From assembly GCA_902789425.1 (NCBI GenBank), contig CADANX010000006.1, positions 1 to 40,624 of the forward strand: a stretch of 40,624 nucleotides of DNA. The letters are read 5' to 3'. Both the position numbers and the translations under genes were made by a program. Below, in pieces: positions 1 through 40,624 of this stretch; within the stretch, counting starts at the first letter, position 1, and each line of letters starts with the position of its first letter. The DNA comes from an uncultured Erysipelotrichaceae bacterium. GTDB taxonomy: Bacteria > Bacillota_I > Bacilli_A > RF39 > UBA660. The notes under the pieces were generated by a model, which saw only the letters and a program-made list of their open reading frames with translations, had not been told where the DNA came from and ran no database searches.

Positions 1-912
<912 letters not shown>

Positions 913-964
913 AATAATTAAAAATTTATCCTAGCTACTCAAAAAAACTTGACGTTTTTTACTC

Positions 965-979
965 AGTTTTCAAAGATCA
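965..979 (-). promoter_or_regulatory. boxA-like rrn antitermination element
   Basis: The minus strand reads TGATCTTTGAAAACT, very close to the boxA-type sequence in Bacillus rRNA leaders that loads NusB/S10 for antitermination. It lies in the transcribed leader between the rrn promoter and 16S. Confidence 0.65.
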
Positions 980-1043
980 TTTACCATTGTGTTTTATAAG
1001 TTTTTCTTTGTATTTTTGCCTCTTTTTCACACAACGCATATTA

Positions 1044-1072
1044 ATAATAACACATAGGTTTTTTTGTGTCAA
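1044..1072 (-). promoter_or_regulatory. rrn promoter (sigma-A type)
   Basis: A perfect -35 TTGACA (1067-1072) is followed by a 17-bp spacer and a -10 TATTAT (1044-1049) preceded by TGT, an extended -10. Predicted start is near 1037, about 125 nt before mature 16S. The flanks are A/T tracts that could act as an UP element. Confidence 0.85.
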
Positions 1073-1194
1073 CTATTTTTTTACTTTTTTTTAAAAAAAT
1101 GTCATTTTTTGTATTTTTGCCTTTTTTTAGGCCAAAATCACATGTAAATTTTAATCCTAAAAATCTATGTGCTTGATATATTATATTACAAAAG

Positions 1195-1226
1195 TAAAAA
1201 AAAATGAATAGCTTTTTATTCATTTT
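1195..1226 (-). terminator. Intrinsic terminator of the DUF402 gene
   Basis: The arms at 1217-1226 and 1201-1210 form a 10-bp AT-rich stem with a 6-base loop, followed on the minus strand by a T run. The stop codon (1216-1218) sits at the top of the hairpin. Confidence 0.75.
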
Positions 1227-1749
1227 TTAATAAATTAAAATATATATCATTATATTTCTTAATTACATCACTATTAAACACATCATCGTTATTATTAAAT
1301 CTATTAATTAACTCTTTAAGTTCATAATTTATAATCATATTTAAATCATCTGAATAATGCATTTTTCTTTTATGATATTCATACTCAGCTTTATCAAGTA
1401 CCTTATACGTATTATCTGGAAATATTCTTAAGTCTAGATCATAGTCTATAAATTTAATTGCTTTACCTTTTTCATCTATTATTACAGGTGTTGCTATATT
1501 ACAATAATAAAATATTCCACTTTTCTTAAGCTGAGCGATTACATTAAACCATTCATTCTTAAAATAAAACATAACTGCTGACTCTTTTGTATGCCAACTT
1601 TTACCATATCTTTTTGTTACTTCAGTTTTATTATTACCAAATACATAATATGCATCAGTTTCACCAAGAAATACAGCTTCGTCCCAAGTCTTATATAATT
1701 TACCGTTATGTTTGTATCCGTGAATTATATATTTTTCTCCAACTTTCAT
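1216..1749 (-). CDS. DUF402 family protein, likely nucleoside tri-/diphosphatase
   Basis: The 177-residue product resembles the DUF402 family (B. subtilis YgaC, S. aureus Ntdp/SA1684), whose studied members hydrolyse nucleoside tri- and diphosphates with a metal. Typical features are the core WFNVIAQLKKSGIFYYCNIA near residues 68-87, the acidic FIDYDLDLRIFPDN block that should carry metal ligands, and a helical C-terminus. No signal peptide or membrane segment is seen, so it should be cytosolic. ATG start preceded by a purine-rich stretch; a TATAAT lies at 1772-1777. It is a single-gene unit between the S41 protease and the rrn promoter. The family assignment is from pattern recognition; activity is inferred. 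Confidence 0.8.
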   Translation of the reverse strand: MKVGEKYIIHGYKHNGKLYKTWDEAVFLGETDAYYVFGNNKTEVTKRYGKSWHTKESAVMFYFKNEWFNVIAQLKKSGIFYYCNIATPVIIDEKGKAIKFIDYDLDLRIFPDNTYKVLDKAEYEYHKRKMHYSDDLNMIINYELKELINRFNNNDDVFNSDVIKKYNDIYFNLLKNE

Positions 1750-1800
1750 ATTTATTTCTCTCTTCTTTTTTATTATAACTTTTTTTTTATAAAAAATAAA

Positions 1801-1821
1801 GAACTATTATTTTAATAGTTC
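1801..1821 (-). terminator. Terminator of the S41 protease gene
   Basis: A 9-bp perfect stem (1813-1821 with 1801-1809) and 3-base loop are followed by a T-rich run. The 5' arm is entirely coding and the stop codon (1807-1809) lies in the 3' arm. Confidence 0.85.
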
Positions 1822-2997
1822 TATTGCTTTTTGTAATTGATTATCATTTTCTACTTTTGGATTCTTCTTATATTCACTACTTAGTTTAACTTCATAATCA
1901 GGAGTTATACCTTTATTGTTTATTGAATTACCTTCTGGTGTTAACCATTCTTGAATTGTATATTTAATCATAGTCTCATTAGATAAATCAAAAGTAGTTT
2001 GTACTGTACCCTTTCCATATGTAACAGTACCAACTAATGTAGCACCATATTTTTCTTTCATTGATGATGCCATTATTTCACTTGCAGATGCACTATCCTT
2101 ATCAACAAGTATTACAACTTTATAATCTTTTTTCCCATTTAATAAAGATTTATATTCAGTAACTTTATTTCTTTCTTTCATTTTATATATAACAGTATCA
2201 CTATCCATAAATATACTTAGCATATTAGTAACTGTAGATAAATATCCACCACTATTACCTCTTAAATCTATTATTAAAGATTTCATATTATCTTTTTCAA
2301 GTTTATCTAATGCATTTGCAAATTGTTCATATGTTTTTTCACCAAATAGGCTACAATTAATATATCCTATTTTATTATCAAGCATTTCTGAACTAACTGA
2401 AAATAATGTAATATTTTCTTTTGTTACATCTATTTCCATTTCTTTACTATTTCTTCTTATTAATAATGTACTTTTACTTACTTTTGTACTACGTAATGTA
2501 TTAGCAACTTCTGATGCATTTTTGCCTTTCATAGATTTACCATCTATTTTTAAAAATATATCATTTATTTTTAATCCTGCTTTCTCAGCTGGTGAATCAT
2601 CAAATATTCTTTTAATTGAAACAGTCTTATCATCATTTAATTGAATTTCAGCACCTATTCCATAATAACTTCCTGATAATTCTTCTTCAAACTCTTTTTT
2701 TGCTTTCTTATTAAAATACATTGTATGTTTATCACCAGTAGCTTCAAGCATGCCATTTATTGCTCCATCTACTAGTTTTTCTTTTTTTAAATCTTTATAG
2801 TATTCATCATTTAATTTATCATATGCTTCAAATAAAGGTTCAAACTCACTATATTCAGAACTATAATTTGAAACAACAACATTTGCTTTTTCTATACTAG
2901 AATTAATAAATAGTGTAATTACTGATCCTAATATCATTGATACAATTATTATTAATGATGTATTTAAATGCTTTTTAATCTTCTCGTTCATTCTCAT
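1807..2997 (-). CDS. S41 family carboxy-terminal processing protease (CtpA/CtpB type)
   Basis: A membrane-anchored serine protease of the C-terminal processing family, acting outside the membrane. From the chosen ATG (2997) it has one N-terminal transmembrane segment (about 13-32), a PDZ domain (about 115-190) and an S41 core. The Ser-Lys-Gln catalytic triad is visible: Ser304 in DSASASEI, then Lys329 and Gln333 in YGKGTVQ, with the same 25- and 4-residue spacing as in CtpB. There is no C-terminal peptidoglycan-binding domain. GTG at 3000 and ATG at 2991 are alternative starts; 2997 is best spaced from AAAAGG. In Bacillus, CtpB cleaves SpoIVFA in the SigK checkpoint; with spo0A in this window a sporulation role is possible but unproven. 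Confidence 0.92.
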   Translation of the reverse strand: MRMNEKIKKHLNTSLIIIVSMILGSVITLFINSSIEKANVVVSNYSSEYSEFEPLFEAYDKLNDEYYKDLKKEKLVDGAINGMLEATGDKHTMYFNKKAKKEFEEELSGSYYGIGAEIQLNDDKTVSIKRIFDDSPAEKAGLKINDIFLKIDGKSMKGKNASEVANTLRSTKVSKSTLLIRRNSKEMEIDVTKENITLFSVSSEMLDNKIGYINCSLFGEKTYEQFANALDKLEKDNMKSLIIDLRGNSGGYLSTVTNMLSIFMDSDTVIYKMKERNKVTEYKSLLNGKKDYKVVILVDKDSASASEIMASSMKEKYGATLVGTVTYGKGTVQTTFDLSNETMIKYTIQEWLTPEGNSINNKGITPDYEVKLSSEYKKNPKVENDNQLQKAIELLK

Positions 2998-3013
2998 CAC
3001 TGCCTTTTAATAA

Positions 3014-3022
3014 ATTATAACA
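3014..3022 (-). promoter_or_regulatory. Extended -10 promoter of the S41 protease gene
   Basis: TGT-TATAAT lies right after the T-tract of the previous terminator, with no recognisable -35. Predicted start is near 3007, giving a leader of about 10 nt that is mostly the ribosome binding site. Confidence 0.6.
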
Positions 3023-3026
3023 TAAA

Positions 3027-3048
3027 AAAAACTAGAGAACTAGTTTTT
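3027..3048 (-). terminator. Terminator of the thioredoxin-like membrane protein gene
   Basis: A 9-bp perfect stem (3040-3048 with 3027-3035) and 4-base loop are followed by eight minus-strand T. The stop codon (3047-3049) overlaps the base of the 5' arm. Confidence 0.85.
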
Positions 3049-3586
3049 ATTCGTTTTTTAGTATTTCTTTTATTTTACTTTCATCTTCAACATATTTAGT
3101 TACTTTTTTATCTTCTATCTTAATAAGAGTTGGTGCTTTAATTTTTAAATCACTATATGAAGTTGGTTTTTTATTACTTCCTTTTTTAACTATAAATTTA
3201 GAATTGATACTATTTGCACTATCAACTGTATATATAGGAAGTGCACCTTCTGAAGATTTATAAACAGATATAAATGTTGATAGATTTGTAAGCTTACTAT
3301 CTACATCATATACTAAAACATAATAACTTTTATCTTTTTTATTAAATATTTGTCCTGCTGTTATAGTATTATTATCTATTGTTACTTCTTCTTTTGTTTC
3401 TTTTTCTTTCTTTTTCTTAAAGCTTATTTCTTTTGTAAAAAATACACCAATTACAAAATATGTTAAAAATAATAAAATAATAATTGCTACTATTGTTGTT
3501 ATAAATTTAAAAACGTTATCTTCTTCATCTATTTGAATATCATTTTTTAAATTTCTATCGATTTTTCTCTTCATTTGCTTTTTCAT
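3047..3586 (-). CDS. Membrane-anchored protein with a thioredoxin-like domain lacking cysteines
   Basis: A charged, basic N-terminus is followed by one transmembrane helix (about residues 28-50), a Lys/Glu linker and an outside domain. The C-terminal part has the look of a thioredoxin fold: a YYVLVYDVDS strand, then APTLIKIEDKKVTKYV where thioredoxins have the cis-Pro strand-turn-strand, and a final helix. There is no CXXC or any cysteine in the domain, so it should not be a redox enzyme; a binding or adaptor role is a guess. ATG at 3586 is chosen for Shine-Dalgarno spacing; GTG 3595 and ATG 3592 are alternatives. It sits between an S41 protease and a LolA-like lipoprotein, all single units. 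Confidence 0.6.
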   Translation of the reverse strand: MKKQMKRKIDRNLKNDIQIDEEDNVFKFITTIVAIIILLFLTYFVIGVFFTKEISFKKKKEKETKEEVTIDNNTITAGQIFNKKDKSYYVLVYDVDSKLTNLSTFISVYKSSEGALPIYTVDSANSINSKFIVKKGSNKKPTSYSDLKIKAPTLIKIEDKKVTKYVEDESKIKEILKNE

Positions 3587-3602
3587 AACCATCACCTACT
3601 TC

Positions 3603-3611
3603 ATTATAACA
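3603..3611 (-). promoter_or_regulatory. Extended -10 promoter of the thioredoxin-like gene
   Basis: TGT-TATAAT lies just downstream of the previous terminator. Predicted start near 3596 is about 10 nt before the chosen ATG. Confidence 0.6.
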
Positions 3612-3627
3612 TAAAAGAAAATAAAAA

Positions 3628-3652
3628 AAAATAGATATTTAATATCTATTTT
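3628..3652 (-). terminator. Terminator of the LolA/GerS-like lipoprotein gene
   Basis: An 11-bp stem (3642-3652 with 3628-3638) and 3-base loop end in an A/T run that is T-rich on the minus strand. The TAG stop (3646-3648) lies inside the 5' arm. Confidence 0.85.
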
Positions 3653-4647
3653 ATAGAAGATATATTATTAATTGATTCAACTACATTTAATATTTCTTCT
3701 TTTGATAAATTTTCAGTAGCAATATAATATTCAACACCACTAGAAATAAAATTAACTGAATTATTAGACATAGCACCTACACTATCTAAAAGCATAGTTG
3801 GTTCACCATAAACAGGAATTACTTCAGTATCTTTTGATCTAACTGCATTTTCTTCGACTATAATAAAAGGCGATGTTCCTTTAAAAGTTAATATAACCCT
3901 TTCTCCTTCTTCTTTTGAAACTGTTTCTTCATTACTTAAATATGTTCCATCAGGTAAATACATAGGATATACTGTTTCATCTAATAAAGATGTTTCTTCA
4001 TCTTCTTTTTCTGTTACATCTAAAGATGACTTCATATTTTCATCTACTGAAAAGTATTTATTATTAAATGCAGCATTGGTATCTAAGTTATTATATTTCA
4101 TTCTTATTTGAATATTACTATTCTTATCAAATACTTCTATTTTAGTTATGTCTAGTTTTTTTGTTAAATATATTTTTTGATTTCTTAATTTTTTATTATT
4201 AGAATATGATACCTTACATTTTAATATATATCCATTATTTATTTCTTGCATTGTTACTTTATTATCTTTATTTAAATCTTTTATTATAGATTTTATTAAA
4301 TATACTTGTGATGAATTATTTGGCCAATCACTTTGAAATTTAAAACTTTTATTTAGTTTAGGATTTAAAACATATACTCCATCGTCATTTCTAAGTATTA
4401 TTTGTTCATTATTTGTAGATTTATTTATAAGACTTACTCTATATTTACCTTTTTCATAAGATGATGTAACTTCATATTTATAATTATTATCTCCATTATA
4501 AATATTCATATTACCCTCTACTTGATATGAAGAAACATTTTTATATTTTTTGCTTAAATCTTTTACAATATCCTTTTCATTATATTTAGAGCATCCTGTT
4601 AATAATATTGTGCATATTAGTATGCTAATAAAAAATATTCTTTTCAA
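3646..4647 (-). CDS. LolA/GerS/YdcC-like lipoprotein
   Basis: The signal peptide ends in a lipobox (LLTGC, Cys about residue 19), so the mature protein is a membrane-anchored lipoprotein. The next 190 residues have the beta-rich LolA-like pattern (SYQVEGNMNIYNGDNNYKYE, repeated strand-turn-strand). The last ~80 residues resemble the DUF4367 ending seen in YdcC/GerS-like proteins (GVEYYIATENLSKEEILNVV). Known relatives include the Bacillus sporulation lipoprotein YdcC and Clostridioides GerS, which is needed for cortex modification during spore germination. The start is TTG at 4647, well spaced from GAGGTGA and needed to give Lys-Arg before the hydrophobic core. The sporulation link is an inference from family and from spo0A elsewhere in the window. 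Confidence 0.72.
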   Translation of the reverse strand: MKRIFFISILICTILLTGCSKYNEKDIVKDLSKKYKNVSSYQVEGNMNIYNGDNNYKYEVTSSYEKGKYRVSLINKSTNNEQIILRNDDGVYVLNPKLNKSFKFQSDWPNNSSQVYLIKSIIKDLNKDNKVTMQEINNGYILKCKVSYSNNKKLRNQKIYLTKKLDITKIEVFDKNSNIQIRMKYNNLDTNAAFNNKYFSVDENMKSSLDVTEKEDEETSLLDETVYPMYLPDGTYLSNEETVSKEEGERVILTFKGTSPFIIVEENAVRSKDTEVIPVYGEPTMLLDSVGAMSNNSVNFISSGVEYYIATENLSKEEILNVVESINNISSIK

Positions 4648-4762
4648 ACTTTCACCTCATTTAAATATCTTTCAATTAATTATATTTTTAAAATATTTAA
4701 ATATTCATGAATAAAATAAATTTTTTTGCCTATTATAATAATGATATTAAAAAGGAGGATTT
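4648..4762. promoter_or_regulatory. Divergent promoter region between the lipoprotein and DUF378 genes
   Basis: This is the only divergent gap in the window. A TATAAT at 4734-4739 on the plus strand is placed to drive DUF378, and a minus-strand TATAAT at 4679-4684 could drive the lipoprotein. Neither has a clear -35. A 14-base palindrome, AATATTTAAATATT, at 4692-4705 lies between them and could be an operator or just low-complexity AT. Confidence 0.4.
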
Positions 4763-4963
4763 ATGAGAACATTACAAATAGTTGCATTAACATTTACTAT
4801 TATTGGAGCAATTAATTGGGGTCTTATTGGATTATTTGATTTCAATTTAGTTTCAACTATATTTGGTGGTGTTAATAGTGCACTTACTAATTTAGTATAT
4901 ATAATAGTAGGTATATGTGGTATTATTAACATTAAAACATTAATAGATTTTTTTGAAGAATAA
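4763..4963 (+). CDS. DUF378 (YuzA-like) small membrane protein
   Basis: This 66-residue protein has two hydrophobic helices (about 5-24 and 40-58) around the DUF378 signature IIGAINWGLIGLFDFNLV and a Gly-rich FGG turn. It is an integral membrane protein of unknown function, widespread in Firmicutes. AAAGGAGG is followed by 4 bases and ATG. It is the only plus-strand gene in the window and converges on the 28-residue-repeat gene through a shared terminator. Confidence 0.9.
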   Translation: MRTLQIVALTFTIIGAINWGLIGLFDFNLVSTIFGGVNSALTNLVYIIVGICGIINIKTLIDFFEE

Positions 4964-4991
4964 AAAAATATAGATATTAATCTATATTTTT
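4964..4991. terminator. Bidirectional terminator
   Basis: A 12-bp perfect stem (4964-4975 with 4980-4991) and 4-base loop have A runs on one side and T runs on the other, so it can end both convergent genes. The plus gene stops at 4961-4963, against the stem; the minus gene's stop (4977-4979) is in the loop. Confidence 0.88.
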
Positions 4992-5594
4992 ATTTTGTTT
5001 TAATTTTAAATTTAATAATTCATTTAATTCTTTTTTAGTATCCTCTATTTGATCATCAACACTTTTTGCAACTATTTCATCAAGTATTTTTTTATGAGCT
5101 TCTTTTTTTGCTCCTTTTACTCCAGTTACAAATAAGTAATTATATTTTAAGTCTTTACTATCTAATATAATTTGTGCATGTGCATCTACATTTGCACCTT
5201 TTACATCTTTTGCAAAATGATAATTATATACTAAATCTTTACTATCTAGTATTATTTTTGCATGAGCTTCTTTATCACATTTTTTAATATCTCTTGCATA
5301 TCTTAAATTATACTCAAGTATTTTACTATTAAGAACTACTTCACCTAGTTTATATGTATCTGCACCTTTTACATCAAGTGCAAATAAATAACAAAGTCCT
5401 GGATCATTACTACTAAAAACAATAGACTCATGTACTTTTATTTTTGCTCCTTTAACATTTTTAGCAAACCAATAAGATAAAGATGCACTATTTAAACTTA
5501 TTATCTTATCTTCATATAATTCTAATAGTTCTTTATCAGATACTTTATTTTTTAATTTTTCTAATTTTGTAATTATTTCTTCTGAATATGTCAT
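4977..5594 (-). CDS. Protein of five 28-residue alpha-helical repeats
   Basis: After a helical N-terminus (about 40 residues) the protein consists of about five tandem 28-residue units of form LxYxYxFAxDVKGAxxxAHxxIILDSKD. Units 3-5 are the best conserved and unit 2 the most diverged. The pattern suggests a helix-turn-helix solenoid. No signal peptide or membrane helix is seen, so it is probably cytosolic; the function is unknown. ATG 5594 is chosen because AAAGG lies upstream; a longer TTG start at 5615 would overlap the ribosome binding site. It has its own promoter and shares a terminator with the convergent DUF378 gene. Confidence 0.8.
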   Translation of the reverse strand: MTYSEEIITKLEKLKNKVSDKELLELYEDKIISLNSASLSYWFAKNVKGAKIKVHESIVFSSNDPGLCYLFALDVKGADTYKLGEVVLNSKILEYNLRYARDIKKCDKEAHAKIILDSKDLVYNYHFAKDVKGANVDAHAQIILDSKDLKYNYLFVTGVKGAKKEAHKKILDEIVAKSVDDQIEDTKKELNELLNLKLKQNKNID

Positions 5595-5617
5595 TTTTAT
5601 TTTTCCTTTGCACAAAT

Positions 5618-5626
5618 ATTATATCA
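5618..5626 (-). promoter_or_regulatory. Extended -10 promoter of the repeat-protein gene
   Basis: TGA-TATAAT, with predicted start near 5611 and a leader of about 17 nt holding AAAGG. No clear -35 is seen. Confidence 0.5.
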
Positions 5627-5647
5627 CTTATAATATAAAAGTAAAGA

Positions 5648-5673
5648 AAAAATATAGACTAATCTATATTTTT
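5648..5673 (-). terminator. Terminator after truA
   Basis: An 11-bp perfect stem (5663-5673 with 5648-5658) and 4-base loop are followed by a short T-rich run. The truA stop (5672-5674) overlaps the first two stem bases. The hairpin is nearly the same sequence as the bidirectional terminator at 4964-4991. Confidence 0.85.
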
Positions 5674-6400
5674 AATACCAAATCTTATTTAAATAAAGTC
5701 CACATCCAGGTGCTGTAATCTTTACTAATGATTTATCTTTTTTATCAAATATTTTATTTATATCTTTATAACTAATTTTACCATTGCCTACCATTATTAA
5801 AGCACCCACCATTATTCTAACCATATACTTTAAGAAACCAGATCCTACAAACGTAAAAATAAGTGTAGTTCCTTCTTTTTTTATTGATGCTTTATAAATA
5901 GTTCTAACATTATCTTCTTTTCTGTCTTGGTTTGATGAAAAAGAAGTAAAGTCATGAGTACCTTTAAAAAACTTAATTGCTTTCTTCATAGCAGTAACAT
6001 CTAAATTATTACAGTATTGAAAAATATAATTTCTCTCTATAGGATTAAATTCTCCCATATTAAGTTTATAAACATATTCTTTCTTTTTTACCATATATCT
6101 TGCATGAAAGTCATCATCTACTTTTTTTGCATCTTTAATATATATATCATCATCAAGTAAGCTATTAAGTGCACTTTTTAATTTATATTCTGTTATCTTA
6201 ACATCTATATCAACATGACCAACTTGATTATTAGCATGCACTAGAGCATCAGTTCTACCTGAAGAATGAATTTTAGTTGCTTTATTATTTATACTTTTAA
6301 GTGCTTTTTCTATTTCTCCTTGAACTGTTCTTAGTCCTTTTTGTTTTTGATAACCATTAAAATTTGTTCCATCATAAGAATATGTTAACATATAACGCAT
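5672..6400 (-). CDS. truA: tRNA pseudouridine(38-40) synthase TruA
   Basis: TruA converts U38-U40 of the tRNA anticodon stem to pseudouridine. The 242-residue length is normal. The catalytic Asp is in the motif SSGRTDALVHA (usually GRTDAGVHA, so one Gly is Leu here). Other family marks are YDGTNFNGYQ at the N-terminus, DDFHARYM and FLKYMVRIMVG. ATG at 6400, four bases after the upstream EcfA2-like stop, so co-translated with it. In Bacilli truA follows ecfA1-ecfA2-ecfT after rplQ; here ecfT is missing. Confidence 0.95.
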   Translation of the reverse strand: MRYMLTYSYDGTNFNGYQKQKGLRTVQGEIEKALKSINNKATKIHSSGRTDALVHANNQVGHVDIDVKITEYKLKSALNSLLDDDIYIKDAKKVDDDFHARYMVKKKEYVYKLNMGEFNPIERNYIFQYCNNLDVTAMKKAIKFFKGTHDFTSFSSNQDRKEDNVRTIYKASIKKEGTTLIFTFVGSGFLKYMVRIMVGALIMVGNGKISYKDINKIFDKKDKSLVKITAPGCGLYLNKIWY

Positions 6401-6404
6401 AGTA

Positions 6405-7013
6405 TCACCTTAATTCCCTATATAATTCTTTTATTAGTTCATTTACTTCATCTTTATAACTAACACTAGGATGTTTCTTTTTAACGAGTGAAACGAAATA
6501 AATGATATCTGGTATTTGATTAATATTTTTATTATTAAAAATATCATACTTATTATCATAATAATAATTTTCTTTATCTATATATATTATATCATCAACT
6601 ATTTGAAAAATATTATTAATATCAGAAGAAGATATAAATATTGTTTTTTTATTATATTTTTTCAGTTTTAGTAATATTTTAAAGAACTTTGTTTTATTCT
6701 TTTTATCAAATATATCTAATGTATCGTTTAGTACAAATATATCTTTATCTAAATAAAGTTCATATGCAAAGTTAATTTTTAATATATCACTTTCAGATAG
6801 ATTATTCTTTTTTCTATCTAAAACATCAATATTAAGTCCAACTTGTTTTAATAATTCACTTAATTCTTCTTCATCTAACAACTTTAGTTCTTTTAATGAT
6901 TTAGTAATATTAACATCAGTAATCTTATTTTCTTTTTTTAATGTATTGCATAATTCTTTTCTATCTTCACCTATTATTCCTATAATTTTATATTTCTTTA
7001 TATTGTTTAACAT
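6405..7013 (-). CDS. Degenerate EcfA2-like ABC ATPase (no nucleotide-binding motifs)
   Basis: In synteny this is ecfA2 (the second ATPase before truA). The 202 residues keep the outline of an ECF ATPase: an IIGIIGED strand-loop at the Walker A place, NLSESDILKINFA at the signature place, DIFVLNDTLDIFD at Walker B, TIFISSSD at the H-loop, and the C-terminal helices IPDIIYFVSL and DEVNELIKELY typical of EcfA. The Walker A GxxxxGKS/T is gone (GEDRKEL), LSGGQ is lost, the catalytic Glu after the Walker B Asp is absent and the H-loop His is missing. It should not bind or hydrolyse ATP conventionally. It overlaps the upstream gene by 7 nt. The frame is intact, so it is not an obvious pseudogene. 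Confidence 0.65.
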   Translation of the reverse strand: MLNNIKKYKIIGIIGEDRKELCNTLKKENKITDVNITKSLKELKLLDEEELSELLKQVGLNIDVLDRKKNNLSESDILKINFAYELYLDKDIFVLNDTLDIFDKKNKTKFFKILLKLKKYNKKTIFISSSDINNIFQIVDDIIYIDKENYYYDNKYDIFNNKNINQIPDIIYFVSLVKKKHPSVSYKDEVNELIKELYRELR

Positions 7014-7726
7014 AATTTCTCCGCAAGTTTTTCTAAATTAAATTCGTCTTCATCTATTAAATCATATAATCTTAATTTTTCACTAAGTTCATAAGAAAAA
7101 GGTAATGATATATTAGATTTTTCAAAATTACTTGTTAATTTACCATTATTAATTATATATAATTCGTCACTATAAATTGAATCATATAAATTATTAGTTG
7201 TTAGAACTACACCTATTTTATTTTTTGAACAATATTTTTTAATTATTTTTAAAACAAAATATTTTTTTTGAATAGAAAAACATGAAAAAATATTATCCAT
7301 TAATAATATCTTAGGATCTTTTAAATAACCAATTATTATTTTTAAAATTATCTTTTCGTCATCTGGTAATGAATTTGGAGATTTATTAATACTCTTTTTC
7401 ATTTTAAAAGTTTGCAGTGCTTTTTTTATTTTATACTCATCTGAAGTATAAAGCATAAGTTCATCATATACAGTTTTAGAAAAGAATAAACACTCTTTAT
7501 CTACATAATAAACTATATCATTTAATAATCTTTTTGTAGGTTTAGTATCATTTAAAGTAAGATTATTACTTTTTATTTCACCATTAAGAATCTTAAGTAA
7601 TGTTGTCTTACCAGAATTGTTTTCACCTAGCACTGATATGAATGATGAACCATCAATTTTTAAAGATAATTTTTTGAAGATGGGGCTAGTATATCCAAAT
7701 TCTAAATCTAATAATTCAAGTTTCAT
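7007..7726 (-). CDS. EcfA1-like ABC ATPase with a degraded active site
   Basis: Positional equivalent of ecfA1. From ATG 7726 (240 residues) Walker A is intact (GENNSGKT, residues 34-41). The Q-loop Gln is lost (IVYYVDKECLFF), the signature LSGGQ is LPDDE (120-124), the Walker B Asp is kept but the catalytic Glu is Asn (LLMDN, Asn145), and the H-loop His is replaced (VVLTTNN, about 173-179). It may bind ATP but should hydrolyse it poorly. The Shine-Dalgarno is weak (GGTGGTGGT); a TTG-started extension to 7777 is less likely. It is co-transcribed with the EcfA2-like gene and truA. In normal family members EcfA1/A2 energise EcfT and vitamin-binding S components; no EcfT is present here. Confidence 0.75.
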   Translation of the reverse strand: MKLELLDLEFGYTSPIFKKLSLKIDGSSFISVLGENNSGKTTLLKILNGEIKSNNLTLNDTKPTKRLLNDIVYYVDKECLFFSKTVYDELMLYTSDEYKIKKALQTFKMKKSINKSPNSLPDDEKIILKIIIGYLKDPKILLMDNIFSCFSIQKKYFVLKIIKKYCSKNKIGVVLTTNNLYDSIYSDELYIINNGKLTSNFEKSNISLPFSYELSEKLRLYDLIDEDEFNLEKLAEKLC

Positions 7727-7769
7727 ACTACCACCACCAATAAAATATATTATATTTAAATGAGTAAAA

Positions 7770-7796
7770 AAAAACAAGGTGTTTAACCAAGTTTTT
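7770..7796 (-). terminator. Imperfect terminator after the LemA gene
   Basis: AAAAAC pairs with GTTTTT and GGT with ACC around a 2x2 internal loop, followed by a run of nine T on the minus strand. The LemA stop (7783-7785) is in the 5-base apical loop. A TATAAT for the next unit follows. Confidence 0.6.
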
Positions 7797-8337
7797 CTTC
7801 TATTTTTACATTTTCTTTTTCTTCATCTGTTGCTTTAAAATATTCTATCTTTTTAAATGAAAATATTTTAGCAACTATATTAGATGGAAACATATAAATT
7901 AGTTCATTATATTTAGCTACATTTGAATTATAGAATCTTCTTGAAGCTTGAAGATGTTCCTCTACATCATATATAGTTTTTTGAAGTTCTAAGAAATTTT
8001 CATTTGCCTTTAATTTTGGATAACTTTCTTTTAAGATATTTATTTTATCTATATTATAATCCATCTTTTTATCTTCATCTGCTTTTTCATTAACACTCAT
8101 ATTTTTTCTTAAATTAACTACTTCAAATAATGTTTCTTTTTCATGTTTAGCATAACCTTTTACTACTTCTATCATTTTAGTAAGTACATCATATCTTTTT
8201 GCTAAAGAAACATCTATAGATGATAATGATTCATCTATTTTTATTTTTAATTTATTATACTTATTAAATATACTTATTAATCCAAAAAGTATTATAAAAA
8301 ATACTATAATTATTATAAATAAAACTATTGATCCCAT
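7783..8337 (-). CDS. LemA family protein
   Basis: A 184-residue LemA-type protein: one N-terminal transmembrane helix (about 3-24) followed by a long four-helix bundle. Marks are SIDVSLAKRYDVLTKMIEVVKGYAKHE (shown in two pieces: SIDVSLAKRYDVL and TKMIEVVKGYAKHE), EEHLQASRRFYNSNVAKYNE and the terminal MFPSNIVA. LemA proteins are membrane-anchored with unclear roles. It starts one base after the DUF3137 stop; LemA and DUF3137/galanin proteins are often neighbours. Confidence 0.93.
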   Translation of the reverse strand: MGSIVLFIIIIVFFIILFGLISIFNKYNKLKIKIDESLSSIDVSLAKRYDVLTKMIEVVKGYAKHEKETLFEVVNLRKNMSVNEKADEDKKMDYNIDKINILKESYPKLKANENFLELQKTIYDVEEHLQASRRFYNSNVAKYNELIYMFPSNIVAKIFSFKKIEYFKATDEEKENVKIEEKLG

Positions 8338-8338
8338 A

Positions 8339-9232
8339 TTAATTTCCTTTCTTAAATAAATCGTTGTCTAAATTAAGTTCATCAACAAAATCAGTTATAA
8401 GTTTAATATCACCAGCTATTGTTTGATTTAAATTTTCTTCAGTTACTTTAACTCTAAAATTTGGTTCAAATGAATCACTATTGCTATCAAGTCCAACATG
8501 TAATTTATTATCAAAAAAACATAACATTAAATCACCTTTTAATTTATTTGATAAATCTTTTATTCTTTGAATAAGAGCTGGTGTTAATATATAGAAAGCT
8601 TCTTCTTCATTTTGAGCAAATACTTTAAACTTTTTATTAAATTCTACATCCTCAAATTCTACTCTTACATATTTATCTTTTCCAAATCTATTTGTTTTAG
8701 AACTATCAAATCCTTTTTGAATTACTTGGCAATTACGAATAAACTTTTTATTAAAATCAAATATCATCCATCTACCCATAAATAATGTTACATAATAAGT
8801 TTCTCTATTACCATCTGAATCAGTACTCTCTCTTTCTTCCTCAATATGAACATCTGCAGTAATAACATTTATTCCTTTGTATGTTCCACTTATATAATCA
8901 TTAGAATCATATCTATCGCCAAGATCAATCATATTAAGTGGTGCAAGTAAACTTTTATCTATTCCACCATCTGGTTTATAATTTAAATTATCAAATATCT
9001 TTGCTAAGGCAGAAGATACATAGTTTTCTTTATATTCTTCTTTAAATGCTCTAACATCTGGAGAAGAAATCAATGTACCAATTCCTACTGCTAACAAAAA
9101 ACAAAAAAGAAATAAGATAAAATTAAATGTTAATATAAGAAATATTAATCCTAGTACAAATCCAATAATACCACATATTAGTTTTTTTCTTACAATTTTA
9201 ATTCTTATAGCCTCTAAATCTTCTAAACTCAT
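8339..9232 (-). CDS. DUF3137 (galanin-like) membrane protein
   Basis: A 297-residue protein with two adjacent N-terminal transmembrane helices (about 17-52), then a soluble domain typical of DUF3137: YVSSALAKIFDNLNYKPDGG, ISGTYKGINVITADVHIEEE, LFMGRWMIFDFNK, and LMLCFFDNKLHVGLD near the C-terminus. The family has no established activity and is often paired with LemA, as here (one base apart). It begins a new unit with an extended -10 promoter about 17 bases upstream of ATG. Confidence 0.85.
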   Translation of the reverse strand: MSLEDLEAIRIKIVRKKLICGIIGFVLGLIFLILTFNFILFLFCFLLAVGIGTLISSPDVRAFKEEYKENYVSSALAKIFDNLNYKPDGGIDKSLLAPLNMIDLGDRYDSNDYISGTYKGINVITADVHIEEERESTDSDGNRETYYVTLFMGRWMIFDFNKKFIRNCQVIQKGFDSSKTNRFGKDKYVRVEFEDVEFNKKFKVFAQNEEEAFYILTPALIQRIKDLSNKLKGDLMLCFFDNKLHVGLDSNSDSFEPNFRVKVTEENLNQTIAGDIKLITDFVDELNLDNDLFKKGN

Positions 9233-9248
9233 TTTATCACCTAATTTA

Positions 9249-9257
9249 ATTATAGCA
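9249..9257 (-). promoter_or_regulatory. Extended -10 promoter of the DUF3137-LemA unit
   Basis: TGC-TATAAT follows the T-tract of the previous terminator. Predicted start near 9242, leader about 10 nt with AGG. Confidence 0.6.
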
Positions 9258-9263
9258 TAAAAA

Positions 9264-9294
9264 AAGAAGATTAAATATATTAATTAATCTTCTT
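9264..9294 (-). terminator. Terminator of the small acidic protein gene
   Basis: An 11-bp perfect stem (9284-9294 with 9264-9274) and 9-base loop are followed by a T run on the minus strand. The stop codon (9284-9286) is the inner end of the 5' arm. Confidence 0.85.
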
Positions 9295-9523
9295 GTAAAG
9301 TCTTAAATATTTCTGCTAGTGAATATTTTTTATCAACATCAGTTAATAATTCTAAATAAATGTTTTCACTGTCTTCTTTTTTTATTGCTATATCAACATC
9401 ATCTTCATCATTAACATTAATTATTAAATCATATACACCAGTTGTATCTGTATATTCGTCAAATACATAATACATTTTACCATTATTTAAAGTTACGATT
9501 GCATTTCTTATTTCTTTATCCAT
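9284..9523 (-). CDS. Small acidic protein of unknown function
   Basis: A 79-residue acidic protein with no signal or membrane segment. It starts with an alternating strand pattern (IVTLNNGKMYYVFDEYTD) and has a run of Asp/Glu (NVNDEDDVDIAIKKEDSEN) that recalls DUF1292-type proteins, but I cannot assign it firmly. It follows the coiled-coil gene by 21 bases with a Shine-Dalgarno-like GGGAATA, so the two are probably co-transcribed and co-terminated. Confidence 0.7.
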   Translation of the reverse strand: MDKEIRNAIVTLNNGKMYYVFDEYTDTTGVYDLIINVNDEDDVDIAIKKEDSENIYLELLTDVDKKYSLAEIFKTLQED

Positions 9524-9544
9524 AATATATATTCCCTTCTTATT

Positions 9545-10492
9545 CTATTTTAAAGTTCTTTTAAAGAAATTTGTTAATCCTTTTTCAACAACTGATGAAT
9601 TTTCAATTGCTTCTTTTTGTTCTGTTGATATATTTTTAATATCAACTACTTTTCTATCTTCATCATAACTTTCTTTTTCTTCTACTGGAGTAGATTCTTC
9701 TTCTACTTCTATTTCTATTTTTCTTGGTTCTTCTTCTTTTGGTAAATTGAAACTTATTTCAGGTATTTCAATTTCAGTAACATGACTAACTTCATGTTTT
9801 TCTACTTCTGGTTCAATGTTTATTATTTTTTCGTTTTTAAATAAATCATCTACTTCATTAAAAGTACCTGGTTTTCTAATTTCAAGAATTTCATTTACTT
9901 CTTCTATATATTTATCTGTTATTTCACCAAGTCTTGCTCTCATATTTGATTTTTCTTCTTCAAGAGCCATTTTTAAGTTACTATTTTCGCATACTTCAAT
10001 TGCAGCATTTATTTTGTTTACTACTACTGTATATTCACTACTTACTTCTTCTAATTCAGATTTTGCTTTTGCAGTTATTTTTGTAAGACTTGCATCTTTC
10101 TTTTCTGCATCAGCTTTTTTACTTTCTTCTTCTGATAGTATTACTTTTAATTCTTTCTTTTGAGAATTTAATTCTTCTTCTACTGAAGTTTGTTCATCAT
10201 TTAAGATTTTTAATTGCTCAGCTGCTTGTAATAAATGAGTAGTTGTATAATCACCATTAACATCATGTAATTTTGAATTAATAGTTTTCTTTCTTTTAGC
10301 AATATCATTTACCTTATTCTTAAGAGTATTCTCATTATCTTTTATTTGACCTTTAATATTATTAATACTATCATTTAAACTTTTAAGTAGTAATACAGTT
10401 TCTTCTTTCTTTTCTTTAAAGTAACTTAAATATTCATCTATTTCAATAATCTTTTTAGTTTTTGTTGTTTTAGCAGCGCTAGTTCTTGCCAT
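9545..10492 (-). CDS. Long coiled-coil protein with acidic C-terminal linker
   Basis: A 315-residue cytosolic protein. Residues 1-15 are basic (MARTSAAKTTKTKK), about 20-210 are heptad-rich coiled coil broken near HDVNGDYTTTH, about 225-285 are an acidic, Pro-containing disordered stretch (EPEVEKHEVS, EEESTPVEEK), and the last 25 residues form a basic amphipathic end (EKGLTNFFKRTLK). The layout suggests a scaffold or DNA/membrane-associated structural protein; I recognise no family. It lies directly downstream of the ribosomal superoperon with its own good promoter and a possible operator palindrome in the spacer. Confidence 0.8.
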   Translation of the reverse strand: MARTSAAKTTKTKKIIEIDEYLSYFKEKKEETVLLLKSLNDSINNIKGQIKDNENTLKNKVNDIAKRKKTINSKLHDVNGDYTTTHLLQAAEQLKILNDEQTSVEEELNSQKKELKVILSEEESKKADAEKKDASLTKITAKAKSELEEVSSEYTVVVNKINAAIEVCENSNLKMALEEEKSNMRARLGEITDKYIEEVNEILEIRKPGTFNEVDDLFKNEKIINIEPEVEKHEVSHVTEIEIPEISFNLPKEEEPRKIEIEVEEESTPVEEKESYDEDRKVVDIKNISTEQKEAIENSSVVEKGLTNFFKRTLK

Positions 10493-10518
10493 TTAACACA
10501 CCTCTATTCTTTTATATA

Positions 10519-10547
10519 AGTATACCAATTTTTGGTGTATAAGTCAA
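10519..10547 (-). promoter_or_regulatory. Promoter of the coiled-coil gene, with an inverted repeat in the spacer
   Basis: -35 TTGACT (10542-10547), a 17-bp spacer and -10 TATACT (10519-10524) preceded by TGG. The spacer and -10 overlap an inverted repeat, TATACCAA/TTGGTGTATA (10521-10541, one unpaired G), a possible operator. Predicted start is near 10512. Confidence 0.75.
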
Positions 10548-10555
10548 CATCAAAA

Positions 10556-10573
10556 AAAAAGAAGACTCTTTTT
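10556..10573 (-). terminator. Weak terminator of the ribosomal protein superoperon
   Basis: A 7-bp A/T-rich stem (10567-10573 with 10556-10562) and 4-base loop are followed by further T, two bases after the rplQ stop. It has little GC, so it may be leaky. Confidence 0.5.
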
Positions 10574-10575
10574 CA

Positions 10576-10917
10576 TTATACTAATTCTAGTACAACTACT
10601 AAAGCGTCATCTCCTCTTCTTTCTTGTAATTTAATAATTCTAGTATAGCCACCATTTCTTTTTTCATAACGTTTTGCAAGGTCATTAAAGATTTTTTCAA
10701 CAACTTCTTTATCATTATGTAAAAATGCATAAGCTTTTCTTCTAGAAACTAAATCGCCTTTTTTACCATAAGTAATCATTTTTTCAACAAATTTTCTTGT
10801 TTCTTTTGCACGTGTTTCTGTTGTTTCAATTGATTCATTCATGATAACGGCTTTAGTTAAATTAGCAAGCATAGCTCTTCTATGTTTATTATCTCTACCT
10901 AATTTTCTATATGCCAT
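10576..10917 (-). CDS. rplQ: 50S ribosomal protein L17
   Basis: L17 binds 23S rRNA near the exit tunnel base. The 113 residues match the short bacterial form: [20 protein letters not shown] at the start, [21 protein letters not shown] in the middle, and the [17 protein letters not shown] end. Last gene of the superoperon, 14 bases after rpoA, as in other Firmicutes. Confidence 0.98.
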
Positions 10918-10931
10918 TATAATTCCTCCTA

Positions 10932-11882
10932 CTAATCATCATCTCTGAAAGATAATCCTAATTGTTTTACTTTATCTAAAACTTCTTTAAGTGATTTCTT
11001 TCCTAAATTTCTAATTTTCATCATATCGCTTTCTTTTCTGTTTACTAGATCTTGCATAGTATTAATACCTGATCTTTTTAAACAGTTATAAGCTCTTACT
11101 GAAAATTCCATATCATCGATTGATGTTTCTAATGCTTTAACTTTTGGATCTTCATCTTTTTCAGCCATTAATCCAGTTACATCAGCAATATCATCAAGTT
11201 TAGTTAATATTTCAAAATGTTCAATTAAAATTCTACTTGCAAGTGCAATAGCTTCTTCTGGTTTCATTGCACCGTTAGTTGAAATTTCAATAATTAATTT
11301 ATCATAATTTGTTGCTTGTCCAACTCTTGCATCTTCAACATAGTAATATATTCTTTCAATAGGTGAATATGAAGAATCTATAGCAATTGTTCCAACTTTT
11401 GGATTGTTTAATAATTTTTTATTTTCTTCAGCTCTAACAAATCCTCTTCCGTTTGAAACAGTTAGTTCCATATTAATACTTCCGCCTTTTACAATTGTGC
11501 AAATAGGTTGATCTTTATTAATAATTTCAACATCACTAGGACATTCAATGTCACCAGCTGTTACAACACCTTCTTTATTAACATTTAATGTTAATACTTG
11601 ATCTTCTTCTGAATTATTTTTAACAACTATACTTTTTAAATTAAGAACTATAGTAGTTACATCTTCGAAGATTCCATCAATTGTTTGGAATTCATGCATA
11701 ACTCCTTCAATATAAACTGAAGTGATAGCACTTCCTGGTAAACTTGAAAGCATTACTCTTCTTAGAGCATTACCTAAAGTTGTACCAAATCCTCTTTCAA
11801 GAGGTTCAAGTTCAAATGTTCCAAAACTTCTGCTTTCTACATAATCAGTAGCTTTGTAAATTGGTTTTTCAAATTTTATCAT
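10932..11882 (-). CDS. rpoA: RNA polymerase subunit alpha
   Basis: The 316 residues comprise the assembly domain (about 1-225, with [20 protein letters not shown], the dimerisation helix) and the C-terminal domain (about 245-316, [15 protein letters not shown] and [11 protein letters not shown] helix-hairpin elements) that contacts UP-element DNA and activators. Normal length. Its place between rpsK and rplQ is the standard alpha-operon order. Confidence 0.98.
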
Positions 11883-11907
11883 AAAAACACTCCCTTTTTT
11901 CTATATA

Positions 11908-12291
11908 TTATCCACGTGGACGTTTTGGTGGACGACAACCATTATGTGGTATTGGTGTAACATCAGTAATTGAAACTATTTCAAGTCCAGATACTTGAAG
12001 TGAACGAATAGCAGTTTCTCTTCCTGGTCCTAAACCTTTTACGAATACATCAACTTTTCTCATTCCTGAGTCATAAGCTGCTCTTCCAGCTGCTTCTGCT
12101 GCAATACCTGCTGCATATGGTGTAGATTTTTTACTACTTTTAAATCCATTTGTTCCTGGTGAAGACCAACTTACTGCGTTACCTTCTGGATCTGTAATTG
12201 TAACGATTGTGTTATTAAATGTTGCATGTATATGTGCGCATCCAACAGGAATATTCTTTTTAACTTTACGTTTTCTTGCCTTATAAGCCAT
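11908..12291 (-). CDS. rpsK: 30S ribosomal protein S11
   Basis: 127 residues with the platform-protein signature [20 protein letters not shown], [23 protein letters not shown] segment and the [17 protein letters not shown] tail that contacts 16S rRNA. ATG with AGGTATT upstream; in frame with standard order after rpsM. Confidence 0.98.
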
Positions 12292-12313
12292 TTTATAATA
12301 CCTCCTTCACCTA

Positions 12314-12685
12314 TTATTTCTTCTTATTAGCTACAGTCTTACCTCTACCTTTACGAGTTCTAGCGTTACTTCTAGTATTTTGTCCTCTTACAGGTAAACC
12401 TTTAATATGACGTAATCCTTGATAGCATTTAATTTCCATTTTAGTTTTAATATTTAAGCTAACTTCTCTTCTTAAGTCACCTTCAATTAAATAGTTTTTA
12501 TCATCTATTTCTTTACGAATAGCAACTACTTCGTCATTAGTTAAATCTTTTGCTTTTTTATCTTTATCAATATTACAAGCTTTTAAAATTTTGTTTGCTA
12601 AACTTCTTCCAATACCATGTATTGAAGTTAAAGCTATTTCTATGCTCTTCTCATTTGGAAGATCAATACCTTTTATACGTGCCAT
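12314..12685 (-). CDS. rpsM: 30S ribosomal protein S13
   Basis: 123 residues with the helix-two-turn-helix [18 protein letters not shown], the linker [20 protein letters not shown] and a basic tail that reaches P-site tRNA. Follows rpmJ by 15 bases with AGGAGGT. Confidence 0.98.
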
Positions 12686-12700
12686 ATAATATACCTCCTA

Positions 12701-12814
12701 TTAACCTTGTCTTTGTTTGTGTTTTGGATTAGAGCAGATAACTCTAATAACACCTTTTCTTTTAATTACTTTACATTTTTCACAAATTGGTTTAACAGAT
12801 GATCTTACTTTCAT
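12701..12814 (-). CDS. rpmJ: 50S ribosomal protein L36 (zinc-ribbon form)
   Basis: A 37-residue gene too short for routine ORF cut-offs, found by translating the gap between infA and rpsM. It starts [20 protein letters not shown] and ends NPKHKQRQG. The zinc ligands Cys11, Cys14, Cys27 and His32 are all present, so this is the C+ zinc-binding paralog. AGGTATAAGAT precedes the ATG. Confidence 0.97.
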
Positions 12815-12828
12815 ATCTTATACCTCCA

Positions 12829-13047
12829 TTATCTTTTATTCCAAATTATACGCCCATGTGTTATATCTGCTGGGGATAATTCCATAACTACCGTATCACC
12901 TGGTAAGATGCGAATGTTATTCATTCGTATTTTACCAGAAACATGAGCTTCTACAGTATGTCCATTTTGAAGTTCTACTTTAAATTTTCCTCCAGGTAAA
13001 ACATCGATTACTTTACCTTCTACTTCTATCATATCACTCTTTGCCAT
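12829..13047 (-). CDS. infA: Translation initiation factor IF-1
   Basis: 72 residues forming one OB fold: [20 protein letters not shown] at the start, [19 protein letters not shown] in the middle and [11 protein letters not shown] at the end. IF-1 blocks the A site during 30S initiation. Its start overlaps the map end by 14 nt, suggesting coupled translation. Confidence 0.98.
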
Positions 13048-13798
13048 TTTTTATCTCTCCTGTCAAGATTATTGGATCACCATCAGTTATTGCAATAGTA
13101 TGTTCATAGTGAGCTGCTTTACTATTATCCGTAGTAACAACATTAAACCCATCATCATCCATATCTATTTCTTCATCACCAAAGGTAAGCATTGGCTCTA
13201 TTGCTATTACCATACCTTTTTTAAGTAATAACCCTTGACCCTTGTTTCCATAATTAGGTACATTAGGATCTTCATGAACTGATCTACCAACACCGTGACC
13301 AACAAATTCTCTTACTATACCTAAATTATATTTATTAGCATAATTTTCAACAGCATAACCTATATCACCAATTCGATTTCCAGCTCTTGCTTCTTTTATA
13401 CCTTCGTATAAAGCAAGTTCTGTATGCTTTAATAAGTATTTATCATCATCATTTACATTACCAACTTCATAAGACCAAGCTGAATCTCCATGATAACCTT
13501 TTATGCATGCACCAATATCTATTGATATTATATCACCATCTTTTAATTTATAGTTACTTGGTATTCCGTGTATTACTACATTATTAACTGAAGTACATAC
13601 AGCATTTGGAAAACCTTCACAACCTTTAAATGATGGAGTTGCACCTTGTTTTATTATGAAGTCTTCACAAAGTTTATCAATTTCCTTTGTAGTTATTCCT
13701 GGTTTTATAAATGGTTTAATATATTGATGAGTTTTATATACTATATTACCAGCTTCTTTTAATAATTCTATTTCTCTTGGAGATTTTATAGTTACCAT
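13034..13798 (-). CDS. map: Methionine aminopeptidase, type I
   Basis: Removes the initiator Met from nascent proteins. The 254 residues carry the five metal ligands in order: two Asp ([15 protein letters not shown]), His ([15 protein letters not shown]), Glu (IAIEPMLTF) and Glu (AHYEHTIAI), plus the substrate His in [10 protein letters not shown]. It overlaps adk upstream by 7 nt and infA downstream by 14. The stop is TGA, supporting UGA as a stop codon in this genome. Confidence 0.97.
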
Positions 13799-14442
13799 TG
13801 AATATTATCCCCTTTCATAAAGATATCATCTATTTGTTTATATGCATCTCTTCTTTTAGTATTATTTTTAACTTCACAAACTTTGTCTTTATAATACTCA
13901 AGCAAGAAGTCTGCCTCATTTTTAAATAGTTCATATCTCTTTTCAAATGTAACTTCATTATCATCATCACGAATAGATAACTCACTATTACATTTTAAAC
14001 ATTTATTTTCATTAATTTCATCTTTATCTATGTTATAAACTCTTCCACATTTATTACATATTCTTCTACTTTTTATTCTAGATAATGCTACTTCTTTATC
14101 AACTGATATGTATATTACTCTTTCTAAATTAATATTTAATTCTTTAAGAAGTTTGTCATATCCTTTAGCTTGAGAAAGTGTTCTTGGTACACCATCTATA
14201 ATAAAATCTTTATTTTGATTTATTAATCTATTTCTAAGTACATCAAACATGATATCATCATCAATTAGCAATCCTTTTTGCATTTTTGAAGCAATCTTCT
14301 TACCTATATCAGTATTATTATTAACTTCACTTCTAAAAAGATCACCAATTGATATATGCTCATATTTATATTTATCTGAAATATATTTTGAAATAGTACC
14401 TTTACCACCAGCCGGAGCTGCTAACAAAATTATATTATTCAT
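13792..14442 (-). CDS. adk: Adenylate kinase with a variant P-loop
   Basis: Interconverts 2 ADP and ATP+AMP. The 216-residue protein has the long LID domain with two CX2C pairs (CNKCGRVYN and KCLKCNSEL), so a zinc LID as in Gram-positives. AMP-binding (ISIGDLFRSEV) and DGVPRTLSQA segments are present. The P-loop is unusual: LLAAPAGGKGT, so the first Walker A Gly and the middle Gly (E. coli G7 and G10) are Ala and A11 is Gly; Lys14 is kept. DGFPR is DGVPR. It overlaps secY by one base and map by 7. It is still very likely an active kinase because all other motifs are intact. Confidence 0.95.
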   Translation of the reverse strand: MNNIILLAAPAGGKGTISKYISDKYKYEHISIGDLFRSEVNNNTDIGKKIASKMQKGLLIDDDIMFDVLRNRLINQNKDFIIDGVPRTLSQAKGYDKLLKELNINLERVIYISVDKEVALSRIKSRRICNKCGRVYNIDKDEINENKCLKCNSELSIRDDDNEVTFEKRYELFKNEADFLLEYYKDKVCEVKNNTKRRDAYKQIDDIFMKGDNIQW

Positions 14443-15701
14443 TAAAATCTTCCTTTATATTCTTTTTGATTAAGTGTACTTTCTAATTGTTTGTATGTTT
14501 CTATTGCAACACCTACGACAATTATTATTCCAGTACCACCTAAAGTAATATTTGCATTTTCTACATTTGAGTAATTAGTAAATAATATTGGAGTTGCTGC
14601 TATTAAAACTAAGAATATTGAACCATATGTAGTTATTTTAATAAGTACTGATTTAACATAATCTTTAGTTTCACTTCCAGGTCTAATTCCTGGTATATAT
14701 CCTCCACTCTTTTGTAGATTATCAGCTATATCTTGTGGTCTAAATTGTAATAATGTATATGCATATGAGAAGAATATTATAAATAATATATATATAATTA
14801 ATCCTACAGTTGTATTATAGTTTAAATAATTATTAACAAATTTAATATATCCTTCATTTGAAATAAATTTAGCTATTGTTTGTGGAATTGTAATAATTGC
14901 TGATGCAAAGATTACTGGTACAACGTTAGCTGCATTTACTTTAAATGGAATATAATTTTGTTTTGATCCATATGCTGTAGTTGTTGTCTTATTTGCATAT
15001 TGTATTGGAATTCTTCTTTCAGATTGTTGAATGAATACTACACCAACAACAACTAATAAATAAATTATTAAATATATTGAGAATGTAACAATTCCAATAA
15101 ATAAATTTTCATTTTGTAATACAAAAGTTTTAAAAGCTTCTGTAAACATATATGGTAATGTAGCAATGATACCACTCATGATTATAAGTGAAAGCCCATT
15201 ACCTATACCTTTTTGAGTTACTTGATCACCTAGCCATAATAAGAATGCAGTTCCTGCAGTTAATATTAAAGCTACTCTTAAATATTCAAATGCTGTAGCA
15301 TCATTTCCTAAAATAGCAATACCATAAGCAAAACCTTGAATGAATGCTATTAATAGTCCAAGATATCTAGTTATTTGATTTAATTTTCTTCTTCCTGTAT
15401 ATCCTTCCTTTGCAAGTTCTGCAAAATATGGAACGATATCCATTTCAAGTAACTGTACTATGATAGATGCACCAATGTATGGCATAACACCAAGTGCAAA
15501 TATAGATGCTCTTTTAAGTGCTCCACCACCCATTGCATTTAATAATTCTAGGAATCCTAAACTACCACTAATTGATTTAGTTCCAGGAACTCTAACAGAT
15601 GCACCAAGTATAAATATAAATAAGACAAATAGTGTAAAAGCTATTCTTTTTCTTAATTCTTTATTTCGAGGTGCAAATATTTGCTTTATATTTGAAAGCA
15701 T
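14442..15701 (-). CDS. secY: Protein translocase subunit SecY
   Basis: The 419 residues form the ten-helix channel of the Sec translocon. Recognisable are the plug region after helix 1 (GTKSISGSLGFLELLNAMGG), FALGVMPYIGASIIVQLL in helix 2, and the cytosolic loop containing QQSERRIPIQYAN. The C-terminal FRPQDIADNLQKSGGYIPGIRPG loop (interrupted here into FRPQDIADNL and QKSGGYIPGIRPG) contacts SecA and ribosome. One base between its start and the rplO stop side; standard spc-operon place. Confidence 0.97.
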   Translation of the reverse strand: MLSNIKQIFAPRNKELRKRIAFTLFVLFIFILGASVRVPGTKSISGSLGFLELLNAMGGGALKRASIFALGVMPYIGASIIVQLLEMDIVPYFAELAKEGYTGRRKLNQITRYLGLLIAFIQGFAYGIAILGNDATAFEYLRVALILTAGTAFLLWLGDQVTQKGIGNGLSLIIMSGIIATLPYMFTEAFKTFVLQNENLFIGIVTFSIYLIIYLLVVVGVVFIQQSERRIPIQYANKTTTTAYGSKQNYIPFKVNAANVVPVIFASAIITIPQTIAKFISNEGYIKFVNNYLNYNTTVGLIIYILFIIFFSYAYTLLQFRPQDIADNLQKSGGYIPGIRPGSETKDYVKSVLIKITTYGSIFLVLIAATPILFTNYSNVENANITLGGTGIIIVVGVAIETYKQLESTLNQKEYKGRF

Positions 15702-15702
15702 A

Positions 15703-16146
15703 TTAGATCACCTCTGCTTTTCCACCAATCTTTTCAATTTTTTCTTTAGCTGATGCGCTGAATGCTGTTGCTTTAACTGTAACTTTTTTCTTTAATTCAC
15801 CTTTACCTAATACTTTAATTCCATCAAGTTGTTTTTTAACAATACCTGTTTCTTTTAAAATTTCAGGTGTAATAACTACTCCGTCATCAAATCTGTTTAA
15901 ATCAGATACATTGATAGTTGCATATTTAGTTTGAAATTCATAGTTATTGAAACCTCTTTTAGCTACACGGAATACTAATGGATTTTGTCCACCTTCAAAA
16001 CCAGGTCTACGACTATATCCACTTCTTGCTTTTTGACCTTTTTGTCCTCTTCCTGATGTTTTACCATGTCCGCTACTAGTTCCTCTACCGATTCTTTTAC
16101 TATTTTTAACACTACCTACGTTATATTTTAATTCATTTAATTTCAT
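15703..16146 (-). CDS. rplO: 50S ribosomal protein L15
   Basis: 147 residues: Gly/Arg-rich N-terminus ([20 protein letters not shown], then [12 protein letters not shown]) that penetrates 23S rRNA and a globular C-terminus. Its ATG overlaps the rpsE stop by one base, so there is no room for rpmD (L30), which normally lies between them. Confidence 0.98.
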
Positions 16147-16742
16147 TATCCTAAAATCTCCTCTACTGTTTTTCCTCTTAATTTTGCAACGTGTGCTGCA
16201 CTTCTTTGAGCAGTTAAGGCATTCATTGTAGCTTTAGATGAATTAATTTTTTTATTTGAACCAAGTGATTTAGAAACTACATCTTTGATTCCTGCAAGTT
16301 CTAAAACTGTTCTAACTGGACCACCAGCTATAACACCAGTACCAGCTTTAGCAGGTTTTAAAAGAACTCTTGCAGCACCTTCAGTACCGATTACTTCATG
16401 AGAAATAGTTCTTCCATCAACTATATCAATTTTAACAACATTTTTTACAGCAGCATTTCTTGCTTTTTTAATTGCTTCAGGTACTTCGTGAGCTTTTCCT
16501 GAACCAATTCCGATTTTACCTTTTCCATCACCAACAGCAACTGTAGCTGAGAAATTTAAATCACGACCACCTTTAGTTACTTTAGTAACACGACGAAGTG
16601 CTATTAATTGATCTTCATAATCATCAGTAACTCTGTTTTGATTTTGTCTTTGATTATTTCTTTTCATATTGCTATTTGGTCTTCTTGTATTTTCTTTTTT
16701 AATTTCTTCATTCTTTACTGGGTTTACTTCTTTATTATCCAT
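16146..16742 (-). CDS. rpsE: 30S ribosomal protein S5
   Basis: 198 residues: an extra Asn/Arg/Lys-rich N-terminus of about 40 residues ([20 protein letters not shown]), then the dsRNA-binding-like domain ([19 protein letters not shown]) and the C-terminal domain ([26 protein letters not shown]). S5 is a fidelity protein near the mRNA entry. The N-extension is longer than in E. coli or Bacillus and is probably disordered. Confidence 0.97.
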
Positions 16743-16754
16743 AATTTACCCTCC

Positions 16755-17117
16755 TTAAAATTCTAATCCATTTTCACGTGCTGAATCAGCTAGAGCTGCT
16801 ACACGACCATGGTATAAATAACCACCTCTGTCAAAAACAACAGTTTTAATTTTTGCTTTAATAGCTTTTTTTGCTAGAGCTTCTCCAACTTTTTTAGCTG
16901 CTTCTACATTTCCACCATTAGTGATTTTTAAATCTTTATCTAAAGATGAAACACTTACTAATGTAACTCCTTTTTCATCATCAATAATTTGAGCTGAAAT
17001 GTTTTTAGCAGATCTAAATACGCTAAGTCTTGGAACTTCATTTGTACCACTTATTTTAGCTCTAACTCTTCTATGTCTAGCTAATCTTGCTTCATTACGA
17101 GATACTTTTTTAATCAT
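16755..17117 (-). CDS. rplR: 50S ribosomal protein L18
   Basis: 120 residues with basic N-terminus ([19 protein letters not shown]), [20 protein letters not shown] and the [20 protein letters not shown] end that binds 5S rRNA with L5. Standard order between rplF and rpsE. Confidence 0.98.
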
Positions 17118-17137
17118 ACTAAGACTCTCCTTTTCTA

Positions 17138-17677
17138 CTATTTAGATGCTTTCTTTCCTTCTTTACGACGGATATATTCATCTTTATAACGAATTCCTTT
17201 ACCTTTATATGGTTCTGGTTTTCTAATTTCTCTTATTTTTGCTGCAAAGTCACCAACTTTTTTCTTATCAATACCTTTTACTGTAATTTCTGTATTACTT
17301 ACAGCTTCAACAGTAATACCTTCTGGAATACTAACTTCAACTACATGTGAGTATCCAGCTTTAACAACTAGTGTGTTTCCTTTTAAATTAAAGTTATAAC
17401 CAACACCAATTATTTCAAGGCCTTTTTGGTATCCATCACTAACACCTTTAATCATGTTAGCAATTAAAGCATTAGTTGTACCATGCATTTCTCTTGTCTT
17501 TTTTTGTTCATTTAATCTTTCTACTTTAACAATGTCACCTTCAACAGTTACTTTAATATCGCTATTTTTAACGAATTCTAAAGTACCTTTAGAACCAGAT
17601 ACTTTAACTAAATTTTCTTCAACTGTAACAGTAACACCAGCAGGTATTTTTAATTCTCTATTACCAATACGACTCAT
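17138..17677 (-). CDS. rplF: 50S ribosomal protein L6
   Basis: 179 residues in two tandem alpha/beta repeats; starts [20 protein letters not shown] and ends with the L6 signature [20 protein letters not shown]. Normal length and place. Confidence 0.98.
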
Positions 17678-17700
17678 GTTAAGCCTCCTTATTTATTTTT

Positions 17701-18099
17701 TTACCAAATATATGCTAAAACTTCTCCACCAATATTTTCTTTACGAGCTTTTTTATCAGTCATAACTCCTTTTGATGTTGAAAGTATTGCAATTCCAAGA
17801 CCATTTAATACTCTTGGTATATTATCTACGTTAGCATATACACGTAATCCTGGTTTTGAAATACATTTTAATCCAGAAATTACTCTTTCTTTTTTATTTC
17901 CGTATTTTAGAAATATTGTTAATGTACCTTGTACATCATTCTTTTCAACTTTATAGTCTTCTATAAAGCCTTCATCTTTTAATATGCTTGCTATTTCAAC
18001 TTTCATTTTTGAAGTAGGCATTTCTACTTTTTCATAATGTAATTGATTTGCATTACGAATTCTAGTAAGCATATCTGCGATTGGACTTGATACTACCAT
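17701..18099 (-). CDS. rpsH: 30S ribosomal protein S8
   Basis: 132 residues; [20 protein letters not shown] at the start and the RNA-binding [20 protein letters not shown] at the end. S8 binds 16S helix 21 and, in E. coli, represses the spc operon. Confidence 0.98.
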
Positions 18100-18116
18100 A
18101 ATATCCTCCCTTCATC

Positions 18117-18302
18117 CTACCAACTTGATTTTTTTACACCTGGGATTTGACCTTTGTATGCTAATTCTCTAAAACATATACGACAAATTCCATATTTTTT
18201 TAATACTGAATGTGGTCTTCCACATCTTTGGCAACGTGTGTATTCACGTACTTTAAATTTTTGCTTTTTTTGTGATTTTACAATCATACTTTTCTTAGCC
18301 AT
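18117..18302 (-). CDS. rpsN: 30S ribosomal protein S14, type Z (zinc form)
   Basis: The 61-residue short form with both CX2C pairs (RCQRCGRPH and [10 protein letters not shown]) for zinc, as in Firmicutes. Start ATG is followed by [16 protein letters not shown]. Placement between rplE and rpsH is standard. Confidence 0.98.
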
Positions 18303-18316
18303 TTAATATCCTCCTA

Positions 18317-18856
18317 TTACTTTCTAAAAGGAATTCCGATTCCATCTAATAAGTCAAAGGCTTCTTCATTAGTTTTTGCAGTTGTAACAAAAACTATATC
18401 CATACCACGACTTCTAATAATGCTATCGTATTCTATTTCTGGGAAAATCATTTGTTCCTTAATTCCTAATGTATAATTACCTCTTCCATCAAATGATTTA
18501 GAAGATACACCTCTAAAGTCTCTTACAAGTGGTAATGAAATTCTTACTAATTTTTCTAAGAATGTATACATTTTTTCTCCACGTAATGTAACTTTACATC
18601 CGATAGCTTGACCTTCTCTTATTTTAAATCCAGCTATTGATTTTTTAGCTTTAGTTATAACTGGTTTAGAACCTGAAATTGCTTGAAGTTCATTCATAGC
18701 AGCATCTAGATATTTGCTATCTTTTGATGCATCACCAACACCAATATTAATAACTATTTTTTCTAATTTTGGAACTTCCATTACTGAAGTATAATTATAT
18801 TTTTTTATCATATTTGGAACGATTTCTTTTTCGTATTGTTCTCTTAGGCGGTTCAT
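18317..18856 (-). CDS. rplE: 50S ribosomal protein L5
   Basis: 179 residues, full length: [36 protein letters not shown] and [21 protein letters not shown]5 is a 5S rRNA partner and contacts the P-site tRNA. Confidence 0.98.
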
Positions 18857-18871
18857 AATTGCCCTCCTTCC

Positions 18872-19183
18872 CTAGTTAAGTCTTTCCTTAGACTTTACTG
18901 AAATTCTATGTTTTTTTCCTTTTTCATCAATTTCATGAGCTATTCTGGTTGGTTTTTTAGTTTTAGGATCAATAATCATTACATTTGATACATGAATAGC
19001 AGCTTCTTTTTTAATAATTCCACCGTTTTCATTTTGAGCATTAGGTTTAACATGTTTTGTTACCATATTAATTCCTTCAACTACAACTTTGTTTTCTTTT
19101 TTAAGTGTAGTAATTATTTTTCCTTCTTTACCTTTATCTTTACCAGCGATAACTCTTACTTTATCTCCTACTTTTAAGTTCAT
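18872..19183 (-). CDS. rplX: 50S ribosomal protein L24
   Basis: 103 residues with the KOW motif near the start (VGDKVRVIAGKDKGKEGKI) and NMVTKHVKPNAQNENGGI. L24 is an early assembly initiator binding the 5' end of 23S rRNA. Confidence 0.98.
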   Translation of the reverse strand: MNLKVGDKVRVIAGKDKGKEGKIITTLKKENKVVVEGINMVTKHVKPNAQNENGGIIKKEAAIHVSNVMIIDPKTKKPTRIAHEIDEKGKKHRISVKSKERLN

Positions 19184-19194
19184 GTTATCCTCCT

Positions 19195-19560
19195 TTATAG
19201 CACTTCTTTAGCTAGTGATACAATTTTCATATATCCTGCATCACGTAGTTCACGCGCTACTGGTCCAAGAACACGTGTACCAACTGGACTCTTATCATCC
19301 TTAATGATTACACATGCATTGTCATCAAATCTGATATAAGAACCATCTTCTCTTCTTACAGCATTTTTAGTTCTTACAACAACAGCCTTAACAACTTTTC
19401 CTGCACTTATTTGACCATTTGGTAATGCTTTTTTAACTGTACAAACAATTACATCACCAACTGATCCAAAACTTTTATTTCCACCAAGAACTCTGATTAC
19501 AAGTACTTCACGAGCTCCTGAATTATCAGCCACTTTTAAACGGCTTTCTTGTTGAATCAT
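19195..19560 (-). CDS. rplN: 50S ribosomal protein L14
   Basis: 121 residues starting [20 protein letters not shown] and carrying the [11 protein letters not shown] and [20 protein letters not shown] segments; forms bridge B8 with 16S. Confidence 0.98.
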
Positions 19561-19587
19561 AATTAATCCTCCTTACGACAAAATTGA

Positions 19588-19848
19588 TTATAAAATTACG
19601 GCTTTTTCAACAATTTCAACTAAATTATATCTTTTTAATTTAGATAATGGTTTAGTTTCAACTATACGTACTTTATCTCCAATTTTTGCTTCATTTTTTT
19701 CATCGTGTGCTGTATATTTTTTAGAAACTTTAACACGTTTTCCATATTTTGGATCTTTACGATATGTTTCAACGATAACTGTAATAGTTTTGTCATTTTT
19801 ATCACTAACTACTATTCCAACTAGTTCTTTACGATTTTTTTCTTTCAT
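19588..19848 (-). CDS. rpsQ: 30S ribosomal protein S17
   Basis: 86 residues forming an OB fold: [40 protein letters not shown] and [20 protein letters not shown]. Standard place between rpmC and rplN. Confidence 0.98.
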
Positions 19849-19859
19849 AATACAGCCTC

Positions 19860-20057
19860 CTATTTATTTTCAAGTTCACGCTCACGAATAATTAATTTAA
19901 TTCTAGCGATCACCTTTCTAAGTTCGTTTATTCTTGAAGGTTTTTCTAAATTACCTTGTGCATTAGCAAAACGTAAATTAAATAATTCAGTTTTGCATTC
20001 TTCCATCTTATTATTTAACTCTTCAGTGGTTAACTCTCTTAATTCTTTAGCCTTCAT
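19860..20057 (-). CDS. rpmC: 50S ribosomal protein L29
   Basis: 65-residue helical hairpin ([20 protein letters not shown], then [16 protein letters not shown]). It sits near the tunnel exit. Its start overlaps the rplP end by 11 nt. Confidence 0.97.
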
Positions 20058-20481
20058 TTACTTCACCACTTTCTTCTCTTTTTACAAATCTACATTTAAC
20101 TGGTAATTTGTGCATAGCTAAACGTAGAGCTTCTCTTGCTACTTCTTCACTAACTTCATCTACTTCAAACATTATTTTGCCTTCTTTAACTACAGCTACC
20201 CATAATTCTGGATTACCTTTACCTTTACCTTGACGAGTTTCTGCAGCATGTCTTGTTAAACATAAATGTGGGAATATGTTTATCCATACTTTACCACCAC
20301 GTTTCATATAACGATTCATAGCAACTCTGGCTGCTTCGATTTGTTGTTGTGTTACCCAAGCACCTTCTTTTGCTTGAAGTCCGAATTTACCGAAATGAAG
20401 TTCAGTATTTCCTTTTGCTTTTCCATCATAGTAAACTCTGTGAGGTTTTCTATATTTAGTTCTTTTTGGTATTACTGCCAT
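20047..20481 (-). CDS. rplP: 50S ribosomal protein L16
   Basis: 144 residues: [11 protein letters not shown] at the start, [20 protein letters not shown], and [10 protein letters not shown]. The PTC-side loop is [17 protein letters not shown]: the residue after the conserved Arg (usually Met, RMG) is Gln84, and the preceding LCLTRHAAE is unlike the common form. Starts within the last 26 nt of rpsC; overlaps rpmC. Confidence 0.97.
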
Positions 20482-21139
20482 CTTTCTTACCTCCTTTGTT
20501 TACGTTCTTCTTAGGAAGTACTTCACCTTTATATATCCATACTTTAACACCAATCTTACCAAAAGTAGTATCAGCTTCAGATGTACCATAATCAATATCA
20601 GCTCTTAAAGTATGTAATGGAGTAGTACCTTCATTATAATGTTCTGAACGAGCGATATCAGCTCCGTTTAAACGTCCAGATACCATTGTTTTAATTCCTT
20701 TTGCACCAGCTTTCATAGTGTTACGAATAGCTCTTTTTTGTGCAATTTTGTATGATCCACGATTTTCAATTTGCTTAGCTATATTATCAGCAACTAATTT
20801 AGCAACTAAATCTGGATTTTTAATTTCAAATATTGAAACTACTATATTTTCATTTGTTAATTTATTTAACTCTTTTTTAATCTTTTCAATTTCTTCTCCA
20901 CCGTGTCCAATTACAACACCAGGTTTTGCAGTGTAAATGATAACTTCAGTTTTCTTTTCGTTTCTTTTAATATTAATGTTAGAAACAGCAGCATCAGTTA
21001 ATCTTTTTTCTAAATATTTTCTTATTTCGATATCATTTTTTAAGAATTTAGAATAATCTTTTTTATTAGCAAACCATTTTGATTGCCAATCTTTATTGAT
21101 GCCAATTCTCATTCCCACTGGATTAACTTTTTGTCCCAT
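20456..21139 (-). CDS. rpsC: 30S ribosomal protein S3
   Basis: 227 residues; [20 protein letters not shown] at the start, KH domain with [18 protein letters not shown], and a C-terminal domain ending [16 protein letters not shown] plus a basic Gly/Asn tail. Part of the mRNA entry helicase. Confidence 0.98.
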
Positions 21140-21152
21140 AAATTAACCTCCT

Positions 21153-21491
21153 TTACTTATTTTTTTCTGATAGAACTACTACTATATGACTAGTTTTCTT
21201 ATCATGTCTATCTATATGTGATCTTGATCCAAATCTATGTCTTTTTAAAATTGGACCATCATTAACAAAAGCTTCTTTTACATATAAATTGTTTTTATCT
21301 AATTTAAAATTGTTTTCAGCATTTGCAGTAGCACTTACTAAAACTTTTTTAGTTAGATAAGCAGCTTTTTTATTTAAATTATTTAAAATGTCCATTGCTT
21401 CGCTAACATCTTTTCCAACGATTAAACGAGTTACAAGACGAGCTTTTCTTGAAGCAATTAGAACTGTTCTTGCAGTTGCTTTTACTTCCAT
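21153..21491 (-). CDS. rplV: 50S ribosomal protein L22
   Basis: 112 residues: ATARTVLIASRKARLVTRLI at the start and a C-terminal hairpin (GPILKRHRFGSRSHIDRHDK) that lines the exit tunnel. Place and length normal. Confidence 0.98.
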   Translation of the reverse strand: MEVKATARTVLIASRKARLVTRLIVGKDVSEAMDILNNLNKKAAYLTKKVLVSATANAENNFKLDKNNLYVKEAFVNDGPILKRHRFGSRSHIDRHDKKTSHIVVVLSEKNK

Positions 21492-21519
21492 TTATAAAAT
21501 CTCCTTCCTGAAAGTCCAA

Positions 21520-21786
21520 CTATTTCTTATTGTCACCATGTCCACCGAATTTACGAGTTGGAGCAAATTCACCAAGTTTATGTCCAACCATATCTTCAGT
21601 AACATATACTGGAATAAATTCTTTTCCGTTATGAACAGCAAATGTGTGTCCAATGAAGTCAGGAAAAATAGTTGAACGACGTGACCAAGTTTTTACTACT
21701 TCTTTTTTTCCATCTTTATTCATATCTTGAACCTTTTTAAGTAATCTTTCAAATACGTAAGGTCCTTTTTTTAAACTTCTTGCCAT
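21520..21786 (-). CDS. rpsS: 30S ribosomal protein S19
   Basis: 88 residues with [40 protein letters not shown] and the [17 protein letters not shown] end. Forms the head bridge B1a. Confidence 0.98.
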
Positions 21787-21803
21787 TTTATATTCTTCCT
21801 TTC

Positions 21804-22640
21804 CTATCTACTCTTCTTACGAGGAGTTACTATTAATTTTGTTGAACTCTTTTTCTTTTTACGAGTTTTATAACCAAGTGCAGGTTTACCCCATGGAGTC
21901 ATTGGTTGTTTACGTCCAATTGGAGCTCTACCTTCACCACCACCATGTGGGTGATCGTTAGGGTTCATAACAGAACCACGAACTGTTGGTCTAATTCCTA
22001 AGTATCTAGTTCTTCCTGCTTTACCAAGTCTAACTAATGAGAAGTCTTCATTACCAACTTCACCAATAGTTGCCATACATTCACCAAACACTTTTCTAAT
22101 TTCACCAGATGATAATCTGATTGTTACATATTTATCTTCTCTACCAAGGATTTGTGCACTTTGTCCAGCACTTCTTGCTATTTGTCCACCTTTTCCTTTT
22201 TTAAGTTCGATATTATGAACAACAGTACCTACTGGAATATTCATAAGTGGTAATGCATTACCAACTTTGATATCAGCAGCTGTTCCTGACATAACTTTAT
22301 CAGATACTTTTAATCCTTTTGGTGCAATAATATATCTTTTTTCACCATCAATATAATTGATTAATGCGATATTTGCACTTCTATTTGGATCGTATTCAAT
22401 TGAAGCTACTCTACCTTCAATATCAAATTTATTTCTTTTGAAGTCTATAACACGGTATTTTCTTTTAACTCCACCACCTTGGTGTCTTACAGTAATTCTA
22501 CCTTGGTTGTTACGACCACTATTTTTTTGAAGTTTTCTAAGTAAGCTTTTTTCTGGAGTAGTTTTAGTTATTTCTTCATTAACTAATGTACTTTTCTTTC
22601 TTTGACCAGGTGTAACTGGTTTATAATGTCTAATAGCCAT
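21804..22640 (-). CDS. rplB: 50S ribosomal protein L2
   Basis: 278 residues: N-terminal [17 protein letters not shown], two barrel domains with [20 protein letters not shown], and the C-terminal PTC-organising loop [20 protein letters not shown] with the conserved His. Full length. Confidence 0.98.
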
Positions 22641-22654
22641 ATTCTAAAACCTCC

Positions 22655-22936
22655 TTACATCTCTATTTGACTACCTTCAGCAAGTGTTACAATTGCTTTT
22701 TTGTAACGACTAGTAGTCCCTGCGTAACGTCCAACTCTTTTATATTTAGGTTTTACGTTAATTGTATTTACTCTAAGTACTTTAACACCGAATATTTTTT
22801 CAACAGCTTGTTTAATTTGTACTTTATTAGCATCATTTCTAACTTTAAATACCACTTTATTTCCGTTTTGCATAATACTAATAGTTTTTTCTGTTGTAAT
22901 AGGTGCTAAAATAACATCTCTATAATTTCCTATCAT
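22655..22936 (-). CDS. rplW: 50S ribosomal protein L23
   Basis: 93 residues: DVILAPITTEKTISIM, VFKVRNDANKVQIKQAVEKI and NVKPKYKRVGRYAGTTSRYK. It forms the docking site for SRP and trigger factor. Overlaps the rplD stop by one base. Confidence 0.97.
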   Translation of the reverse strand: MIGNYRDVILAPITTEKTISIMQNGNKVVFKVRNDANKVQIKQAVEKIFGVKVLRVNTINVKPKYKRVGRYAGTTSRYKKAIVTLAEGSQIEM

Positions 22937-23562
22937 TATTTAAGCGCCTCCTCAAGCATTTTAACTGCTTCCTCTGTAATAACTAATGTTTTATAGTTAA
23001 GTACATCGTAAGTGTTGATTTCATGAGATTCAATTAATTTAATATTTCTAAGATTTCTTGAAGCTAGGATTAATTCATCAGTAAGTTCTTTAACAACAAC
23101 TAATACTTTTCCTTCAACTTTAATAGCTTTTAATAAATCTTTAAAATCTTTTGTTTTATTTGTTTTTAATTTTATATCATCTACAACAACTATTTCTTTA
23201 TCATTAGCTTTATAAGTTAATGCTGATTTTAAAGCAAGTCTTCTTTCTTTTCTATTTTGTTTTTTAGTATAGTTTCTTTCAGTTGTTGGTCCGAATACTA
23301 TACCACCATGTCTCCAATGTGGAGCTCTTGTAGAACCTTGACGTGCGTTACCAGTTCCTTTTTGTCTCCATGGTTTTCTTCCACCACCAGAAACTTCACT
23401 TCTAGTTTTAACACTGTGACTTCCTTGTCTTAATGATGCTCCCATAAGAACAACAGCATCATATACAGTTTGATCATTTGGTTCAATATCAAATATTTCT
23501 TTATTTAATGTTAAGTCTTTAATTTTTTCGCCTTTTGAATTTAAAATTGCTACTTTAGCCAT
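22936..23562 (-). CDS. rplD: 50S ribosomal protein L4
   Basis: ATG at 23562 (MAKVAILNSKGEKIKDL) is chosen because GGAGG lies 6-8 bases upstream; an earlier in-frame start at 23583 covers this Shine-Dalgarno. The 208 residues include the tunnel loop SEVSGGGRKPWRQKGTGNAR and RAPHWRHGGIVFGP. In E. coli L4 also represses the S10 operon. Confidence 0.97.
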   Translation of the reverse strand: MAKVAILNSKGEKIKDLTLNKEIFDIEPNDQTVYDAVVLMGASLRQGSHSVKTRSEVSGGGRKPWRQKGTGNARQGSTRAPHWRHGGIVFGPTTERNYTKKQNRKERRLALKSALTYKANDKEIVVVDDIKLKTNKTKDFKDLLKAIKVEGKVLVVVKELTDELILASRNLRNIKLIESHEINTYDVLNYKTLVITEEAVKMLEEALK

Positions 23563-23610
23563 TTTTATTCCTCCTTTCATCACAATACAATAATTATTAT
23601 TTAAATACTA

Positions 23611-24432
23611 TTATTCAGTTTTTTCTTCAGTTGCTTCTTCAGTAGTTTCTTGTGATGAATCTTCTGTAGTTTCTTCTTTTACTTCTTCAGTAGTTTCTTC
23701 TTTAACTTCTTCTGAAGCAGTTTCAACTACTGGTTCTTCTACAGGCTTAGATTCTTCTTCAGGTAATTCATATGAAACAAGTTCGATTGGTTCATTAACT
23801 TTACCTTCATTTCTAATAGCTGATTTAATAATAACTAAAGACTTTTTTGGACCTGGTACATTACCTTTAACTAAGATAACATTATTTTCAAGATCAATAG
23901 TAACGATTTCAAGATTTTGAACAGTTACTAAATCTCCACCCATTTGTCCAGGCATTTTTTTACCTTTTAATACTCTCATTGGTCTCATTGTACCAAGTGA
24001 ACCTAAAGCTCTATGGTATTGTGAACCATGTCCCATAGGTCCTCTACTTTGACCATGACGTTTAATTACACCTTGGAAACCTTTTCCTTTACTAATACCA
24101 GAAACATCAACAAGTTCCCCAGCAGTAAAAACATCTGCTCTTAATTCTTGACCTAAATTATATTGACTTACGTCTACGTTTCTGATTTCTTTTAAGAAGC
24201 GCTTAGGTTCAGAATTTGCTTTCTTTAAATGACCGATTTCTGCTTTATTTGATCTTTTAGCTTTTTTATCAACAGTAGCAAGTTGAATTGCATTATATCC
24301 GTCAGTTTCTACAGTTTTAATTTGAGAAACAATATTTGGTTCAACAGATATTACTGTTACAGGAACTAATTTACCATCTGTTGCAAAAACTTGAGTCATT
24401 CCGACTTTGCGTCCTAAGATTCCTTTTTTCAT
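23611..24432 (-). CDS. rplC: 50S ribosomal protein L3 with a long acidic C-terminal extension
   Basis: L3 core (about residues 1-215): [20 protein letters not shown], the finger [21 protein letters not shown] in two pieces ([21 protein letters not shown]) and [19 protein letters not shown]. Usual length is about 210, but this protein has 273 residues. The extra ~55 residues are Glu/Thr-rich and disordered-looking, with repeats EEVKEETTE (twice in tandem), TTEE and [12 protein letters not shown]. The core is normal, so it is a working L3; the tail is an addition. Confidence 0.97.
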
Positions 24433-24445
24433 TTTTTCCTCCTAC

Positions 24446-24748
24446 TTATTTAATATTTATTTCAACACCACTTGGTAAATCCAAACGAGTTAAAGCCTCG
24501 ATTGTGTCTTTACTTGGGTCGTTGATAACAATTAATCTTTTATGTGTTCTCATTTCAAATTGTTCACGTGAATCTTTATATTTATGAACAGCTCTTAAGA
24601 TTGTAACTTTTTCAATTTTAGTTGGTAGTGGTACTGGTCCACTTACTTTTCCACCAGTTCTCTTAACAGTTTCAACAATCTTACTAGCAGCTTGATCAAT
24701 TGTTCTATGATCATATGCTTTTAAATTGATTTGAATTTTGTTTGCCAT
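24446..24748 (-). CDS. rpsJ: 30S ribosomal protein S10 (NusE)
   Basis: First gene of the superoperon. The 100-residue protein starts [20 protein letters not shown] and contains [19 protein letters not shown] and [21 protein letters not shown] 24748 is preceded by AGGGAGGA; a 21-residue upstream extension to 24811 lies in the leader and would cover the ribosome binding site. S10 also acts as NusE in antitermination with NusB, matching the boxA at 965-979. Confidence 0.98.
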
Positions 24749-24886
24749 CAAATGATCCTCCCTTCGCCTATATCTTGTATAGACTTGCTCCGAACGAATT
24801 ACCTGATCCACTAGATTTTTCTTTATTTTATAAAAGCAACTTAACCTGGTGTATCAGCAACCTCGCACATCTTAGCAGTCACACAC
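24749..24886 (-). promoter_or_regulatory. S10 operon 5' leader, probably structured
   Basis: From the predicted start near 24886 to the rpsJ ATG there are about 138 nt, far longer than the ~10-nt leaders elsewhere in the window, and clearly richer in G and C. It contains GAGGTTGCTGATACACC (24848-24864), which resembles a sequence I recall in rpsJ leaders of other Firmicutes, then GGATCAGGTAATTCGTTCGG. I infer a ribosomal-protein autoregulatory or antitermination leader; not confirmed. Confidence 0.55.
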
Positions 24887-24892
24887 ATAACC

Positions 24893-24921
24893 ATTTTATC
24901 AGTATTTATAAGGAAAATCAA
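24893..24921 (-). promoter_or_regulatory. S10 superoperon promoter
   Basis: -35 TTGATT (24916-24921), 17-bp spacer, -10 TAAAAT (24893-24898) with extended TGA just before. It lies right after the terminator of the pilin-like gene. Confidence 0.75.
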
Positions 24922-24945
24922 GCATTTTTTGACAAAAAAATAAAA

Positions 24946-24967
24946 AAATTCAGATTTCTCTGAATTT
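24946..24967 (-). terminator. Terminator of the sortase operon
   Basis: A 9-bp perfect stem (24959-24967 with 24946-24954) and 4-base loop are followed by a T-rich run on the minus strand. The stop (24966-24968) overlaps the stem base. Confidence 0.85.
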
Positions 24968-25805
24968 AATATAAAGTATATGGATTAAGTCTACTTCCAT
25001 CCCCTTTTGTTATAACATTATTACCATCTATTGTTATAATTGGACTTAGCCATGCATTATCTGAATTTATAAAGCTATTTACTAATAAATCATAGTTTTT
25101 AATTTCATTATCTTCACTTATCCATATATTATTATTTGTTATTAAAAAGCTTTTATTATTTTTAATTGTATTTTTAAATGAATAAATATCAAGAACTTTT
25201 AAATCATCAATTATTAACTTTTTGTATTCTTCTTTATATATATCATTTATTGATGTTTTTAAATAAGTATTTATTTCATCTTTTGATATATTTTTTTCTA
25301 ATGAATCATTAATAATTAATACTTTATCATTATTTAATGAAATAATTCTATATATTTTTTCATTAAATGAAACATAATTTTTAGGATTTTCACCTGTAAA
25401 ATAATAATTATCATTGTCAATTAATATATCATTTTTATCCTTTATTATATTGGCAAGTGTTGTTCCATTAATAAATCTATATGTAGTTATTCCATTTTTT
25501 GTAATAATTAATACTTTATCATCTTTATTATATTTTTTATTTGTTAATGGATTTATTTCACTACCATCAAAATAGCCTTCATCTATAAGTTCTTTTACAG
25601 TATATTCTTTTTCATCATTAGTAGCATCAGTTACATCACCTGCATATTTAGATTTAGCACTATTAATTAGTTTATTTGTAGTTTTATCATAACTAGATGA
25701 CATAAAACTTTCTTTTATATTATTAAATGTAGGAACGCTAAATACGCATACAAATAAAAATCCAATTATTAATAATGGCATTTTTCCATTCATTTTATTA
25801 TTCAT
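24966..25805 (-). CDS. Secreted pilin-like protein of unknown function
   Basis: 279 residues: one N-terminal hydrophobic segment (about 9-28), then an extracellular part. Residues ~65-110 look like the end of a type II secretion/pilin-like domain (YTVKELIDEGYFDGSEINPL, then NKKYNKDDKVLIITKNG). A later NYVSFNEKIYRIISLNNDKV block and the closing LSPIITIDGNNVITKGDG with NPYTLY look like a separate beta-rich domain. There is no cleavable G-F-x3-E prepilin site and no LPXTG motif, so its anchoring is by the N-terminal helix. Strong AGGAGGA before ATG; four bases after the WG-gene stop, so same operon. Function unknown. Confidence 0.6.
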   Translation of the reverse strand: MNNKMNGKMPLLIIGFLFVCVFSVPTFNNIKESFMSSSYDKTTNKLINSAKSKYAGDVTDATNDEKEYTVKELIDEGYFDGSEINPLTNKKYNKDDKVLIITKNGITTYRFINGTTLANIIKDKNDILIDNDNYYFTGENPKNYVSFNEKIYRIISLNNDKVLIINDSLEKNISKDEINTYLKTSINDIYKEEYKKLIIDDLKVLDIYSFKNTIKNNKSFLITNNNIWISEDNEIKNYDLLVNSFINSDNAWLSPIITIDGNNVITKGDGSRLNPYTLY

Positions 25806-25808
25806 AAC

Positions 25809-27794
25809 CTAATCCTCCTGATTCGAATCATATATTTTCTTTCCATCATAATTATAGTATTTTGAACCAACTATAAAATAGTTTTCAAATATAACAGGTT
25901 CATCTTTAATAGTTATTGAGTATTCTTGATTAGAAGCTAAATTAATAAGTACATCATCAAGTTCTGTTGTACCTATAATCATAGGATATTTAGAAGTTAT
26001 ATATTTAAAATCATCATACATAGCTTTTACTATAGTATTACCATTTTGATCAAGAAGTCCTTTTTGATTATCCATACTATATATAAATACTGCTTTTTTA
26101 TATTTTTCTTTTAATACTTTAAATAAAGATGAATCTATAAAAGATATTTCATTATATTTAGTTGGAATAACAACCTCACCTTTATTATCAATAACACCAT
26201 ACGATCCATCTTTAGATACTATAGAATATCCAAATTTATTAAAGTCTGTTGCTGAATCATATTTTTCTTCATTTAGCATATTTCCATTTATATCTATAAA
26301 ATTATATTTATTATCTCCGGCAAATACTTTTAAATAACCATTCTTAAATTCACCATTAACAGGCATAATAGCATCAAGTTTTTTAGTTACTTTTCCTTTT
26401 ACTATTATTTCATAATAGTCTTTACCTACTTCAAAATCATGTTCTTTTTTTAATATTACACCATCACCATAAGTATAATCATATGTTTCATTTTCATTTA
26501 TTACTTTTTTAGTTGTTAAATCTATATAGTCATATGTAACATCATCATTAATACCTATAACTACATTAGAATCATAATCATCTACCCTAACTCTTAAATA
26601 AGTATTTGTTTGATATGCAATTCTATCATTTTTAATAACTAAATATCTATTATTAGTATCTTGATATTTACTAGATATATAAAATACATTGTTATCAAGT
26701 ACATATATATTATCAAGTGTATATTTATACACTTCTTTTCCTGTTTGTAAATTAACTATAGTAGATGAATCATTAACTTTAATTCTTGCATATTTACTTT
26801 TTTCATCATCCTTAGTTATTTTAGAAACTTCGATTTCTATTTTTTTATCATCAATATCACTTGCTTCATATGAATATATTTCTGTTCCTTCACTATTTAA
26901 AATACCCATTGTATTATTTCTAACAAAAATAAATGAGTTATCTTTAGCATATGTAATATTATCATATTTATACCTAGTAAGTTCTTCTAAATCAGAATTT
27001 AGTAGTGCTAGTTTTAAACCATTTTGGGTAAATTTACTAGCAATATATCTATTTGAGAATCTTTCTATATAAAAGAAATTACCAAATGCTGAAACAAAAT
27101 CGTTTTTATTATCAAGTACACCTAGCATATTACTTTCATTTTTGACTATTGCTCTTCCTTTATAATAATCAGTACCTGATATATACTTAGGTGGAATAAT
27201 TACTTCTCCATCTGCATTTATATAGCCTATTTTATTACTTTTTTCAATTCTAATAAGATTTACTTCAGATGCTTTAGTATTACTTGCAAAAACATATAGT
27301 CCAAGAATTAATGTAGAAAAGAACGCAAATATAGGAAGCAAAGCTAAATACTTTGTATTACTATTTGAATTAGTTTTAGGTTTTTCACTTTTGTTTACAT
27401 CTATCTCATTAACATTATTTATAACAGGAGTTTCTATTTTAGGAACTTCTGTTTCTTTATTAATCATATTAATAGTAGAGCTTGCTACTTCATTTGTTTG
27501 TGGTAAAGCATTTTGAGCGGGTTGTGTCATTTGAACTATAGGAGTAATGGTTTCCACAGGATTACTTAAAGGAGTAGGAGTAACATTAGCTTCATTAATT
27601 GGAGTTATATTTACTTCATTAACAACTTCACTCATAGGTGTAACACTTACTTCATTTACATTTTCATTCATTAATGATGACATATCAGTTATATTTTCAT
27701 TTTGTACTTCGCTTATTCCTGTATTAGTCTCTTTTGTATTTTCTTCAACTGGTGAAAATTCTAGCAAAGTATCATCCATATTATTATTTTGCAT
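25809..27794 (-). CDS. WG-repeat surface protein, membrane-anchored
   Basis: 661 residues. A ~145-residue Thr/Asn/Pro-rich, low-complexity N-terminus should be cytosolic; one transmembrane helix follows (about 150-172, LALLPIFAFFSTLILGLYVF), then ~490 residues outside. The outside part has repeated WG (KWG)-type units: KIGYINADGEVIIPPKYISG, MGILNSEGTEIYSY, YNFIDINGNMLNEEKYD, YGVIDNKGEVVIPTKYNEIS, KGLLDQNGNTIVKAMYDD, with more worn copies between. WG repeats form beta-propeller or solenoid surfaces for binding. Placed 8 bases after the sortase stop with AGGTGA before ATG. No sorting signal seen. Confidence 0.85.
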   Translation of the reverse strand: MQNNNMDDTLLEFSPVEENTKETNTGISEVQNENITDMSSLMNENVNEVSVTPMSEVVNEVNITPINEANVTPTPLSNPVETITPIVQMTQPAQNALPQTNEVASSTINMINKETEVPKIETPVINNVNEIDVNKSEKPKTNSNSNTKYLALLPIFAFFSTLILGLYVFASNTKASEVNLIRIEKSNKIGYINADGEVIIPPKYISGTDYYKGRAIVKNESNMLGVLDNKNDFVSAFGNFFYIERFSNRYIASKFTQNGLKLALLNSDLEELTRYKYDNITYAKDNSFIFVRNNTMGILNSEGTEIYSYEASDIDDKKIEIEVSKITKDDEKSKYARIKVNDSSTIVNLQTGKEVYKYTLDNIYVLDNNVFYISSKYQDTNNRYLVIKNDRIAYQTNTYLRVRVDDYDSNVVIGINDDVTYDYIDLTTKKVINENETYDYTYGDGVILKKEHDFEVGKDYYEIIVKGKVTKKLDAIMPVNGEFKNGYLKVFAGDNKYNFIDINGNMLNEEKYDSATDFNKFGYSIVSKDGSYGVIDNKGEVVIPTKYNEISFIDSSLFKVLKEKYKKAVFIYSMDNQKGLLDQNGNTIVKAMYDDFKYITSKYPMIIGTTELDDVLINLASNQEYSITIKDEPVIFENYFIVGSKYYNYDGKKIYDSNQED

Positions 27795-27802
27795 ATTTTC
27801 AC

Positions 27803-28402
27803 CTACCCATCTACTCTTGCCATGACCACTATTCTTGTTTTTCCTCCATTTTCACATGTAGAAATAACAACATGGTATCCATCAAAATCTTTATAAAAAC
27901 TTGTATCAGTTGGATCAACATATCTTTGAACACTATAAACAGTATATTCCATTTTCATACCATTTACATCTGTTATATATATTTTATTACCTTCGACTAA
28001 GTTTTTTATATTATATAAAAAGACACTACTACCCCTAAAATTATGACCAGAAAGAATAAATCCACCTTCTTCATTTAGTTCAACACCATATGTTTTAATA
28101 ACACCTACATTCATTGCAGCATGAGAGTGTTCTTTTAAAATAACAGTATTAACACCTACAGATGGTATTTCAAGTTTTCCTAGTACTGTAAAATTAGCAT
28201 AAGAATAACCTGTAACAAAAGTTTCATCAGTTTGTTCTTCTTGTTTTGTAACTTTTGTCTTTTTTTCTAATACTTTTAGAGCGTCTCTTTCCATATCTTT
28301 TAATTTTCTTTCTCTAAAATTATCATATATCATAAGAAAAGTAACAAAATATAAAGCAAATATAAAAACAAATATAACTAAATTAATAAGCTTCTTTATC
28401 AT
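27803..28402 (-). CDS. Sortase family transpeptidase
   Basis: 199 residues: one N-terminal membrane helix (about 4-27), a charged linker, then a sortase barrel. Catalytic residues can be seen: His in FILSGHNFRGSSVF, Cys in VVISTCENGG and Arg in KTRIVVMARV, the last two close together as in class C/D/E-like enzymes. The start of the barrel is LGKLEIPSVGVNTVIL. Substrates usually carry LPXTG-like signals; neither downstream protein shows one. AGGAGTAAT before ATG, and an extended -10 promoter upstream. Class not decided from motifs alone. Confidence 0.9.
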   Translation of the reverse strand: MIKKLINLVIFVFIFALYFVTFLMIYDNFRERKLKDMERDALKVLEKKTKVTKQEEQTDETFVTGYSYANFTVLGKLEIPSVGVNTVILKEHSHAAMNVGVIKTYGVELNEEGGFILSGHNFRGSSVFLYNIKNLVEGNKIYITDVNGMKMEYTVYSVQRYVDPTDTSFYKDFDGYHVVISTCENGGKTRIVVMARVDG

Positions 28403-28430
28403 ATTACTCCTCCTACTTTATTCTTTTATT

Positions 28431-28439
28431 ATTATATCA
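28431..28439 (-). promoter_or_regulatory. Extended -10 promoter of the sortase operon
   Basis: TGA-TATAAT just after the gpmI stop (TGA, 28446-28448). Predicted start near 28424. Confidence 0.55.
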
Positions 28440-28445
28440 TAAAAA

Positions 28446-29921
28446 TCATTTCATTTCACTAGGTAATTGTAAATTCATTAAATTAAGTATATAGGGTGCA
28501 ATATCAGTCAAAGACTCTATATTTACTTTTTCGCTAGCACATACAATAAAAGGAACTTTATTAGTAGTATGAGTAGTAAGCATCTTATTATTCTCATCAA
28601 GCATATCTTCACAATTTCCATGATCTGCTGTTATTATTAGTAAATAATTATTTTTAATACAAGCATTATATAATCTTCCTATACATTTATCTATTTCTTC
28701 AAGTCCAATAATTGTAGACTCTAAATTACCAGTATGTCCCACCATATCACCATTTGCAAAATTAACTAAAGTAAATGCATAATTATTTTTAAGTTCTTTT
28801 ATTAATGTATCAGTTATTTCATTTGCTTTCATTTTTGGAATGATGTCATATGTTTTTATTTTATCTGATGGAATAAGTATTTTCTTTTCATTAACATAAT
28901 CTACATTTTTAAGACCATCAAAAAAATAAGTAACATGGGCATATTTCTCAGTTTCAGCAATTCTTAATTGTCTTAATCCCATCTTTCCAATTACTTCACC
29001 TAAAGTATTATTAACACTATCAAAAGAAAAACATATTTCTGATTTTACATTTGGTACCCACATAAATGTAGTTAAATATATATTTTTAAGTTTTTTTCTT
29101 TTAAAATAATCAAACTTTTTATTAACTAAGCTTGATAATATTTCTGTTGATCTATCTGGTCTAAAATTAGCCCATATAATTGAATCATTAGATGATATAA
29201 GGCCATTTTCATCTATAATGCATGGTTCTAAGAATTCATCATATTTTTCATTTTTATAATTACTTTCAATAGCTTCTTTTACAGAATCGTATTTAGTTCC
29301 TACTCCAAAAGTTATTAAATCATATGCTTTTTTTATTCTTTCCCATCTTTTATCTCTATCCATCATATAAAATCTACCAATGATTGTTGAAATACTGCCT
29401 ATATTATATCTATTAATTTCTTTAGTAAGTTCGTCTAAATATTTTTTTGAAGCATCATAATATGTATCTCTACCATCTGTAATAATATGAAAATAAACAT
29501 TATTAAAATTATTAAGTGCACATAATTTAATAAGTGCTTTAAAATGAGTAATATTCGAATGAACTTGTCCATCACTAAGCATTCCAATAATATGAAGTTT
29601 TGACTTATTCTTTTTTGCGTGTTTAATTGCTTTTAATAATTTATCATTATCATAAAAACTATTATCTTTTATTGAGTCATTAATAATAGTAAGTGGTTGT
29701 TTTATTACTCTTCCTGCACCTATAGATAAATGACCTACTTCACTATTTCCCATCATATGGTCAGGAAGTCCTACACTTTTTCCTGACGCATCAATAGATG
29801 AATATTTATATAAATCCATTAATTTATCAATATTTGGTGTTTTTGCTACTGAAAAAGCATTGCCTTTATTTTTTTTAGATAACCCAACCCCATCTAGTAC
29901 ACACAAAATTACCTTCTTCAT
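28446..29921 (-). CDS. gpmI: Phosphoglycerate mutase, cofactor-independent
   Basis: Converts 3- to 2-phosphoglycerate with two Mn ions. 491 residues. Metal and catalytic motifs: LCVLDGVGLS (Asp10), HMMGNSEVGHLSIGAG with catalytic Ser60, the phosphate-handling HIITDGRDTYYDAS, RPDRSTEI and the C-terminal ITADHGNCEDM and VNFANGDMVGHTG. Shares the window with pgk and tpiA of the same pathway, but as a separate unit. Stop is TGA. Strong AGGAAGG before ATG. Confidence 0.97.
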   Translation of the reverse strand: MKKVILCVLDGVGLSKKNKGNAFSVAKTPNIDKLMDLYKYSSIDASGKSVGLPDHMMGNSEVGHLSIGAGRVIKQPLTIINDSIKDNSFYDNDKLLKAIKHAKKNKSKLHIIGMLSDGQVHSNITHFKALIKLCALNNFNNVYFHIITDGRDTYYDASKKYLDELTKEINRYNIGSISTIIGRFYMMDRDKRWERIKKAYDLITFGVGTKYDSVKEAIESNYKNEKYDEFLEPCIIDENGLISSNDSIIWANFRPDRSTEILSSLVNKKFDYFKRKKLKNIYLTTFMWVPNVKSEICFSFDSVNNTLGEVIGKMGLRQLRIAETEKYAHVTYFFDGLKNVDYVNEKKILIPSDKIKTYDIIPKMKANEITDTLIKELKNNYAFTLVNFANGDMVGHTGNLESTIIGLEEIDKCIGRLYNACIKNNYLLIITADHGNCEDMLDENNKMLTTHTTNKVPFIVCASEKVNIESLTDIAPYILNLMNLQLPSEMK

Positions 29922-29935
29922 ATTATTACCTTCCT

Positions 29936-29949
29936 ATTATATTTTAACA
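29936..29949 (-). promoter_or_regulatory. Promoter of gpmI
   Basis: TGT-TAAAAT (29941-29949) directly after a terminator T-tract; an overlapping TATAAT (29936-29941) makes the exact -10 uncertain. No clear -35. Confidence 0.5.
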
Positions 29950-29956
29950 TAAAAAA

Positions 29957-29985
29957 AAGAAAAATAATATTATTTTATTTTTCTT
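29957..29985 (-). terminator. Terminator of the unknown membrane protein gene
   Basis: An 11-bp stem (29975-29985 with 29957-29967) and 7-base loop are followed by eight T on the minus strand. The stop codon (29970-29972) lies in the loop. Confidence 0.82.
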
Positions 29986-30791
29986 ATTTCTATTAATTTT
30001 AAATCTTTATTAAATACATAAGTAAGTTTATTATAACTATCTATATCTTTTTCATCTATTTCTTCAAGTGTAAGTGCATTATATACTTTATTATGTTTAA
30101 AAATAGCTTCTGTTGTAGTTATTTCAATATTATTATCTTCCTCTTTTACTTCAACTACATTTCTTTTAATTCTTGTTTGATTCTTTTCAATTCTTTCATT
30201 AATCATGAATGATTTAACTTTTTCAATATAACTTACTTCTTTACCATTATAATCAAAATCAACTGGCATATAATCATCAAATATTTTTTCATAAGTTTCT
30301 TTAAAAGTTTCTTCATCTACTAAAAATACATTATTATCATTTTCTATTTCTAAATTAGAAAAAGTAATATAACTTTTTAATTCCTTATTTAGATTACCTT
30401 CATAATAATCAAATAAGTATTTTGATTTATCATTAATTATTATTTTATCAAGTAAATAAGAGTATTTATTAATTAAATCTTCTTTCTTTTCTTCTTTTAT
30501 TTCTTTCTTTTGAATTTTCTTTTCTTCGATAATTGGTTTTGTAATTATATTTTTATCAAAATAATGATTAGTATATAATAAATAAAATAAATAATATATT
30601 GCACATAATAATAAAATAATAACTAAATCTCTAAATAATATTTTTTTATTTTTTTCTCTAATTAATTTTCTTGTTGTTTTATCTAGTTCTTCATTAATTT
30701 CTTTTCTTACTTGTTTATCAATATATAAATTTAATTCATCCTTTATACTATCTAAATTTATTTCTTCATTTTCTACTTTCTTATCTTTCAT
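29970..30791 (-). CDS. Membrane protein of unknown function
   Basis: 273 residues. A charged, probably helical cytosolic N-terminus (about 1-52, with KQVRKEINEELDKTTRKLIR) precedes one transmembrane helix (about 53-72, LVIILLLCAIYYLFYLLY), a Lys/Glu-rich linker (75-105) and an extracellular globular domain. The last 60 residues alternate strands (NNIEITTTEAIFKHNKVYNA, YVFNKDLKLIEIR), as in small beta-barrel sensor domains. I recognise no family. It lies just downstream of spo0A with its own promoter, so the adjacency may be meaningful but is not an operon. Confidence 0.75.
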   Translation of the reverse strand: MKDKKVENEEINLDSIKDELNLYIDKQVRKEINEELDKTTRKLIREKNKKILFRDLVIILLLCAIYYLFYLLYTNHYFDKNIITKPIIEEKKIQKKEIKEEKKEDLINKYSYLLDKIIINDKSKYLFDYYEGNLNKELKSYITFSNLEIENDNNVFLVDEETFKETYEKIFDDYMPVDFDYNGKEVSYIEKVKSFMINERIEKNQTRIKRNVVEVKEEDNNIEITTTEAIFKHNKVYNALTLEEIDEKDIDSYNKLTYVFNKDLKLIEIRKIK

Positions 30792-30810
30792 GTTTAACCC
30801 TCCTAATGTG

Positions 30811-30819
30811 ATTATAGCA
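30811..30819 (-). promoter_or_regulatory. Extended -10 promoter of the unknown membrane protein gene
   Basis: TGC-TATAAT after a T run; predicted start near 30804, leader about 12 nt with AGGAGGG. Confidence 0.6.
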
Positions 30820-30854
30820 AAAAATAATTATTATTAAAATATATATTATAAAAA

Positions 30855-30887
30855 AATACCAAACTTCTTATTAAATTGTTTGGTATT
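30855..30887 (-). terminator. Terminator of spo0A
   Basis: A 10-bp perfect stem (30878-30887 with 30855-30864) and 13-base loop are followed by T7 on the minus strand. The 5' arm encodes the last residues and the stop (30871-30873) lies in the loop. Confidence 0.87.
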
Positions 30888-31623
30888 CGAGTTTTAATTT
30901 ATCTGCAAGTGTAACAATAAATTCGCTATTAGTTGGTTTGGCTTTATCATAATCAACACTATGTCCAAATACTTCTTCCATAAGATCAATATTACCTCTA
31001 TTCCAACTAACTTCTATAGCATGTCTTATTGCTCTTTCAACTCTTGAAACTGATGTATTAAAGTTTTCTGCTATTTCTGGATATAATTCTTTAGTTATTC
31101 CACCTATGATACTTGGATTTTTATATAAAGTAAGTATTCCATATCTAATGTATTCATATCCTTTAATGTGGGATGGAACACCTAGTTCATGAAGTAATCT
31201 AGTTAATGATATTTTAATATCAGATACATTTGATATAGATTCATCATAAGGACATGATATATCGCTAATTCTGTTTTCTAGTGTTTCAAAATCAAATGGT
31301 TTAACTAAAAAATATTTTATATTATATTTTGATAATCTTCTTATCATATCATCTGAATTAAATGATGTAATAACAATTACATTTTCATCAATTTTTTGCC
31401 TTTTTAATTCTTCAAGTATATAAAGGCCATCTTTATTTGGCATAATAAGATCTAGTAATACAACATCATACTCTCCATGTTTTTCTTTAATTAGTTTTAA
31501 ACCTTCTTCTCCGTCATGTGCTTCATACACAATTTCAAGTCTATTGTTTTTACTACTTTTTTCTCTAATTGAATTAATCAAATTAGAGTTATCATCTACT
31601 ACTAATAATCTTTGTTTTTCCAT
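30871..31623 (-). CDS. spo0A: Sporulation master regulator Spo0A
   Basis: 250 residues, full length. Receiver domain (1-120): acidic pair Asp10-Asp11, phosphoacceptor Asp58 (VVLLDLIMPNKDG), Thr86 and Lys108 (FLVKPFD), all present. Linker with CPYDES. DNA-binding domain (about 135-250) is strongly Spo0A-like: ELGVPSHIKGYEYIR, the recognition helix SRVERAIRHAIEVSWNRGN (about 193-211) and the C-terminal KAKPTNSEFIVTLADKLKLE. Phosphorylated Spo0A switches on sporulation and represses growth genes. GGGAG before ATG. It is a single-gene unit with two 0A boxes ~95-110 bases upstream. In Bacillus spo0A follows spoIVB; that gene is not here. Confidence 0.97.
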   Translation of the reverse strand: MEKQRLLVVDDNSNLINSIREKSSKNNRLEIVYEAHDGEEGLKLIKEKHGEYDVVLLDLIMPNKDGLYILEELKRQKIDENVIVITSFNSDDMIRRLSKYNIKYFLVKPFDFETLENRISDISCPYDESISNVSDIKISLTRLLHELGVPSHIKGYEYIRYGILTLYKNPSIIGGITKELYPEIAENFNTSVSRVERAIRHAIEVSWNRGNIDLMEEVFGHSVDYDKAKPTNSEFIVTLADKLKLEYQTI

Positions 31624-31657
31624 TTTTCTTTTATCTCCCTTTTTAAAAACCTTTTTG

Positions 31658-31695
31658 ATTATACTCTTTTTTAGAGCACAATACTAGAGATTATA
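31658..31695 (-). promoter_or_regulatory. spo0A promoter(s)
   Basis: Two TATAAT -10 elements lie upstream: 31690-31695 and 31658-31663. The distal one has no consensus -35, but the expected -35 position (31713-31718) overlaps the nearer 0A box, the usual arrangement of a Spo0A-activated sigma-A promoter. The nearer one also lacks a clear -35. Confidence 0.5.
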
Positions 31696-31716
31696 TTATC
31701 TAATTATCAGAGATTG

Positions 31717-31733
31717 TGTCGAAAAATGTCGAA
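31717..31733. promoter_or_regulatory. Two tandem 0A boxes (Spo0A operator)
   Basis: Exact TGTCGAA at 31717-31723 and again at 31727-31733, same orientation, 10 bp apart: one DNA turn, the spacing of a head-to-tail Spo0A dimer. They lie in the 124-bp gap between tpiA and spo0A. On spo0A's strand they read TTCGACA, centred about -37 and -47 from the start predicted for the distal -10. Confidence 0.85.
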
Positions 31734-31747
31734 ATAATTTTTATATA

Positions 31748-32428
31748 CTATAATATGTCAAGTAATTTTACAAATTCAGAGGCTTTTTGTGACATTTTTC
31801 CAACAATTATTCCATCACATGCGTTCACTATTTCATTTGTATTTTTAAGTGAAACACTTCCTCCATATATTACTTTCATATTATATTTTTCTTTAATATA
31901 TTTATATATTTCACTAATATTTTCTATTTCAAGCGAATTACCTGTTCCAATATACAATTCTGGCTCATAAGCAATTATTATATTTGAATAATCACTAATT
32001 CCCATTAAATCTTTGGATAATTCATTATCAATATACTCTTTTTCTTTAGAAAGAGATTTAAAATCACTTCCAATACATAATAATACTATTAAATCGTTTT
32101 CTAAAGCTATTTTAATTTTATTATTAATATCTTCATTAGTTTCATTAAAAAGTTTTCTTCTTTCACTATGTCCTATTATTACAGCAGAAGCACCTAATGA
32201 TTTTAATTGTTTAGCAGATACTTCACCTGTATAATCACCATCTTCATATGAAGAAACATTTTGAGCAGTTAAATTATAATTATTCGATTTAAATTTTTCT
32301 AAATAAATATTACTAGGTGCAATAAATAAATTAACATTATACTTTTTACTGTTTATAACTTTTACGTAGTTAATAGCATCATTTTCTTCAAGATTCATTT
32401 TTAAATTTGCAACAACTATTTTTTCCAC
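31748..32428 (-). CDS. tpiA: Triosephosphate isomerase, divergent
   Basis: Interconverts DHAP and glyceraldehyde-3-phosphate. 226 residues, about 25 shorter than usual. Catalytic Asn8/Lys10 (ANLKMN), His87 (IIGHSERRK) and Glu155 (AYEPELYIGTG) are present, as is YGGSVS. Divergent points: Trp of WKMN is Leu; loop-6 PVW is PEL; the phosphate-binding VGGASL is VGKMSQ. It starts within the last 13 nt of the glycosyltransferase gene. Last gene of the pgk unit. Possibly still the only isomerase, or a worn paralog. Confidence 0.9.
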   Translation of the reverse strand: MEKIVVANLKMNLEENDAINYVKVINSKKYNVNLFIAPSNIYLEKFKSNNYNLTAQNVSSYEDGDYTGEVSAKQLKSLGASAVIIGHSERRKLFNETNEDINNKIKIALENDLIVLLCIGSDFKSLSKEKEYIDNELSKDLMGISDYSNIIIAYEPELYIGTGNSLEIENISEIYKYIKEKYNMKVIYGGSVSLKNTNEIVNACDGIIVGKMSQKASEFVKLLDIL

Positions 32429-33666
32429 TCTATTACCTTACTTTCTATTTTAGTTTTTAATTTATTAAATATATTTTTATTATATTCATTATAATTCTTT
32501 ATTGCTTCTTCATAAACTTTAAGTACTCTATCTGCAAAATAATCAGAACTCATAGAATTTGATAATAATTTAGATTGATTAGAAAAATATTCTAATAATT
32601 TTTTATCTTTATATAATTTTGAAATTGAATCGATATATTCTTCATCAGTTTCAAAAACAAAACCATTTAAATTATCAATAACTGCATCAACAAAACTATC
32701 ATCATTAATAGCCACAATCGGAACAGATGAAGCTGCAGCTTCGCATAATGTAAGTCCCTGCGTTTCTGATGTACTAAATGTTGCAAATACTGATGCTAAA
32801 TGATAATAAATTTGAACATCTTCTAAAGGTACTTTACCAGTAAATATTACATTTTTTTCTATTTTTAATTTTTTTACTAAGTTTTCTAAATCTTCTTTAT
32901 CCGGTCCATCACCGACTATTAAAAGTTTAATATTAGGATATTTCTTTAATAATTCTTTATGATTAATAATTAATTTATCTAATGATTTTTCTTTTGCAAT
33001 TCTACTTACTGATAGTATTACAAAATCTTTCTTTTTTAATTTATATTTTTTTCTTAAATCTTCTATTTTCTTTTTATCTATATTTTTAATATCAAATCTC
33101 TCAACATCTATTCCAGTTGGAACTATATGTATATTTTTAGTAATATTATAATTTTGTCTTAATATTTTATATATTTTTCTAGTTGGAACTATTAATTCTG
33201 TTGTAGTTTTATCAGCCATAAAAATAGATGCATATTTAACTATTTCTTTACTAGCTTTATCAAGTATATATTTACCATGTGTTACGTAATGTGTATAATC
33301 TTGCCACAATGTATGATAAGTATGAACAAGTGGAATAGATAATTGTTTTGAAATTATTCTTGCAAACATTCCTATAGTAAGTTCAATATGAGTATGAATA
33401 ACATCTAAATTCATATTTTTAATTGTTTTAATAGCTTTTACTGGATATACACTTGTAAATCTATAATCATAAACATGAAGTGGTGCTGATGGAAGTCTTA
33501 GTATTCTGTTTTTTTCATCATATTCATATTTTATTATATCGTTATTAACTGTAACTATAAAAACAGTATGTCCTTTTTTTTCAAGAGCACGTTGAAGCAT
33601 TAATATACTTGTTGAAACACCATTTATAAAAGGCGGATAAGTTTCTGTAAAAATACCTATTCTCAT
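32416..33666 (-). CDS. GT4-family glycosyltransferase (probably diacylglycerol glucosyltransferase)
   Basis: 416 residues, two Rossmann domains of GT-B fold. N-terminal FTETYPPFINGVSTSILMLQ and HTHIELTIGMFARIIS, then VPTGIDVERF and the C-terminal ETQGLTLCE (EX7E, catalytic/UDP-sugar motif) are like the lipid glucosyltransferases of Firmicutes that make glycolipid anchors. Four-base ATGA-type overlap with the flippase gene upstream and 13 nt with tpiA downstream. With the neighbouring flippase it suggests glycolipid synthesis in the same unit as glycolysis genes. Exact sugar and acceptor not decidable. Confidence 0.85.
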   Translation of the reverse strand: MRIGIFTETYPPFINGVSTSILMLQRALEKKGHTVFIVTVNNDIIKYEYDEKNRILRLPSAPLHVYDYRFTSVYPVKAIKTIKNMNLDVIHTHIELTIGMFARIISKQLSIPLVHTYHTLWQDYTHYVTHGKYILDKASKEIVKYASIFMADKTTTELIVPTRKIYKILRQNYNITKNIHIVPTGIDVERFDIKNIDKKKIEDLRKKYKLKKKDFVILSVSRIAKEKSLDKLIINHKELLKKYPNIKLLIVGDGPDKEDLENLVKKLKIEKNVIFTGKVPLEDVQIYYHLASVFATFSTSETQGLTLCEAAASSVPIVAINDDSFVDAVIDNLNGFVFETDEEYIDSISKLYKDKKLLEYFSNQSKLLSNSMSSDYFADRVLKVYEEAIKNYNEYNKNIFNKLKTKIESKVIEWKK

Positions 33667-34676
33667 TTTTCTTCACCCCTACTATAAAGTAATGATATAC
33701 CACCTATTATCATTCCAAAATAATAAGTAATAAATCTCCATATTAATAAACATGCTGATAAGAATCCACCATTTCTAAATACAGAAAAGAATTCATTAAA
33801 ACCAAATTCAAGTCCACCAGCAGATCCTGGTATTGGTACAAAAGATCCTATTAAATAAGTATAACCTGATGATACTATAGAATTACGTAAAGATAGACTT
33901 TTAAAATCACCTAAAGAATAAAATATAAGAAGTGGAATACTATATATGCATAAAAGTGCTAAAAAGTTAAATATAAATGATTTGCAAAAAACATCTTTGT
34001 TCTTTTTTAAAGAAACTGAACCTTCATAGAAATTATCAAGCATTTCATTTAATTTTTTTCTTCTTTTTGTTTTATTCTTTAATAATTTAAATTTAAATAG
34101 AAAATCAAATACTTTATTAAATAAAGTAGTATTTAATTTTTTTGCATACGAAAATACAACTATAAAAATAAGAACTGTAACATTTATTAAATAACCTAAA
34201 AATACTATTTGTTTAAGTAAACTAGAACTTGGAAAAATACCAAACATATAATTCATTACTATTGCAAATGTACCAACTATAATAAGTGCACTTTGATATG
34301 TAATAAAGTTTTGAAGTAATATATTACCTGCGTCACCAACTTTAACATTTTGTTTACTAAGCATGTATATTTGAAATGGTTGTCCTCCAGATGAACATGG
34401 TGTAATTGCATTAAAGAATAATCCTGCTATTGTTAAAATAAAAGCATCTCTATACTTATAATTCTTATCTACTTTTTTTATTAATAAATATAAACTTATT
34501 GATTGAAATACATATGCTAAAAACATTACTAAAAATGCACATATTATAAAAATAAAATTAGCTTTTAATATATGTGATATTGTAGAATCAAAATTATCTT
34601 TTAAAGATAAATAAATAACTAAAAAAGATATTGCTACTATTAATAAAATATTTAATCTATATTTTTTCTTTTCCAT
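33663..34676 (-). CDS. Lysylphosphatidylglycerol synthase-type TM protein (UPF0104/AglD-like flippase family)
   Basis: From ATG 34676 the protein has 337 residues with about eight transmembrane helices. Family marks: TIAGLFFNAITPCSSGGQPF, GNILLQNFITYQSALIIVG and SFVPIPGSAGGLEFGFNEFF near the end. Relatives are the flippase half of MprF and related lipid-moving proteins. ATG 34676 is one base after the pgk stop and well placed behind GAAGGAGAA; a longer start at 34691 lies within pgk. It ends in TGA, overlapping the glycosyltransferase ATG. Probably moves a glycolipid across the membrane. Confidence 0.85.
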   Translation of the reverse strand: MEKKKYRLNILLIVAISFLVIYLSLKDNFDSTISHILKANFIFIICAFLVMFLAYVFQSISLYLLIKKVDKNYKYRDAFILTIAGLFFNAITPCSSGGQPFQIYMLSKQNVKVGDAGNILLQNFITYQSALIIVGTFAIVMNYMFGIFPSSSLLKQIVFLGYLINVTVLIFIVVFSYAKKLNTTLFNKVFDFLFKFKLLKNKTKRRKKLNEMLDNFYEGSVSLKKNKDVFCKSFIFNFLALLCIYSIPLLIFYSLGDFKSLSLRNSIVSSGYTYLIGSFVPIPGSAGGLEFGFNEFFSVFRNGGFLSACLLIWRFITYYFGMIIGGISLLYSRGEEK

Positions 34677-34677
34677 A

Positions 34678-35826
34678 TTATTCTCCTTCAAATATACCTG
34701 GTAATTTATTACCTTCTATATATTCTAATGATGCTCCTCCACCAGTTGATACATTTTTAAATGAAATATTAAATTTCTTTATAGCGGATAATGAGTCTCC
34801 ACCACCAATATATACTTTATCTTCTTTTTCTTTTAACATTTTTAATAATTCTTTTGTACCATATGAAAAGTTTTCAAATTCAAATACTCCAACTGGTCCA
34901 TTAAAGAATATTGTATTTGCATCATTTATTATATTTTTATATAAATCAATAGTTTTTTCACCAACATCAAGTGCCATTTCATCATCGTTTATGTCAGTTA
35001 TATTTCGTAAAGTTTTTTCACCATTTTCAAACTTTTTAGAAACATATACATCAAGTGGAAGAACTATTTTATCAACGTGCTTACTTAGTATTTCTCTGCA
35101 AAAATCAAACGAATCAGGATCAACAATAGATTTTCCTACATTAATATTTTGTATTTTTAAAAATGAAAATGCCATTCCTCCAGAAATAATTAATTTATCT
35201 GCTTTTTTTATTATGTTTTCTATTAATGATATTTTATCACTTACTTTGGCACCGCCCATAATAACAATATAAGGCTTTTTAGGATCATTTTTAACATTAT
35301 TAAGCATATTTATTTCATCCATAACTAAAAATCCATTATATGATGGTAAAAACTTGCTTATTCCTACATTTGATGCATTTTTTCTATGACATGTTCCAAA
35401 AGCATCATTTATAAATATATCACCAAAAGATGCAAAGTATTTAGATAGTTCTAAATCACAATTAGATTCTTTTTTATTATCTAAATCAAAAAATCTTGTG
35501 TTTTCAAATAATATTATTTTATTTTCATCAATTACTTTATTTATATCATCATCATAATTACAAAATGCTACCTTTTTATTAAGTAGTTCACTTAATCTTT
35601 CTGAGACTAGTCTTAAACTATATTTTTTAGTATCTTCTTTTGTTTTAATTCTTCCCATATGAGATAATAAAATAACTTTATTAGCACTTTCTAAAACATA
35701 ATTAATTGTTTTTAAACTTGCTTTAATTCTTGTATCATCCGATATTTTATTATCATTAATTGGAACATTATAATCACATCTAATTATCACTGTTTTACCA
35801 CTTAAATTTGCATCTTGTATTTTCAT
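34678..35826 (-). CDS. pgk: Phosphoglycerate kinase
   Basis: 382 residues (usual ~395). Marks: IIRCDYNVPINDNKISDDTR at the 3-PG site, LLSHMGR, ENTRFFD, NDAFGTCHRKNAS, MGGAKVSDKISLI, FNGPVGVFE and IGGGDSLSAI with GGGASLEYIEG at the nucleotide side. Makes ATP in glycolysis. First gene of the pgk-flippase-glycosyltransferase-tpiA unit; TAGAGG before ATG. No GAPDH gene is in the window. Confidence 0.97.
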   Translation of the reverse strand: MKIQDANLSGKTVIIRCDYNVPINDNKISDDTRIKASLKTINYVLESANKVILLSHMGRIKTKEDTKKYSLRLVSERLSELLNKKVAFCNYDDDINKVIDENKIILFENTRFFDLDNKKESNCDLELSKYFASFGDIFINDAFGTCHRKNASNVGISKFLPSYNGFLVMDEINMLNNVKNDPKKPYIVIMGGAKVSDKISLIENIIKKADKLIISGGMAFSFLKIQNINVGKSIVDPDSFDFCREILSKHVDKIVLPLDVYVSKKFENGEKTLRNITDINDDEMALDVGEKTIDLYKNIINDANTIFFNGPVGVFEFENFSYGTKELLKMLKEKEDKVYIGGGDSLSAIKKFNISFKNVSTGGGASLEYIEGNKLPGIFEGE

Positions 35827-35843
35827 AATCTACCTCTAGAGTA

Positions 35844-35852
35844 ATTATAACA
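35844..35852 (-). promoter_or_regulatory. Extended -10 promoter of the pgk unit
   Basis: TGT-TATAAT directly after a T7 terminator tract. Predicted start near 35837, about 10 nt of leader. Confidence 0.6.
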
Positions 35853-35860
35853 TAAAAAAA

Positions 35861-35885
35861 GACATAATTAAACACTATTTATGTC
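35861..35885 (-). terminator. Terminator of the VanZ-like gene
   Basis: A 7-bp stem (35879-35885 with 35861-35867) and 11-base loop are followed by seven T on the minus strand. The TAG stop (35875-35877) is in the loop. Confidence 0.7.
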
Positions 35886-36321
35886 CTCTTTTTACTAATA
35901 ATATTGTAGATGAAACAAGCGAGCCAGAAGTATCTATTAAAATATCTACTGGGCTAAATGCCCTATCATTTATAAATAATTGATGAAATTCATCAGTGAC
36001 CGCATACACAAAGCAAATTAGTACAGTTAATAAAAGACTTTTAATAGAACCATAAGATTCTATTAAATAAATATAAACAAGCACTCCTAGAATAAAATAT
36101 TCAGTAAAATGAGCTACCTTTCTAACCTTATATGAATACTCCTCTATAATTAACCTTTTTTCGAGATTATTTAATCTTCCATTAAATACTTCATATACTC
36201 TTACAATTGTTTTATCTATTAAACTATTACTTAGTTTAGATGATTCATCACCTGGTTGATTAGATAATAGAAATATAACAATCATCCAAATTATAATTAA
36301 AACTATCTTTATCTTTTTCAT
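35875..36321 (-). CDS. VanZ-like membrane protein
   Basis: 148 residues with four transmembrane helices and the VanZ signature: IVFLLSNQPGDESSKLSNSL at the first turn, VRKVAHFTEYFILGVLVYIY in the second and VYAVTDEFHQLFINDRAFSP in the third, ending in VDILIDTSGSL. Family members are linked to teicoplanin tolerance or cell-envelope roles; the molecular function is unknown. There is no Shine-Dalgarno and the ATG sits exactly 7 bases after the -10, so the mRNA is probably leaderless. Confidence 0.88.
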   Translation of the reverse strand: MKKIKIVLIIIWMIVIFLLSNQPGDESSKLSNSLIDKTIVRVYEVFNGRLNNLEKRLIIEEYSYKVRKVAHFTEYFILGVLVYIYLIESYGSIKSLLLTVLICFVYAVTDEFHQLFINDRAFSPVDILIDTSGSLVSSTILLVKRGHK

Positions 36322-36327
36322 GTATAT

Positions 36328-36336
36328 ATTTTAACA
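36328..36336 (-). promoter_or_regulatory. Extended -10 promoter of the VanZ-like gene (leaderless)
   Basis: TGT-TAAAAT; the predicted start (about 36321) coincides with the A of the ATG. Alternatively transcription is read through from CpsB, whose terminator is weak. Confidence 0.45.
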
Positions 36337-36351
36337 TAAAAAAAAGAAATT

Positions 36352-37068
36352 TTAAAATTCCTTATTTTCTAAAACACATTTAGCATTATTAACAAGTAAA
36401 TCTTCAATTTCTTTTTCATTATAATATTTTTTTAATTTTTTATTTATATCTTCAAAAAATTCATAATTATATGTTTTATGATGAATGTCTGTAGATAAAA
36501 AGCTAATGTATTTTTCTTTCAGAAGTTTTTTAACAGTCTTTTTTGCATCTTTACCATACATTCCAAATAAACTGCCAATATTAGATTGAAATAATACTCC
36601 TAAATCCACTAATTCATCTAAAACACTTATATCATTTTGTACACTTAAATATCTTTCAGGATGAGCCATTATTACTTTATATCCTTTTTCTATAAGTCCA
36701 CAAATTATTCCATATGAATTATTATATTCACCATTCATAGGAAGTTCTAGTAATATGTATTTTGAATTATTTATTGATAAAGCATTATCATCTAGTCTTT
36801 TTACTATACTTGGATCTATAAATAATTCATTACCTAGATATAAATTAATATCAATATTATTCTTATTTAATTCTTCTTTTAAAAGATTTAGTTTAAATTC
36901 TTTTTCATTCTTTGTATTTTCATACTTACTATCAACAATATAATGAGGAGTAAGTACTACATCAGTAAAACCAAGTTCACTCATATTTTTTAATATTTCA
37001 ACTGATTCGCTTATACTTCTTGAGCCATCATCAATATCAAATAATATATGAGAATGAATATCTATCAT
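36352..37068 (-). CDS. CpsB/CapC-type tyrosine-protein phosphatase (PHP family)
   Basis: 238 residues of the PHP superfamily; metal-dependent phosphatase of the kinase encoded next door. Ligand motifs: MIDIHSHILFDIDDGS (His4, His6, Asp), VVLTPHYI, LYLGNELFID, VIMAHPERY and LSTDIHHKTYN. All are intact. It starts inside the kinase stop codon (one-base overlap). Known CpsB-like proteins control capsule export by dephosphorylating the Tyr-rich tail. Confidence 0.93.
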   Translation of the reverse strand: MIDIHSHILFDIDDGSRSISESVEILKNMSELGFTDVVLTPHYIVDSKYENTKNEKEFKLNLLKEELNKNNIDINLYLGNELFIDPSIVKRLDDNALSINNSKYILLELPMNGEYNNSYGIICGLIEKGYKVIMAHPERYLSVQNDISVLDELVDLGVLFQSNIGSLFGMYGKDAKKTVKKLLKEKYISFLSTDIHHKTYNYEFFEDINKKLKKYYNEKEIEDLLVNNAKCVLENKEF

Positions 37069-38444
37069 TATTCTTCTTCTCCATAATAAGAATAATATTT
37101 ACCATAATAATATCTACTACCACTTGTATTAACTTTATTTAAAACAATACCACCAATATTTGCACTTACATTATTAAGTGAAGTTATTGTGTTTTTAAGT
37201 AATGCTTTTGGTGTAGTTCCTTCAGATGCAACAATTATTGTTTTATCAGCAAGTGTTGACATAATAATTGAATCAGGAAGTCCATTACATGGTACACCAT
37301 CAAATATTAATAAGTCATATTTAGTTGATAAAAATTCAACTAATAGTCTAAATTTATCTGAGTTAAGTAATTCACTTGGATTTGGTGGAATAGTTCCACA
37401 AGGAAGAACATGTAGTTTTTTAACAGTACTTGGTTTAATAAATTTTGAATATGTTTCTTCATAATCTTTACTAACAAGTAAATCAGATAAACCTGCTTCA
37501 TTAGATATATTAAATATTCTATGAAGTCTTCCTTTTCTCATATCAGTATCGATTAAAAGTACATTCATATTAGTTTGAGCAAAAGCTGTTGCTAAATTTG
37601 TACTTGTAAAACTTTTACCTTCACCTGGAACTGAACTTGTTACTAGTATTGTTTTCATTTCAGTATCAATATTAGAAAATGCTAAATTAGTTCTAAGTGA
37701 TTTAATACCTTCACTAACTATTGATTTTGGATACTTATCAACAATTAATTCAGTTTTACTGTATTTACTAGATTTTTTATCATTTTTTAATTTAATAATT
37801 TTACCAATAACAGGTATTTTTAATTCTTCTTCAAGTTCATCAGATAGTTTAATACTATCATCAAAATAGAATATTATAAATAAAATACCACCACTTACAG
37901 CAATTCCTAAAATAAATGCTATAGCCATATCTTTACCTAAATGTATGTTACAAGGTTTTTTAGCTACTTCAGCTTTATCTACAATACTAACGTTATTTAT
38001 TTCATATATTTTTCTAACTTGATGGCAAAATACCTTAGCTATCTCATTTGCTATTTTTTCTGATTGTTGTTTATCTTTATCCTTAACAGTTATTTTAATC
38101 ATTTCTGTATTATCAACAGATGATACTGTAATTTCACCAGATAATTCACTTATTTTCATTTTAAGTGATAGATTATCTTTTACTTGATTTAAAACAAGTT
38201 TACTTTTAATAAGTTCACTATAAGTATAAACAAGTTTTTGGTTCATTGTAATATCATTTTGATTTATAACAGTTGAATCATTTGTTTTAGTTAATACTAA
38301 AGATGTTGTTGATTCATATACTGGTACTTTTATATATTCAGAGTATATAAATGCACCTACTAGAAATAAAACAATACTAATTACTATAAAATACCATCTA
38401 CGAATTATGTATTTTAATAAATCATTTATATTTATCTCGTTCAT
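37068..38444 (-). CDS. Fused Wzz/tyrosine kinase for polysaccharide chain-length control (CpsC-CpsD)
   Basis: 458 residues in one polypeptide. N-terminal Wzz domain (LLKYIIRRWYFIVISIVLFL, TM1 about 16-34; second TM about 172-193, AIAFILGIAVSGGILFIIFY). C-terminal BY-kinase: Walker A VTSSVPGEGKSFTSTN (about 268-283), Walker A' LLIDTDMRKGRLH, Walker B LLIFDGVP (usually DTPP), and a terminal tyrosine cluster RYYYGKYYSYYGEEE with seven Tyr. In Firmicutes CpsC and CpsD are usually separate; this is a Wzc-like fusion without the large periplasmic part. Same unit as LCP and CpsB; GGGGAGGA before ATG. Confidence 0.93.
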   Translation of the reverse strand: MNEININDLLKYIIRRWYFIVISIVLFLVGAFIYSEYIKVPVYESTTSLVLTKTNDSTVINQNDITMNQKLVYTYSELIKSKLVLNQVKDNLSLKMKISELSGEITVSSVDNTEMIKITVKDKDKQQSEKIANEIAKVFCHQVRKIYEINNVSIVDKAEVAKKPCNIHLGKDMAIAFILGIAVSGGILFIIFYFDDSIKLSDELEEELKIPVIGKIIKLKNDKKSSKYSKTELIVDKYPKSIVSEGIKSLRTNLAFSNIDTEMKTILVTSSVPGEGKSFTSTNLATAFAQTNMNVLLIDTDMRKGRLHRIFNISNEAGLSDLLVSKDYEETYSKFIKPSTVKKLHVLPCGTIPPNPSELLNSDKFRLLVEFLSTKYDLLIFDGVPCNGLPDSIIMSTLADKTIIVASEGTTPKALLKNTITSLNNVSANIGGIVLNKVNTSGSRYYYGKYYSYYGEEE

Positions 38445-38457
38445 TTTAAATCCTCCC

Positions 38458-39930
38458 CTAATTATTCATATATTCCTTTATTTTATTTTTAGCATTATTT
38501 ACTGTATTCTCATCAGGAATCATAACATATAATTTTTGACTTCCCATTGAATATGTTGGCATGCTAGCTCCAGTACCATCAACACTTATTGATTCTACAT
38601 TCCATTTACTAAATGATGTTGCTTCATCCTTTATAAGTGAAGTTATATCATTATAACTTAAGTTTGTTTGGAATGATCCACTTAATGAATTTAATATACT
38701 ATTATATTTTGTAAGTACAGATGGTGATGAAAATTTTTCAACTAATTTAGTAATAACTTGTTGTTGGTTTTCACCTCTATGTCTATCACCAGTTGTATAT
38801 GCATAACGTTCTCTTGAAAAAGCAAGAGCACATTCACCATTTACATGTTGAGTTCCTTCATGAAATACACAAGACTTATTTGTATGACATGTAAGATCTT
38901 TATCTGAATAAATGTCTATTCCACCTACTAAATCAACACTTTTAATTACTGTAGAAAAACCTACTTTTACAAAATAATCTATATTAACATCAAATAAATC
39001 AGCTATTGTATCTTTACTCATGTTAACACCGTATATACCAGCATGAGTAAGTTTATCTTTTTCTCCAGTTGTACCATGAAGTTGTACATAGTAATCTCTT
39101 GGAATATTAACAAGTAAAATTTTATTTTCTTTTGGGTTAATTACAGCAATCATATTAACATCACTTCTTGCTGTATCATTTAAAGTTCCTCTTGAATCAG
39201 AACCACTAATATAAATAATAAATGGTTCAGTAATATTTTTTCTAATTTCACTGTTCTTTTTAGGAACTTTAACTTTGTATGTATAAATAACTTTTAAACT
39301 TTTATATAAATCATTATTATTTTCTTCAAGTAATGATAAGTAGTTATTTTCAAAAGTTATGGCACTTACTTTACTATTATTTAATTTATCAATAACACTA
39401 GCTGTATCATCATACTCTACTGCTTTAAATTTAATTATTTTACTTAAAGTATGTTCACTTCTAGCATAATACATATTAGTTGTTACAAATCCAATTTTTT
39501 TATTTTTAAGTTCTTTAATATTTGATATATTACTATCACTTTTAACAACAACACTATAAGTTTGATATTCACTTTTTATTTTAGTTACATTCTTAACAAA
39601 ATTAACTGTACTTGAAATATATACATTAATTAGTAAATAAACTATTGTTAAAACAAGTGAACTTATAATACTTATAAATCTTTTTTTATTAGCTCTTTTT
39701 TTATTTAATAGATTTTTTATTAATAAAAAGTCAAATAAACCAATAATAATTGCTATTACTACAAGAACTAAGTTTTTAAGTAAATTTAATTTAACAATTG
39801 ATACAAAAAATATTAAACTAACAACTGCTAAAATAATACTAACTAATATTGTTACGTTGTCTAAAATACTATTTGTATTCTTTTTCTTTTTTAGATTAGT
39901 TTTTGCCCCAATATTCTTTTTCTTATCCAT
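38458..39930 (-). CDS. LytR-CpsA-Psr (LCP) family ligase with CpsA-type N-terminus
   Basis: 490 residues. Three transmembrane helices in the first ~105 residues, then an accessory domain (about 115-230) and the LCP domain. LCP marks: ISGSDSRGTLNDTARSDVNM, LLVNIPRDYYVQL, the Arg-rich SRERYAYTTGDRHRGENQQQ and LSYNDITSL. LCP enzymes attach undecaprenyl-linked wall polymers to peptidoglycan (outside). A CHTNKSC pair near residue 355 may form a disulfide. First gene of the unit with kinase and phosphatase; ATG behind GAGGGGGA. Confidence 0.95.
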   Translation of the reverse strand: MDKKKNIGAKTNLKKKKNTNSILDNVTILVSIILAVVSLIFFVSIVKLNLLKNLVLVVIAIIIGLFDFLLIKNLLNKKRANKKRFISIISSLVLTIVYLLINVYISSTVNFVKNVTKIKSEYQTYSVVVKSDSNISNIKELKNKKIGFVTTNMYYARSEHTLSKIIKFKAVEYDDTASVIDKLNNSKVSAITFENNYLSLLEENNNDLYKSLKVIYTYKVKVPKKNSEIRKNITEPFIIYISGSDSRGTLNDTARSDVNMIAVINPKENKILLVNIPRDYYVQLHGTTGEKDKLTHAGIYGVNMSKDTIADLFDVNIDYFVKVGFSTVIKSVDLVGGIDIYSDKDLTCHTNKSCVFHEGTQHVNGECALAFSRERYAYTTGDRHRGENQQQVITKLVEKFSSPSVLTKYNSILNSLSGSFQTNLSYNDITSLIKDEATSFSKWNVESISVDGTGASMPTYSMGSQKLYVMIPDENTVNNAKNKIKEYMNN

Positions 39931-39962
39931 ACAAAAATCCCCCTCTTTTTTATGTCACACAT

Positions 39963-39990
39963 ATTATACTCATTTTCCTTAAAAATGCAA
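39963..39990 (-). promoter_or_regulatory. Promoter of the surface-polysaccharide unit
   Basis: -35 TTGCAT (39985-39990), 16-bp spacer and -10 TATAAT (39963-39968). Predicted start near 39956, with GAGGGGGA before the LCP ATG. Confidence 0.6.
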
Positions 39991-40063
39991 ATAATTCGGC
40001 TATTTTTAGGCCTTTTCTAAGAAAAATATAAAATTTACTATTTTTTTTATAAAAAATATGTAT

Positions 40064-40624
40064 TTATCTTCTTATTTCATCAACTTTTTCAAGTATTTTA
40101 ACCTTACCTTGAACTAATATTTCATCAGTCATTTTATCTAAATCTTTTTGTCTAGGATTGAAATATCTCATAGATGCATTATAAGATTCTAGATAAGATG
40201 AAGTTTCTGGTGGTAATAAATTAGGACTAGTAACAAATGGTTCATCTAAAACATCAATTCTATAAATATCTACAGATCCATCATTTATATTTCTTTTCCA
40301 AAAATCAAGACCTTCTTCATAACATGCAAATAATGAATGCATTCTAGATGGTTTATTGCTATAATGATCTTTTCTATAGTTTTCAATTGATAATTCTCTT
40401 TTTGCAATTTGTATACTTAAAAGCATTTTTTCAAGTTCTTTAAGTAATTTGACTTTTTCTTCAGGACATGCATTAGTAGCATTTAAAAATGCAAGCACTT
40501 CACCTGCTGGAAGTTTATTACCAAAGAAATAACTCATATTAAATACTGTTGATGTAAACTCATAATCATCACTTGAAACAGATACACCAAAATTCATAGC
40601 TCTATCATATAGTCTATTATTAAA
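40064..40624 (-). CDS. DUF2441-like protein, 5'-truncated by the window edge
   Basis: The reading frame is open to the last base of the window (upstream codons give FNNRLYDRA before the first in-window ATG at 40597), so the true start lies outside. At least 186 residues are visible. C-terminal half resembles DUF2441: YSNKPSRMHSLFACYEEGLD, FWKRNINDGSVDIYRIDV, NLLPPETSSYLESY and ILVQGKVKILEKV. No signal peptide in the visible part. The family has no firm activity and is often in mobile or phage contexts, but no such context is visible here. Confidence 0.55.
   Translation of the reverse strand, partial: FNNRLYDRAMNFGVSVSSDDYEFTSTVFNMSYFFGNKLPAGEVLAFLNATNACPEEKVKLLKELEKMLLSIQIAKRELSIENYRKDHYSNKPSRMHSLFACYEEGLDFWKRNINDGSVDIYRIDVLDEPFVTSPNLLPPETSSYLESYNASMRYFNPRQKDLDKMTDEILVQGKVKILEKVDEIRR

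Follow-up and report, generated by a model that had tools for sequence, protein, structure and literature searches.

Why would a bacterium keep two ECF ATPase genes that have lost most of their catalytic motifs and no longer stand beside a gene for EcfT? The question arises in a window of 40,624 nucleotides, the whole stretch of DNA analysed here, from an uncultured Erysipelotrichaceae bacterium. We take its family to belong among the RF39-like reduced Bacilli, presumably of the gut. The genes run on the minus strand toward lower coordinates in the order rplQ, a 315-aa protein, a 79-aa protein, DUF3137, LemA, EcfA1-like, EcfA2-like and truA. The features that matter for the argument are these.

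10576-10917, minus strand: rplQ, named from its sequence
9545-10492, minus strand: 315-aa protein, probably coiled-coil by inspection, a candidate partner in the conserved block of the window's clade
9284-9523, minus strand: 79-aa conserved protein, a candidate partner with no Pfam family above cut-off, preceding the pair in the window's clade
7007-7726, minus strand: EcfA1-like pseudo-ATPase, 239 aa, ATG at 7726, best NCBIfam match ECF_ATPase_1
7601-7627, minus strand: Walker A of EcfA1-like, GENNSGKTT, residues 34-42, read from the sequence
7292-7297, minus strand: Walker B Asp144 of EcfA1-like, retained, followed by Asn145 in place of the catalytic Glu (EcfA1 alignment)
7007-7013, minus strand: overlap of the EcfA1-like and EcfA2-like frames, 7 nt
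6405-7013, minus strand: EcfA2-like pseudo-ATPase, 202 aa, Walker A lost, best NCBIfam match ECF_ATPase_2
6786-6800, minus strand: signature remnant LSESD of EcfA2-like, residues 72-76, Ser73 retained (EcfA2 alignment)
5672-6400, minus strand: truA, tRNA pseudouridine(38-40) synthase, TIGR00071 at 4.8e-66, above its cut-off

The start of truA lies 4 nt downstream of EcfA2-like, and ecfT is absent between them. The part of PMC8046335 that we consulted gives the ancestral operon order in Bacilli as ecfA1-ecfA2-ecfT-truA. Since the pair adjoins truA in this order, it occupies the place of ecfA1 and ecfA2, and ecfT is missing. The first-pass annotation had placed the pair before truA in the order that follows rplQ in Bacilli. 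The overlapping open frames do stand directly before truA, but four genes (the probable coiled-coil protein, the 79-aa protein, DUF3137 and LemA) separate rplQ from the pair. The LemA and DUF3137 genes (7783-9232) sit between the 79-aa protein and EcfA1-like, and inspection of the loci of eleven compared relatives found no frame of LemA or DUF3137 size at that position. It must also be noted that a 16S rRNA gene on the minus strand (1-912) is cut by the window edge.

The identity of the two proteins is worth establishing, given how far they have diverged. ECF is the best NCBIfam family for each, though both miss the equivalog cut-offs by far: EcfA1-like matches TIGR04520 at E 6.2e-18 (65.2 bits against a curated cut-off of 315) and EcfA2-like matches TIGR04521 at E 2.9e-11 (43 bits against 330). 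All 16 members of the EcfA2 alignment match TIGR04521. The structure prediction suggested in the first-pass annotation gives a confident EcfA fold for each protein (AlphaFold2 pLDDT 90.6 for EcfA1-like and 88.7 for EcfA2-like), C-terminal domain included. An ECF ATPase is the first row of the Foldseek search for each model, an EcfA chain in the case of EcfA1-like. The EcfA2-like model aligns to an ECF ATPase in VIA-align with Z 17.6 and rmsd 2.6 over 199 of 202 residues. Its 17 best entries there are ECF or cobalt-ECF ATPases (Z 14.6-17.6, 190-202 of 202 residues), and ordinary ABC domains rank below them with 156-193 residues aligned. Two of these entries, 4huq and 4hzu, we take to be ECF. 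Profile matches and predicted models together confirm the pair as diverged EcfA1 and EcfA2, descended from the ecfA1 and ecfA2 of the ancestral operon.

ECF transporter ATPases have Walker A, the signature, the Walker B Glu and the H-loop His in both subunits, and neither window protein has the full set. The sequence and alignments give EcfA1-like LPDDE at the signature, ILLMDN at Walker B and TTNN at the H-loop. EcfA2-like has GEDRKEL at the Walker A position, FVLND at Walker B and SSSD at the H-loop. What is left of the motifs amounts to Walker A and the Walker B Asp in EcfA1-like, plus the signature Ser in EcfA2-like. EcfA1-like had been described as keeping Walker A only. LPDDE, Asn for Glu and the missing His all stand, but the alignment adds the Walker B Asp. 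For EcfA2-like the earlier description had all four motifs missing (Walker A, the signature, the Glu of Walker B and the His of the H-loop), and this is mostly correct except that LSESD retains the signature Ser. Compared with its relative in L152 (contig CANRCC010000018.1), where the pair is better preserved, the window EcfA2-like lacks about 57 residues, and it is among the shorter EcfA2 of the set.

One can imagine a scenario where EcfT has simply moved elsewhere in the genome. The first-pass annotation saw no EcfT and proposed a search for it and for S components, and genome-wide searches agree with it as far as they go. The window genome, a draft estimated to be 91.5% complete, has no Pfam CbiQ match above cut-off, and a family-specific EcfT profile finds nothing in it at E <= 1. 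At E <= 0.001 the family profile matches none of the 12 genomes of the window's genus and, of 51 other EcfT-less genomes, only one; the genomes are drafts. The exception, G151, has a separate EcfT-like copy with internal stops. At G151:C13:23024-24931 an S-component-like gene lies beside that frame, and the truA-linked pair of G151 is without EcfT. A profile of the shrunken EcfT described below also finds nothing in the window's genus. Relocation is therefore rejected for the genus, where all three profiles find no EcfT. Weak EcfT-profile matches in G001, G003, G008 and G011 (E 0.008-0.6, frames of 360-366 aa) were not taken as EcfT. The family profile scores six EcfT-bearing family genomes at 1e-57 to 1e-95, and sequences from five of them went into building it. 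It matches 77 of 193 family genomes at E <= 0.001, and it finds the EcfT genes of G013 and G016, which the Pfam profile misses. The two S-component families searched, PF12822 and PF09515, give no match in the window genome, and these profiles find few even in EcfT-bearing relatives. The thiamine S component ThiT (PF09515) is above cut-off in 0 of 25 family genomes, as against 12 of 15 genomes drawn from the class's other families.

The distribution of the pair was examined across the family with a survey anchored on truA, which has a match in 177 of the 193 family genomes. The 120 regions retrieved comprise 112 chosen by hand among the truA places listed, which did not cover all 177 genomes, and eight longer ones for the genus. 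Loci from an earlier retrieval were added to them, and the fractions given here describe that sample. Removal of duplicates and of six controls from other families left 133 family loci. Duplicates or contig-edge copies excluded were L002-L009, L011 and L012, of which L011, from G002, is a separate genome and truncated. L001 was unused, and the stretches of L017 and L024 lack truA. Three loci, L032, L107 and L133, were reassigned from 'gap' to EcfT-bearing, and L085, L114 and L117 were set aside. Four of the six controls are included in the per-locus motif tallies for EcfT-bearing loci. The per-genus recount has one row per genus (n=50) and excludes all six.

Among the 133 family truA loci, 61 have the pair without EcfT, 50 have EcfT, 10 have a shrunken EcfT, 9 have no pair and 3 are unresolved. 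The 61 EcfT-less loci span 50 genera, and 10 of them belong to the window's genus. The pair frames overlap by 10 nt in 52 of the 61, and EcfA2 ends near or overlaps truA in most. The intact frames with short overlaps seen in the window are conserved across the 61 loci. Frames between EcfA1 and EcfA2 occur in L138 (a 218-aa protein), L074 (short-chain dehydrogenase-like) and L122 (293 aa, four predicted membrane segments). In L150, about 2900-3780 bases upstream of truA, rpoA is split into overlapping frames of 153 aa and 150 aa by a frameshift or an assembly error.

EcfT has been lost several times. A TruA tree with 139 rows requires no fewer than 14 changes of EcfT state, or 15 with the outgroup rows set as EcfT-bearing. 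Collapsing branches below 95% support leaves 8 changes, or 9 if only losses are allowed. Since this is a tree of one gene with many weak branches, it implies several losses of EcfT and does not fix their exact number.

The family holds a full series from the active module through shrunken EcfT, the pair alone and a truncated pair to no pair. The shrunken proteins are 187-228 aa and sit in the ecfT slot (L040, L047, L052, L054, L078, L079, L080, L104, L119 and L120). Profile comparison makes them EcfT relatives (probability 97.9), and the EcfA1 beside them is already without the catalytic Glu. The most eroded EcfT-less pairs are in L031, L128 and L137, with an EcfA1 of about 150 aa that has no Walker A. 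This looks like a path to loss. Nine loci have lost the pair from beside an intact truA, so the pair is probably dispensable. A search of the genomes of these nine gave many ABC ATPases and no clear EcfA2.

The motifs were not lost at random with respect to the two nucleotide sites. According to established knowledge, and to the portion of PMC7756269 consulted, composite sites are formed from motifs of both ABC subunits. Of the 61 EcfT-less loci, 57 preserve the Walker A Lys of EcfA1, 56 its Walker B Asp, 3 its catalytic Glu and none its H-loop His. For EcfA2, the signature Ser is found in 56 loci and the signature Gly in 5; the Glu remains in 22 and the His in 4, and Walker A is intact in 20. 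Counted per genus (n=50), one composite site keeps its EcfA1 Lys in 46, EcfA1 Walker B Asp in 45 and EcfA2 signature Ser in 45. The opposite site keeps its EcfA2 Walker A Lys in 20, EcfA2 Walker B Asp in 24 and EcfA1 signature Ser in 20. The TruA tree gives 6, 4 and 7 changes for the three residues of the retained site (same order) and 20, 20 and 30 for those of the opposite site.

What replaced the catalytic Glu of EcfA1 is also restricted. The position is D in 28 and N in 27 of the 61 loci (D or N in 55). Per genus it is D in 28, N in 17, E in 3, Y in 1, H in 1 and K in 0, which makes D or N 45 of 50. Lys would be a likely neutral outcome in AT-rich DNA (GAA to AAA). The H-loop His of EcfA1 is missing in all 50 EcfT-less genera. 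Among EcfT-bearing family loci (n=49), 35 still have the EcfA1 Glu and 30 the His, which places the onset of erosion before the loss of EcfT. The Q-loop region of EcfA1 lies in the groove that receives EcfT. Its mean information falls from 2.4-3.0 to 1.5-1.6 bits, so that its conservation is mostly lost, as expected if EcfT is gone. The poor retention of the A-loop and Q-loop positions of EcfA1 and the loss of the EcfA2 signature Gly weaken the case for ATP binding.

The EcfT-less pairs are under purifying selection in relatives and are not simply decaying. Eight species pairs, near relatives picked from the 61 EcfT-less loci, have dN/dS of 0.11-0.32 for EcfA1, 0.12-0.43 for EcfA2 and 0.14-0.53 for truA. 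The upper 95% limits for EcfA1 and EcfA2 are all <= 0.61. The dN/dS comparison proposed in the first-pass annotation therefore turned up no neutral evolution among these relatives, and its preference for a pseudo-ATPase pair over fresh decay is borne out by them. For the relatives the same values rule out pseudogenes. A degenerate site has a conserved P-loop and a replaced catalytic Glu and is under selection, and all three are found in the relatives. Values of dN/dS up to about 1 were obtained at saturated dS, from pairs that cross the EcfT-bearing and EcfT-less groups or from distant EcfT-less pairs. The window pair and its nearest relatives differ by dN 0.54-0.67 at dS 0.79-1.12, a distance too great for an estimate of selection. 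Conservation across the whole family suggested the C-terminal domain as the sole focus of selection, and this idea was dropped since in close pairs that domain is under no stronger constraint than the remainder. The frame overlap partly dictates the conserved LWK end of EcfA1 and the start of EcfA2. In L147 (G005) TruA groups with L148/L010 (85-86% identity), and EcfA1 and EcfA2 are close to L151. These affinities suggest recombination between EcfA2-like and truA.

We lean towards a heterodimer free of transport that binds ATP without hydrolysing it and serves as a clamp or scaffold. Both EcfT and the uptake of vitamins by the ECF module would have been lost. EcfA1-like and EcfA2-like would still be made together and most likely still pair. 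One composite site would be left, built from Walker A and the Walker B Asp of EcfA1 with the signature Ser of EcfA2, the second having gone in most genera. The retained site, whose catalytic Glu is replaced by Asp or Asn and whose H-loop His is missing, should bind ATP and turn it over very slowly or not at all. ATP would then act as glue that holds the dimer closed, a stable or nucleotide-gated scaffold for another protein. According to PMC10368641, an ECF module in which Gln replaces the two catalytic Glu stays at background in ATP hydrolysis and is found closed with ATP bound. In the sections of PMC7756269 consulted, degenerate sites hold ATP for minutes in some ABC exporters, and ATP at Glu-to-Asp sites is proposed as a possible permanent glue. 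The same sections state that Asp at the Glu position does not always abolish hydrolysis. By analogy with the Glu-to-Gln module and the exporter glue sites, the pair should be an ATP-holding dimer. The P-loop may instead be retained for folding only.

Another line of reasoning is that the pair lost its job together with EcfT or the S components and has since eroded stepwise, its frames kept open mainly for the ribosome-binding sites of truA and for translational coupling. The complete series from active module to no pair is what stepwise erosion would leave behind, motif loss is already present in many EcfT-bearing loci, and EcfA2 ends near or over truA in most EcfT-less loci. Coupling to truA does not account for selection that extends over the whole of both genes, EcfA1 among them, a gene that has no contact with truA. 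It also leaves the kept P-loop, the choice of D or N and the kept signature Ser of EcfA2 unexplained, and none of the nine loci without a pair holds a broken remnant of it. We regard slow decay as unlikely. Plain pseudogenes or assembly artefacts are a far weaker proposition. The genomes are drafts, probably from metagenomes, and the catalytic motifs are indeed lost, but open frames in 61 loci of 50 genera, a conserved overlap and dN/dS well below 1 make this explanation hardly credible.

The pair could also still power transport through a membrane subunit that is different or has gone unrecognised and whose gene lies elsewhere. In this family EcfT is strongly divergent, enough for the Pfam profile to miss EcfT genes in two genomes, and in view of the ten loci with a shrunken EcfT a wholly rebuilt subunit could escape detection. 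Against this, searches of the window's genus with the EcfT and shrunken-EcfT profiles find none, and EcfA1 has mostly lost conservation in the region of the Q-loop. Power strokes are unlikely with the catalytic Glu and His lost. Continued transport therefore seems quite improbable to us. We argue that an ATP-holding clamp or scaffold remains the somewhat probable reading.

A clamp would need something to hold. A probable coiled-coil protein with a conserved C-terminal tail and a protein of about 84 aa lie directly before EcfA1-like in L144-L153, L155 and L046. In the genus and among its closest relatives these genes stand before the pair, also at loci that rplQ has left, and among the loci surveyed the small protein has matches at E < 1e-20 only in the window's clade. 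By position, the two proteins are the best candidates for partners. A bolder proposal can be offered tentatively, and we would not bet on it: across the family the pair may have been converted repeatedly to a soluble, ATP-locked heterodimer with a new cellular job, with EcfT lost at least about 8 times and the same single non-hydrolysing site kept time after time. The conserved five-gene unit of the window's clade, with the coiled-coil and ~84-aa proteins beside truA, would then suggest an ABC-clamp complex of an undescribed kind.

The nearest known system is the group II ECF pair EcfA1/EcfA2 (the Lactobacillus delbrueckii module, PDB 8BMR and 8BMS), which shares common descent, predicted fold, gene order, overlapping frames and the C-terminal domain. 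The window pair differs in having no EcfT found in the genome, one site eroded and the catalytic Glu and His replaced in the other. The engineered EcfA/EcfA' double Glu-to-Gln mutant (PDB 8BMS; described in the part of PMC10368641 consulted) has the catalytic Glu replaced in both subunits, and a closed ATP-bound dimer is likewise expected. That mutant is laboratory-made, binds ATP at both sites and has EcfT, whereas the change in this family is natural and recurrent and one site is lost. Heterodimeric ABC exporters (TAP, CFTR and TM287/288, as treated in the consulted pages of PMC7756269) also have Glu-to-Asp and an altered signature at one site, with ATP proposed as glue. However, the exporters retain a second working site and their membrane domains, and the EcfA pair has lost its second site. 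PhnK/PhnL on C-P lyase (PDB 7Z15, known here from fold-search rows) is an ABC dimer without a membrane domain of its own that acts on another complex. We take PhnK/PhnL not to be an EcfA derivative, and the EcfA pair has no partner complex known to us. A literature search that included exact phrases, with subscription journals mostly outside its reach, found no paper on EcfA pairs retained without EcfT.

This family is a natural and repeated experiment on what stays useful in an ABC motor after transport is lost. Dozens of genera stand at stages from working module to pair alone to nothing, and the order of loss can be read directly from them. A practical caution is that an EcfA match in these gut bacteria does not imply vitamin uptake by an ECF transporter. 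If the ATP-holding dimer is true, a degenerate glue site can survive on its own, whereas the cases known until now, in exporters, come with a working site.

Follow-up and report, generated by a model that had tools for sequence, protein, structure and literature searches.

Promoters of the spoIIG type are activated by Spo0A, belong to the sigma-A class and carry 0A boxes over a -35 that is poor or displaced. The spo0A gene of Bacillus subtilis has two promoters, Pv (sigma-A) and Ps (sigma-H), with the boxes 0A1-0A3 located between them and 0A4 overlapping Ps, and its boxes have been modelled as mainly repressive (PMC12090719). In the same species, Spo0A~P directly binds the comK promoter (PMC3297582).

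We compared these systems with the spo0A locus in the window, which is the whole stretch of 40,624 nucleotides that was analysed. As in B. subtilis spo0A, more than one Spo0A box lies directly before spo0A, pointing to autoregulation. Unlike that gene, the window has a single conserved -10 (TATAAT) and its boxes are upstream of it, and direct reading of the sense strand of 31624-31747 found neither the sigma-H -35 AGGA nor the -10 GAAT expected of a Ps-type promoter. In common with spoIIG, the locus has its 0A boxes upstream of a promoter whose -35 is poor or displaced, but these boxes are predicted to be centred at about -69 and -79 and not over the -35; the relatives with a box-to--10 distance of 28 bp would fit spoIIG better. 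The orientation also differs, since the boxes read TTCGACA on the sense strand in the window, whereas the box nearest to the start codon is an exact TGTCGAA in 27 of 37 Bacillus-type and other named loci (L110-L149 minus the MAGs L118, L135 and L138). A second conserved element was found in the window's lineage and was not noticed in the Bacillus-type and other named records. The features of the locus are the following:

29970-30791, minus strand: gene after spo0A, 273-aa probable membrane protein (no Pfam match; weak NCBIfam match, far below cut-off)
30871-31623, minus strand: spo0A, 250 aa, receiver domain and Spo0A DNA-binding domain (TIGR02875, PF08769, alignment with 1lq1/1fc3)
31635-31640, minus strand: probable ribosome-binding site AGGGAG (direct reading)
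31658-31663, minus strand: predicted -10 TATAAT of the conserved promoter, with a predicted start near 31651 (anchoring on the TATAAT of relatives and two-block model)
31684-31704, minus strand: second conserved element ATTAGATAATATAATCTCTAG; CTCTAG (31684-31689), at its right end, begins 26 bp ahead of the -10 and over the -35 region (20.1 of the model's 29.5 bits)
31690-31695, minus strand: TATAAT chosen in the sequence-only reading, possible but unsupported second -10, inside the second conserved element (model score -11.6 bits)
31717-31723, plus strand: 0A box 1, exact TGTCGAA (TTCGACA on the spo0A sense strand), predicted centre -69
31727-31733, plus strand: 0A box 2, exact TGTCGAA, head-to-tail with box 1 and starting 10 bp apart from it, predicted centre -79
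31748-32428, minus strand: tpiA, neighbour upstream of spo0A (PF00121, 198 bits)

The identification of the downstream gene as spo0A, made at first from the sequence alone, was borne out by the TIGR02875 match, which covers residues 3-247 with 248.1 bits against a curated cut-off of 200. PF08769 matched with 135.8 bits, the receiver domain was also recognized, and the closest solved structures are those of Spo0A (1lq1 and 1fc3). The recognition segment RVERAIRHAIEV is the same in the window's Spo0A and in these structures, and an alignment of 11 sequences showed that it is invariant, together with the phosphorylation-site residues D11, D58, T86 and K108. The positions, common orientation and consensus match (TGTCGAA) of the two 0A boxes were also confirmed, as was the 124-bp gap between tpiA and spo0A. 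An Rfam search of the window returned nothing besides 16S rRNA.

To analyse the conservation of the box, we gathered Spo0A relatives in the family, in the genus (8 of 12 genomes) and in named genome records with titles such as 'uncultured Bacilli bacterium', 'Tenericutes bacterium' and 'Erysipelotrichaceae bacterium'. An exact sense-strand TTCGACA occurs within 150 bp upstream of spo0A in 61 of the 83 distinct regions of the lineage (0.3 in shuffles), and the exact box in the opposite orientation occurs in one. Exact pairs 10 bp apart were found in five of these regions, and one exact box with one near box in 14. Within the genus, seven of the eight genomes have an exact box before spo0A and one (L039) has no box there; the exact pair is exclusive to the window's genome. 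Conservation in relatives had been set beforehand as a check that could go against the proposed autoregulatory promoter, and it was found at both levels. The boxes co-occur with spo0A, and, with a true Spo0A encoded next to them, the control of spo0A by its own product is well supported by sequence. Tandem duplications of spo0A were also detected (L011, L015 and L081), with the 0A-box promoter located between the copies; in L015, one copy has drifted in the receiver domain (VDNE) and in the recognition segment (ERSMRHAIEISF).

The promoter itself was analysed with a two-block model composed of the second element and the -10, trained on 29 thinned relatives with the window excluded. Of the 81,146 positions scored in the window, the highest reached 29.5 bits, with CTCTAG at 31684-31689 and TATAAT at 31658-31663, and the next-best position scored 11.8 bits, 17.7 bits lower. 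From this -10, which has no good -35, the boxes are 60 and 70 bp away. In the relatives the second element reads roughly AAACTAGCTAAAATTTGCTCTAGTA, and the hexamer at its end, CTCTAG or CTATAG, lies 26-27 bp upstream of the -10. These hexamers are exact in 20 of 74 relatives (shuffle mean 0.23) and have at most one mismatch in 39. The element was found upstream of spo0A in L008, L017, L024, L031, L072, L081, L091, L094, L099 and others; in L072 it reads ATTAGCTAATATTTACTCTAG, equal to the window's copy at 17 of 21 positions, and near-dyad copies are present in L024, L081 and L008. A strict pattern, TAGNTAANNNTNNCTCTAG, gave six matches in 58 family genomes, one of them at spo0A and the others in or near unrelated sequence, with no second regulon; since neither the copy in the window nor most of the spo0A copies match this pattern, it is weak evidence on the absence of the element elsewhere. 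The second element probably binds another regulator or stands in for the -35.

The distance between the box start and the -10 was determined by anchoring each relative on its own TATAAT, chosen automatically. It is 50 or 51 bp in 37 relatives, 60 or 61 in 13, 70 in five, 27 or 28 in eight and 38 or 40 in four, counts in which the automatic choice placed the window itself in the 28 class and in which a few other choices, such as those for L085 and L018, become 61 and 70 on inspection. On the Spo0A protein tree at least 19 changes of distance class are required, an approximate number from a quick tree with several long branches; the spacing has therefore stayed in steps of roughly one turn of the helix through repeated change. 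At distance 50 the window has TCTCTGA instead of a box, L072 has a box at this distance ahead of its second element, and L017 has boxes at 60 and 70, comparable to the window. The proximal box thus seems to have disappeared from the window, where the two distal ones remain.

Taken as a whole, we regard it as likely that this region is a regulated spo0A promoter with Spo0A~P on the two 0A boxes, polymerase at the -10 (31658-31663) and positive feedback. Phosphorylated Spo0A would most likely bind as a dimer to the head-to-tail boxes, which would lie on the same helical face, about 69 and 79 bp upstream of the transcription start. The bound protein would then act on a sigma-A-type RNA polymerase at the TATAAT; as this -10 has no good -35, Spo0A may well assist the polymerase, creating a positive feedback that would commit the cell to sporulation. 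The other regulator, if there is one, would probably sit on 31684-31704, unless this element substitutes for the -35. The box, the element and the -10 spacing are conserved; the binding of Spo0A, its dependence on phosphorylation, the start site and the sign of control are what we infer. Net activation by the boxes appears reasonably probable, because a good -35 is absent and the boxes lie upstream at helical-turn steps, and repression or mixed control is the less expected outcome, somewhat unlikely in our judgement. Counted against the explanation as a whole were the distances of 60 and 70, less common than 50 among relatives, the lack of a box at 50 in the window, the boxless L039, the mainly repressive boxes of B. 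subtilis spo0A, and the possible single loss and the incompleteness among the comK-bearing genomes without a detected spo0A.

The boxes could also be mainly an operator, at which Spo0A would act as a roadblock to transcription reading through from tpiA or from an upstream promoter and would damp its own level. The modelling of B. subtilis spo0A, with mainly repressive boxes and a roadblock on Pv (PMC12090719), describes such a case, and a search for a terminator-like site between tpiA and spo0A found none, although a T-rich stretch between tpiA and the box, seen by eye in many relatives, could stop read-through. In many relatives, however, the boxes lie ahead of a conserved -10 and at helical-turn steps from it, as activator sites typically do, and we consider a predominant operator role rather unlikely.

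The sequence-only reading had placed the -10 at 31690-31695, which would centre the boxes at -37 and -47 as in spoIIG, and had suggested that a second promoter with TTGACA at 31756-31761 as its -35 could be overlapped and repressed by the same boxes. Both hexamers are present on the minus strand, the TTGACA is exact, and the resulting box-to--10 distances of 28 and 38 bp both occur in relatives. The TATAAT at 31690-31695, however, is inside the conserved element and as an anchor scores -11.6 bits against the 29.5 bits of 31658-31663, and the relatives in the distance-28 class do not have the CTCTAG element. Only with 31690-31695 would the proximal box be centred near -37; with the conserved -10 it is not. 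For the TTGACA, which lies in tpiA codons, the sole -10 is a weak AATTAT, leaving the second, vegetative promoter unsupported. This layout is therefore improbable, and its coordinates need to be moved to the conserved -10; 31690-31695 may still be a second start, since the 28-bp distance occurs in some relatives.

The genome of 1,033,179 bases contains 34 exact copies of TGTCGAA, 12 on one strand and 22 on the other, and the reversed-letter control occurs 55 times. The pair at spo0A is the only one with both copies on one strand and a gap of 1 to 12 bp; from the counts on the two strands, the number of same-strand pairs expected at a distance of exactly 10 bp is about 0.0006. Within the window alone the count of two is unremarkable, as two or more copies occurred in 40 of 100 shuffles. 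The non-random character of the boxes rests on their spacing, location and conservation. That the boxes are a product of chance or the remnant of a lost regulon is highly improbable: shuffled windows often contain the heptamer twice, but there is one close pair in the whole genome, the box is conserved in the lineage and three further sites are conserved in the genus.

A scan for a Spo0A regulon, proposed together with the autoregulatory promoter, was carried out by testing intergenic exact boxes across the genus, and comK and the spoIIAA/sigF-like operon held up. The comK gene was identified by PF06338 (152.8 bits), and its box is present in all eight genus genomes with spo0A, exact in six and with one mismatch in two (L041, G000:C1:45109-45115; L175-L185). 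The comK-bearing genomes without a detected spo0A (G038, G062 and G063) have the box in none of the three, which may share one loss of spo0A and of which two are only 66% and 81% complete. Spo0A sites are present at comK both in B. subtilis and in this genus, where the conserved box is missing if spo0A was not found; the genus has one or two consensus-like boxes, in contrast to the five degenerate sites of B. subtilis (PMC3297582). The spoIIAA-like gene before the SigF-like sigma factor has an exact box in five of six genomes, and spoIIGA, tested as a classical target, in four of six, with one mismatch (ATCGACA) in the window's genome. Of the 155 neighbouring genes of the same loci, used as a control, 26 are preceded by a box with one mismatch and not one by an exact box.

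Two other candidate targets were rejected: ezrA, with a box in just 2-3 of the 12 genus members, and the protein downstream of the L047 box, where relatives carry TTTGACA with the look of an ordinary -35. In the spoIIA-like operon at L166:1490-2448 (minus strand), the anti-anti-sigma gene overlaps the SigF-like gene with no spoIIAB between them, and a conserved TGTCGAA is located at -63 to -67.

Small genomes from the orders RF39 and RFN20 with a mixed loss of sporulation have been described in a survey, in which spoIIAB and spoIIE are reduced in presence or absent in RF39 (PMC10868615). The members of the lineage appear to be uncultured Bacilli of the gut and the environment, with genome sizes near 1 Mb and repeated loss of sporulation (PMC10868615). 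The window's genome, from a relative of Bacillus that likely belongs to RF39 (1.03 Mb in 22 contigs, 91% completeness), encodes SigK with a score over the cut-off, and SigE, SigG, SigF-like, SigH-like and SpoIIGA matches below theirs, and the organism is a probable sporulator. In four members of the same genus (G038, G062, G063 and G067), some of them incomplete, no Spo0A, SigF-like or SpoIIGA match was found, so that sporulation appears to have been lost inside a single genus.

The regulation described here is of a kind known from B. subtilis, and the lineage and the layout are new; the literature that could be searched gave us no account of this layout or of the second element. Tentatively, and with somewhat less than even confidence, the data suggest an undescribed promoter type of this lineage, with 0A boxes stacked by whole helical turns (28 to 70 bp from the -10) and, over the -35, a second element specific to spo0A that would bind a co-regulator, heading a small Spo0A regulon (spo0A, spoIIA-like, spoIIG and comK) in genomes of roughly 1 Mb. 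The conservation indicates that Spo0A control of spo0A, spoIIA, spoIIG and comK outlasts strong genome reduction, and a readable regulon offers a sequence-based way to tell which members of the lineage still run sporulation. The series of box distances in helical turns is a natural experiment on the contact between Spo0A and polymerase. The second element, for its part, gives a lead towards a further regulator that can be tested.

An exact 0A box was also detected upstream of an AgrB-like quorum-sensing gene (L040, G000:C1:8141-8147). Additionally, many spo0A leaders of the family (for example L002, L005, L007 and L088), though not that of the window, show a conserved TGCGTGGTAGTA-like sequence just after the -10, at the predicted mRNA start.
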